Below, one piece after another: positions 1 to 42,665 of a DNA stretch of 42,665 bases. This DNA is from a virus: positions 1 to 42,665 of IMG/VR virus record IMGVR_UViG_3300037225_001393, one strand, 5' to 3'. A program made the translations under genes and the position numbers. The notes below the pieces were generated by a model. It was not told the DNA's origin and ran no database searches. It saw nothing but the letters and a program-made list of their open reading frames with translations. Position 1 is the stretch's first letter, and each line of letters begins with the position of its first letter.

Positions 1-26
1 TTTATTTTAACAATTGTTAAACAAAA

Positions 27-87
27 ATGATATTATATCATCCAGATTAAGAGTCTGGCACCATCAACCGCTAGGTGATTAGCCCTT
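27..87 (-). tRNA. Degenerate tRNA-like sequence, Lys(CUU) anticodon
   Basis: On the minus strand, bases 87-81 could be a 5' acceptor strand (AAGGGCT). A D-arm with stem ATCA/TGAT follows, then a perfect 5-bp anticodon stem (CCAGA/TCTGG, 58-54 with 46-42) around the loop CTCTTAA, giving anticodon CUU. A perfect 7-bp palindrome at 41-27 lies where a long variable arm would be. No T-arm with a normal T-loop and no matching 3' acceptor strand can be found in the bases left before the window edge. Instead there is an AT-rich palindrome (TTTAACAATTGTTAAA on either strand). It is either a decayed tRNA or one whose 3' half is displaced. Confidence 0.4.
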
Positions 88-92
88 ATGTA

Positions 93-182
93 TGGGACCG
101 GCAGGAGTCGAACCTGCGATGGGAGAATTTAAGCTCCGTCGGATTAAAAGTCCGGACCATTCGACCACTATGAAACGATCCC
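93..182 (-). tRNA. Class-II tRNA with Lys-type UUU anticodon
   Basis: The minus strand folds as a full cloverleaf. The acceptor stem is GGGATCG/CGGTCCC (182-176 with 100-94) with discriminator A at 93. The D-arm is TCAT/ATGG. The anticodon stem is CCGGA/TCCGA (155-151 with 143-139, one G-U) around loop CTTTTAA, so the anticodon is UUU. The T-arm is GCAGG-TTCGACT-CCTGC (117-101). Between anticodon and T-arms is a 21-base variable arm with a GGAG/CTCC stem. Bacterial tRNA-Lys has a short variable loop; long arms belong to Leu, Ser and Tyr. No CCA is encoded. The fold is clear; the amino acid it carries is not. Confidence 0.8.
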
Positions 183-206
183 GTTATCAAAATATATTTG
201 ATAACG
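182..206 (-). other. Hairpin between tRNA genes
   Basis: A perfect 10-bp inverted repeat (182-191 with 197-206, loop ATATA) lies directly upstream of the class-II tRNA on the minus strand. There is no T-run after it, so it is more likely a processing signal between tRNAs than a terminator. Confidence 0.45.
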
Positions 207-266
207 AACATTTAGATAACGATGAATTTCTGTTCATCTCCACCACCTTTGTTAAAGTTAGAAAAA

Positions 267-341
267 TAGCCCGGATGGAATTCGAATCCATAAATCTTCG
301 CCTTGAAAGGGCGATGTCCTGACCAATTAGACGACCGGGCC
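267..341 (-). tRNA. tRNA-Glu(UUC)
   Basis: Minus-strand cloverleaf: acceptor GGCCCGG/CCGGGCT (first pair G-U) with discriminator A, D-arm GTCT...AGGAC, anticodon stem TCGCC/GGCGA with loop CTTTCAA (anticodon UUC), and T-arm ATGGA-TTCGAAT-TCCAT. The anticodon arm closely resembles that of bacterial tRNA-Glu. GAA is expected to be a frequent codon in this AT-rich genome. No CCA is encoded. Confidence 0.92.
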
Positions 342-352
342 GAAAAATGAAA

Positions 353-423
353 CGGAGCATAGGGTAGTTGAAACCCTGTTATCGGTTCGACAGACCGGCA
401 TCCTACCACTAGATGAATGCTCC
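353..423 (-). tRNA. tRNA-Asp(GUC)
   Basis: Minus-strand cloverleaf: acceptor GGAGCAT/ATGCTCC, discriminator G (the usual Asp identity base), anticodon stem CCGGT/ACCGA with loop CTGTCGA (anticodon GUC), and T-arm AGGGT-TTCAACT-ACCCT. The T-loop departs slightly from the usual TTCGA form. It lies 11 bases from tRNA-Glu, so the tRNAs are probably one transcript. Confidence 0.92.
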
Positions 424-443
424 AAAATCAAAGAAAATTAAAA

Positions 444-516
444 AGCCACCGAGAGAGTTCGAATCCCTGACGACCGCATTACAAGTGCGGTGCTCTACCA
501 ACTGAGCTACGGTGGC
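444..516 (-). tRNA. tRNA-Thr(UGU)
   Basis: Minus-strand cloverleaf: acceptor GCCACCG/CGGTGGC, discriminator T, D-arm GCTC/GAGC, anticodon stem CCGCA/TGCGG with loop CTTGTAA (anticodon UGU), and T-arm AGGGA-TTCGAAC-TCTCT. It is the first tRNA of the minus-strand cluster, so the cluster's promoter should lie to its right. Confidence 0.94.
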
Positions 517-527
517 AAAAATTAAAA

Positions 528-580
528 ATTGAATAGAGAAACGCCTCCACGGACGTAGAGAAAATCATCCCCTATTCAAT
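528..580 (-). repeat. Inverted repeat upstream of the tRNA cluster
   Basis: A 9-bp inverted repeat (ATTGAATAG at 528-536, CTATTCAAT at 572-580) encloses about 35 bases between the tRNA genes and the probable promoter. It would lie in the 5' leader of the tRNA transcript and could be a processing structure. No known RNA family is recognised. Confidence 0.3.
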
Positions 581-608
581 ATGTCCTTTGTTATGCCGAC
601 AATGTCAA
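578..608 (-). promoter_or_regulatory. Possible promoter for the tRNA cluster
   Basis: A perfect -35 box TTGACA is read on the minus strand at 608-603. A weak -10 candidate (CATATT, 583-578) follows after 19 bases. The position, just upstream of the first tRNA and after a terminator, fits a tRNA promoter. The -10 box is poor. Confidence 0.3.
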
Positions 609-624
609 AGAGCGTTATTAAACT

Positions 625-652
625 AAAAAAGCTCCTCGTTTCGGAGGAGCTT
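625..652 (-). terminator. Rho-independent terminator
   Basis: On the minus strand a stem AAGCTCCTC/GAGGAGCTT is followed directly by six T. This is a classic intrinsic terminator. It ends the long leftward transcript carrying the metallophosphoesterase and upstream genes, and separates it from the tRNA cluster. Confidence 0.88.
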
Positions 653-681
653 AAGAGAAAAATTTATTTTTTATTTTACTC

Positions 682-795
682 CTAAGCTCCTGTCTCCTTG
701 CCTTCATTATTTGTTCTATCAATAATGACAACAACTGCCGTTGCCACGTTTGTGGTTCCGGCTATGATTGTTTTTATGTTCGCTGAATAAAGCAT
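682..795 (-). CDS. Small hypothetical protein, 37 aa
   Basis: A 37-residue frame (MLYSANIKTI...KETGA) starts at ATG 795 with AAGG about 8 bases upstream and ends at TAG 682. The first two thirds are mildly hydrophobic (an AGTTNVATAVVVII stretch), the end is charged. It lies between the metallophosphoesterase and the terminator, so it is the last gene of the leftward operon. No homologue is recognised. It is likely real because of its Shine-Dalgarno site and position, but it is short. Confidence 0.45.
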   Translation of the reverse strand: MLYSANIKTIIAGTTNVATAVVVIIDRTNNEGKETGA

Positions 796-808
796 AATTT
801 TTACCTTA

Positions 809-825
809 TTTAAATATATCACAAA
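809..825 (-). promoter_or_regulatory. Repeated AT-rich intergenic motif, copy 1
   Basis: The 17-mer TTTAAATATATCACAAA (plus-strand reading) occurs here and, identical, at 39539-39555. Its core TAAATATATC occurs again at 2529-2538. All three copies lie between genes, upstream of minus-strand genes. It may be a -10-type or phage-specific promoter element read on the minus strand as GATATATTTA. Confidence 0.35.
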
Positions 826-873
826 ACGATATAAAAAAGCAACTATTTTTTCAAATTCAACTAATTAACCTAT

Positions 874-894
874 ATGGGTTAAGTTTTAACCCAT
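874..894 (-). other. Hairpin at the stop codon of the metallophosphoesterase gene
   Basis: A perfect 9-bp stem (ATGGGTTAA at 874-882, TTAACCCAT at 886-894, loop GTT) overlaps the stop codon. No T-tract follows on the minus strand, so it is not a standard terminator. It may slow 3' exonucleases or act as a weak pause. Confidence 0.4.
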
Positions 895-1772
895 CAATAA
901 GATGCAATAAATGTCGCAGTAATGCTTAAGCTCATCGTTTTACTTGTTCCAATGTTAAGAGTAATGATCCATCCTCCGACATGAGCTGCTGAAGCATGAC
1001 CAGCCATAAATGGAGTTTGTTTCTGAAAAGTTCCCACCTGACAACATGCAACGTTTCTATAATTGGGTAACATTTCTGCCTTATGATAATGTCCAATTCC
1101 CAAGATATTGGGTTTTGTTCCACCAGACAATGACTCAATAATTTTCTGGCTATGATATGAAACAGCATAAGCAGTTCCACCGCCGGGATGTTGAAGCATT
1201 GCAATGAACTTTCTTCCTGAAGGTGTTTTAAAAGTTATACTTGCATAATCATTTCCCAGAAATTCAAAATCACTTCTATTAGAAACCATGACGTTCCCGA
1301 CATTCATTCCGATTAATTTTGTGAAGCTTTGATCATGATTACCTGTAATAAAATACGTTTTTATTTTATCGATAGCCGGATAATCATCTGTGAAATGGCT
1401 TAATTGCTTATCAAATCCCATGTGCGACTGTTCAAATTCCTGCCCTTTATAAATCTTATGGCCATCAATCACATCACCAGCATGAAGAACAGTTTTGATT
1501 CCTTTTGAATTACATATCTTATAAAAATTGTCTAATTCTCCCATACATTCATAAAGACTACCGATATGTGTATCTCCGATCAGTCCAAAAGAAAAGGAAT
1601 TGTCTTCTGTCGGTAATTCAAATGATCTACTTTGAGAAATAGCAGTTGCATTTTCTGCTATTTTCTTTAAACGATTTATTTCTTGATCTTTAAATTTAAG
1701 TTTATCTTGACCTTCTCGAGTATTTAAAAATTCATTTTCAAAATCTGCGATATCTCTTATTTTTTTAGTCAT
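894..1772 (-). CDS. Calcineurin-like metallophosphoesterase
   Basis: A 292-residue protein with the full set of metallophosphoesterase motifs: GDTH at 66-69, GDVID at 99-103, GNHDQ at 144-148, and later LQHPGGG and GIGHYHK. Together these form the two-metal active site of the family, which cleaves phosphomonoesters or phosphodiesters. The first 55 residues are a charged helical stretch outside the enzyme domain. It is distinct from the Mre11-like protein at 17481-18668, which has its own Rad50 partner. The start is supported by AAAGGA ahead of ATG 1772. The substrate cannot be told from sequence; nucleic acid or a nucleotide is plausible. Confidence 0.85.
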   Translation of the reverse strand: MTKKIRDIADFENEFLNTREGQDKLKFKDQEINRLKKIAENATAISQSRSFELPTEDNSFSFGLIGDTHIGSLYECMGELDNFYKICNSKGIKTVLHAGDVIDGHKIYKGQEFEQSHMGFDKQLSHFTDDYPAIDKIKTYFITGNHDQSFTKLIGMNVGNVMVSNRSDFEFLGNDYASITFKTPSGRKFIAMLQHPGGGTAYAVSYHSQKIIESLSGGTKPNILGIGHYHKAEMLPNYRNVACCQVGTFQKQTPFMAGHASAAHVGGWIITLNIGTSKTMSLSITATFIASY

Positions 1773-1806
1773 AAACTTTCCTTTTTTGTTGAAGTTAGAG
1801 AAAAAT

Positions 1807-2235
1807 TTACATTTCTACTATTTCCCGCATTTTTCGAATCATAGATTTAGAAGCCCAATATGTTATTGTCCTACCCCGATCTTTGACTGTAAGATAATTT
1901 TCTGAAAATGAATCCCGAAATCTTGCAAATTTGTTAGCATCGACATTTGATAAATCTCTCATTTCAGGTTCAGTTATATAACCATTGATTGGAATACTGC
2001 TGACTGCAATAGAAATTTTATGAGCAATATCATGATCTTTGCGAAAATCATTGATATTTTTGATTTTGCTCGGATTTTTTGAAATTGTTGCAAATGACAT
2101 GGCCTTTCTAATAGCTTCACCGACAACAGATTGTTTCAACCCAGTTTCATTCATGCAAGCTTTTTTGGCATCTTTCATGCTTGAAAATTTGCCGCTATTT
2201 TGCTTTGCCCATTCCATTGCAGTTAATTTAATCAT
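1807..2235 (-). CDS. Hypothetical protein, possibly DNA binding
   Basis: 142 residues, basic. The N-terminal 50 residues look like a small helical domain (WAKQNSGKFSSMKDAKKAC...GLKQSVVGEAIRKA) that could contain a helix-turn-helix. The C-terminal part (ARFRDSFSENYLTVKDRGRTITYW) alternates like beta strands. No family is recognised. AAGGAG sits 8-9 bases before ATG 2235. It begins the short run of small genes upstream of the metallophosphoesterase. Confidence 0.6.
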   Translation of the reverse strand: MIKLTAMEWAKQNSGKFSSMKDAKKACMNETGLKQSVVGEAIRKAMSFATISKNPSKIKNINDFRKDHDIAHKISIAVSSIPINGYITEPEMRDLSNVDANKFARFRDSFSENYLTVKDRGRTITYWASKSMIRKMREIVEM

Positions 2236-2259
2236 TATGAATCTCTCCTTATATGGTTG

Positions 2260-2502
2260 TTAATTTTTATCTTCGTCAATTCCCGCTTTTTCTTTTGCTT
2301 TATTTAATTTTTCTTCCAACCTCTTTCTTTTTGATTGTCTTTTTTCTAGAGTATTTGAAATTTGTGCTCTTTCTAAACTTACAGATTCATATCTATTCGA
2401 TAATTCATCACATTCATCATTCGCTTCTTCTAACTCTACTTCAAGCTGATCGATTCTGTCTTGAAGCTCTTCGTCAATATAATCATTATCTTTTTTATTC
2501 AT
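2260..2502 (-). CDS. Small coiled-coil protein
   Basis: 80 residues, almost all charged and helical, with heptad-like leucine and isoleucine spacing from residue 12 to 70 (ELQDRIDQLEVELEEAND, then LEKRQSKRKRLEEKLNKAKEK). A parallel coiled coil is likely. The start at ATG 2502 is chosen because AAGGAAAG lies 8-9 bases upstream; a longer reading from 2523 has no ribosome site. The motif core TAAATATATC at 2529-2538 lies just upstream. The function is unknown; a structural or scaffold-like role is possible but unsupported. Confidence 0.6.
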   Translation of the reverse strand: MNKKDNDYIDEELQDRIDQLEVELEEANDECDELSNRYESVSLERAQISNTLEKRQSKRKRLEEKLNKAKEKAGIDEDKN

Positions 2503-2555
2503 GATTAATCTTTCCTTGTGCATCTGAATAAATATATCAACATCAACATAAAAAA

Positions 2556-2765
2556 TTAATGAGTATTTGCTTGTCCAATTTCTCGTTTTAGCTTTACGAT
2601 TGATTCTTCGATATGACTTCGAATATTCGAATCAATATTTCTATTAATCATATTCCAATCTTGAATATCTGCCAATAATGACAATGCATCATTTAAATTT
2701 TTGACATTAATATGTGTCATGCTTCGTTTTTCAAAAATTTTTTCTGCTATTTTTGATACACACAT
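2556..2765 (-). CDS. Hypothetical protein with SKIAEKIF N-terminus
   Basis: 69 residues from ATG 2765, which follows a strong GGAGGT site at about 7 bases. It opens MCVSKIAEKIFEKRS, one of several proteins in this block with a short amphipathic helix of the form IAxxIxKK at the very start (also those starting at 3742, 4874, 5188 and 6716). The rest is predicted helical (LLADIQDWNMINRNIDSNIRS). It lies four bases after the leucine-rich-repeat-like gene. Function unknown; see the finding on N-terminal tags. Confidence 0.6.
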   Translation of the reverse strand: MCVSKIAEKIFEKRSMTHINVKNLNDALSLLADIQDWNMINRNIDSNIRSHIEESIVKLKREIGQANTH

Positions 2766-2769
2766 AACT

Positions 2770-3297
2770 TTACCTCCGACATTTTGAAGTAACAATTGAT
2801 TCGACTATTTTTTCATCTTTTAAAATTCTAATTTTCAAAATTGTTTTTCCATTGATCGTCGGTTGGCCACGTTCATCCGTTCCTATTTCTTTAACAACGA
2901 TTTTTCTATTACGAAATTTTCCACCTAAAACTGTATCTCCGATTTCGATTGGTAAATTTATCTCCGAAATAATCTTTCTTGCCAATTTACTAACTTCAGA
3001 ATCAACTCTGACATCTCCGCCAACTTTGCAAACTGCTCTAACTTGTGCTTCTGTAAATTCGCCCGGATTATGCTGTATGTCTACAGTTCCCCCGATTCTT
3101 TTGGGAAAATATTCTAAAGTTGCAAATTGATTATCACTCACAAAAAGGTCTCCGCCAATTTCTTCTGGTAAATATTGAAATGATGATAGCTTATTCATGT
3201 AACAATGCAAATCTTTATTTATTTTTTTTTGAAATTCCCTTGAAACTAACCAATTCATTGTCATGGACATGATAGTCATCAGCTTCTTCGGATCCAT
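2770..3297 (-). CDS. Leucine-rich-repeat-like protein, 3' part (frameshifted)
   Basis: This frame continues the repeat protein begun at 3742. The real coding part starts near 3222; the first 23 residues of the open frame (MDPKKLMTIM...) are out-of-frame readthrough. After the shift come further repeats (LPEEIGGDLFVSDNQFATLE, FPKRIGGTVDIQHNP), then a compact C-terminal domain (IGDTVLGGKFRNRKIVVKEI...QPTINGKTILKIRI) of a type I associate with phage proteins. If one A of the A9 run at 3222-3230 were removed, both frames join into one protein of about 323 residues. Repeats of this kind usually bind proteins. This may be a decayed gene, a slippage gene or a sequence error. Confidence 0.6.
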   Translation of the reverse strand: MDPKKLMTIMSMTMNWLVSREFQKKINKDLHCYMNKLSSFQYLPEEIGGDLFVSDNQFATLEYFPKRIGGTVDIQHNPGEFTEAQVRAVCKVGGDVRVDSEVSKLARKIISEINLPIEIGDTVLGGKFRNRKIVVKEIGTDERGQPTINGKTILKIRILKDEKIVESIVTSKCRR

Positions 3298-3742
3298 AAA
3301 TCAAGTCTTTTAATCCACAAGAATTACAATGAAAGTCCTGAACTTTTCTTGGTGTGCCTTCTAATGACTCTAAGGGATTATGATTGCTTTGAAAACAACC
3401 ATTGACAACTTCTGGTGACCCGATATGGTTTTTCAACTTATTGCCACTGATAATCAAATAACCATTCAAAATTTTAGGCAAATTCAAAGTTCTTAAATCA
3501 GTCAATCCTGAATCTGATACATCGACTCCATCGCTAGAACTTTTAATTTCCATCGGAGGTTCACCGATTTTTTCTTCACATTTCAAATGTTCTTGATGCC
3601 ATTGAATCATATCTTGCATTTTTTGTCGCTTCAATGGACTTAATTCTGATTTTAAGTCAGAATTCAATTCATCGATATGGTCTTGATGCCAGTCATGACC
3701 CGCTTTTTTCAAAATGATTTCAGCAATATTTGCGATCGACAT
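3215..3742 (-). CDS. Leucine-rich-repeat-like protein, 5' part (frameshifted)
   Basis: From ATG 3742 (GGAGA upstream) the protein opens MSIANIAEIILKKAG, a member of the short amphipathic N-terminal tag set, then a charged helical region, then repeats of the form LxSLEGxPxxVxxFxCxxCGL and HVHDNELVSFKGI. The frame ends at TGA or TAA just after a run of nine A (minus strand, 3230-3222), giving ISKKNK and a stop. Reading with eight A instead continues smoothly as ISKKINKDLHCY into the 3' fragment. The repeats resemble the cysteine-containing leucine-rich repeats common in large phages. The intact product would be about 323 residues. Confidence 0.6.
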   Translation of the reverse strand: MSIANIAEIILKKAGHDWHQDHIDELNSDLKSELSPLKRQKMQDMIQWHQEHLKCEEKIGEPPMEIKSSSDGVDVSDSGLTDLRTLNLPKILNGYLIISGNKLKNHIGSPEVVNGCFQSNHNPLESLEGTPRKVQDFHCNSCGLKDLIYGSEEADDYHVHDNELVSFKGISKKNK

Positions 3743-3755
3743 ATTTTCTCCGACG

Positions 3756-4874
3756 TTAGTATCCAAACAAAACTTTTTTAAGCTCTTCAAAATCCTTAGA
3801 TGAAAATCCTTCGAAATATCCAGTAGCTTTCAACGTTTTAAAATCATGCTCGAGTTTTTCCATCCAGATTCCCGCAGCATGTGAAGCTTGATCAAGTTTT
3901 TCCATAAGGGGTTTCTTGACATAGTCTATGACTTTTTTATTATTTGTCTTCTTTAATCTTTCTAAAATTTGTTTTTTTACTTCAGCATTAGAATCCATGA
4001 CACTACCTCTTCTGCATAATTTTGAATCGGGATGCTCTTGACAATATAATCTTTTAAAATCGTCTGTTTGTTTTTCCCACCAATCGCTCTTAGGTCGTTC
4101 TTCTTGTTTTGGATTTAAAAATTTTTCTTTTAACTCTCGTTTCTTGTTTTCAAGTTCGCTTTGTTCTGGATTAATTGTTTTTATTTTATCTTTTAATTCC
4201 TGTTTCTTTTCTTCAAGTTTTTGTTCTTCTGGCTTTGCTTCATATTTTGTTTTTGATGTTGTCGGATTATCTGAATCAAAAATTTTTGAACTTGCTTGTC
4301 CATCATAATCATCTTCTTTGGGATGCGGAACATTGACAACATTAAATTTAACTTTAGAATGCTTTGTAATTAATGTTGAAACAGCGTTTGTATTTGATTT
4401 ACTATCATCAACGAATTGAACATTGCTATGTCCACCATCTACAATTGCTTTATCAATCCATGATGCTTTATCAAAAGGGTTGCTACTTTCTAAAGCAACT
4501 ACGTCAACATTTGAAATGCCTTCAGATTCAAGATATTTTTTAACCGCTGAAGCAGAGCCTTTGGGTCTTGCCGTAAGAATGACAACTTTTGAATCACTGT
4601 TTTTAGCATGATTCTTTAAGTCATCAAAATTCTTTTTAATTTTTCTGGGTTTAACGACATTATTGAAAGCACTGAAATCAATCGTTATGCCGCTAGTTGG
4701 TTTAAAATGTGCAAATGTTGCCGAATTCATTGAAACTTTTTCAGTTTCAGTTTCAACAGAAACTTCGGCATAAGACGAAACTAATGTATCATCAAAATCA
4801 TAGACAACAAGATTATTTTTACCTGCTTTTTTAAAAATTCTTTGCTCAAAAAGAATAGAATCGATAATATTCAT
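3756..4874 (-). CDS. HAD-family phosphatase with long charged C-terminal region
   Basis: 372 residues from ATG 4874, which overlaps the previous stop as ATGA. After the N-terminal tag (SILFEQRIFKKAG) comes a HAD domain: DFDDT at 26-30 with nucleophile D26 and acid D28, ILTARP near 101-106 (motif II), and FVDDSKSN near 157-164 (motif IV). Residues about 200-290 are Lys/Glu-rich and probably coiled coil; the rest is helical. HAD enzymes hydrolyse phosphomonoesters, and a polynucleotide 3'-phosphatase or nucleotidase is plausible. The substrate is not shown by the sequence. Confidence 0.75.
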   Translation of the reverse strand: MNIIDSILFEQRIFKKAGKNNLVVYDFDDTLVSSYAEVSVETETEKVSMNSATFAHFKPTSGITIDFSAFNNVVKPRKIKKNFDDLKNHAKNSDSKVVILTARPKGSASAVKKYLESEGISNVDVVALESSNPFDKASWIDKAIVDGGHSNVQFVDDSKSNTNAVSTLITKHSKVKFNVVNVPHPKEDDYDGQASSKIFDSDNPTTSKTKYEAKPEEQKLEEKKQELKDKIKTINPEQSELENKKRELKEKFLNPKQEERPKSDWWEKQTDDFKRLYCQEHPDSKLCRRGSVMDSNAEVKKQILERLKKTNNKKVIDYVKKPLMEKLDQASHAAGIWMEKLEHDFKTLKATGYFEGFSSKDFEELKKVLFGY

Positions 4875-5188
4875 TGTTTTTGCTCTTCTTCTCTTCTCAT
4901 GGCTCCCGTGCAAAAATTGAAAACGGCTTTATAATCATCATAAGCGGGTTCACGCTTCCAAGACATGATATACAGTTCTTTAATTTTTCGCAAAGCTGCA
5001 TCCATTACATCTGCAGGACCATCGCCGTTGACAAGTTTCAGTTTATCTTTAGAACCCGGAATAGCATTGATAAATCCCTGCTTTTCAGGTTGATTCCAGT
5101 CGATTTGGCCAGTTTCAGGACTATCAATAGCCCACCATCCAGCTCTCTTAATAATTTGTTTTGCTAATTTGATAATTTTTTCGTTCAT
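4871..5188 (-). CDS. Conserved-looking hypothetical protein
   Basis: 105 residues. It begins MNEKIIKLAKQIIKRAG, another amphipathic N-terminal tag, followed by a compact region with NGDGPADVMDAALRKI and WKREPAYDDYKAVFNF, which looks like a folded small domain. It overlaps the patatin gene upstream and the HAD gene downstream by ATGA at both ends, so all three are translationally coupled. No family name can be given. Confidence 0.6.
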   Translation of the reverse strand: MNEKIIKLAKQIIKRAGWWAIDSPETGQIDWNQPEKQGFINAIPGSKDKLKLVNGDGPADVMDAALRKIKELYIMSWKREPAYDDYKAVFNFCTGAMRREEEQKQ

Positions 5189-6144
5189 CTTAATTTCGAA
5201 TAGTCAATTTGACTTTCGGCTCCTGCCGCTGCTTGTTGATAATAATCACGATATTGAACACCATCCATTATATCTGCTTTTTTATCAATCAACGGACTTA
5301 CTCTATTAAAAGTAAAATTACTAAAAATTTGAGTAAAAGTTTGAGCCATCGCAATATTCATTTCTTCAGATTGACATCTTGCTAAACCACCATCAGTCGG
5401 ATCAATAAATGACAATATTTGTCTTAGCACTTCAAATTTTCTTGCATCTTCAAATGGAATGCTATGATTTATATGTCCACAACCTAATGACAAAATATGA
5501 ACCTTTTTATCTTGCATCCAATCTTGGCGAAAACATTCAATAATTGTTTCTTTTAATGGACAATTATCATTTGCACAACCACCGTCTATCCAGACTGACT
5601 TCGTTACTGAATCGACTATAGCTCCGAAATATAAGGGAGCAGCATAAGAAAAATTGATAGTATTAATTAAAATTTCCTGGCCATCAAAACTTTCCCAGCT
5701 TTTAAAATAGTGCGTCATTGTATCACACAAATCAACTGAAGTACACATGAAATCAGTTTTGACTTGACACATCGGAATAGTCCCGATATTCTCAATTAAA
5801 ATGTTGACCAAAGGTTGTCTATTATATATAGGATCTACAAAATAATTCCTGAACCACCTTTTCTTAAAAACATCAGGTAAAGCATTATATGTCTTCGTGT
5901 ATAAATCAGGAGCTGTTATTTTTCCTGCTGCTAATGTTCCGCCAATTACAGATCCAACAGAAGATCCGACAATTAAATCGAATATTTGCCAAATGGGTTT
6001 TCCAACGACTTCTTCGATTCTTTTTAAAAGATACGCCGGAATAATTCCTTTTGCACCACCGCCATCGATGGCTAATATTCTAACTACATCATCAGCCGAT
6101 ATTTTGATTCTGTCTTCAACACTAAATCGTCTGAGACTAAACAT
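5185..6144 (-). CDS. Patatin-like phospholipase
   Basis: 319 residues with all patatin hallmarks: oxyanion-hole loop DGGGAKG at 27-33, nucleophile elbow GSSVG at 60-64 (Ser62), and catalytic-dyad motif DGG at 187-189. Patatins are Ser-Asp lipid acyl hydrolases that cleave membrane phospholipids. There is no signal peptide, so the enzyme acts in the cytoplasm or is carried by the particle. GAGGTG precedes ATG 6144. The neighbours are hydrolases as well (HAD, Nudix, papain-like). Possible roles are membrane damage at lysis, entry, or countering host membrane defence. Bacterial CBASS effectors share this fold, but no cyclase gene is nearby. Confidence 0.88.
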   Translation of the reverse strand: MFSLRRFSVEDRIKISADDVVRILAIDGGGAKGIIPAYLLKRIEEVVGKPIWQIFDLIVGSSVGSVIGGTLAAGKITAPDLYTKTYNALPDVFKKRWFRNYFVDPIYNRQPLVNILIENIGTIPMCQVKTDFMCTSVDLCDTMTHYFKSWESFDGQEILINTINFSYAAPLYFGAIVDSVTKSVWIDGGCANDNCPLKETIIECFRQDWMQDKKVHILSLGCGHINHSIPFEDARKFEVLRQILSFIDPTDGGLARCQSEEMNIAMAQTFTQIFSNFTFNRVSPLIDKKADIMDGVQYRDYYQQAAAGAESQIDYSKLR

Positions 6145-6152
6145 GTATCACC

Positions 6153-6716
6153 TCATTCGCTTAGGTTTAGATAGTTCATTAAACGCAAAAACAATGTTGA
6201 GGCTAATGGATCTTTAACTTTCAACAAAAACAACGCTTTAACCCAAACACATGTCGCAATTTTTTCTAAACTTGATCCGTCTCCAGCAACTTCACCTTTC
6301 TTTTTGTCAGTTAAATTGACAGAAAAAAGTGAATAGATAGTATCAGAAGATTTTGTTCCATAACAAATTCCCAAATCAATCAATTCGGATTCATCTACGT
6401 CATATCCTGCTTCTTCCTTCAATTCCATTATAGTTGTTTTAACAACATTTCCTTCATCACCACCAGTGATAGAACTAAATTCAGGCGATAATGACCAGCA
6501 AGGAGTAACTTCTTTCCTGATTAAAAATTCATAATCTTCATCGACAGTTTTGTATGGAAGAATGGAAATTATTTTTCCGTCGCATCTTGTTTCATGCAGA
6601 AAAGAATATCCTTTTATGTCTTTTGATGGACAAGACAACTCACGTAAGCTGACCCAATCATTACTGAAAAGATCTTTAATTTTAAAAATTGAATCTGCTA
6701 TTTTTGAAATGTCCAT
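6153..6716 (-). CDS. Nudix hydrolase
   Basis: 187 residues. A Nudix box is present at about 106-128: GGDEGNVVKTTIMELKEEAG, with the core MELKEEAGY matching REUXEEXGU except that Arg is replaced by Met; the metal-binding Glu residues are kept. Nudix enzymes cleave nucleoside diphosphates linked to another group, for example ADP-ribose. The protein opens MDISKIADSIFKIKD, again the amphipathic tag. The start lies 3 bases after the papain-like gene's stop with no clear ribosome site, so it is probably coupled. The substrate is unknown; NAD-derived molecules or mRNA caps are possibilities. Confidence 0.75.
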   Translation of the reverse strand: MDISKIADSIFKIKDLFSNDWVSLRELSCPSKDIKGYSFLHETRCDGKIISILPYKTVDEDYEFLIRKEVTPCWSLSPEFSSITGGDEGNVVKTTIMELKEEAGYDVDESELIDLGICYGTKSSDTIYSLFSVNLTDKKKGEVAGDGSSLEKIATCVWVKALFLLKVKDPLASTLFLRLMNYLNLSE

Positions 6717-6718
6717 GA

Positions 6719-7501
6719 TTATTTATTGAGCATTAAATTTCCCTTACGAATCGTCCAAAAATCTGTTGCCAAATTTGTGTTTGATATATATGAATATGGC
6801 AGGAAAAAATATCCTGCGGCTCCCCAAGAAGATCCCCAACTATTTCTAACAATCATCCAATTTTTGCTATCATCAAATCCACAGGCCATGACAGCGTGTC
6901 CTCCGAGTACTTGTTCATTTTTTGAAGGCATCGGTACAATTCCCGTATTTGCGACTTGTGTTGATTCAAAACTTTGATAAACAGTAAATCCGAAAACAAA
7001 AGGAAATCCTGAAGCTAAACAAGTTTTCATGTCTGTTGATGTTGTCAATCTTGAATAAGATGTTATCTTATGTTGTAATCCATCTTGATATGATTTTGTA
7101 TTTGGTTTGCTTTTAAATTTACTAATTATGTATGGCCAATCAGTTTCAGGACAAACACCATTCGTTGCTAATGTTTTGATTCCATCACGAAGTTGAGCTC
7201 CCGAATCCTGTTTCACAGTGCCTTCAAGTGATCTTTCATTATAATAGATAAATAATCGACTCATCATGACTGGAGATAATTTGTCAATATTTTCCAAAGT
7301 TTGAACAGCTCCGGCAAGAGCATTTGAGGTACAACTTCCCAAATTTCCTTGATCATAAACAAGCGGACATATTTTTCTTAAATCAATACTTGTTGGTAAT
7401 TTTGTCGGTGGTGTAATTGCATACATGAAATCTCTATGGTCGGGAAGATCAGGTTTCCATGTATATTTTCGTCGTGTATCTATCACATTAAATGGCCACA
7501 T
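6719..7501 (-). CDS. Papain-family (C1) cysteine protease
   Basis: 260 residues with the complete papain catalytic set: QGNLGSCTSNA with Gln51 (oxyanion hole) and Cys57 (nucleophile), GGHAVMACGFDD with His202, and VRNSWGSSWGAAGYF with Asn220. The 35 residues before the mature domain are short, so there is no full inhibitory propeptide, and no signal peptide is seen. An AAGGAG site precedes ATG 7501. C1 proteases are uncommon in phages. Placed next to tagged enzymes it may be packaged cargo or may mature other proteins. Family assignment is firm, role is inferred. Confidence 0.9.
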   Translation of the reverse strand: MWPFNVIDTRRKYTWKPDLPDHRDFMYAITPPTKLPTSIDLRKICPLVYDQGNLGSCTSNALAGAVQTLENIDKLSPVMMSRLFIYYNERSLEGTVKQDSGAQLRDGIKTLATNGVCPETDWPYIISKFKSKPNTKSYQDGLQHKITSYSRLTTSTDMKTCLASGFPFVFGFTVYQSFESTQVANTGIVPMPSKNEQVLGGHAVMACGFDDSKNWMIVRNSWGSSWGAAGYFFLPYSYISNTNLATDFWTIRKGNLMLNK

Positions 7502-7513
7502 AGAAGCTCCTTT

Positions 7514-8014
7514 TTAAAATTTTCTTTCTCTCTCTGCTGCTTTCATCAAAATAATGTGATATGCTTTTAAAAGTTCATCATCATTCATATGTCTAAATGT
7601 ATTATTCATTTCTCTTTGAACATCAGACAAAATTTCAACAGTATCATCAGGATATAAATACAAATTTCCAGCTAAAATAAACTTTGCATCATCTAGCGAA
7701 TTTTCTTTTATCAATCGTTTAAAATATTCAAATTTTAGCTTTCTTTTTCTGTCAGCAAAATTTAAGATTATTTTTTTACTCAACTTAGAAACTGAATATC
7801 CGTCCCAATTATTTAATGATTCTCTATATTGTATAATTGCCAAATAGCAAAAATGAAAAGCGTCGTATTCTTCTTTTGCTTCAACCAAGAGTCCGTTATC
7901 AGAAAAGTTTGAATTGACAAATTTGCTTCTTGATAATTGTAATATTTCTAATTGCTGCTTTTTTGATAAACAGCGCCAACCATCAAATTCAATTTTAATC
8001 TTAACAGTTTCCAT
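7514..8014 (-). CDS. Hypothetical helical protein
   Basis: 166 residues, mostly helical, with a charged middle (NFADRKRKLKFEYFKRLIKE) and no cysteines clustered for metal binding. The start at ATG 8014 has only a weak AAAGA upstream. It lies between the HExxH protein and the papain-like protease. No family is recognised. Confidence 0.6.
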   Translation of the reverse strand: METVKIKIEFDGWRCLSKKQQLEILQLSRSKFVNSNFSDNGLLVEAKEEYDAFHFCYLAIIQYRESLNNWDGYSVSKLSKKIILNFADRKRKLKFEYFKRLIKENSLDDAKFILAGNLYLYPDDTVEILSDVQREMNNTFRHMNDDELLKAYHIILMKAAERERKF

Positions 8015-8033
8015 AAATTTAATCTTTTTGAAT

Positions 8034-8594
8034 CTATTTTGATTCTTTTCTTAGCTTCATCGCTTTATCAACTAAATCTCTCCAGATTGGTTGATCTTTA
8101 TAAGCCCTGCTATATAAAAAATTGACAATTTCTTCTTTTGTGAAGCCGAAATCTAATAGTTCAATGATATGTTCTAATCTTGCTTGAATTTCACCTTCAT
8201 CAGTTACATATTTCTTATAGTCTATTTTAAATTTTCCATCATCTTCTTTTTTATTATACTGAACATCAGGAAATTCTTCAAAGATATTTTGAAAAATGTG
8301 AGTCGTTTCATGTGTTATCGGCGAATATGGACTTTCAAGATATTTTATCAAACTCTGCTCATCAGTAACATTTCTTTTTGCTAATTCCTTAAAACTAACA
8401 AAGATGCTCTTCGTTAAATGATTTGAAGCACCCTTTTCTTTTTGATCGCGTAAATAGATTTTGATGCTATTCAAAATTTCATCAATTTTTGCATCATCAA
8501 GATCAGGATATATCGTCTTTGTCCTGTCAAAGACAAATTGTCTTTTTTCAGGAATATCTTGAAATGTATAAGTCTTATCTTTGAAATTCATCAT
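8034..8594 (-). CDS. Putative HExxH zinc metallopeptidase
   Basis: 186 residues. The motif HETTH (95-99, in SPITHETTHIFQN) matches HExxH, where both His bind zinc and Glu activates water. About 35 residues later DEGEIQAR could supply the third ligand (Glu), as in small gluzincin-like enzymes. The flanks are helical and there is no signal peptide. The gene starts at ATG ATG (8594 or 8591) directly after a terminator hairpin, with only a weak ribosome site. A peptidase role is likely but the substrate is unknown; it may act with the nearby cysteine protease. Confidence 0.65.
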   Translation of the reverse strand: MMNFKDKTYTFQDIPEKRQFVFDRTKTIYPDLDDAKIDEILNSIKIYLRDQKEKGASNHLTKSIFVSFKELAKRNVTDEQSLIKYLESPYSPITHETTHIFQNIFEEFPDVQYNKKEDDGKFKIDYKKYVTDEGEIQARLEHIIELLDFGFTKEEIVNFLYSRAYKDQPIWRDLVDKAMKLRKESK

Positions 8595-8600
8595 TTTACC

Positions 8601-8634
8601 AAAAATGACCTCTTAGAGTTGTCTGAGAGGTCAT
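8601..8634 (-). terminator. Rho-independent terminator upstream of the HExxH gene
   Basis: A 9-bp stem (ATGACCTCT at 8605-8613 with AGAGGTCAT at 8626-8634, 12-base loop) is followed on the minus strand by TTTTT (8605-8601). It ends the transcript of the 639-residue protein gene and sits only a few bases before the next start codon. Confidence 0.8.
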
Positions 8635-8662
8635 CAATTTTAAAGTTAATAGATAACCATTA

Positions 8663-10582
8663 TTACTGCAAGATGCTATCTATGATCCTCGACGTGTTTT
8701 CTTTTCGAAATAACTCGACATCGAAACTGACATTTGATTGACTCATTGCGATTTGAGCATCGATATTTGTCGATCTGTCTTTCGATGCGATTTTTCCGAT
8801 ATTTCTGGAATCATCTTGTATGGCTTGTTTTAATCCAAGATTAAATTTCGAAATAAGCTCCAAATTTCCTGTTTCCTTAATTTCATTAGCAAATTTTTCG
8901 ATATAGTCCTTTGTCACTAAATTTGTTGCCTTTTCGAAAATCTTTTTTGCAGCTCTGGGTGAACGAGCGATAGGGTTATTAGAAATTAACAAACTGACTT
9001 TGTTGCATCGTCCTTTTTCATTGCAAGAACAACCTTGACATTTAGAATTCGACTTTACAGATGAAATTAATGAACTACCAACATGTTTAAGATTATTGAA
9101 AGCATCTTGCATTTCATTAGACTGACAATTTGCATAAATATTCGAATCAATAAAAATGTATCCCAATTGTCCATAATGCTTTTGCAATAAATGTTCGTTT
9201 TCAAGCAAAAACGACTTGTTAGCAAATTTCTTTGAAATTTCAGATTTTACTTCTGATAATGACTTTCCATTTGTCAACATATCAAAAGCAACCTTGTGAG
9301 GTCCGTAGCATTTGTCGATATTAGCATATTTCAATAGAAATGTCGTTGTCAGTTCTTTTCCATAGACTTTTGTCAAAGATTTACAAATCGTAGAAAAAGA
9401 CTTCCCACGATTCAATAATCCAGCCACAAAACTTGCAATCTTTGTCAGTTTGGATTCTATACTTTCTGACGCAGAAACAGAGGGCAAAACTTCTCTGTTT
9501 GCATCAGTACTGGGTTGAACAGCAACATTGCTAACATATGAGAAATTCTGTGAATTTTCTTTTTGTAAAAATCCTGCGTATTTCTTAATATCATCTCTGT
9601 ATTCTTCATAAAAACTATTGAATGCTTTTCTTCCGTAGACTTTCTTAATTGCAATTTTGATTTTTATTGCAGAACTGCCTTTACGAAGCATCTGTTTATA
9701 AAGATCTAGAATCTCTTCATGTTTAGCTAAAATTTTTCTGCAGCTATTTTTATTGTCATTATTTTCTTTGTTAATCGTTACATCAAGGGTATTGACATCT
9801 TCAACTGCTAACTTAGTCATTTTGCTATCTACTCGTCCTCTTGCTCTGCGAATTTTGCCCAATGAAAAAACAAATGACAATGTTTCTTTCAAAGGGTCTT
9901 GATCTTCAAGCTTCTTTGAAACTTCATCAATTTCTTCTTTTGAAACAAAATCTAACTTCGCCAATTTATTGACGATTTCTTTCGCAGAACTCTTGGTTAT
10001 TGATTGAACTTTGGATGTAAGAACTAACGATTTTACATCTTCATCATCTTTCAAATTTGCAAATCCCAAAGATGAATACTTATTAAGTTCAACTTGAACA
10101 GACGCTTCCATGAATTTTCTAACAATATCACCGGGATATTTTTTGTTCAGAATTTTTTGAATTTCATTAGGATGTTTTCCTTCATACAGCAAGCTATTGA
10201 AATCTTTTTCAATTTTGTCTAACTGAGTTGCAATGAAAGTCCTTTTCTTTTTATCAGCAGTATGGCGATTCATATTGCCTGGTTCACGATCAACATCGAC
10301 AGATTCATACGAATGATATAACGCAGTTTTTGATTCTGGTTTAAAATTCATGTCGATAGGGTCGATATCTTCGATCTGGTCATCAGGTACTGTATCAGTC
10401 ATTTGAGTTGTTTCAGTATCTTCAGCTAATTTGCTCAAAAATTCTGACATCGTTGAAGTTCTTTCTTCAACAATACCCGAAATACCACGATCATAGATAC
10501 TATTAATTGATTGAGTTGAATCAATCGTTGTATCTTCGGCTAACTTATCTAACCAATTGGGTTCACGTTCAATCTTGCCCAT
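8663..10582 (-). CDS. Large tagged protein of unknown function
   Basis: 639 residues. The start MGKIEREPNWLDKLAEDT carries the tag shared with the genes at 11043 and 11345; a second copy of its core (EFLSKLAEDT) lies at 47-56. The rest is mainly helical and charged, with repeated stretches about length and shape of KxxxxKKxYGxxxxxxFxxEY (near 315 and again near 420-450), which may be a degenerate repeat domain. A cysteine cluster (CQGCSCNEKGRC) lies near residue 525 and may bind metal. GGGAG precedes ATG 10582. Candidate internal virion protein by analogy with tagged T4 head proteins; this is inference. Confidence 0.7.
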   Translation of the reverse strand: MGKIEREPNWLDKLAEDTTIDSTQSINSIYDRGISGIVEERTSTMSEFLSKLAEDTETTQMTDTVPDDQIEDIDPIDMNFKPESKTALYHSYESVDVDREPGNMNRHTADKKKRTFIATQLDKIEKDFNSLLYEGKHPNEIQKILNKKYPGDIVRKFMEASVQVELNKYSSLGFANLKDDEDVKSLVLTSKVQSITKSSAKEIVNKLAKLDFVSKEEIDEVSKKLEDQDPLKETLSFVFSLGKIRRARGRVDSKMTKLAVEDVNTLDVTINKENNDNKNSCRKILAKHEEILDLYKQMLRKGSSAIKIKIAIKKVYGRKAFNSFYEEYRDDIKKYAGFLQKENSQNFSYVSNVAVQPSTDANREVLPSVSASESIESKLTKIASFVAGLLNRGKSFSTICKSLTKVYGKELTTTFLLKYANIDKCYGPHKVAFDMLTNGKSLSEVKSEISKKFANKSFLLENEHLLQKHYGQLGYIFIDSNIYANCQSNEMQDAFNNLKHVGSSLISSVKSNSKCQGCSCNEKGRCNKVSLLISNNPIARSPRAAKKIFEKATNLVTKDYIEKFANEIKETGNLELISKFNLGLKQAIQDDSRNIGKIASKDRSTNIDAQIAMSQSNVSFDVELFRKENTSRIIDSILQ

Positions 10583-10654
10583 TCATGTCTCCCTTTGTTA
10601 AGCTTCTCCCTGCAAGTTTTTCCTGCAAGTCAATTGAAGCATTGTTAAGTAAAT

Positions 10655-10843
10655 TTAAAACCAAGCGATTGTTCTTGTATTATTCCATCTGGGTTTTTCA
10701 CCGAATTGTTTAATTCCCTCTGAATCAACCACGTCATAAAAACGTTTCGACAGATAAATGTAAGTTTCACCAGCATCATAACTTTTCGAATCGACAAACG
10801 GATCCTTTAAATTAAATTTCACAGTAAATTGAAATTCAAAATA
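10655..10843 (-). pseudogene. 3' fragment of a frameshifted tagged protein
   Basis: This 62-codon open frame (YFEFQFTVKFNLKDPF...RTIAWF) follows TGA at 10846-10844 and has no own start or ribosome site. It reads as the missing C-terminus of the tagged protein starting at 11043: adding one base near 10844 joins SYRGPD to YFEFQFTV and gives a protein of about 129 residues with a beta-rich end. The rest of the gap down to the next gene (10583-10654) holds a direct repeat CCTGCAAG. Confidence 0.55.
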
Positions 10844-11043
10844 TCAGGACCTCTGTAACTTTTCTTTCCAAGACTGCAATAGACTAATTTTGAAGTTACT
10901 GAAGACATGAAATTGCTTATGGCAACCGAAAATTCTGCTTCGTCAGCAAAAGTTTTCGCAGCAGCTTTCTTTTTTGATGCTGATTTTATAGTGTCTTCAG
11001 CTAATTTATCCAGCCAATTTGGTTCTTGATTGATTTTGCTCAT
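10819..11043 (-). CDS. Tagged protein, 5' part (frameshifted)
   Basis: Starts at ATG 11043 (MSKINQEPNWLDKLAEDT). The first 22 residues differ from those of the next upstream gene product at only three positions. After the tag is a short Lys/Ala linker and then SVAISNFMSSVTSKLVYCSLGKKSYRGPD, after which the frame runs into NILNFNLL-type sequence and TGA. The better continuation is in another frame (10655-10843). The open part codes for 74 residues. Function unknown. Confidence 0.6.
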   Translation of the reverse strand: MSKINQEPNWLDKLAEDTIKSASKKKAAAKTFADEAEFSVAISNFMSSVTSKLVYCSLGKKSYRGPDILNFNLL

Positions 11044-11063
11044 TTGATTTCTCACTTTATTAG

Positions 11064-11345
11064 TTAATTATTTTCTTTCGGCATTTCACGAGCTATACTT
11101 TTTGCAAGCTCTTTCCATTTAATCGTTCCTAACGAAAACAAAGCGTCCATTATTACGGCTTTCAATGCTTTATCATGAATTGAATCATTTACTTCATCTT
11201 TCATGAAATCTTTTACTTCTTTTTCAGACCAGTCAGCAGCATTGGCAATACGATTCCGTCGATCTGCCCTTTTGTCAGAAGCGGACTTCATCGTATCTTC
11301 GGCTAATTTGTCTAGCCAAGTCGGACTTTGATTAATTTTACTCAT
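11064..11345 (-). CDS. Small tagged protein
   Basis: 93 residues from ATG 11345 with AAGGAG upstream. It opens MSKINQSPTWLDKLAEDT, then MKSASDKRADRR and a helical body (WSEKEVKDFMKDEVNDSIHD, then ALFSLGTIKWKELAKSIA). The tag matches its neighbour at 11043 while the bodies are unrelated. This pattern, one leader on different bodies, is what a sorting signal would produce. The body may be a small helical bundle. Confidence 0.7.
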   Translation of the reverse strand: MSKINQSPTWLDKLAEDTMKSASDKRADRRNRIANAADWSEKEVKDFMKDEVNDSIHDKALKAVIMDALFSLGTIKWKELAKSIAREMPKENN

Positions 11346-11379
11346 TTTATTTCTCCTTAGCTTAAGTTCTTTTTATAGT

Positions 11380-11817
11380 TTATCTATCAGAAATTCCACC
11401 CTCAACTTCTTTAAAAACTCTCATGACATGCTTTTTATCATCAGAAATTTTCCAAAAATCACTTGTCTTAAGGTCTTGATAAACATCTTTATCGGCTCTG
11501 TTGAAAACTCCAGCTTGCCTTAAAAGATGAGCGGTTCGAAGCGTCATTTTATTCGCATCTTTTTTCACTTTATTGAGCCCTTCAAAAAAGTCTGTTATAA
11601 CTTCTTTGGGACTATCTCCGCTTTCGATTCTGTCATTATGCTCTTTGACATAAGAATTGGGAATATCTTCGCTTTTGTCAAATTTCTTTAATAAATTTGT
11701 CGCATCTTCTTTCGTTTCGACACCGTTTTCTTGTGCCTTTTTCAGACCAATCAAATTTCCCCTTTTACCAAAAATCAGCTTATCAACAAATTCTGAGTTA
11801 CCATCACGTTGAAACAT
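11380..11817 (-). CDS. Hypothetical protein with FVDKL-type N-terminus
   Basis: 145 residues, charged, helical. It opens MFQRDGNSEFVDKLIFGKRG, a looser version of the tag (FVDKL in place of WLDKL). Downstream it has ATNLLKKFDKSEDIPNSYV and LRTAHLLRQAGVFNRADKDVY. AAAGGAGC precedes ATG 11817, and that site lies inside the end of the small gene at 11819-11980. No family recognised. Confidence 0.65.
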   Translation of the reverse strand: MFQRDGNSEFVDKLIFGKRGNLIGLKKAQENGVETKEDATNLLKKFDKSEDIPNSYVKEHNDRIESGDSPKEVITDFFEGLNKVKKDANKMTLRTAHLLRQAGVFNRADKDVYQDLKTSDFWKISDDKKHVMRVFKEVEGGISDR

Positions 11818-11818
11818 T

Positions 11819-11980
11819 TTATGCTCCTTTATTCAAATTAAATAGTTCGTCTGCAAATGAAATAGGCTCTTTCGGAGCCTCAGCTTTGATTGATTCTTTT
11901 TTTACTTCTGCTTTTTTGTCCTGATATCCTAACTCTTCAAAAACTCTGTTTGTAAAGTCTGATACTGGTTCTAATCTCAT
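11819..11980 (-). CDS. Small acidic protein, 53 aa
   Basis: ATG 11980 has GGAGG 6 bases upstream and overlaps the previous stop as ATGA. The product runs MRLEPVSDFTNRVFEELG, a Lys/Glu-rich middle, then PISFADELFNLNKGA. The two ends each hold a short amphipathic segment (DFTNRVFEEL, SFADELFNL) like the tag cores of its neighbours. It ends one base before the next start. Good start signals and tight packing make it real; function unknown. Confidence 0.65.
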   Translation of the reverse strand: MRLEPVSDFTNRVFEELGYQDKKAEVKKESIKAEAPKEPISFADELFNLNKGA

Positions 11981-12168
11981 ATATTTTTCCTCCGCAATAA
12001 TTTATTTCCTTTTCTTTTCCATACATTGGGTAATGCTACATCTTTAAATGGGTCTTCTTTTTTGAATTCCATGTTGACACGATCAAAATACATAGCACCA
12101 GCACTTTTCTGAATTTCAGAAGTAATTTGATCGACGAATTTAGATTGTCCGGGTCTTGATATTTCCAT
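11977..12168 (-). CDS. Small hypothetical protein with FVDQI-type N-terminus
   Basis: 63 residues: MEISRPGQSKFVDQITSEIQ, then KSAGAMYFDRV and a basic tail (KRKGNKLLRRKNI). The start fits the tag family (FVDQI, and KSAG like KSAS in the neighbours). It lies two bases after the previous gene and overlaps the next by ATGA. Confidence 0.6.
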   Translation of the reverse strand: MEISRPGQSKFVDQITSEIQKSAGAMYFDRVNMEFKKEDPFKDVALPNVWKRKGNKLLRRKNI

Positions 12169-12170
12169 GA

Positions 12171-12722
12171 TTAAAATGCACCGTTTATTTCATAGTTTAT
12201 TTTTGCGTTACCAGATTCAACATCATCAAAGATTAAATTAGATTTGAAAATTTTGTCATTCAAATCTGCCTTCAATGTTTTGTATTCATTTTTCAAATAT
12301 GCGAAAATTTTGTTTTTTATTTTGATTGAATCGTTCTTTGTCACTTCAATTCGATTCGCTTTACGAAGATTTGACATATCTTTCTTAAAATTGACAATTA
12401 TCGTTCCAGAAATTTTATTAGCTTCAACATCTTTCTTATAAATACTTTCATCTTCTTTAATATCAATGTTATCAATATTATCAGTCTCTTGATATTCCAT
12501 TTCCTCTACTTTATCTGCTATTTCTTCAAGTGAAGCCTTCAAATTTTGAGCATATGAACGAAGAGCATCAGGTGAAGCTATAAGAATACCTTTACTGGCC
12601 TGTTTCATTTTCATCAAATCACGAACTGATTTGACAATGATATCATTAGAAAATCCGGCAATGACACTCTTTAAGATTGCTTTTACGAAATTGGGTTCAT
12701 TTTGCTGAGTTAAAATATTCAT
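12171..12722 (-). CDS. Hypothetical protein with FVKAI-type N-terminus
   Basis: 183 residues. It opens MNILTQQNEPNFVKAILKSV, related in layout to the tag family (xxPNFVKAIxKS). A helical segment (DALRSYAQNLKASLEEIADKVEEMEY) is followed by an acidic linker and a basic alpha/beta-looking end (ISGTIIVNFKKDMSNLRKANRIEV). The start overlaps the upstream stop as ATGA. No family recognised. Confidence 0.6.
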   Translation of the reverse strand: MNILTQQNEPNFVKAILKSVIAGFSNDIIVKSVRDLMKMKQASKGILIASPDALRSYAQNLKASLEEIADKVEEMEYQETDNIDNIDIKEDESIYKKDVEANKISGTIIVNFKKDMSNLRKANRIEVTKNDSIKIKNKIFAYLKNEYKTLKADLNDKIFKSNLIFDDVESGNAKINYEINGAF

Positions 12723-13162
12723 GCTTTAGCCTTTTGTTTTTGTTTTTCCAATGCTTTAGCTCTCATTTCTTTTTCGACGTATTTTATAGTAAAGTGAAGA
12801 GCATTATATGCAATTGCAATTTTCCATGGACTTTTTGGCATTAAACCGATCAACATCGTCTGAGCAACCTTTAATGTCTTTAATACAGCCTTTGTATAAA
12901 AATCCATTTCAGGTTCAGGTTCATCTTTTTTTTCAGTGGCTGTTTTAGTTAGTTGTTCGCATTCATCTATTTCATTACAAACGTTCGCGATTAATTCAAC
13001 TGCATTCAATACATGTTCATCGTCGCATTTTGATACAACTTTCGAATTGACAAAACAATTTAACGAAATATGCTTTTTCGATAATTCATTGATTGCAGAC
13101 TGATATACATGACCCACGTCATTATCGATAATTTGAGCAAAAATTTGATGTTTAACAGACAC
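12719..13162 (-). CDS. Hypothetical protein with C-terminal hydrophobic region
   Basis: 147 residues from GTG 13162 with AGAGG upstream. The N-terminal half is helical with scattered cysteines. Residues about 105-130 (VAQTMLIGLMPKSPWKIAIAY) are moderately hydrophobic but interrupted by charged and Pro residues, so a membrane segment is uncertain. The end is basic. A motif nearly identical to one upstream of the IS607 gene lies at 13195-13217, possibly its promoter. Function unknown. Confidence 0.6.
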   Translation of the reverse strand: MSVKHQIFAQIIDNDVGHVYQSAINELSKKHISLNCFVNSKVVSKCDDEHVLNAVELIANVCNEIDECEQLTKTATEKKDEPEPEMDFYTKAVLKTLKVAQTMLIGLMPKSPWKIAIAYNALHFTIKYVEKEMRAKALEKQKQKAKA

Positions 13163-13194
13163 TGAAAAACCTCTTGTTTAAAGAATACTCCAAG

Positions 13195-13217
13195 ATAAAA
13201 ACTTTAGAAAATTTTAT
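13195..13217 (-). promoter_or_regulatory. Candidate promoter motif shared with 39508-39530
   Basis: Read on the minus strand, this 23-base AT-rich segment (core TTTTCTAAAGT) matches 39508-39530 (read on the plus strand) at 22 of 23 bases. Each copy lies upstream of a gene in the matching direction (12719-13162 here, the IS607 recombinase there). It overlaps the stop codon of the sigma-like gene. Confidence 0.35.
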
Positions 13218-13930
13218 GAAACATCTATTTCGGGTAAAACTGGCTTTTTCGACTGTGTGTGATATAAAGAATTATATTTACGAAGTAAAGTAAATACTTT
13301 AAGATACATTTTCGATTGATCTGCGACATAATTGTCATAAGATAATGTTAATTCTTTCATTTTTTTCAATCCGAGTCTGAATCTTGAACCAATCGCTTCG
13401 TATGGAATAAACTTTTTACCTTCCATTTTTGCTATTTTAACTGCAATTTTTCGCATATCATGAACTTTAAAATACTCTACCATTGCAGTTTTTTGTTTTT
13501 TTGTCACATGTTTAGTAAGAAAATTTTCCATGTCCTCGATATTTATATTTCTGAAGAAATGCATCATTTTAATTCTTGTCAATGCTCTGTTCTTATAATA
13601 ACAAATCATTTCTTGTGAAACGTGCAAAATTCTTCCGATTGTTTCTTGTTTCCTTTTTAAATAGAAAAACATCACGATGACTTGTTTTTCAATTTCCGGC
13701 AACATGTTATCGATGATGTACTTAATTTCTTCAATTCTTTTCTTTATTTCATAGTCATCAGTATGTTCCTGATTAGCATAAAGACCTTCAAAATCAGCAA
13801 AAAACAATTCGATTAGACGATTGTCAACACTTACCTCGCGTCTATTAAAATTATTATAGCCGCCCGATTGTTCAGCGTATTGAATGAAACTACGCTTATC
13901 AGCTTTGAATGAATCGCTATCAAAATTCAT
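13214..13930 (-). CDS. Sigma-region-4-like helix-turn-helix protein
   Basis: 238 residues from ATG 13930, which overlaps the previous gene's end. Residues 77-121 (LPEIEKQVIVMFFYLKRKQE, then TIGRILHVSQEMICYYKNRA) fit the region-4 HTH of sigma-70 factors, where a stretch of the form LPxxExxVxxxxY...SxxxIAxxLxxSxxxVxxxxxRAL contacts the -35 box. No region 2 is visible, so it would not be a full sigma by itself; the C-terminal 110 residues are basic and helical. It may regulate a phage gene class or work with the region-2 protein at 28110. Confidence is good for HTH, moderate for sigma kinship. Confidence 0.65.
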   Translation of the reverse strand: MNFDSDSFKADKRSFIQYAEQSGGYNNFNRREVSVDNRLIELFFADFEGLYANQEHTDDYEIKKRIEEIKYIIDNMLPEIEKQVIVMFFYLKRKQETIGRILHVSQEMICYYKNRALTRIKMMHFFRNINIEDMENFLTKHVTKKQKTAMVEYFKVHDMRKIAVKIAKMEGKKFIPYEAIGSRFRLGLKKMKELTLSYDNYVADQSKMYLKVFTLLRKYNSLYHTQSKKPVLPEIDVS

Positions 13931-14078
13931 TTTTTTGTTCAGATTCGAGTTTCGCTTTGCATTCAGTACATATTGACTGTCCATTAACAAAAAATTCAGC
14001 TTTCCTAGCTCCGCAAATTTGGCACATTTCATCAACAACTGCCATGGGTTGCGGAGATCCAGTTTTTAAAAAGCTCAT
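13920..14078 (-). CDS. Small zinc-ribbon protein
   Basis: 52 residues from ATG 14078, chosen for its strong GGGAGG site; a longer reading from 14102 lacks one. Two CxxC pairs (CQIC and CTEC) about 20 residues apart form a treble-clef or ribbon zinc site. It is coupled to the sigma-like gene, whose start overlaps its end, so a joint role in transcription is possible. Confidence 0.7.
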   Translation of the reverse strand: MSFLKTGSPQPMAVVDEMCQICGARKAEFFVNGQSICTECKAKLESEQKNEF

Positions 14079-14104
14079 AATGACCTCCCTTTCTATCAGC
14101 AAAT

Positions 14105-14116
14105 CATATAAATAGA
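14105..14116 (-). promoter_or_regulatory. Repeated CATATAAATAGA motif
   Basis: The 12-mer CATATAAATAGA (plus-strand reading) sits 27 bases upstream of the zinc-ribbon start and is repeated at 39478-39489, also in an intergenic gap. On the plus strand it contains TATAAATA, the T4 late-promoter box, but no plus-strand gene follows here. It may be a minus-strand promoter part (TCTATTTATATG). Weak evidence. Confidence 0.25.
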
Positions 14117-14128
14117 TTAGAAACTTCG

Positions 14129-14710
14129 TTATTTATCACCGAAGTACAGGTAAGAACTGTCAATTTCAAAAAATCTTGATGCTGCGTTCTTCAAATCAAC
14201 AGCCGTCGTCGTCAATACACCATAAATTTCGACACTAATGCTTTGTAATTTCAAAAATTCAACTAATGGCACAAAATCACCGTCACCTGTTACAATAGCA
14301 ACAGTATCAAGTCCATTCTTTGCTTCCATGATATCAATTGTCATTTCAATATCTAAGTTTGCTTTTTGAGATCCATCAGCTCGAGTTTTTAATGATTTCG
14401 AAACAATATCGTACTTTAATTGCTTGAGTAATTTAACAAATTGACTATTATCCACGTCACTATTGACAAGATATGTTTTCGCAGTAATTAAATGACGATT
14501 TCGAACCGTATTTTCAAGTAGCTTTTTGAAATCAATTTTTCCGCCAAGTGATTTTGAACTATAATAGATGTTTTGGATGTCTACAAACAGCCCAATTCTC
14601 TCGTCTTGAGTACTTCTGTTTTCTTGCCTAATTTGAAACAAAAAATCATCTTTGATAGCTTCCGTTGATTCTAAAAACTTTTGATATGTTTTGATTTTGC
14701 TATCTTTCAT
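14129..14710 (-). CDS. NYN-domain (LabA/DUF88-type) predicted nuclease
   Basis: 193 residues. The NYN/PIN-like fold is shown by LFVDIQNIYY at 41-50 (Asp44, Asn47), KANLDIEMTIDI (Asp residues at the metal site) and TGDGDF with a following SVEIYGV strand. The fold is that of metal-dependent RNases; these residues are the expected acidic cluster. The first 35 residues are a helical extension. It lies just upstream of no operon break with SbcC (start 14710 follows SbcC's stop by 11 bases, GAGGT site). It may degrade or process RNA. Confidence 0.85.
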   Translation of the reverse strand: MKDSKIKTYQKFLESTEAIKDDFLFQIRQENRSTQDERIGLFVDIQNIYYSSKSLGGKIDFKKLLENTVRNRHLITAKTYLVNSDVDNSQFVKLLKQLKYDIVSKSLKTRADGSQKANLDIEMTIDIMEAKNGLDTVAIVTGDGDFVPLVEFLKLQSISVEIYGVLTTTAVDLKNAASRFFEIDSSYLYFGDK

Positions 14711-14721
14711 ACAGAAGTACC

Positions 14722-17484
14722 TCAGCTGACTGTCACCATGCTTCCTTCGTCTGTTTTATTTACTAAAACTTCATGTTCACCCAGCATTTCTTTTAATGCT
14801 TCTATATGTGTTATAATAAATACCTTAGAATACCACTTTGATACTACATCGATGATTTCTACAAATTGTTCAGTTCCTTTTCTGTCCAGTTTCGCTATTT
14901 TTTCATCAATTATCATCGTATCATGCCGTTTTCCAGACCTCAAAGACAACAATTTTGATAAGCCCAGAATGACACTGAAAATTGACCTGACTCTTTCTCC
15001 ACCAGAATACATTCTCAAATCCTTAGGTTCTTTTCCTTCTTCAATCACAAGAATATCTAATCCTCCACCCTTTCTCAATTCACCCGATGCTACTCTTGGA
15101 TCTAAGTCAAATTTAATTTTTAATTTTTCTGAATCATTGTTAAATATTTTAAGCAATTCGCATGCAGATTTTTCCAAGAACGGTACTGAATCCTTCATGA
15201 TTGCTTTTTGTATTCCGTCTTTTCCAAAAATTCGATTGAGTTCTTGAAAAGACTTTTTTCGTCTCATTAATATGTTGTTCTCTTTTATTAAATTTTCGAT
15301 TTGAACTTTTATATCAGATATTCTTTTCAATTTTTCACCATAGATACTTATATCATTTTCTACCAGCTTAATTTCTTTCTTTATATCAGTCAGATCTGCA
15401 TTCAATGTATCAAGCTGACTAATTATTTCACGGAGTTCAGTATCAAACTTGGGATTTATTTTAAGTTGCAGCTCTTTGATTTTTTCTTTGCACTTCTCAA
15501 TCATCTGATTTAATTTCAGATTTTCTTCATTACATTCCCTAATTGCTTTAGCATTTGTTTCAACCAGCTTGTTGAAAAGTTCTTTGTGCTCTTGAAAATT
15601 CTTTTGTTGATTTGAAATATTATTGAGATTTATCTCAAATTGTGAAATTTTTCTTGTCAAAGCGCCCTTTGATTGAATTTTTTCAAAATGAACATCCAAT
15701 TGGATATTTAATCTCGCAATCTCATCTTCGATTACTCTAGTTTCTTTTTGCCTAATTACTAAAATCTCATCAAGTTTTGCTTCGTTGTATTCTTTGATTG
15801 CTTTTTCATTTGTTTCAATGAATTTATTAAAAAGTGCCTCTTTGACATTGAAATTCTTTTGCTGATTTATAATGTCATTCAAATTTATCTCTAATTGAGC
15901 AATTTTCTTTGTCAGAACATTTTTCGACTGAATTTTTGCGAAATAAACCTCAATCCGTATGCTTAATTTCACAATTGAATCTTCGATCGTTTTTACTTCT
16001 TTTTGACTAGTTTTCAAAATTTCATCTAATTTTGCTTTTTCTAACTCTTTATCATTTTTAAATGTTTTTCTATATTCATCATTAATTATTTTACATTGCA
16101 TTTCAGATATGGGACAAATATTTCCAAATTTGTCAATTTTTCCTATTAATGCATCAATTTGCTCGATTTGTGCCTTGATTTTTGATTGTTCAATTTTTTG
16201 AGTATTTATAACTTCATTCTTTTTTAATACATCGTCATTCAAATTTTTGTGCTTTAGTTCAATTTCTGCGATCTCTTTTTCTTGCTCCCTTATTTCCTGA
16301 ATTTGTTTTTCAATATCTTTTTTAGAACTATCAAGCTTTTCTACTTGTTCTTTTTCGCCAATTAATTCGGCATATCTCTCTTGTTTTTCTTTAATTATTT
16401 CTTGATTTCGTTCGATTTTTTTGATATATCCGAGTTGTTCGATTTTTTGCGCATTTATGATTTCATTCTTTTTCGATATTTCATCAATCAGCTTTTTATA
16501 TCTTAATTCAATTTCAATAAGTTCTTTTTCTTGATCTTTCATTTCCCGAATTTGTTTTTCAATATCGCTCTTCGAATCATTCAGTTTTTTCATTTGCTCT
16601 TTTTCAAGAATCAAAAGCTCATTTTTGTCTCGTTCATCTTCAGTTACTTCCTTAATTTTCAACAAATTCTTTTGAAACTGTCGATCATTTTCTTTCAATA
16701 ATTCATTTTCTGAACTAATAAGTTCTCTTATCGCTTGAAGTTTTTCAACTTGAATTTGCAGTTCATGTTTTTTCTTATCAATAATTTTGAATTCATCCTG
16801 ATACTTTTTTTCTTCTTTTACAAGCTCATCAGACGTTTTTTTCAATTTTTCAAGCTCATCTTTGTATTGCTGTTCTTTGTCTAAATCATCTTTGTAATTT
16901 TGAACTACGCTCATATTCACAGTCATTTTTTTATCAAAGTCATTGCATTTTTTATTACAAACATTTGCCGCTTCTTCAAATTGCTGTATATTCAATAATT
17001 CTCGGAAAATTTCTTTTCTTTCAGCACCTGTCCCGTCGATAAATTGCGATGCTTCACGTTCACTTAAATAAACAGTCGAACTGTATGATTTGTTTGACAA
17101 GCCCAAAATATCATCAATTGTTTTGTCAGTCTTTTTCCAAGTTTCATTGTCTTCATAAAAAATTTCATGATTTGCCGAACCAGCTCTTGACTTAGACATT
17201 ATACTTTTGTAATGAACATCATCCATTTTGAAAATGATTTCAGTATACATTGCGTCCATTTCATCGTTTATATAACTATCAATCTTATCTGATCTTCCAC
17301 CTATTTTTCCCCAAAAATTGACTGGAATCACTTCAAAAAGTCCCGATTTTCCTGCACCATTTGAAAGATGAAAATCTCCGTTGATTGAACCGTTGACTAA
17401 ATACACACCGTCACTATCGAATGTGACAGTTTGTTTAGTTTTATAGCTTAAAAATCCTTCCAAAATGATTTGTTCTAAGATCAT
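14722..17484 (-). CDS. sbcC: SbcC/Rad50-like ATPase (T4 gp46-like)
   Basis: 920 residues: Walker A SNGAGKS at 41-47, long coiled-coil arms, ABC signature MYSGGERVRS and Walker B MIIDE followed by a LD motif (KLDRKG). The zinc-hook apex is CPISEMQC (Cys457, Cys464), a CX6C spacing instead of the usual CxxC. Each arm holds an internal duplication of about 84 residues (291-351 with 374-433, and 485-567 with 570-652). With the SbcD-like partner encoded next door by an ATGA overlap, it forms the Mre11-Rad50-type complex that processes DNA ends in recombination-dependent replication. Confidence 0.92.
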   Translation of the reverse strand: MILEQIILEGFLSYKTKQTVTFDSDGVYLVNGSINGDFHLSNGAGKSGLFEVIPVNFWGKIGGRSDKIDSYINDEMDAMYTEIIFKMDDVHYKSIMSKSRAGSANHEIFYEDNETWKKTDKTIDDILGLSNKSYSSTVYLSEREASQFIDGTGAERKEIFRELLNIQQFEEAANVCNKKCNDFDKKMTVNMSVVQNYKDDLDKEQQYKDELEKLKKTSDELVKEEKKYQDEFKIIDKKKHELQIQVEKLQAIRELISSENELLKENDRQFQKNLLKIKEVTEDERDKNELLILEKEQMKKLNDSKSDIEKQIREMKDQEKELIEIELRYKKLIDEISKKNEIINAQKIEQLGYIKKIERNQEIIKEKQERYAELIGEKEQVEKLDSSKKDIEKQIQEIREQEKEIAEIELKHKNLNDDVLKKNEVINTQKIEQSKIKAQIEQIDALIGKIDKFGNICPISEMQCKIINDEYRKTFKNDKELEKAKLDEILKTSQKEVKTIEDSIVKLSIRIEVYFAKIQSKNVLTKKIAQLEINLNDIINQQKNFNVKEALFNKFIETNEKAIKEYNEAKLDEILVIRQKETRVIEDEIARLNIQLDVHFEKIQSKGALTRKISQFEINLNNISNQQKNFQEHKELFNKLVETNAKAIRECNEENLKLNQMIEKCKEKIKELQLKINPKFDTELREIISQLDTLNADLTDIKKEIKLVENDISIYGEKLKRISDIKVQIENLIKENNILMRRKKSFQELNRIFGKDGIQKAIMKDSVPFLEKSACELLKIFNNDSEKLKIKFDLDPRVASGELRKGGGLDILVIEEGKEPKDLRMYSGGERVRSIFSVILGLSKLLSLRSGKRHDTMIIDEKIAKLDRKGTEQFVEIIDVVSKWYSKVFIITHIEALKEMLGEHEVLVNKTDEGSMVTVS

Positions 17485-18668
17485 GACTTTTTTCCTTGAT
17501 TTAAAATTTCAGACAAGATTATTTCGCCTTCAATCAAAACATCTTCAAAAATATCTTCATCAATTTGGTCTTTCGCTTTTTGAACGTAGTCCTTGAAAAT
17601 TTTTGCATAATCCAAATTTTTATATTCATCAATAATTACTTCTTCAGATTCATCGCTAATTTGTGTTATTCCCTTACCAATATATTTCCATGAAGCACCT
17701 TTCAGATATTCTTCGATACCCTTGAAATTAATTAATCCGTCATCTTTTTGACGAATTTTAATGTCAAGTCTAACGATTGCTTTTGACAGATTCAAATCCT
17801 GAACAATATCACAAAATTTTTCCATCGATGTTCTTGCATCGTTTGTCAAGTCAACGCTCAGAGTTTTGAATTCTCTGTCATGAAGTTCTATAAATTTATC
17901 ATTTCCATTTTCAAAATGATATAAGCCCTTCTTTTCAGATTCTTCTCCGAAATCGACCTTTGCGATAGAACCTACATGTCTACAAAAATCATTTAATTCC
18001 TGAGGTTTGTGAATGTCTCCCAAATAAACTCTAGTCCATATCGTCTTGTCAAAAATAGATAATGGAATTACTCTTGTGCTCTTTCCAGTGCTTCCGATAT
18101 CAAAACCTTTTCCTGCTACTGATTTGTCTGTTCCGAAATGTCCGAAAAAGATTTTATATTTTGCCTTACTTTTTTGAGCAGCTTTCGAAAGTTCTTTTAT
18201 TTTATCAAGCTGATATTGAAAAAATTCAATATTCGAGATATTTAGTTTGATTTGATTAACATGAGGTAGAAACGCGAAAAAATATTCACCTCTTTCAAAT
18301 GTTTCAGGAGTATCGATAACATGAAAAAGAGGAACTAAATGACTAAGCTCATGAAGTTCAACAAGATCGTGTGCCGCTGTTCTTCCTTGATCATGATTTC
18401 CCAAAATAACAAAAACTTCAAGACCTTGTTCCAACGCCTCTCGAAGAACTTGTGCCAAAGCTTCCCTAAAAATTTCTACAGGACGTTTTAAATGATATTG
18501 GTCTCCTAAAATTGTAAGATATTTGGCTCCTATATCATGAGCATATTTAATTGCTTCTCTAACATTACTTAAAATGTCTTCAGTTCGTAAATCCAAACCT
18601 GTTTGAGGATTTAAATTGCCGTATTTGTATCGACCCAAATGAATATCAGAAATCATTACTAAACTCAT
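17481..18668 (-). CDS. sbcD: SbcD/Mre11-like nuclease (T4 gp47-like)
   Basis: 395 residues. Phosphoesterase motifs in order: SDIHLG at 7-12, GDQYH near 55-59, GNHDQ near 94-98, FGHFG and GDIHKP. These form the two-Mn active site of Mre11/SbcD nucleases, which trim double-strand ends with the Rad50/SbcC ATPase. The C-terminal 130 residues are helical and probably bind the SbcC coiled-coil base. Its end overlaps the SbcC start and its start overlaps the previous gene, both by ATGA, so equal expression is expected. Confidence 0.92.
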   Translation of the reverse strand: MSLVMISDIHLGRYKYGNLNPQTGLDLRTEDILSNVREAIKYAHDIGAKYLTILGDQYHLKRPVEIFREALAQVLREALEQGLEVFVILGNHDQGRTAAHDLVELHELSHLVPLFHVIDTPETFERGEYFFAFLPHVNQIKLNISNIEFFQYQLDKIKELSKAAQKSKAKYKIFFGHFGTDKSVAGKGFDIGSTGKSTRVIPLSIFDKTIWTRVYLGDIHKPQELNDFCRHVGSIAKVDFGEESEKKGLYHFENGNDKFIELHDREFKTLSVDLTNDARTSMEKFCDIVQDLNLSKAIVRLDIKIRQKDDGLINFKGIEEYLKGASWKYIGKGITQISDESEEVIIDEYKNLDYAKIFKDYVQKAKDQIDEDIFEDVLIEGEIILSEILNQGKKS

Positions 18669-19120
18669 AATTTTTCCTCATCTTGTTTGTCTTTATCAAA
18701 AATGCATTTCATGTTATTGGGTGTCAAACTCAAATCCTTTTTCTTTTCTTTAAGTATGGTTTTATTCTTTTCTTCAATATCAGGAGCAAGCGCTAAAATA
18801 AAATCTATTTGTTGTAAAATAAAACGATATCTCTCTGTTATATTTGCCCATGATTGTCCCAACTGTCCTTTTGCCATTTCAAGTTTTTGTCTTAAATCTT
18901 CTTTTAACCAAATCAAACTATGCTTTCCATCGGGCATTCTTAAATTCGATTGGTCAAGAAGATGTAAAAATTTTTGCAAATCTTCATTTGAAATTTTTGA
19001 AATCTGTATATCCGGAATCTGAAGGACCTGAGAGAGAAGCCAATTAACAGAAATTTGACCCTCTTTTACAAAAGAATCATTTTCCTGATCATAATGATAT
19101 TTGATGTCATTTGTTGACAC
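18665..19120 (-). CDS. Hypothetical protein coupled to SbcD
   Basis: 151 residues from GTG 19120, overlapping the RuvC-like gene by 14 bases and SbcD by ATGA. It is helical (SNEDLQKFLHLLDQSNLRMP, ITERYRFILQQIDFILAL) with an acidic and lysine-rich tail. No motif is recognised. Its fixed position between resolvase and SbcD suggests a recombination accessory role, by context only. Confidence 0.6.
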   Translation of the reverse strand: MSTNDIKYHYDQENDSFVKEGQISVNWLLSQVLQIPDIQISKISNEDLQKFLHLLDQSNLRMPDGKHSLIWLKEDLRQKLEMAKGQLGQSWANITERYRFILQQIDFILALAPDIEEKNKTILKEKKKDLSLTPNNMKCIFDKDKQDEEKL

Positions 19121-19868
19121 ACAGAGCGACTCCTAGCGCATCAGCTACATCATTGTTGAGTCCTACGTCACTGTAGATATTCGTACCAACCTGTTCGTAT
19201 ACTTTTTCATAAACTCTTAATTGTTTTTCCATTTCTTTAATATATATCATTTTTTTTTCAGAAATAGCATTAAATAAGCCCGTTAAATTCTCATAAGATG
19301 CTTTATCAGCTTTCGATTGACGTTTTAATTTTTTAAGTTCTCCGTCAAACTCTTTGGATTTCTTTCTCATTATATCTTTGATTTCTTTTATTTTGATTCC
19401 CGATTCTTCTAATAATTTTTTATATTCATTAAGCTTTGTTTCATCAATTAAATTAAATATTTTACAAATTTCACATTGCACTTCTGCTTTCTTTGCATGT
19501 CCACTGATACCCAATTTTTTCTTCCAAACTTGAGGTTCAAATGCTGCAATTTCACGTTTTTGATAAGAATATGCCTTGTACAACGCAACTCCGCTAAATC
19601 TTGCTAGAGTTCTCATTATTTTGGGACCACGAACTAAAATTGTCTCTTCAATAGCTATTTCATCAGGCTTGACCTTATTTATCATCTTTTCAATTTCATT
19701 GCCGAAAAAATATAAACGCTGAGTGACAGACATAGGAGAATGAGGTGTAATTAAACCAAATTCGATCAATGAAACAACTCCACGAGTGTGGAGAAAATCT
19801 TGACCATTTCGTTCAATCACACCCCAACCCGTAGCATTGCTTGAAGAATCTATTCCAAGAATTTTCAT
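19107..19868 (-). CDS. ruvC: RuvC-like Holliday junction resolvase with long insertion
   Basis: 253 residues. The RNase H-fold catalytic acids are in GIDSSS (Asp6), AIEET (Glu72-73 region) and DVADALGVA (Asp near 243). Typical RuvC is about 170 residues; here an extra 90 residues of charged helix (about 140-230, EYKKLLEESGIKIKEIKDIM and onward) sit before the last catalytic Asp, probably a coiled-coil arm. It cleaves four-way junctions made by RecA-driven strand exchange. It starts by ATGA overlap with recA, which supports a shared recombination role. Confidence 0.82.
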   Translation of the reverse strand: MKILGIDSSSNATGWGVIERNGQDFLHTRGVVSLIEFGLITPHSPMSVTQRLYFFGNEIEKMINKVKPDEIAIEETILVRGPKIMRTLARFSGVALYKAYSYQKREIAAFEPQVWKKKLGISGHAKKAEVQCEICKIFNLIDETKLNEYKKLLEESGIKIKEIKDIMRKKSKEFDGELKKLKRQSKADKASYENLTGLFNAISEKKMIYIKEMEKQLRVYEKVYEQVGTNIYSDVGLNNDVADALGVALCVNK

Positions 19869-21175
19869 GCTGATGTTTCTGCTCTTTTGCGATAATGCCT
19901 TTTCCCCGGCTCTTCTGCGATTATTGTTGCTGGTTGCTCGACTTGCGGTCTCTCGATAATTATCTTCTGTTCTACGACATGATCTTCTGGTTCTAGTATT
20001 TTGTCTGCTTTTTGTTCTGTCGGCTTTTCAACAACATTCGCATCATCTATTTCAGTTGGATCTTCAACAACTTCAGCATCATTACTATAAAATTTACCTT
20101 CTCTAATCAATGTAATAATCGTTGATTTCACATCGGGATGTTTTTTCATTACTTCGTTGAAATCCTCTTCTTTAAAATTTTCAACAGTCTTATCAAGTAA
20201 TTCATCAGTTCCCAACTTATAAAAATTGTACCAACCCGGTTTTGCCTTTGAAATGATCCCGTTTAATTTTCCGACATTAAATAACTCAAAATCATTATCA
20301 ATTCCAGTTCCATCATATCTCAATCTGAAAATCAACGGATTAGCTGGAAGTTGACCCGCTTTGTTCTTGACTATTTTTAATTTACACTGATGGGCAAAAA
20401 TCTTTCCTTTTGCATCACGTTCTTCAGATTCGAATACTTTTGAAACTCGAAAAGAAATTGTGTCATAGAAAGCTAAAGCAGTTCCGCCAGTACGACCTTC
20501 GGGATTTGCTCCAAACTTTGCCTGAGGATTCATACGTGTTTGATTAACGAAAAAGATAATTGTTTTTGATTGTGTCAAAGACATCGCTGAAACAACTTTT
20601 TTCAAACCCACTGACATGACAGCAGCGAGAGCTGCCATTCTTTTATTTTGATCCATCGATTTGTGTATCATTTCTAACGGCACAAGCTGAGTCACAGAAT
20701 CTACCATGATAATTCCGAAATTGCCCGGTGTTATGACCCGTTTTACAAATCCTTCTGAATTTAATTCGACATCACCCAAAATCGCCATTTCAATGATATC
20801 AAATGTTTCTTCTGCAGATGTTACAGGACTAACATGAATATTTTTAACATCAACACCGACCTGTTCTGCCCAACGAGCCTGAAATCGAAATTGATTTTCT
20901 GCATCAATAAGTAAATTGTCTCGTTCAGGATGAGCTCTTTGCGAAGCTGAAATTGCAAGATATCCCATCAAAGTTTTGCCCGAATGCTGAGGTCCATAAG
21001 CCTCGATAATTGCACCTTCAGGATATCCCTTACAATCGCCGATAGCTTCGTCAAGTAGCAATGAACCCGTTGGAATTGACGGTGGGGGTTTTAGAACTGA
21101 AGATCCAACCTTTTGCCATTTGACTCCAAATTTTTCTTCAATTCGTTGAGCAGCAGTAATTATATTTTTTGCCAT
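19865..21175 (-). CDS. recA: RecA-family recombinase
   Basis: 436 residues. Walker A GPQHSGKT at 61-68, Walker B IIMVDSV, the LLIDAEN and RWAEQVGVD segment typical of RecA, and the L2-like region with FVNQTRMNPQAKFGANPEGR and TGGTALAFY. The protein is bacterial-RecA-like rather than UvsX-like in these motifs. The C-terminal 90 residues are acidic and low-complexity (VVEDPTEIDDANVVE...) with a basic tip (KRHYRKR), perhaps a regulatory tail. GGAG precedes ATG 21175. It forms filaments on ssDNA with the SSB and UvsY-like proteins encoded upstream. Confidence 0.95.
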   Translation of the reverse strand: MAKNIITAAQRIEEKFGVKWQKVGSSVLKPPPSIPTGSLLLDEAIGDCKGYPEGAIIEAYGPQHSGKTLMGYLAISASQRAHPERDNLLIDAENQFRFQARWAEQVGVDVKNIHVSPVTSAEETFDIIEMAILGDVELNSEGFVKRVITPGNFGIIMVDSVTQLVPLEMIHKSMDQNKRMAALAAVMSVGLKKVVSAMSLTQSKTIIFFVNQTRMNPQAKFGANPEGRTGGTALAFYDTISFRVSKVFESEERDAKGKIFAHQCKLKIVKNKAGQLPANPLIFRLRYDGTGIDNDFELFNVGKLNGIISKAKPGWYNFYKLGTDELLDKTVENFKEEDFNEVMKKHPDVKSTIITLIREGKFYSNDAEVVEDPTEIDDANVVEKPTEQKADKILEPEDHVVEQKIIIERPQVEQPATIIAEEPGKRHYRKRAETSA

Positions 21176-21177
21176 TT

Positions 21178-21414
21178 TTAAATCTCCATTAATTTATTTT
21201 TTAATCTTCTTCTTAACAACAGTTTTTCTGATTCATCTTGGTTACCCAGAAAACATCCCGAACCAGCTACTTTGCCACTTTTTCTGTTAAATGTGATATC
21301 TCTTGGACCGATACTGAGATGAATATAAGCATCATCATCTAATGACAATGAAATTGGACATGGATCAGGTAACTTCAAAATCGGTAGTACTTTGTCATTT
21401 GTATGATATTCCAT
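21178..21414 (-). CDS. Small hypothetical protein upstream of recA
   Basis: 78 residues from ATG 21414, chosen for GGGAG 6 bases upstream. It has a beta-rich middle (SLSLDDDAYIHLSIGPRDITF) with GSGCF and a basic helical end. Its last codons carry the ribosome site for recA, and a terminator lies just before it. No family name is known to me, though the GPRDxxF...GSG pattern looks like a conserved phage family. Confidence 0.6.
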   Translation of the reverse strand: MEYHTNDKVLPILKLPDPCPISLSLDDDAYIHLSIGPRDITFNRKSGKVAGSGCFLGNQDESEKLLLRRRLKNKLMEI

Positions 21415-21436
21415 TTCGTCTCCCTTCAAATAAGAA

Positions 21437-21467
21437 AACTAGTAGCAGTATTGAGCTGCTACTAGTT
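21437..21467 (-). terminator. Rho-independent terminator after the SSB gene
   Basis: A perfect 12-bp stem (21437-21448 with 21456-21467, loop of 7) is followed on the minus strand by TTTTCTTATTT. It lies 6 bases past the SSB stop codon, so it would cut transcription between SSB and recA and raise SSB output relative to downstream genes. Confidence 0.85.
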
Positions 21468-21472
21468 AACAT

Positions 21473-22738
21473 TTAAAATGGCAGCTTTTTCTTTGCCGGA
21501 GCAGTTGCTACTGTTTCGACTACAGGTGCCGGTGCAGCAACATCTTCAACAACTCTGCGACGTCTTTTCGTTGTATCTACACTAGCGACCTTTGTTTTTT
21601 CTTCAACTTCTTCAATCACTTTTTCAAAAGGTTTATCTTGCGAGACATCAATTCCAAGTTCTGCTGCCTTTTTGTAATACGGAGCAGCTTTTTTGCATTG
21701 TTCATTTACTGGACAAGGATCCGAAGAATTTTCACATCCTACATCATTTGCATCATATGAACCCTTACATTCATATTGATTCAAATCTCCCTCATCATTT
21801 GACATCACCGATGATGCTACTGCAGTAGTTTTTACAGGTTCTTCAATGCTTAAATTTTTCTTCGGTTCAATCGGTTCAGCCCGTTCGACTTTTTCTTCAA
21901 CACTTGGTGAACTTTGCTTTTCAATATTTTTAACATCATTTTTCTGCTTTTCACTGTGTTCTTTTCCTGCAAGTTTCTCATCAGCAGATAAATAATCCAA
22001 AATATCATTAAACGGTGCTTTTGCATTTTCAAGAATCGAATACATTTCTTGAACAGTAGAAGGTTTCCTTAACCGTTGAACATCAAAACCGCGTTTGACT
22101 GATTCAATTTCTTCCACGGTCAATGGTGAATTTTCACGTTCTGGTAATGTACTATATTGACGTCGTTCACCTTCACCTTCTGTCGTTATAGTAAAATCAT
22201 AACCAGTAATAGCGTCAGATGGACTTCCATATTTCTTTGCACAGCTAAAAATTGATTCATAGACATTGAACGGAGCTGACATTCGTTTAGGAGCAATTGT
22301 TTTTTGTTTCGTTTCCTTATTCTCAACTGTCATGTCATGACGATCAAGAATATTCATATCATAGCGTTTCTTTCCATTCACCGGTTTCATTTTATCTCTA
22401 ATTTTGATGACTTCAGGACTTTTATCCGTCATATCATCTTCTTCTTTCATTCTATTGATTTCTTTCCATTGATCAGAAATCCAGTCACAAATAATACAGC
22501 GCTTATCGATTGCATGAACAATTGGTCTATTGTTTTTTGAATTCGCTTGAGGAACCCAATGTGAGATATAACCGACGAATGGAAACTGTTTTGAATCCGG
22601 ATGAGGAATACAACGAATTTGATATTCCTTATTATCTTGAAATTTCATGTCACGAACGTCTTCGAATTTCTTTCCACTACTGCTACCAGATTCTACTCTG
22701 TCAGCTTCACTTAACCACGGATTTGTTTTGTCTGTCAT
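21473..22738 (-). CDS. ssb: Single-stranded DNA-binding protein (T4 gp32-like)
   Basis: 421 residues from ATG 22738 (GGAG upstream; a longer reading lacks a site). The N-terminal half resembles gp32-type SSBs: a short leader, KFEDVRDMKFQDNKEYQIRC, HWVPQANSK, CIICDWISDQW (a possible zinc pair) and RYDMNILDR with basic and aromatic residues. The C-terminal half is acidic, low-complexity, with a cysteine group (ECKGSYDANDVGCENSSDPC and PVNEQC) of unclear role, and ends KKKLPF. It would coat ssDNA and work with RecA. Neighbouring recA and the UvsY-like gene support the call. Confidence 0.75.
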   Translation of the reverse strand: MTDKTNPWLSEADRVESGSSSGKKFEDVRDMKFQDNKEYQIRCIPHPDSKQFPFVGYISHWVPQANSKNNRPIVHAIDKRCIICDWISDQWKEINRMKEEDDMTDKSPEVIKIRDKMKPVNGKKRYDMNILDRHDMTVENKETKQKTIAPKRMSAPFNVYESIFSCAKKYGSPSDAITGYDFTITTEGEGERRQYSTLPERENSPLTVEEIESVKRGFDVQRLRKPSTVQEMYSILENAKAPFNDILDYLSADEKLAGKEHSEKQKNDVKNIEKQSSPSVEEKVERAEPIEPKKNLSIEEPVKTTAVASSVMSNDEGDLNQYECKGSYDANDVGCENSSDPCPVNEQCKKAAPYYKKAAELGIDVSQDKPFEKVIEEVEEKTKVASVDTTKRRRRVVEDVAAPAPVVETVATAPAKKKLPF

Positions 22739-22766
22739 ACGTTTGACTCCTTTAAAAGTTAAATTT

Positions 22767-23429
22767 TTATGCTGGCCATCCACCATTGACATCTAATGAT
22801 TTTTTATCTTCGATCTCATCGACATTTCTTTTTGCATCACTTTTTTGAATATGATGATAAGACGATCCCGATGATGTTCTTCTACTATTCGCTAAATTTT
22901 CTCCTTCCCATTTCATCATTGATGCTATGCTAATTAATTTTTCACCCTTTTCACCAAATCCATTAGCTAGAGCAAGTACATGTTTCATGTTTTTCTTTGA
23001 TTCAGCCAATCCGTCGCTTATGATTTGATATTCAGGATCCAGTTGAACTGCTTCTAAAACCATTTTTTCAGTTACTTTTGAACCTTCAAGTTTATTAAGT
23101 TCATGACGATAATCCCGAGATTTTCTTGAAATCCAAACTTCCAATCTTGTTTTTTGAATATCATAATCATAAACAGCTTCATTATATAATACATTCCACC
23201 GAGCATGCAATGACGGAATTTCTGCCATTGCATTAGAAATCATGATATGATTTATTTTGTCCAAAGTCGGAATGTACAGTGATTCATTGATATCAGCTTC
23301 GATAATCTTTTTCCCAATATTGATCTTAATTTTTAATTCTAACACGTCCTCATCATCAAGAGCGGTCTTTTGTTCAAGGTTTTTAACCGATTCTGACGAA
23401 ACATTTGAAAAGCCTTTTCTGCGAATCAT
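22767..23429 (-). CDS. UvsY-like recombination mediator (putative)
   Basis: 220 residues from ATG 23429 (GGAGA 6 bases upstream). The core (IPSLHARWNVLYNEAVYDYD, KLEGSKVTEKMVLEAVQLDP then EYQIISDGLAESKKNM) has the layout of UvsY-type mediators: a helix with HxxW, a basic helix, then a KVTExxV...DPEY helix. UvsY loads UvsX on SSB-coated ssDNA. The gene lies directly upstream of SSB and recA, which fits. The similarity is a pattern I recognise, not a computed match. The last 45 residues are low-complexity. Confidence 0.5.
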   Translation of the reverse strand: MIRRKGFSNVSSESVKNLEQKTALDDEDVLELKIKINIGKKIIEADINESLYIPTLDKINHIMISNAMAEIPSLHARWNVLYNEAVYDYDIQKTRLEVWISRKSRDYRHELNKLEGSKVTEKMVLEAVQLDPEYQIISDGLAESKKNMKHVLALANGFGEKGEKLISIASMMKWEGENLANSRRTSSGSSYHHIQKSDAKRNVDEIEDKKSLDVNGGWPA

Positions 23430-23446
23430 TTTTTCTCCATTACCGT

Positions 23447-24040
23447 TCAATTATAGATATTTCTATCACTTCTCAATACTGATTTTTCACTAAAATTTAA
23501 AAATTTTAAAATACTTTTTATTCGTTTTGGCAATATGATATTCGCGTGTCTTTTCCTAGCTTCCATCTCGAATATTTTACATGCCTTAAAACGTATCATG
23601 TCATGACCATTAGCAGATTTTCCCTTAATTTTGAAAGTTCCAAAATTTGGAATAAATGCACCATCATATTCTCTAATCGCAACCGTGATACATTGAAAAA
23701 ATATTCTATGCAAATTTTTTGCTCTTAGTTGATCAATACCAAAACAAGTCTTTAAAACTTTTTCTATTTCTCCGTTTGTTGAAAAAGCGTGTTCTTTTCT
23801 TGATCGAAATATAAAAGCAGCATTGAATACAATTTGTTTATACCAAAATCTTCTTCTTACGTTTCTATAGCTTTTAACATGAAATCGTCCAAAATTTTCA
23901 AATGTATATCCATTTTTTTCAATAATTATTTTTTTTATCATGAATGCCATTAAATCAACAAAAAGTTTGCATTCTTCTTTAGATATAGTTACACGATCCA
24001 AAATTTGTTTTTCGAGGTTCAAATAAAGTCGCTCGTCCAT
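23447..24040 (-). CDS. Tandem HU/IHF-like DNA-binding protein
   Basis: 197 residues. Two HU-like units occur in one chain: a helical part then FENFGRFHVKSYRN (47-60), and a helical part then IPNFGTFKIKGKS (130-142). Both match the GFGxFxv arm start of HU and IHF, and a basic helix follows each. HU proteins dimerise to bend and wrap DNA, so a fused pair could act as a built-in dimer. The whole protein is basic (many Arg and Lys). It overlaps the exonuclease gene by 22 bases. A chromatin-like or replication-bending role is likely. Confidence 0.65.
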   Translation of the reverse strand: MDERLYLNLEKQILDRVTISKEECKLFVDLMAFMIKKIIIEKNGYTFENFGRFHVKSYRNVRRRFWYKQIVFNAAFIFRSRKEHAFSTNGEIEKVLKTCFGIDQLRAKNLHRIFFQCITVAIREYDGAFIPNFGTFKIKGKSANGHDMIRFKACKIFEMEARKRHANIILPKRIKSILKFLNFSEKSVLRSDRNIYN

Positions 24041-24918
24041 TTGTCAAATTTTTCCAAATATTTGTTGAATTCGAGTTTAATAAATTCTTCCTTTATTTTT
24101 TCAAAATCATTTTTCTTGTGCTTTAATTCAATGTTTAAATCGACATTGCAATTTATCCGCACTAATTTATTAGCTAAATGAATTTTGTCAATACTGTTTT
24201 TTATTTTTTCTTTCAATTTATCACTTACATCGACCAAAATATTATGTTTATTATAAAATTTCGCATTATCAATATCACCCAATAAATGGTCTAAACCATC
24301 ATTCGCTTTCAATAAACTTATCGCAGTTTTATCACCGACGCCATCGATTCCTCCGATATTGTCAGTCGGATCACCTGTCAATGACATCAGTTCTACAAGC
24401 AGATTGGGTTCCATTTGATATGTTTCTCGAACATATTCAACATTTTTCATGACTTCTTTGTTTGAAGTATGAGCAGACAAAACTGAAACATTATTTGATA
24501 TTAATTGTTCAAAATCATGATCTCCGCTGACAATCATAACCTTGTGACCCAGTCTTCGAACTTTTAATGTGATCGTTCCGATAATATCATCACTTTCAAT
24601 TTCACGTATTCCACATTGCTGAACATCAAAGTACTCTAGAATGGCCCTTAGATCAATTAATTGTTCACGAAAATCCGAAGACAATGGTTTCCTATTACCT
24701 TTATAGTTGATGTCTAGATTATGTCTCCATGTCTTCCCACCCATGTCCCATGAAATAAAAAAATATGTGTCAGGATCTTTAAATCTTTTCACAAGTAGCC
24801 GCAATGAGCCAAGAAATCCATAAATACATTGCACCTCTTTTCCATAACTAGTTGTTAACGGATCTATTGCAAAAAAGTTTCGACAAGCTAAATGATTTCC
24901 ATCAATTATGACAACCAT
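24019..24918 (-). CDS. 5'-3' exonuclease / flap endonuclease
   Basis: 299 residues from ATG 24918, with GAGGG upstream. Motifs: VVIIDGNHLACRNFF (metal Asp), KGNRKP (arch), ESDDIIGT (Asp pair), VSGDHDFEQLI and LTGDPTDNIGGIDGVGDKTA (helix-hairpin-helix of the FEN family). Enzymes of this type remove RNA primers and flaps, as T4 RNase H or T5 FEN do. The gene overlaps a zinc-ribbon gene by 17 bases. A primer-removal role in lagging-strand synthesis fits the operon. Confidence 0.92.
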   Translation of the reverse strand: MVVIIDGNHLACRNFFAIDPLTTSYGKEVQCIYGFLGSLRLLVKRFKDPDTYFFISWDMGGKTWRHNLDINYKGNRKPLSSDFREQLIDLRAILEYFDVQQCGIREIESDDIIGTITLKVRRLGHKVMIVSGDHDFEQLISNNVSVLSAHTSNKEVMKNVEYVRETYQMEPNLLVELMSLTGDPTDNIGGIDGVGDKTAISLLKANDGLDHLLGDIDNAKFYNKHNILVDVSDKLKEKIKNSIDKIHLANKLVRINCNVDLNIELKHKKNDFEKIKEEFIKLEFNKYLEKFDKWTSDFI

Positions 24919-25072
24919 TGTTTTTAACCCTCTTCGCTTTTTTATGACAATCGTCACCCAGTTCTTCAAAATAATCAAATTTACGACCACAGTTTGGACA
25001 TCGCTCAACTTTGTCAGATACTAATCTATAGTCGCAATTACTACATTTAAATGCCGTAATTATGACTGGCAT
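24902..25072 (-). CDS. Small zinc-ribbon protein
   Basis: 56 residues: MPVIITAFKCSNCDYRLVSD then RCPNCGRKFDYFEELGDDC and a basic end. Two CxxC pairs (CSNC and CPNC) form a zinc ribbon. The start overlaps the previous stop as TAATG and the end overlaps the exonuclease start, so it is embedded in the operon. Likely an accessory protein for nucleic acid binding. Confidence 0.7.
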   Translation of the reverse strand: MPVIITAFKCSNCDYRLVSDKVERCPNCGRKFDYFEELGDDCHKKAKRVKNNGCHN

Positions 25073-25500
25073 TATTTTTTAACAACTTCGTTGACTTGTT
25101 TTGCAAGTTTCTCAACATTTTCCATATCAACGCCGTATTCTTTTATCAAGTCGCGAAAATCCTCGACGTTATGGCGTATCGTATGTTTGTATTGTTTTGA
25201 TCCGTCTTGAAAACCCATTTCAGGAATATGCAACAGTTCATGCAAAATGACATATAAACGTATTCCCTCAGACATTTTTTCCCAACTTTCAAGATGAACT
25301 TCTAAAATATAAACAGCTTCACCAAGAAAAATCTCATATCGTGGAGATATTGGACAAATCCGTCCCTTGACTCTCGATGTTTTTCTTGAAAACGAAGCAT
25401 AAAGAAGTCTGTTTGATTCAATATGCTGCAATTTTTCCGGAAATGCTTTAACAACAAGATCGACAACATCTTTCAATTCTGGCATTTGAGCAAAACTCAT
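25072..25500 (-). CDS. Putative phage metallopeptidase
   Basis: 142 residues. HELLHI (HExxH) lies in YVILHELLHIPEMGF, followed by YKHTIRHNVEDF, which can supply a third His ligand. This layout matches a small phage metallopeptidase family I know as putative phage metallopeptidase. AAGGAG precedes ATG 25500. Why a peptidase-like protein sits inside a replication operon is unknown. Confidence 0.7.
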   Translation of the reverse strand: MSFAQMPELKDVVDLVVKAFPEKLQHIESNRLLYASFSRKTSRVKGRICPISPRYEIFLGEAVYILEVHLESWEKMSEGIRLYVILHELLHIPEMGFQDGSKQYKHTIRHNVEDFRDLIKEYGVDMENVEKLAKQVNEVVKK

Positions 25501-25521
25501 AAATCACTCCTTGTTAAATTT

Positions 25522-25968
25522 TTATTGAATCTCGATGATTTTCACTTTTTCAAATTTTTTACCAAAAATATTTTTCTTTTTGTTCATTCTACCGGGTAAT
25601 GTGAAAACGTAAATTTCATCGAAACCTAAATACAATGCTTTTACGTAATCATCGCCATTTATTGGGCATGTCACATTGCCGATTTCTAATAATGACATTA
25701 ATGCCAAAGCACGTGGACATTTACTTTGTAAGATTAATTTTTCATTTTGCAAAATGACTTTAGCCAGTAATTTGTCGTTTGATTTTGTTATTCTGCGACC
25801 ATACTTGTCAAAGTTTATCTTAAAACCAGCATTTTTAAGAGCTTCATTTATTTTCGTACCAGCGCCACAAATTACGACAACATTATTATGTTCAGACTTC
25901 CTGTTAATGAAGTTGATGAATTCTTTTTTGCCAAGAACGTCACCAGAACCTTTAATTAAAACATTCAT
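25522..25968 (-). CDS. Amino-acid-kinase-like small protein
   Basis: 148 residues. The start MNVLIKGSGDVLGKKEF and the stretch VVVICGAGTKINEALKNAGF resemble the nucleotide-binding N-terminal region of amino acid kinases (as in acetylglutamate kinase). It is half the usual length, so it may be a reduced, binding-only version. It starts by ATGA overlap with the helicase gene. The family call is uncertain. Confidence 0.45.
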   Translation of the reverse strand: MNVLIKGSGDVLGKKEFINFINRKSEHNNVVVICGAGTKINEALKNAGFKINFDKYGRRITKSNDKLLAKVILQNEKLILQSKCPRALALMSLLEIGNVTCPINGDDYVKALYLGFDEIYVFTLPGRMNKKKNIFGKKFEKVKIIEIQ

Positions 25969-27533
25969 AAGTTTTTTATTGCATCGACAAAATAATCTGG
26001 AAAAAATTCTCTGTTTCGTCTTAAAAAATTCTTGAATCCGCTATCCATTATATAAATTGTACAATAATCATCTTTGTGTCTGACTCCTCGACCCGCTGCC
26101 TGAACTATTGTTAATGCTGCTCTCCAACGGTACCAGGAGCCATCAGTCTGAGCTCTTTTTTTAATCTGTTTATCACCCAAAAATAAATATGGTATCTTTA
26201 CGATCGCAACAAATCTAGCTAAATCATCCTTTAAATCGATTCCTTCTGTCATTGAAGGAGTTAAAAATACAGTCGGACCCGATGCCTTTAAAAATGCGTC
26301 AAATTTACTTTCCCGATCTTCTGAAGTATGAGAAAGAAGCCGCTTCTTATATTTTATATCAATATTGTTCATGATATAATCCGCAATTTTAAATGTATGA
26401 CAATGTATCAGCCCGCGGTCAGTATCATGATAGTCCAACATTTTCTCGACATCTTTTACTATTTTAGGTAATGTACTGTCAATATCTTCTTTTCCCATAT
26501 CACCTGTATTTGTTAAAATTATGGGCCTGATTTTTTTATCAAAAGTCGATGGTAATCTAATAAATGTCGATTTTTCAGACGGAATTCCCAACGTTTTACA
26601 AAAATTATCTTTATCTAAAATGGTTGCAGACATCAATATTTTTTTTGCTGCATATTTAAAAACTAAATCATTCGCAAAAAATGCAACAGTCAAGGGTTTG
26701 AAACTTATTGATTGCCTTTTTAATTCTTTACTTTCGACAATATCAAAAATCCATTCTACACTTTTATAACTATTAAAAAGTTTTTCGATCTTTACTGACA
26801 AGTCATGCAATGCATCCATTTCTTGTTTCAATTTTAAAATTCTGTCTTGATTGTATATGCTCGGTTCAATATGTTCTAATTGTGCTGAATATTTTGCAGC
26901 AATAGATGCTGCTTTTTCATGCATCACTTCTAACCAGCCAATATATTTTTCAACTGAGTCATAGATTGGAATTTTTGATGTGATGCCAAGTTTCGACAAA
27001 TAATATGAAGAAAAGTTAATTTCGACGAATCCAAGTAGACATTTTTCCAGATCTTGACTTTCATCGTTTATCAACAAATTTCTATTTGGAAATGTCTCAG
27101 TATAATGCATTGAACTTAAAAAATATGAATAATTCATTAGTGCTATTTTTGATTGTATAGCTCTCGTTTTTGCAATATTATACTCACATTCCATTCTGTA
27201 TTGGCATTTCTTTTTGAAAAGACAAATGCCCTCTGCACAAGTCACAGTGTCTCTCCAGTATTTGCAAGGATAATTTCCTCGCCCCTTTAAAACACAAACT
27301 TCACTAGAAACATAATCTTTGACGTACTGCTCCTGAAGTATCTTTTGAGAAGTCAACAGAAAACTGGGTTGATTATATAAACCCAGACAAATTGCCATTG
27401 CACTTTTTCCAGAACCCGTTGGGCTTTCTAAAATAACGTATTCAATACCGCTATCAAATTCTTTTTGTATGTCAATTATTGCCTCTTGTTGGAAAGGACG
27501 AAAATCTTCATGGGGAAAAAAATCTAAAATCAT
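25965..27533 (-). CDS. DinG/XPD-like helicase with iron-sulfur domain
   Basis: 522 residues. Walker A SPTGSGKS near 37-44, NDESQD near 155-160 (a DEAH variant), and five Cys between about 88 and 120 (YPCKYWRDTVTCAEGICLFK, KKCQYRMEC) that match the 4Fe-4S region between motifs I and II. Motif VI is present as QAAGRGVRHKDD. These are superfamily 2, 5'-3' DNA helicases of the DinG/XPD type, used to open R-loops and recombination or repair intermediates. Start 27533 follows directly after the NusG-like stop. Confidence 0.9.
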   Translation of the reverse strand: MILDFFPHEDFRPFQQEAIIDIQKEFDSGIEYVILESPTGSGKSAMAICLGLYNQPSFLLTSQKILQEQYVKDYVSSEVCVLKGRGNYPCKYWRDTVTCAEGICLFKKKCQYRMECEYNIAKTRAIQSKIALMNYSYFLSSMHYTETFPNRNLLINDESQDLEKCLLGFVEINFSSYYLSKLGITSKIPIYDSVEKYIGWLEVMHEKAASIAAKYSAQLEHIEPSIYNQDRILKLKQEMDALHDLSVKIEKLFNSYKSVEWIFDIVESKELKRQSISFKPLTVAFFANDLVFKYAAKKILMSATILDKDNFCKTLGIPSEKSTFIRLPSTFDKKIRPIILTNTGDMGKEDIDSTLPKIVKDVEKMLDYHDTDRGLIHCHTFKIADYIMNNIDIKYKKRLLSHTSEDRESKFDAFLKASGPTVFLTPSMTEGIDLKDDLARFVAIVKIPYLFLGDKQIKKRAQTDGSWYRWRAALTIVQAAGRGVRHKDDYCTIYIMDSGFKNFLRRNREFFPDYFVDAIKNL

Positions 27534-28094
27534 TTATTCGCATTTCTCGATTACGTTCGCTGGAACAATAATGCTTGTACTTGAAAATGTTGATGGCATG
27601 ACTCTTACATTTGAACCTAATATTTCTAAAATTCTGCCCTGTATATTCTCTAAATAACCACTGACAATTAATACTTCATCATCTATTTTATATTTTATCT
27701 TTTTGACTTGAATTGTTTTTATCTTTTCACATTTCAAAAATTCTTTGACTCTATTCATTTCTCTTTCGGGTACATGTCTAGGCACTCTTCCTTTATTGTG
27801 CATATATTCGCCCAAAAAGCAATAAATATTTTCAAGTTCTAATATTCTTACATAGACGTCTCGCGTCAATTCGATTTTTAAGAAAAAATATCCAGCTAAT
27901 AATTTACATCTTTCGTGTATTTCTTTCGATATTTGTTTGTACAATTTTTCATTTGCTTTTTTCAAATCGACATCGACATCGGGAACAATAAATTCCTCAG
28001 CCTTAAATCCCCCATCGATGATTTTTCTTCTAACTTTTATTTCACGTCCAGGACATACTGCTAAAATATACCACATGGGTTTTGATATAATCAT
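27534..28094 (-). CDS. NusG/Spt5-like transcription factor
   Basis: 186 residues. An N-terminal NGN-type domain (PMWYILAVCPGREIKVRRKI, GYFFLKIELTRDVYVRILEL and FLGEYMHNKGRVPRHVPE) is followed by a KOW-like C-terminus (IDDEVLIVSGYLENIQGRIL). This order is that of NusG and RfaH, which ride on RNA polymerase and control pausing and termination. GGAGA precedes ATG 28094. With the sigma gene just upstream, it likely tunes host polymerase for phage transcription, for example antitermination across long operons. Confidence 0.82.
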   Translation of the reverse strand: MIISKPMWYILAVCPGREIKVRRKIIDGGFKAEEFIVPDVDVDLKKANEKLYKQISKEIHERCKLLAGYFFLKIELTRDVYVRILELENIYCFLGEYMHNKGRVPRHVPEREMNRVKEFLKCEKIKTIQVKKIKYKIDDEVLIVSGYLENIQGRILEILGSNVRVMPSTFSSTSIIVPANVIEKCE

Positions 28095-28109
28095 AAGTTT
28101 TTCTCCAAA

Positions 28110-29246
28110 TCAAAGCGTGTTGAAAATTTCAGGAACTGTTAAATCTAACTTTTTAAGATTCTTTTTGCAAAATTCTGACAATTTAAATTTCGTTTTAGTA
28201 ATCTGTGCTCTTGAACAATTGTGTTTCTTAGCAAGTAAATAATCTTTTCTCCTTTGTCCAAGTTGATAATAACTAATAATGTCCTTATAAAGTGATTTTT
28301 CAAGATTTTCTTGAATTGTTTTCTTTATTTCATTTAATCTTTGAATCGTTATTTTAGTTCGTTCAGATATTCTAAAAATATCAGAATTTGTTAATGTTTT
28401 CATCTTAATTAAATTTGACATTTCATTTAAAACGCGAATTGGTGCAATAATTGGTTCTAATTGTAAGCTTTTTTGCAAATGTCTAAGCACATTTCTATAA
28501 ATCGATATTGTCTCAAAATCAGTTTCTTTCTCAATCGTCTTAAAAGCAGCAGATCCACTAAAATTTGATATAACATGTTCAAACAATAAATTATTGTTTT
28601 CTGATGATCCTCCTCTATATTTATCATATATTCCGACTGAATTCATCGAATTATTCGATTTACGTTTTTCTTTTATAGCAAATAAAAATCTTCGTGTTAT
28701 GTAGTTGTTTATGGCTTTAATAGCATATGTTGAAAAACTGCTTCTCTTTGTTTTATTATACCACTTACTAATTGTTTTTTCAAATGCAAGTGTTGCTTCT
28801 TGATATAAGTCCGATGGTTGTAAATCTCTGAATTGGTTCAATCGATAATATTTTGAATAAATAACACTGTTAATAAACTGGTCCCATGTCAAATTTTTAT
28901 ATTTTCGTTTATATAAAAAAACTCTAAAAATCTTGTTTTTTTCTGATTCTGGTGAAATTCGATAAAGATCAACAAGTTCAGAATCAGTAAAATCATCATA
29001 TGTTTTGTTTATAATCAGGCTTTTGGGCAATTGGATTTGTACTGAAAAATGCTCGTGTAAAAATTTTGTGAATGATTCTAGGTCTGAAAAGTTGCCGATT
29101 CCATGAATCAATAATTTACGTTTCTTGATTGCAATTAAAATTCTTTTTTTATTATCTTTTTCCAAAGCAATAACTGTTTTTTTCTGTTCAAAATCAATTT
29201 TTGATAATTCTGCTAATTGAGCGAGTTCTGCTGGAGTTATAAACAT
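28110..29246 (-). CDS. Sigma-70-family factor
   Basis: 378 residues. Region 2 is clear at about 146-187 (DLYQEATLAFEKTISKWYNK and SSFSTYAIKAINNYITRRF), the part that binds the -10 box and core polymerase. The C-terminal part has an HTH-like stretch near its end (DYLLAKKHNCSRAQITKTKF) that may serve as region 4. The N-terminal 130 residues are unlike standard sigma. GGAG precedes ATG 29246. It probably redirects host RNA polymerase to phage promoters. Confidence 0.82.
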   Translation of the reverse strand: MFITPAELAQLAELSKIDFEQKKTVIALEKDNKKRILIAIKKRKLLIHGIGNFSDLESFTKFLHEHFSVQIQLPKSLIINKTYDDFTDSELVDLYRISPESEKNKIFRVFLYKRKYKNLTWDQFINSVIYSKYYRLNQFRDLQPSDLYQEATLAFEKTISKWYNKTKRSSFSTYAIKAINNYITRRFLFAIKEKRKSNNSMNSVGIYDKYRGGSSENNNLLFEHVISNFSGSAAFKTIEKETDFETISIYRNVLRHLQKSLQLEPIIAPIRVLNEMSNLIKMKTLTNSDIFRISERTKITIQRLNEIKKTIQENLEKSLYKDIISYYQLGQRRKDYLLAKKHNCSRAQITKTKFKLSEFCKKNLKKLDLTVPEIFNTL

Positions 29247-29285
29247 GCTGATGTCTCCTTTTTTTGATACGGTTCAGATACATAG

Positions 29286-30392
29286 TTACCAAATACTGAA
29301 AGTATTTTTTGTTGCATTAAAACATTTGTCAAATTCCTCCTTTGAACATTCATCTGGATCTTTTCCGAATGGTAAAACAATATTCATGACATTCATTCCA
29401 TCAAGCCGCACTTTCAATATCTTTATCGCATGCTCTTGTCCGGGATTGATTCTTTTTCCGAGCTTATTTATCTTATCATCATTATCTAAAGCAACATACA
29501 CATTTTTGAAATGTTTTCGTATTTTATTTGCTCGAAACTGATTTAAATTGCATGACAGTAATGCAACAGCATTATAACCATACATTGCAACTTTCATGGC
29601 ATCAAACGGTCCTTCACATAAAATCACATATTCAGGATTTTTGATTGCATCATCCCAATTGAAGAAAATGTTTTTTGTCTCTGTTCCGTAGGGATATAAT
29701 ATTTTTTTTACTTCAAACTTCAATATAAACTGTTCTAATTGTTCTCTGCTTAGCTCTTTTTCAGCAATGTCTAATCGCTTTTTCCATTCTTCATGTTTTC
29801 CTAACATATCTCTAGCAGCAAAATTAACAAGTTTTCCATAACAATAAATTGGAATAATCAATCTGCCACTATATTTTCTGTCATTGACGCAATATTTTAA
29901 ATCCCATCTTTTAATCATTTCCAGAGTTACTCGTTTTTTTACAATATCATAATAATTTTGTGCAGGTTCACATTTGGGCAATTTAATATCTACAAAGTTC
30001 ATTTTTCTGTTAATTAATTGATGTTTTTTTTCTACTTCACCTTCGAAATCAGATTTGACCTGATCGAAGTCGCTTTCTGTTTTATCAAAAATTCCTAACT
30101 TTTTCTTTATTATTTCGATAGCTTTGAAAAATTTAACTTTTTCAATTTTTTGAATCATTGTCACGATATTTCCACCACCACAAACAAAACAGTTATAAAT
30201 TCCCGTATTTCCATTGATACAGAAAGAAGGACATCGATCATCATGTCCTGGTAATGGACATCGCATTTGATATTCAACACCTTTGCTGCCCGAAAGCTTG
30301 CGATATGAGATGTCGTATAAATCCAATAGCTGTTCAATATCTACGCGCTTCAATAGCCTCTGATATTCTGCTTCAGCATTTAATTTTGACAT
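29286..30392 (-). CDS. dnaG: DnaG-type primase
   Basis: 368 residues from ATG 30392, overlapping the Cas4-like gene by 13 bases; a TTG 18 bases earlier is possible. The N-terminal CHC2-type zinc motif has Cys45, His50, Cys68 and Cys71 (RCPLPGH, NCFVCGGG). The TOPRIM core follows: LCEGPFDAMKVA with Glu, and VALDNDDK with the metal Asp pair. No long C-terminal helicase-binding domain is present, as in many phage primases. It makes RNA primers and works with the DnaB helicase. Confidence 0.9.
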   Translation of the reverse strand: MSKLNAEAEYQRLLKRVDIEQLLDLYDISYRKLSGSKGVEYQMRCPLPGHDDRCPSFCINGNTGIYNCFVCGGGNIVTMIQKIEKVKFFKAIEIIKKKLGIFDKTESDFDQVKSDFEGEVEKKHQLINRKMNFVDIKLPKCEPAQNYYDIVKKRVTLEMIKRWDLKYCVNDRKYSGRLIIPIYCYGKLVNFAARDMLGKHEEWKKRLDIAEKELSREQLEQFILKFEVKKILYPYGTETKNIFFNWDDAIKNPEYVILCEGPFDAMKVAMYGYNAVALLSCNLNQFRANKIRKHFKNVYVALDNDDKINKLGKRINPGQEHAIKILKVRLDGMNVMNIVLPFGKDPDECSKEEFDKCFNATKNTFSIW

Positions 30393-31141
30393 TTGTTTTT
30401 GTATGGGCAAAAATGGCAGTCATCGGGACAAAAATTGAACATGGGATCTTTTTTGAAATCATCCTCCGAAATTCGTTTAATCATTAAAGTAATTTTTTTA
30501 AATAACTCTGCTACATCAGTCTCAGTTCGTTGTGTAAATAATAATTTTTCTGAACTTGGATATGCTAAACAACCCCAAACTTTGTCATATGATACATGAT
30601 AAGTGTTTATAATATAATACAAATAAAACAAAAGTTGATTATTTTTTTCAACTTCTTTATCTACATTAGCCGAAGTCTTCCAATCCAGTACAGTATAAAT
30701 GTTTTCAGCCGGATCATGCAGAATCAAATCGATTTTTCCTGAAATCCATGCTTTTATATACTGATTCGGAAATTCAATACGAAAATAGCATTCATTTTGT
30801 AAAACCTTTAAATTTTCCCATCGTTTTTTAAGTTTTATCGCATTATCTAATAAGACATATCCTTTTTTGACAAAAGCATTAAAATCAGTATCTTTGGGCA
30901 AATTTTTTGCGTCAGAATAATACATGAAAAAAATAGGTTCCCAAAATAATTTAAGTTTTTCATGATTAAATGAAAATCTGTCATGTAATTCCATGATTTT
31001 ATGAAACGAAGAACCCAAGACTGCATATAAATTATCAGAACCTTCTTCAGGCAATATTTCATCAATAACTGCCCATTTATATTGCTGTGAACATTTGAAA
31101 AACAAATCAAATGAGCTGGGTGAAATTCTTAATGGCTTCAC
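30380..31141 (-). CDS. Cas4/AddB-like PD-(D/E)XK nuclease with FeS cysteines
   Basis: 253 residues. An RecB-type nuclease core (SGKIDLI with Asp, then VLDWKT with Asp and Lys, plus QLLFYLYY) lies between a Cys at 17 and a group of four near the C-terminus (CPDDCHFCPYKNKC, 238-251). This is the Cas4/AddB pattern: an iron-sulfur cluster that closes the fold around an end-binding nuclease. It is coupled to the primase gene and to a zinc-ribbon gene, so it serves replication or recombination, not CRISPR; no cas1 or array is nearby. Confidence 0.85.
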   Translation of the reverse strand: MKPLRISPSSFDLFFKCSQQYKWAVIDEILPEEGSDNLYAVLGSSFHKIMELHDRFSFNHEKLKLFWEPIFFMYYSDAKNLPKDTDFNAFVKKGYVLLDNAIKLKKRWENLKVLQNECYFRIEFPNQYIKAWISGKIDLILHDPAENIYTVLDWKTSANVDKEVEKNNQLLFYLYYIINTYHVSYDKVWGCLAYPSSEKLLFTQRTETDVAELFKKITLMIKRISEDDFKKDPMFNFCPDDCHFCPYKNKCQN

Positions 31142-31353
31142 GCTAATTTTTGTTCCTTTTTAGCCCATTCGATACTTTCGCGAATATCTTTTTCAGACCA
31201 ATACGGTTTATCACACATACAACAAATAGGCTGAATCGATCCGCTGACGACACTTCCGCAATGAGGACAAGCAATTGTGCCGATTGGAGATTTAACTTCC
31301 ATGGCTATTTTGCCCATCGTTTTTCTGTTCCATCCAGGAAATTTTTGTTTCAT
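31138..31353 (-). CDS. Small zinc-ribbon protein
   Basis: 71 residues with a zinc ribbon (CPHC and CCMCDKPY, about 15 residues apart) after a basic N-terminus (MKQKFPGWNRKTMGKIAM). The end is an acidic helix (SEKDIRESIEWAKKEQKL). It overlaps trigger factor and the Cas4-like gene by ATGA at both ends. Confidence 0.65.
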   Translation of the reverse strand: MKQKFPGWNRKTMGKIAMEVKSPIGTIACPHCGSVVSGSIQPICCMCDKPYWSEKDIRESIEWAKKEQKLA

Positions 31354-32621
31354 TCTTTAAATTTTGCTTCCAAAAATGTAATAACTTTATCATTTAAGAT
31401 TGTCTGCATGATAATGTTCTTCATCCTTGAATTATCTCCCTTCAAAGCTTTTCGTCTTTCTTCTGCTTGTTGATCGGGCAAATCTTCAAGGTACTTTTCA
31501 ATGTCATCGTCGTTGACTTTAATCTCACATTTTTCTGCAACTTTTGTGAAAATGATTGATGTTTTAATTAACATTTCTGCATTATCTCGTGAGTTCTGTT
31601 TAAAATATTCTTTTCCCATAGCGTCTTTTTTCAAAAATGTCTCTTCTGTTGTTCCCATTCTATGTAAAAATGATCTCCATTCTTTTTCCAGTTCTTGTTC
31701 AATCATATCCAGCGGAGTCGGTGTAAATTTTGAAGCATCAATTAATTTTTTGATCATGTCAAATTTAAATTCATTGTTGTAAGTTTTTGTTTTTTGTGTT
31801 TTTATTTCATCAGTAATTTTACTTTTTAATTCTTCGATATTAGCACAGTTCTTTTTTTGCAAAATTTCTTCAATTTCAGGCAAAATCAATTGTTTAATCG
31901 AATTAACTTTGACATTAAATTTTGCCTTTTTTCCCGCTTTAGAATTATCTCGATAATCTGCAGGAAAAGTGACATTAATTTCTTTCGTTTCGTCTATTAA
32001 CATACCGACGATTTGATCTTCAAAATTATCGACAAATTGTTTCTTTCCGTCCTTGTTTAATTCTAATCGATAGTTCTTAGATGAACCGCCCTTAAATGAT
32101 TCTTTTTCATTTTCAAGAAAACCTTCAAAATCAATATACACACAATCATGATCGATAACCATGGTTCTTCCTGCATCAATTTCCTTGATTGCTCGTTTTT
32201 GTTCAAGTTTGATTTGCTCATCAATTTCTTCATTTGTTGCATCAATTTCTTTCTTTTCAAAAGTTAATGTTTCTAAATCGACTAATTCAACTGTCGGTTT
32301 TACTTCACCAATGAATTCTAATTTCAATGGGCTTCTATCTTTCAAATCACCGAATATTTTAAAATTTCTTGAACTAATGATTCCCAGCATATCAGCAGCA
32401 TTAAAATAAACATCGTCGATTAATTGTTTGTACAATTTTTCTACACCAATTCTTAATTCAGCAACATCACGAGGAACATGTCCTTGTCTAAAGCCAGGAA
32501 CTAGCGGCAAAGTATCTTGAATAGCATCAAAAATCGTTTCTTTTCTTTTCAAAACATCTTCTGCATCGATTTCGATTGTGAATAGCTGTGGCTGAGACAA
32601 AACTCGACTTTGAATTTTCAT
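31350..32621 (-). CDS. tig: Trigger factor (ribosome-associated chaperone)
   Basis: 423 residues, about the size of bacterial trigger factor (432 in E. coli). The ribosome-docking signature VPGFRQGHVP lies at 41-50; the middle region (about 155-250) has the FKBP-like PPIase layout (DFEGFLENEKESFKGG, FVDNFEDQIVGMLIDE, INVTFPADYR); the long helical C-terminal arms follow. GGGGAG precedes ATG 32621. It would bind the L23 protein at the exit tunnel and meet new chains. A phage-coded full-length trigger factor is unusual. It sits within the replication operon. Confidence 0.9.
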   Translation of the reverse strand: MKIQSRVLSQPQLFTIEIDAEDVLKRKETIFDAIQDTLPLVPGFRQGHVPRDVAELRIGVEKLYKQLIDDVYFNAADMLGIISSRNFKIFGDLKDRSPLKLEFIGEVKPTVELVDLETLTFEKKEIDATNEEIDEQIKLEQKRAIKEIDAGRTMVIDHDCVYIDFEGFLENEKESFKGGSSKNYRLELNKDGKKQFVDNFEDQIVGMLIDETKEINVTFPADYRDNSKAGKKAKFNVKVNSIKQLILPEIEEILQKKNCANIEELKSKITDEIKTQKTKTYNNEFKFDMIKKLIDASKFTPTPLDMIEQELEKEWRSFLHRMGTTEETFLKKDAMGKEYFKQNSRDNAEMLIKTSIIFTKVAEKCEIKVNDDDIEKYLEDLPDQQAEERRKALKGDNSRMKNIIMQTILNDKVITFLEAKFKE

Positions 32622-32660
32622 GGTTCTTCTCCCCGTTTTTATTTTTTAATATGTTTATTT

Positions 32661-32879
32661 TTATTTTTCTTCTGGCTCAAAGTTCAACAATCCAAGTTTT
32701 TTGTCTTCATTCCATCGATCTAGTGAAGACATCTGGTAATAATTTTCTGAACGTCCTTTTTGTCGTTCAGAATTTGAAATTTCTTTTCTTTTATACGTAT
32801 TTGTTTCGCCCTTGGGATTAACACTAGTATCAACACCATCTTGAAACCATTGATCAGAACATTTTTCGTAATGACTCAT
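32661..32879 (-). CDS. Small hypothetical protein
   Basis: 72 residues, hydrophilic, charged, without hydrophobic runs or Cys pairs (MSHYEKCSDQWFQDG, then SERQKGRSENYYQMSSLDRW). It is linked to the DnaB gene by an ATGA overlap, so it may be an accessory. Function unknown. Confidence 0.55.
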   Translation of the reverse strand: MSHYEKCSDQWFQDGVDTSVNPKGETNTYKRKEISNSERQKGRSENYYQMSSLDRWNEDKKLGLLNFEPEEK

Positions 32880-34288
32880 GTTTGTTCTTCCTTTTGTTGA
32901 ACTTCTTCATCTGCTATTGGATCATATTTAAATTTCATGACATCAAATTCTTTCGTAAAATATAATGAACCGATTTGTGAATCTCGAGTCTTTGCAAATT
33001 CTAATTTCGCTCGATGTTTTTCTCCAGTTATGAAAATCATATTGTCTGCATTTTGACCAATTTTATCCGAAAATGCAGCATCAGCCGTATCTGCATCTTT
33101 TCCCTTTTTATGTCTGCTTCCACCGGCTCTATTCGTCTGACTTGCAGCAATCGCAGGAAATTTAAATTTTCGAGCTAAATATTTTATATCAACTGATACT
33201 TGTCCAACATGATCTCCGTCTTTGGGTTCAATCGTCGGTCTTAAAAAATATAACGGATCTATAATTAATAGATCGCATTTCTTTCCTGTCAAATTTTCAA
33301 ATGCAACAACTCTTGATTCGACAAATGCTATATGACTATTGGGCGGAGCATCAACAAACCATAAATAATTTTTGTGTTTTGTCTTTTCTTCAAGCATCCT
33401 TCTTTCTAATTCAACTACTTCATCAGCCGCCATATATTGTGGCATCTTTAATTTCTTGTAAGCGATATTAGTAACCCTTGAATAATATCTTAGTTTTTGT
33501 TGAGCTAATGGCATTTCTAATGTTATGTAAATTACGTTATATCCGCAATCGTAAGCATGAGCACCGAAACCCAAAAGCAAAATGGATTTTCCTTGACCGG
33601 GTCTACCCAAAACGATGATTTCTTCTCCTGGATAAAATCCTCCCATAACCTCATCAATTTTAGCAAATCCTGTTGGAATGCCTTTATATTTTTCGGGATC
33701 TGCTCGTTTATCTCGAATTAATTGGATATCCGCATTGACATTTTGTAAAATGTCTTCTTCAATGACTTTATATTTTCCCGACGATGATAATACCTTTCCA
33801 ATCGTTTCTTCGATCGTTTGAGCAAGTTGAACGGGTGTCTTTTTTTCTCGTTTCTCAAAAATGCTTCGAAGGTCTGCATTGACCTCTAAATTAAGGCTAT
33901 GTATTGTCCTATAATAAAAATTATTTCTTAATTCGTCCCAAATAATTTTAAAAGCTAATTTTTCAAAATCAAATTTGAAAACTTGATCGAACATGATGAC
34001 ATGCTTTTCATATTCATTTTCATCTTTTGAAAATTCTTTTTTAATGAATCTTATTAAATGCTTTTTTGTGATACATTGAGTAAAACTCATATAAATTCTA
34101 ACAATTTCTTCAAATAATTTCCGATTAAAATCATCTTTAAAAATTTCATTTGTCTCACCCAAACCGACGATATAGCCGACATTTGCAAGAACTTCAGTTT
34201 CGACTTCTTTTCCGTCTTTCGCTGAGTCAAAAATTAATTGCCTCAAAGATTTACGTTCTAAATCAAAATCAACAAAAGGTTCAAGCAT
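32876..34288 (-). CDS. dnaB: Replicative DnaB-type helicase
   Basis: 470 residues. An N-terminal helical domain (1-130) and linker are followed by the RecA-like motor: TGFAKIDEVMGGFYPGEEII, Walker A GRPGQGKS at 228-235, DLLIIDPLYFLRP (Walker B), and AASQTNRAGG (sensor). The order matches hexameric DnaB family helicases such as T4 gp41. Two membrane micropeptides and the DnaC-like loader lie directly upstream, the primase gene is downstream in the same operon. Confidence 0.93.
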   Translation of the reverse strand: MLEPFVDFDLERKSLRQLIFDSAKDGKEVETEVLANVGYIVGLGETNEIFKDDFNRKLFEEIVRIYMSFTQCITKKHLIRFIKKEFSKDENEYEKHVIMFDQVFKFDFEKLAFKIIWDELRNNFYYRTIHSLNLEVNADLRSIFEKREKKTPVQLAQTIEETIGKVLSSSGKYKVIEEDILQNVNADIQLIRDKRADPEKYKGIPTGFAKIDEVMGGFYPGEEIIVLGRPGQGKSILLLGFGAHAYDCGYNVIYITLEMPLAQQKLRYYSRVTNIAYKKLKMPQYMAADEVVELERRMLEEKTKHKNYLWFVDAPPNSHIAFVESRVVAFENLTGKKCDLLIIDPLYFLRPTIEPKDGDHVGQVSVDIKYLARKFKFPAIAASQTNRAGGSRHKKGKDADTADAAFSDKIGQNADNMIFITGEKHRAKLEFAKTRDSQIGSLYFTKEFDVMKFKYDPIADEEVQQKEEQT

Positions 34289-34294
34289 GTTGTT

Positions 34295-34402
34295 TTAAAA
34301 ACTCCTGATTGCATTAACAATGATCCATCCAATGATAACAACGACAACTATCAAAAAAATTGAACCGGACCAAGTACTCGTAATTTGAACTATGTAATTC
34401 AT
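34295..34402 (-). CDS. Small membrane peptide, copy 2 (35 aa)
   Basis: MNYIVQITSTWSGSIFLIVV... is 35 residues with one hydrophobic span (SIFLIVVVVIIGWIIV) and a short basic end. Its start at ATG 34402 is 3 bases past the stop of the similar peptide at 34406-34525. Both share the layout TWxG, a hydrophobic run with IVxxxIGWxxV, then a basic tail, so they look like tandem duplicates. The end lies 6 bases ahead of dnaB. Confidence 0.6.
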   Translation of the reverse strand: MNYIVQITSTWSGSIFLIVVVVIIGWIIVNAIRSF

Positions 34403-34405
34403 TTT

Positions 34406-34525
34406 CTATCTCGTTAGCTGTTTGATTAAATCTACTAAAAACCATCCAATAGCAAACCCGACAATTAATTGAATAACAATACCGTACCAAGTATTTAACA
34501 TTCTGATGATTTTGCTCATGGTCAT
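34406..34525 (-). CDS. Small membrane peptide, copy 1 (39 aa)
   Basis: The frame from ATG 34525 (ATGA overlap with the loader gene) or the in-frame ATG 34519 codes MSKIIRMLNTWYGIVIQLIV and on through GFAIGWFLVDLIKQLTR. One membrane span is predicted in the middle, with positive residues at both ends. It is placed between the DnaC-like loader and its twin. Confidence 0.6.
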   Translation of the reverse strand: MTMSKIIRMLNTWYGIVIQLIVGFAIGWFLVDLIKQLTR

Positions 34526-35250
34526 AACTCGTTAATTAAATTTTTACCAATTGTTTCTCTATAGTCATTTCCAATGATGTCAACTTCGATCAACCTCTCT
34601 TTAAAGCTGGAATACATTGCTTCTCCCAACTTTTCTCTATGCGATTCCAAAATATGATTTGAAGTAATAATTGTACACAAATTTGAACCGTCTCTTTTTG
34701 TAAAAATTTCATCGATGTAAAACTTTTCCGTTTCACTCAATTCCAATAATCTAGCTATATCATCAATAACCATAAAGTCCGAATTATTGACGACATAATT
34801 CCAAAATTGTTTTCTTTCTTCATTTTTCCAACCAGCTCTGGCAAATTCAATAATTTCAGTTGATTTACAGAAAAAACATCGATAAAACTCTTTTAAGGCT
34901 TTTTTCAAAATGATAATTGAAATTGTCGTCTTTGCTACACCGTGAGGTCCCGAAATGTATAATCCAATTCCTTTTTCTTTGGCAGCATCCAATGAATTCA
35001 AATATTTTTCTATGGTCTCAATCGCATTTTTGTTTCTTTTGTCTTGGATAATTTTCTTTTTGATTTGATCGAACTCAAAATTGAAATATTTTTCAGGAAT
35101 ATTAGCTAAAACATAATTTTTAAGAAAAAAGTCTTTTGAAGAATCAATTTCTTCTAATCTATCCCAAATCTTATCATTACCGACTTCAGTAATATCAATT
35201 AATTTGAAATAATTGTCCAAAAATTTTTTTCTTTTATCGAGATCACTCAT
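34522..35250 (-). CDS. DnaC-like AAA+ helicase loader
   Basis: 242 residues from ATG 35250 (ATGA overlap). Walker A GPHGVAKTT, Walker B FMVIDDIARLL, sensor I CTIITSNH and an arginine-finger-like SSFKERLIEV match the DnaC/DnaI clade of AAA+ loaders. It is expected to place DnaB on ssDNA. An N-terminal helical part (1-70) may contact DnaB. The neighbour order of initiator, loader, helicase supports the call. Confidence 0.85.
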   Translation of the reverse strand: MSDLDKRKKFLDNYFKLIDITEVGNDKIWDRLEEIDSSKDFFLKNYVLANIPEKYFNFEFDQIKKKIIQDKRNKNAIETIEKYLNSLDAAKEKGIGLYISGPHGVAKTTISIIILKKALKEFYRCFFCKSTEIIEFARAGWKNEERKQFWNYVVNNSDFMVIDDIARLLELSETEKFYIDEIFTKRDGSNLCTIITSNHILESHREKLGEAMYSSFKERLIEVDIIGNDYRETIGKNLINEL

Positions 35251-36143
35251 AGCCAATTGTATCCTCTAAAAATTTCATCGCTTCTTCCCGACTTTTCTAA
35301 TTCATTTGATCCCATTTTATGTAGCCTTTTTAAATCATCGAACTCCTTAAGATCCAGATATGATTGATAGCTTTCATCGTTTTCTGTTTTTCCCAAGGCC
35401 AAATTAACTCCAAATTCAAGGTCACTTTCCTCTTTTTGTTTCCTGTATTTTTCTAAATTTTCTTCTTTGAATGTTTTAGAACCTTTCGCTTTTGTTTCTG
35501 TTTTGATTATGTTCTTTAAAATCCCGTGAATATATTGCGGTGGTTTTTGTCCATAATGTTGTTCATTATAAATGTCACAAAGCTCGTCAAGCATTTTATC
35601 AGTGACATCAAGAAGTGGCCGAAGAAGAAAATTGATGTCATTAAGCTCAGCTTTCCCTTTTTCTTTAGTTAAAAATTCAACACAACCGTTAATTAATATT
35701 CTAAGTTTTTCTTTCAGTTTATCATTGTATCTTGAAATAAATCTTTCAATGACATTATTCAACATGGTTTCAAGGCCACGTTTTCTTCGGAATTTGTCAT
35801 GACTTCCAATGAGGTGGATTCTAAATTTCTGATTTTTTTCTGTATTATTCTCAAGATTTATTTTACTAAGATTCAATTCATAAATGTTATATTTGTGAGC
35901 TCTTTTAATCAAATCTGCATAATCTAATTCTGCCCAAATCTCTTCATTAAGTTCATGATCATCGTGAGATAAAATTAATTTTTTAAAGACAGAATAATGA
36001 ACATCAGCATCTTTACCTTCTTGCTGATAATTATTCAAGAAAAATTGATAAAAGCGGACTAAAGTACAAAAAGCTTCTGCACTTAATAGGTGAATATATT
36101 TATCAAACAATACTTTATGAACAGTATAAAATTGATCACTCAT
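35247..36143 (-). CDS. Probable replication initiation protein (DnaD-like)
   Basis: 298 residues. The N-terminal 110 residues look like a winged-helix domain (LSAEAFCTLVRFYQFFLNNY, HDDHELNEEIWAELDYADLI). A helical middle (LDVTDKMLDELCDIYNEQHY) and PPQYIHGILKNIIKT recall the DnaD/phage initiator C-terminal helix, where a similar YIxxILKN motif occurs. The end is charged. No clear ribosome site precedes ATG 36143. It is first of the loader and helicase gene set, which fits an initiator. Confidence 0.5.
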   Translation of the reverse strand: MSDQFYTVHKVLFDKYIHLLSAEAFCTLVRFYQFFLNNYQQEGKDADVHYSVFKKLILSHDDHELNEEIWAELDYADLIKRAHKYNIYELNLSKINLENNTEKNQKFRIHLIGSHDKFRRKRGLETMLNNVIERFISRYNDKLKEKLRILINGCVEFLTKEKGKAELNDINFLLRPLLDVTDKMLDELCDIYNEQHYGQKPPQYIHGILKNIIKTETKAKGSKTFKEENLEKYRKQKEESDLEFGVNLALGKTENDESYQSYLDLKEFDDLKRLHKMGSNELEKSGRSDEIFRGYNWL

Positions 36144-36191
36144 GATACTTATTTATCAAATTGGACCGTGTTAATTTACATATATTTGTTC

Positions 36192-36395
36192 TTAGTCATC
36201 TTTTTGAAACTGCATCTCTAATACATTTTTGTCAAACTTCTCACATACATTGTGAAAATAGACAAGAAGGTCTTTTTGCGGTGATTTCTGCAATAATGTG
36301 CATGTACCAAAACAGCTCCAACGTTCGCATCTAAAATTCGAACAATTGTGGCAACAGTCAGCTTCTCTTATTTCGATATGATTTGAACGTTTCAT
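36192..36395 (-). CDS. Small Cys-rich protein
   Basis: 67 residues. A cysteine group at the start (CCHNCSNFRCERWSCFGTC) and a further Cys about 25 residues later suggest a zinc or iron-sulfur site. The start overlaps the next upstream gene as ATGA. No family recognised. Confidence 0.6.
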   Translation of the reverse strand: MKRSNHIEIREADCCHNCSNFRCERWSCFGTCTLLQKSPQKDLLVYFHNVCEKFDKNVLEMQFQKDD

Positions 36396-36610
36396 GCTTT
36401 ATTTCCCTTTTTAAATTTCTTTTTCGTTTTCTTTTTAGATTTCAAACCTTTCGTCATTGCTTTCGCTAATTTACGTTTTCCCGAAGTTGTTTTCAAAGCT
36501 TGCGACAAAATTTTCTCTTTCATTTTTTGAGCACTTCTTATTGCAAAAAAAACAACTCCGACTGCTCCGATGACTATTCCGACCACCAAAAACAATACAT
36601 GACGTTTCAT
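36392..36610 (-). CDS. Small membrane-anchored Lys-rich protein
   Basis: 72 residues: one N-terminal hydrophobic span (HVLFLVVGIVIGAVGVVFFA) then a long strongly basic tail (SGKRKLAKAM and KSKKKTKKKFKKGNK). The layout is a membrane anchor with a cytoplasmic basic tail able to bind nucleic acid. GGAG precedes ATG 36610. Confidence 0.65.
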   Translation of the reverse strand: MKRHVLFLVVGIVIGAVGVVFFAIRSAQKMKEKILSQALKTTSGKRKLAKAMTKGLKSKKKTKKKFKKGNKA

Positions 36611-36622
36611 AATTACTCCAAT

Positions 36623-37372
36623 TCAAATATGTTTATTCGGGATAATCTTATCAAAAGAATCTTTCCAATTCTTTTTTGCATAGTCTGTTTTTGCGAACCA
36701 TTTGACCCATCGACGATTAATTTCAGTAGGTTGAACCATTTTAAATTTGGGATTTTTTATCAGAAACGTCCCTCTACCGTCTTTCGCCGGTTTATGAAAA
36801 AACATCTCTTCTTCCTTATGATTTTTCTTTTCAGCTTTCGTCAAAAAATCGTCATCATTAAAATCTCCGAAAATTTCAAAAAATTTCTGCCCCAAAGAAG
36901 TCATCATTTCTTCGAATGTTCTTCCTGATGCACTGATTCCGACAAAAGATTCCCAATTTTTGGGTTCATGCCAAAGCTTAAAATCATCACCCACAAACAC
37001 TACAAAACAAATTTCACCCCAGTATTCGATATGATCGGGCTTCCAATCTTGTCCATAAAGTTTTTTATATGGAATATCGATTCGTGTCAATCGTTTCCAT
37101 GATTTTAATTCCTCAGCAGTATATTCCAAAAATTCTTTATCAAATTCTTTTTTGTATTTTTGATAATTGTCGGGTGTGTACCACAATTGAATTAAACCAT
37201 TCATAGGTTCTGTTTGACCGTGTTTGCAAACCTGAACAATGTCTATATTCAATAAATTCATGAAATTAGACAAATATCCTTGTAATGCCGGATGACAGGA
37301 AAATTTGTAGAAAATGTCACGAACTTTAAGATGCTTGTTCATGTCTGCGACTGATTGCGCTTTTTTGTTCAT
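36623..37372 (-). CDS. Hypothetical protein
   Basis: 249 residues, soluble, rich in aromatic residues (LIQLWYTPDNYQKYKKEF, KPDHIEYWGEICFVVFVGDD). The order of strands and helices suggests one alpha/beta fold. GGAAAG precedes ATG 37372. No family recognised. The 109-base gap after it (37373-37481) holds no clear gene; it has a 25-codon open stretch without a start codon. Confidence 0.6.
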   Translation of the reverse strand: MNKKAQSVADMNKHLKVRDIFYKFSCHPALQGYLSNFMNLLNIDIVQVCKHGQTEPMNGLIQLWYTPDNYQKYKKEFDKEFLEYTAEELKSWKRLTRIDIPYKKLYGQDWKPDHIEYWGEICFVVFVGDDFKLWHEPKNWESFVGISASGRTFEEMMTSLGQKFFEIFGDFNDDDFLTKAEKKNHKEEEMFFHKPAKDGRGTFLIKNPKFKMVQPTEINRRWVKWFAKTDYAKKNWKDSFDKIIPNKHI

Positions 37373-37481
37373 TTTAATCTTTCCGGACCAATTTACATAT
37401 TGATATGGTTATCCATTAACTTCAAAACAAAATCAATCGTCGACCCTCTAGATGATATCAGTTGATCTTCTATGGACTATT

Positions 37482-37808
37482 TTAATCTTTTTCAACAATA
37501 TTGTACTTTGCTACGATGTTTGTTGATCCTTTTGTGTAATTAATCGAATTTAATGTAGCTTCGTCAGCCCAAACTAAGATACCGAAACATTCTCTTATCA
37601 ATTCTGACAAATCGATATTATCATCATAAGTATCAAGTAATGCTGTTAAAAGCGGCTGTTTTATTTTGCTTGATTCGACATCAGAACATTCTAATGTTCT
37701 TTTTAAAATAGCCAAAAAATTATCAAATGACATGTCTGGCTTTCTGATAGCTTTCTTTAGTTCTGGAAGAAACTTTTCGTCGAACCAATCATATACAGTA
37801 TAACCCAT
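37482..37808 (-). CDS. Small hypothetical protein
   Basis: 108 residues, acidic, mostly helical (MGYTVYDWFDEKFLPELKKA, then LSELIRECFGILVWADEATL). GAGGT precedes ATG 37808. No recognised family. Confidence 0.55.
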   Translation of the reverse strand: MGYTVYDWFDEKFLPELKKAIRKPDMSFDNFLAILKRTLECSDVESSKIKQPLLTALLDTYDDNIDLSELIRECFGILVWADEATLNSINYTKGSTNIVAKYNIVEKD

Positions 37809-37822
37809 AATTTACCTCAAAT

Positions 37823-38275
37823 CTATATTGTTATTGAAATCTTATTTATGCGACATGTTTCAGAATCTCTTTGTGTATTACATCCATTCAATTGATGAAA
37901 CCATACACAATCGGGACAATTACCATATCCATCAGATGCATTTTCACTATTTGCATATGCCGTGACCATATTTTGAAAAGATTTTCCTTCAGTGGGCGGT
38001 GGTACAGAAACGACAGTTACTTTTTTGTTCATTGCAAATGCCATACCAAGATCGAATAGACATCCTTCTGATTTCCCGTCCCAAATAAACAAAATCTCTT
38101 CTGCGTTTCTAATTGCCTCTCTATTTTGTTTGCATATATCAACGCCAGTCGGATCGTTTTGTTCTGTGTCTCTTTTGGGATAGTACACATCAGGATCGTC
38201 GATAAATTTGTTGATAATTTCAAGCGTTTTTTTGTCTTGATTTCGAACGGGACAAATAAGGAATTTTTTCTTCAT
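37823..38275 (-). CDS. Nucleoside 2-deoxyribosyltransferase-like protein
   Basis: 150 residues. The first 100 residues follow the nucleoside deoxyribosyltransferase fold: KFLICPVRNQDKK (strand 1 and loop), VYYPKRDTEQND, IRNAEEILFIWDGKSEGCLF with DLGMAFAMNKKV (catalytic Glu/Asp region, as in DUF4406-type members). The last 35 residues add a Cys-rich tail (CPDCVWF...CNTQRDSETC). The family breaks the N-glycosidic bond of nucleosides; TIR-like NAD enzymes share the fold. The role in the phage, nucleotide salvage or signalling, is open. Confidence 0.65.
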   Translation of the reverse strand: MKKKFLICPVRNQDKKTLEIINKFIDDPDVYYPKRDTEQNDPTGVDICKQNREAIRNAEEILFIWDGKSEGCLFDLGMAFAMNKKVTVVSVPPPTEGKSFQNMVTAYANSENASDGYGNCPDCVWFHQLNGCNTQRDSETCRINKISITI

Positions 38276-38556
38276 AGCCTTTTATCTTTCATGAATTGTA
38301 GTTTTGAAATTTTATTTGCCGGATCTTTTTTACAAAATTGCTCTTCCAAATTTCTTGCAAAACAAACGACAAATCCGATTTTATCGTTAGACACAAAATT
38401 CACAACTCCGATGATAATGTTTCCGATATAACGGTCTTCATTTGAAATTTTGCCATTTTCGCTGCAATAAAGAAAATCATTGATTTTGTATTCGTTTTTT
38501 TCGAAAATATCCGTTTGATACTTTCCAAAGCCACCGTTAATTGTAAGTACTCCCAT
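38272..38556 (-). CDS. Beta-rich protein, 3' part (frameshifted)
   Basis: The frame in which the second half of the protein is read (ITMGVLTINGGFGKYQTDIF, then KINDFLYCSENGKISNEDRY and IGNIIIGVVNFVSNDKIGF). It is open upstream to about 38612, where it joins the 5' part: with one more T in the coding run at 38612-38607, FGFF is followed by STDAIGYDYEQTGFP. The joined protein of about 158 residues is rich in beta strands, possibly a virion surface or decoration protein, but this is a weak guess. Confidence 0.45.
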   Translation of the reverse strand: MGVLTINGGFGKYQTDIFEKNEYKINDFLYCSENGKISNEDRYIGNIIIGVVNFVSNDKIGFVVCFARNLEEQFCKKDPANKISKLQFMKDKRL

Positions 38557-38747
38557 TGTAATTGGAAAACCAGTTTGTTCGTAATCGTATCCAATTGCAT
38601 CAGTCGAAAAAATCCAAACGGAACAGATTTGTCATCACATTTTTTAACTGATCTATTCCCATCAAATGTTGCAACCATTCCTCCCAAAATATCAGTTTCT
38701 GAACATTGGGCATTGTAAGAACCATCTCTATAAAAAATGTCAATCAT
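38400..38747 (-). CDS. Beta-rich protein, 5' part (frameshifted)
   Basis: ATG 38747 begins MIDIFYRDGSYNAQCSETDI then ILGGMVATFDGNRSVKKC and KSVPFGFF. After this residue (about 47) the frame reads an unlikely mix (RLMQLDTITNKLVFQ) to 38400. The sensible continuation lies in the -1 frame, in the 3' part ending at 38272. The break is at a run of six T on the coding strand (A6 at 38607-38612). Confidence 0.45.
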   Translation of the reverse strand: MIDIFYRDGSYNAQCSETDILGGMVATFDGNRSVKKCDDKSVPFGFFRLMQLDTITNKLVFQLQWEYLQLTVALESIKRIFSKKTNTKSMIFFIAAKMAKFQMKTVISETLSSEL

Positions 38748-38763
38748 TTATTTAACCCGTTCG

Positions 38764-38890
38764 TCATTTTGTCGGTTCTGGTTTTGTACTTGTTCTCAAT
38801 TTTTCGTCAGCGCTCATTTTTCTTGCGATTAATTCTTCTGGCTGCCGTTTGAAAGTTATTCCAAGATATTTGATAATTGCATTAAGTTTT
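38764..38890 (-). pseudogene. 3' fragment of a small frameshifted gene
   Basis: An open stretch (LNAIIKYLGITFKRQPEELI, ARKMSADEKLRT...) with no own start. It continues the small protein starting at 39002 if one base is added near 38885; the joined product would be about 79 residues. It ends at TGA 38766-38764. Confidence 0.4.
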
Positions 38891-39002
38891 CTACTAATTG
38901 ACAATCAGCCGGAGACAAGAACGAACCTCCGCTAAAAGTATATCGTTTTTGTTTCACAATTCCAGATCTTATCAAAACTTCTCTAAGTTCAGTGTCTTTC
39001 AT
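38856..39002 (-). CDS. Small protein, 5' part (frameshifted)
   Basis: 48 residues from ATG 39002 with GGAGG 6 bases upstream (MKDTELREVLIRSGIVKQKR, then YTFSGGSFLSPADCQLVENL). After LVENL the frame gives MQLSNILE and stops; the other frame continues smoothly as NAIIKYLGI. Function unknown. Confidence 0.45.
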   Translation of the reverse strand: MKDTELREVLIRSGIVKQKRYTFSGGSFLSPADCQLVENLMQLSNILE

Positions 39003-39012
39003 TTAATCCTCC

Positions 39013-39231
39013 TCACCAATCGTTTATGTCAGTCAATTCCAACTTTTCACCGCAAGCACATTGTACAGATTCAATCACACCTAGTCCCGTCGGTGTAAAT
39101 TGAAAAGTTAATCTTCCGCCAATTGTGCTTCGTTCATTAAGTTTGCATACTTTTTTGTGCTCTTCATTCCATTTTTTGTATTTTTCTACTTGTTCTTTTG
39201 TCAATTCGAAAGATAATCCAGCATCAGTCAT
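39013..39231 (-). CDS. Small hypothetical protein with CxC motif
   Basis: 72 residues (MTDAGLSFELTKEQVEKYKK ... CACGEKLELTDINDW). A helical N-terminus is followed by beta strands and a CxC near the end. AAGGA precedes ATG 39231. No family recognised. Confidence 0.55.
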   Translation of the reverse strand: MTDAGLSFELTKEQVEKYKKWNEEHKKVCKLNERSTIGGRLTFQFTPTGLGVIESVQCACGEKLELTDINDW

Positions 39232-39256
39232 GATGATTCCTTTTTGATTCTATTCT

Positions 39257-39448
39257 TCAAATATTGACAATTTCTTTTGCCAATTCTTCGAGATCTGCGT
39301 TATCAACATGATTGCTGACAATTGTGTTTCTTTTATTCATCAATTCTACTATCGTTTCGACTTTTTGTTTCTTTACATTGTCAGAATTAATTATTTTGAG
39401 AATCGGATTTCTTCGAACAACACCGACAAATTCATAACCAGAAAACAA
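39257..39448 (-). CDS. Hypothetical protein, start uncertain
   Basis: 63 residues if it begins at TTG 39448; there is no ATG nor clear ribosome site, and the frame stays open further upstream to a TGA near 39505. It reads FSGYEFVGVVRRNPILKIIN then a helical end (DNADLEELAKEIVNI). The lack of a start may mean its true beginning was removed when the IS607 element or its flank arrived. Confidence 0.4.
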   Translation of the reverse strand: MFSGYEFVGVVRRNPILKIINSDNVKKQKVETIVELMNKRNTIVSNHVDNADLEELAKEIVNI

Positions 39449-39507
39449 ATTCAGTCTATTATTATAACTTATTTTTTCATATAAATAGAAAATTAATGAA
39501 ATTCATT

Positions 39508-39530
39508 ATAAAATTTTCTAAAGTATTTAT
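39508..39530 (+). promoter_or_regulatory. Candidate promoter motif shared with 13195-13217
   Basis: It matches the minus-strand reading of 13195-13217 at 22 of 23 bases and lies 66 bases upstream of the recombinase start. Being upstream in the right direction at both places argues for a control element, but AT-richness raises the chance of a coincidence. Confidence 0.3.
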
Positions 39531-39538
39531 AAACTACG

Positions 39539-39555
39539 TTTAAATATATCACAAA
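39539..39555 (-). promoter_or_regulatory. Repeated AT-rich intergenic motif, copy 3
   Basis: Identical to 809-825 over 17 bases. It could serve the minus-strand gene at 39257-39448, about 90 bases away. Confidence 0.3.
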
Positions 39556-39595
39556 TCTAATTCATAAAATCCAATATTTAACAAAATAAATTAAA

Positions 39596-40216
39596 ATGGA
39601 CAAAGAATTTTTAAAACCAAGAGAATTTATTAAACTGATAAATATCACATACAGAACGTTCTGGAATTGGGTCAAATCAGGAAAAATAAATGTGATAAGA
39701 ACTCCGACTAATACATACTTGATTCCGAAATCAGAACTTTTGCGGTTAAGTTTGATAAAACATGAAGTTGTTAAAAAATTCAATATCATTTATGCTCGAG
39801 TCTCAAATACAAAACAAAAAGATGATCTAAATCGTCAAATTGAAAGACTGGCACAATTCTGCTCTGTCAACAGCATTGAAGTCGATGAAACATTCAGCGA
39901 AATTGCATCAGGAATGAACTTTAGTCGTTTGAAGTTTAATGAAATCATAACGCTAATGACTGAAAATAGAATTTCAAAAATTATCATCGAACATAAAGAC
40001 AGATTTTGTCGGTTCGGATTTGAATTGTTTGAGAATCTTTCAAAAATCTACAATTTTGAATTTATCATAACAACAAACAGTCCGCTAGAAATTGAAAGCT
40101 TTGAAAATGAATTAACAAACGACTTGATCTCTATCATTCATCATTTTAGCATGAAAATGTACTCAAATCGACGTAAAAAATTTAAAGAACTTGCTAACAA
40201 TCTAAGACGATCATGA
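39596..40216 (+). CDS. tnpA: IS607-type serine recombinase (TnpA)
   Basis: 206 residues. An N-terminal MerR-type HTH (KPREFIKLINITYRTFWNWV, TYLIPKSELLRL) is followed by the serine recombinase domain: YARVSNTKQKDDLNRQ with catalytic Ser70 and DRFCRFGFELFE with Arg residues. The layout, HTH first and short catalytic domain second, is that of IS607 TnpA. It inserts and excises the element with little target choice. The end overlaps tnpB by ATGA. Confidence 0.9.
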   Translation: MDKEFLKPREFIKLINITYRTFWNWVKSGKINVIRTPTNTYLIPKSELLRLSLIKHEVVKKFNIIYARVSNTKQKDDLNRQIERLAQFCSVNSIEVDETFSEIASGMNFSRLKFNEIITLMTENRISKIIIEHKDRFCRFGFELFENLSKIYNFEFIITTNSPLEIESFENELTNDLISIIHHFSMKMYSNRRKKFKELANNLRRS

Positions 40217-41568
40217 ACACAATTTCTTTGCCATACGGGGCTTCTTCAGAAAATTCTGACATTATCTTCAAATATATGAAGAATCAAAATAATGTCATCA
40301 AATTTCTGTACAATCGTCTGTCTGAAAATAAGGATCTTTGTCAAAAAAGTCTAACTTCTTTAGTCAATTCAATGAACAATATTTTTGTCGGCTCTTGGCT
40401 AAAACAAAGTGCAGTTTATAAAGCTCAAGACCTCATCGAACATTCTGAAAAGATCATTTTTGGAGGCAAAAAATTATTTTTTGAAAGACAAAACAACAAA
40501 ATTAACAAAGAAGACTTTCAAAAACAAAAACAAATGCCGCTTTTCATTATCGGAGAAAAGAAAAAACTTGGAAACAGACTTATCAAATTTCAAATTATCG
40601 AAAACAATAAAATTATCCTAAAGCTAGACAAAAAACTACATCTTGAATTGACCTTGCCCAAGCTCAGAAATAATTATAAAAAGATTTTGTACAAACTTCA
40701 ACGAAAAGCCGAACAGGGCAAATTAGCTGTTACATTTTCAGTTGATTTAAATAAATTGTACATTACTTATGATGAAGTCAAGTTTAGAGAATTAGATGAA
40801 AGAGTCATTATCAAAAATCGAATTATGACTTCGGACATGAATCCCAATTTTAATGGCTATTCAGTTATCGATTGGAAAAATCAAGACGAAAAGAATATCG
40901 TCAATACTGGCATGGTTTCGATCAAGAAAATTAATGATGCTGTTTTTGCGTTGAGAGCCAGTTCTGATAGTGCGATATCGAAATATTGGAATCATAAAAG
41001 AGAACATGAAATTTTTGAAATTGTCAAAAGATTAGTTCAAATTGCTGTCGATAATCATGTTGAATGCTTTTGTATTGAAAATCTGGACATCAAGCCCGGA
41101 GATAAAAGAAAAGGGTCAAAATATAACAGATTAGTCAACAACATGTGGTGTCGAGGAAAATTTGTCAGCAATTTAAAGAAAAGACTAAATCTTGCCGGAA
41201 TTAAATTGTATGAAATTTTTCCTCAATATTCCAGTTTTATTGGAAATTTGATGAATCGGACTTATCCTGATCCTGTTGCCGCAAGTATTGAAATGAACAG
41301 ACGTTGTTATTGTTTTAAGAATCAAATTAAGCCCGTTATTTTTCCTGATTTTGTCAAGTCAATTAAAATCATTAAACAGTCGTTGGAAGAATTGCGAAAT
41401 GGTACGAGTCTATTAATTGACAAAATAGGATCATGGAAAAAGTTCTATGACTGGGCCAAAAATTCTGACCTGAGGTACAGAATTTCTTTAGAGAATCTGA
41501 AAAGAAACTTTAAAGTTTTTAGATTAAGCAATAGAAAGTCACTAGTTGATTTATATCAATTTGCATAA
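40213..41568 (+). CDS. tnpB: TnpB-family RNA-guided nuclease without zinc ribbon
   Basis: 451 residues. The RuvC-like triad is complete: Asp208 in SDMNPNF, Glu289 in CIENLDI and Asp353 in YPDPVAAS. Between Glu289 and Asp353 lies NMWCRGKFVSNLKKRLNLAG then YSSFIGNLMNRT; the Cys-x-x-Cys zinc ribbon typical of TnpB is absent. TnpB proteins cut DNA guided by an RNA made from the element's right end, keeping the element in place. With the triad kept, the enzyme could be active. The N-terminal 190 residues form the recognition region and diverge from common TnpB. Confidence 0.82.
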   Translation: MNTISLPYGASSENSDIIFKYMKNQNNVIKFLYNRLSENKDLCQKSLTSLVNSMNNIFVGSWLKQSAVYKAQDLIEHSEKIIFGGKKLFFERQNNKINKEDFQKQKQMPLFIIGEKKKLGNRLIKFQIIENNKIILKLDKKLHLELTLPKLRNNYKKILYKLQRKAEQGKLAVTFSVDLNKLYITYDEVKFRELDERVIIKNRIMTSDMNPNFNGYSVIDWKNQDEKNIVNTGMVSIKKINDAVFALRASSDSAISKYWNHKREHEIFEIVKRLVQIAVDNHVECFCIENLDIKPGDKRKGSKYNRLVNNMWCRGKFVSNLKKRLNLAGIKLYEIFPQYSSFIGNLMNRTYPDPVAASIEMNRRCYCFKNQIKPVIFPDFVKSIKIIKQSLEELRNGTSLLIDKIGSWKKFYDWAKNSDLRYRISLENLKRNFKVFRLSNRKSLVDLYQFA

Positions 41569-41714
41569 CTTTTCTATTGTTTCAATTACCTTACAATTTG
41601 AAGTGAAAAGAGTCGACAAGAAAAAATTTAGGTCAAAATCATGATTGGTCTGTTTAAAGATATATAAGTTTTAAAAACATTAGCCTTTTGTTTTTAAATT
41701 TTGATATATTGACT
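41569..41714 (+). other. Region 3' of tnpB, candidate guide-RNA/right end
   Basis: 146 bases with no gene. In IS607 and IS605 elements the right end encodes the guide (omega) RNA. A short stretch (GTTTAAAGATATAT, 41652-41665) resembles GTTTAAATATAT at the left flank (39538-39549), which could mark matching element ends. No clear fold can be drawn by eye. Confidence 0.3.
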
Positions 41715-42584
41715 ATGTCAAAACGAGAAGATTACTTTAATGAATTCGTAGAAAAACTAAAATGTCAGTATAGTTCTGAAGCGACAATAAGGAATTATTC
41801 TTGTATAGTTAAGTCTTTTCTTTTCTATTGTTTGGGATTAACTGAAAATAAACCACAAATACTATTAAGAAAGTACATTCTTGATAAACTAAAAGACAAT
41901 GAGTCAAAAACTATCAATTTACATCGAGCTGCAATCATTAAATTTTTTAAATTAGTCAAGGGAATTTCTATAACTTGCAATGATGTTCCGAGACGAAAAG
42001 AATCAAAAAAGTTACCGAAAATCATTTCACAAGATAAAATTCAATTAGCAATTTCTAAAACTATGAATTTAAAACATCGATTAGAACTTATGCTATTTTA
42101 TTGTTGCGGATTGAGACTTTGTGAAATAGCGAGGTTAAAGCGAAAGAACGTGATTTTAGAAAACAATACATTGTGGTTGCAGGATACAAAGGGAAATAAA
42201 GAACGAATTGTTCCAATTCCGAAATCTGTTCAAAATTTACTTTATATGTATATCGAAAATTTTAAGCCAGAACAATTAGTTTTTGGTGAAATTGTGAATA
42301 GAACATTTCAAAAGGTTGTTGGACATGCATTTGACAAAATTGGAATTCATGCAACACCGCATATGTTAAGGCATTCTTTTGCGACTCATCAAATAATGAG
42401 TGGACAAAGTCCATTTAAAGTACAGTCGTGGTTGGGTCATAGTTCTATTCAAACAACACAAACTTATGTGCATTTAAGCCGAAGTTGCTTGATGAAATCT
42501 TCTGATTTACTGGAGACAAAAATAAAAGATCAAGACGTAGTGATAAATGAAAATTATATGAATAAAAGTTCATATAATAACTAG
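41715..42584 (+). CDS. Xer-type tyrosine recombinase
   Basis: 289 residues from ATG 41715; an in-frame TTG 27 bases earlier is possible. The active site is complete: Arg134 (CGLRLCEIARL), Lys159 (DTKGNKE), His216 and Arg219 (PHMLRHSFATH), His242 (LGHSSIQTT) and nucleophile Tyr251 (TYVHLS). It has an N-terminal SAM-like core-binding domain (1-95). XerC/XerD proteins of this size resolve dimers or integrate DNA; which one here is unclear. It is co-oriented with the IS607 genes. Confidence 0.88.
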   Translation: MSKREDYFNEFVEKLKCQYSSEATIRNYSCIVKSFLFYCLGLTENKPQILLRKYILDKLKDNESKTINLHRAAIIKFFKLVKGISITCNDVPRRKESKKLPKIISQDKIQLAISKTMNLKHRLELMLFYCCGLRLCEIARLKRKNVILENNTLWLQDTKGNKERIVPIPKSVQNLLYMYIENFKPEQLVFGEIVNRTFQKVVGHAFDKIGIHATPHMLRHSFATHQIMSGQSPFKVQSWLGHSSIQTTQTYVHLSRSCLMKSSDLLETKIKDQDVVINENYMNKSSYNN

Positions 42585-42622
42585 TTGTAGTCAATTGCCG
42601 AGCGCAAAGAAAGGTTATTAAT

Positions 42623-42665
42623 ATGCCCGCCGAAGAAAAAGAATGCCCATTTTGCGGTTCAAAAC
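42623..42665 (+). CDS. Start of a zinc-ribbon protein (cut by window edge)
   Basis: AAAGG about 8 bases before ATG 42623 leads into MPAEEKECPFCGSK, a CxxC zinc ribbon start. The gene continues past the window. Confidence 0.55.
   Translation, partial: MPAEEKECPFCGSK

Follow-up and report, generated by a model that had tools for sequence, protein, structure and literature searches.

A short amphipathic peptide is carried near the ends of proteins with unrelated bodies in the window (the 42.7-kb stretch of DNA analysed here, a fragment of a tailed phage, IMG/VR record IMGVR_UViG_3300037225_001393) and in three related contigs. To judge from the sequences, it is a real, selected and clade-wide terminal tag, most likely one for docking with a capsid-targeting-like action, and by its motif it lies outside the T4 family.

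The initial annotation had described an 18-residue leader common to the proteins starting at 10582, 11043 and 11345, whose bodies were said to differ, and both observations held. The three strong leaders are:

11292..11345, minus strand: leader MSKINQSPTWLDKLAEDT on a 93-aa protein (ORF 11064-11345), identified by N-terminal scores, codon test and consensus match.
10990..11043, minus strand: leader MSKINQEPNWLDKLAEDT on a 74-aa protein (ORF 10819-11043), identified by N-terminal scores, codon test and consensus match.
10529..10582, minus strand: leader MGKIEREPNWLDKLAEDT on a 639-aa protein (ORF 8663-10582), identified by N-terminal scores, orthologue comparison and model.

The start of the 74-aa protein was taken as the ATG at 11043, not the GTG at 11055. 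A 55-aa ORF (window 10655-10822) overlaps the stop of this ORF (GTG over TGA), which could mean that the two are translationally coupled, that a product arises by frameshifting, or that the sequence contains an error.

Pairwise N-terminal alignment scores for the three leaders were 112, 78 and 67, against a best score of 48 in shuffles (all pairs, 60 shuffles). Applied to T4, a test of this kind picks out MKTYQEFIAEA, the capsid-targeting pair known from that phage, with a score of 54. A scan with back-translated LDKLAEDT gave 13 matches, none near a shared N-terminal leader. Past residue 24, no similarity was detectable between 11043 and 11345 (shuffle p = 0.53) or between 11043 and 10582 (p = 0.77), and the value for 11345 and 10582 (p = 0.04) is not counted as homology because it is one among three tests. 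A weak co-linear trace between 11043 and 11345 extends to about residue 50, and these two could therefore be old, strongly diverged paralogues.

Although 13-16 of the first 18 residues of the leader match between pairs, the number of identical codons at identical residues in the first 24 codons was 6, 5 and 5, where saturation predicts 8.4, 5.4 and 6.9. As agreement at synonymous codons does not exceed chance although the residues are kept, the codon comparison indicates that the leader peptide itself is under selection. This bears on the proposal that the shared leaders are functionless leftovers of recent duplication or gene-start shuffling, for which the two adjacent carriers, with 20/24 residues in common, might be cited. 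We consider this highly improbable, and neutral duplication was rejected because the synonymous sites are saturated though the residues are kept. In addition, the 60-base stretches preceding these starts have, by eye, no evident similarity except for the ribosome-binding site, and the pattern is maintained in four contigs.

Most window genes are on the minus strand. Downwards from RecA come a RuvC-like protein, SbcD-like and SbcC-like proteins, an NYN protein and a protein with sigma-70 region 4; a single unassigned gene then precedes the tagged block. Judged by proteins of replication and recombination, the nearest named relative of the window is Bacillus phage G (27-29 % identity). Pfam, PHROGs and NCBIfam contained no credible family for the tagged proteins, single-protein searches of viral contigs with the 639-aa, 93-aa, RecA and helicase proteins found zero relatives, and none were found in the genome contigs collection searched. 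The relatives used here were obtained through alignment searches only. An alignment search with the LR745208.1-matching domain (residues 449-565) of the 639-aa protein, hereafter the hub, recovered G001 (L026, 194.6 kb) and G002 (L027, 192.1 kb), which are 58 % and 53 % identical in that domain, and a third related contig, G005 (L051, 63.0 kb), was recovered with the sigma-factor alignment. The gene order in all three is sigma factor, 183-aa, 63-aa and 145-aa proteins, and hub, as in the window. In the window, the sigma-type gene is separated from the block by an extra gene at 12719-13162.

13214..13999, minus strand: sigma-70 region-4 protein, upstream of the tagged block in all four contigs.

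Recombination genes also adjoin the block in all four contigs, and in G002 some 75 kb separate it from the gene for the tail sheath; this location counts against a prohead role of the tag. When TATAAATA and TATAAAAAG were tried as late promoters, TATAAAAAG was found to precede 4/238 G002 genes (1.6 expected) and is also present at -32 of window gene 11345.

The hub carries the tag more than once:

8663..10582, minus strand: 639-aa hub, with tagged tails modelled with low confidence, a helical middle, and a C-terminal domain with GQLGYIFIDSNIYANC and CxxCxC motifs (orthologues, model and LR745208.1 homologue).
10415..10450, minus strand: second tag copy MSEFLSKLAEDT, hub residues 45-56, conserved in three orthologues.
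8669..8692, minus strand: third tag copy SRIIDSIL at the hub C-terminus, residues 631-638, its pattern conserved in three orthologues.

The leader MGKIEREPNWLDKLAEDT is an N-terminal addition of the window hub, missing from the three orthologues. The second copy inside this protein, which had been noted before, is real; its counterparts in the orthologues are TMPDYIEKLAEQ, TMPDYLDKLAEQ and LPDYIDKLATD, and because the orthologues have it, it is the older copy. The C-terminal copy had been missed, and reads SKIIDDVL, SKIIEDVL and SSIIENII in the orthologues. In G005, the hub (L051:11829-13619) appears to hold a second copy of the conserved C-terminal domain (GYVYVDKRGFKDC...CNDC). The hub also has a distant match in the 485-kb phage LR745208.1, to a protein of 614 residues (27.6 %, E 9e-4, hub residues 449-565). 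There, the homologue is preceded by a sigma factor and small genes and followed by a TnpB-like gene, then terminase and portal genes.

Looser versions of the leader had been listed for four further proteins of the block:

11776..11808, minus strand: tag RDGNSEFVDKL on the 145-aa protein (orthologues RDTESTFLENI, RDTQSKFLNDI and REGQSDFLDKL).
11380..11817, minus strand: the 145-aa tagged protein, with residues 1-31 of low confidence and a folded body, residues 32-136, without known structural match (model and fold searches).
12124..12156, minus strand: tag RPGQSKFVDQI on the 63-aa protein, 11977-12168 (orthologues RFDESNVLEKV, RSEESNILEKA and RAEQSSFLDKV).
12672..12698, minus strand: doubtful tag EPNFVKAIL on the 183-aa protein, 12171-12722 (orthologues SF[VI]HAVINA and NFIHAILNA).
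11930..11962, minus strand: unsupported loose version SDFTNRVFEEL on a 53-aa protein, 11819-11980 (positional counterparts without it).

Orthologues in three contigs bear out the versions at 11817 (SEFVDKL) and 12168 (SKFVDQI). The one at 12722 is doubtful, as NFVKAI, kept as F[VI]HA[IV] in the orthologues, continues into a conserved region and so may be part of the protein body. DFTNRVFEEL at 11980 had no support as a tag; its positional counterparts begin MDVKKIAKEIL and MNTKNVLMEIL.

Across the clade, the tag follows the consensus [RK]-x(1-4)-[EQNS]-[SP]-x-Phi-[LVI]-[DEN]-x-[ILVA] and sits at residues 2-8 of proteins that are not homologous. N-terminal matches number 5 in the window, 5 in G001 (one of which, 87539, may be due to chance), 3 in G002 and 2 in G005. 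The four contig sets contain only three other matches, one of them at the C-terminus of the G002 hub, and the motif is thus almost only N-terminal in the clade. None of 1479 N-termini in the controls (T4, 381 kb of phage G, and LR745208) matched. However, the consensus was written after the carriers had been seen, and these counts therefore describe specificity and are no independent test; independent support comes from the unbiased N-terminal comparisons and the orthologues. In G001, the unbiased comparison found two further carriers, MQKIARSNESSFLDSIVEAS and MQKIARPNESALLESILTQAS, 12-17 kb from the block (score 62, shuffle maximum 50), and in G002 the carriers MKNNRESSVLEGAIS and MNYHRESTVLEAAIAS adjoin the hub. 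Lineage-specific carriers are those at 11043 and 11345 in the window, 146031 and 151037 in G001, and 136528 and 136898 in G002. Tags are more alike within than between genomes (p = 0.016), but because this is lost when duplicates are collapsed (p = 0.19), a genome-specific dialect of the tag is only hinted at.

The tag helices are amphipathic, with a hydrophobic moment of 0.452 compared to 0.268 (sd 0.026) in shuffles. The AlphaFold2 model of the hub is poor overall (pLDDT 49), with separate helices at residues 10-16, 45-57 and 632-638 within low-confidence tails. In the model of the 145-aa protein (pLDDT 71.9), the low-confidence residues 1-31 precede the folded body; fold searches with this model gave no match at E <= 0.001, and neither a solved nor a viral relative. 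On these models the tag-bearing tails are probably disordered, though low confidence obtained with four sequences fits disorder and does not prove it.

The peptides that direct encapsulation in bacterial microcompartments are short amphipathic terminal helices on a flexible linker, and in these features the clade tag is like them. Tags might accordingly associate with one another as a homotypic helix bundle, yielding self-assembling carriers, as encapsulation peptides may do. Amphipathic helices near both hub ends and the weak similarity of tags within a genome would suit such mutual association. However, the clade tag occurs in a virus context, and no shell proteins were noticed among the genes read or scanned; we give self-association little chance.

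That one leader on unrelated bodies is a docking or sorting signal, as first proposed, is well supported by the selection on the peptide, by its presence in four contigs against none of the controls, by the tail helices and by the G001 carriers outside the block. The T4 consensus xxFIxEA, cited there as a parallel, is not matched by the tag. A capped amphipathic helix near the end of a flexible tail would bind one common partner, which would bring the small, unrelated, fast-changing accessory proteins and the hub to one place. Most likely this place would be the prohead core, with the tag acting like the T4 capsid-targeting sequence (CTS), and the hub, tagged near both termini, would act bivalently as a core protein or an adaptor. 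The chance that the tag is such a short docking helix, with one common and probably prohead-core partner, is in our estimate slightly below even. The common motif, the selection on the peptide and the fact that four contigs keep both its pattern and its position are read from sequence; the single binding partner, the prohead destination and what the hub does are inferred.

A capsid-targeting-like docking helix fits best because the distant hub homologue lies between a sigma factor and the terminase and portal genes in LR745208, which is the sole connection with head genes. Against a capsid role, searches of the G001, G002 and G005 fragments turned up no head gene: G001 and G002 had no match to terminase (one profile), Peptidase_S77 or portal, and G005 had no portal match. 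The tag could instead dock its carriers in a non-virion intracellular complex, such as a late-transcription or recombination assembly organized by the hub, and the lack of head genes on the fragments is compatible with this, as are the recombination genes and sigma-type factor beside the block in all four contigs. However, the replication and recombination proteins of these contigs are without the N-terminal tag, the LR745208 hub homologue sits with packaging genes, and the fast turnover of carriers is more cargo-like. We regard a non-virion complex as possible but rather unlikely.

The hydrophobic-acidic pattern of the tag is reminiscent of the clamp-binding tails of phage polymerases, and a sigma-type factor is adjacent, so binding to the sliding clamp or RNA polymerase was also considered. 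It is improbable, because the replication proteins do not carry the tag. In particular, the DNA polymerase and other clamp clients would be the carriers of a sliding-clamp peptide, and the DnaE-type polymerase of G001 is without it. The only terminal match, in the G005 polymerase, looks by eye like the end of a folded domain, and the three related contigs had no match to a bacterial-type clamp (PF02768).

The preferred reading of a docking helix directed to the prohead core draws on the T4 CTS as an analogy. In T4, ten N-terminal residues of IPIII suffice for head targeting, the internal proteins have diverging bodies but retain CTS-like leaders, and both termini of Alt undergo processing (PMC9026906). 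Like the CTS of IPI, IPII, IPIII and Alt, the clade tag is a short N-terminal peptide on diverged small proteins with unrelated bodies that turn over between relatives. It differs from the CTS in motif and length, is also found at the hub C-terminus and is without a conserved protease site. A prohead protease would cut after [LI]xE; the leaders of the window and the hubs of two relatives have LAE, and the G005 hub has LATD (KLATD). Likewise, gp53 and gp54, two head proteins of the giant phage SPN3US, have identical N-termini on diverged proteins (PMC5694885). However, the SPN3US propeptides are >100 residues long and cleaved, whereas the clade tag has about 11 residues, and gp53 and gp54 are still homologous (34 %). 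It is plausible that the tag loads cargo into the virion. If the tag does mark cargo, the proteins carried or recruited by uncultured huge phages could be listed from sequence alone, and a new short tag would be available for trials of protein loading into phage particles.

Bacillus phage G shares distant replication and recombination genes with the window and LR745208.1 shares the hub domain, and in both the tag is at no N-terminus examined. LR745208.1 has a different leader of its own, TLRSKLIRLAHENPALRPHLLPLLKEA (TLRSKLIRLAxxxPxLRxxLLPLLKEA), in which 28 nearly identical residues start about ten proteins whose bodies differ and whose genes are dispersed through the genome, with one internal copy within a 588-aa protein. 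The 11 occurrences are all in this record, and it was found in no other of 50,697 phage records.

14562, 20283, 30891, 226068, 274678, 351465, 351838, 389893, 398171 and 433231, and inside 431502, of LR745208.1: leader carriers (e.g. L086-L111).

As LR745208 has some 11 copies of a leader unrelated to the clade tag, leaders specific to one genome may be common among huge phages, and this leader suggests that the principle extends beyond T4-like phages. More broadly, and more tentatively, huge phages might use fast-evolving, genome-specific terminal docking helices (S-x-Phi-L-D in the clade, and that of LR745208) to address many unrelated proteins, not necessarily capsid cargo; we think this possible but doubtful.

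Other shared or familiar-looking starts were noted. In G002, several proteins (24551, 65795, 67174, 67814, 68755 and 104133) start with MHK[YH]S[DEN]NCxxC; four are beside tail genes, and some of the bodies are related and others not. At window 2556-5188, the genes with 5' ends at 2765, 3742 and 5188 start with an IAxxI[FIL]xK-type helix (3 N-terminal matches, 0.14 expected, the pattern having been picked after inspection). The NYN protein (window 14129-14710) starts with MKDSKIKTYQKFLEST, which is reminiscent of the T4 CTS, but this is probably coincidence because the orthologues keep it within a conserved domain.

At the end of the window (39596-42584, plus strand), resolvase-like, TnpB-like and tyrosine-recombinase-like proteins, named by eye, had no match in G001 or G002. 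The window also encodes a full trigger factor (31350-32621; N, FKBP and C domains by Pfam); BLAST found matches to it in G001 and G002, and G005 has a protein that looks similar.
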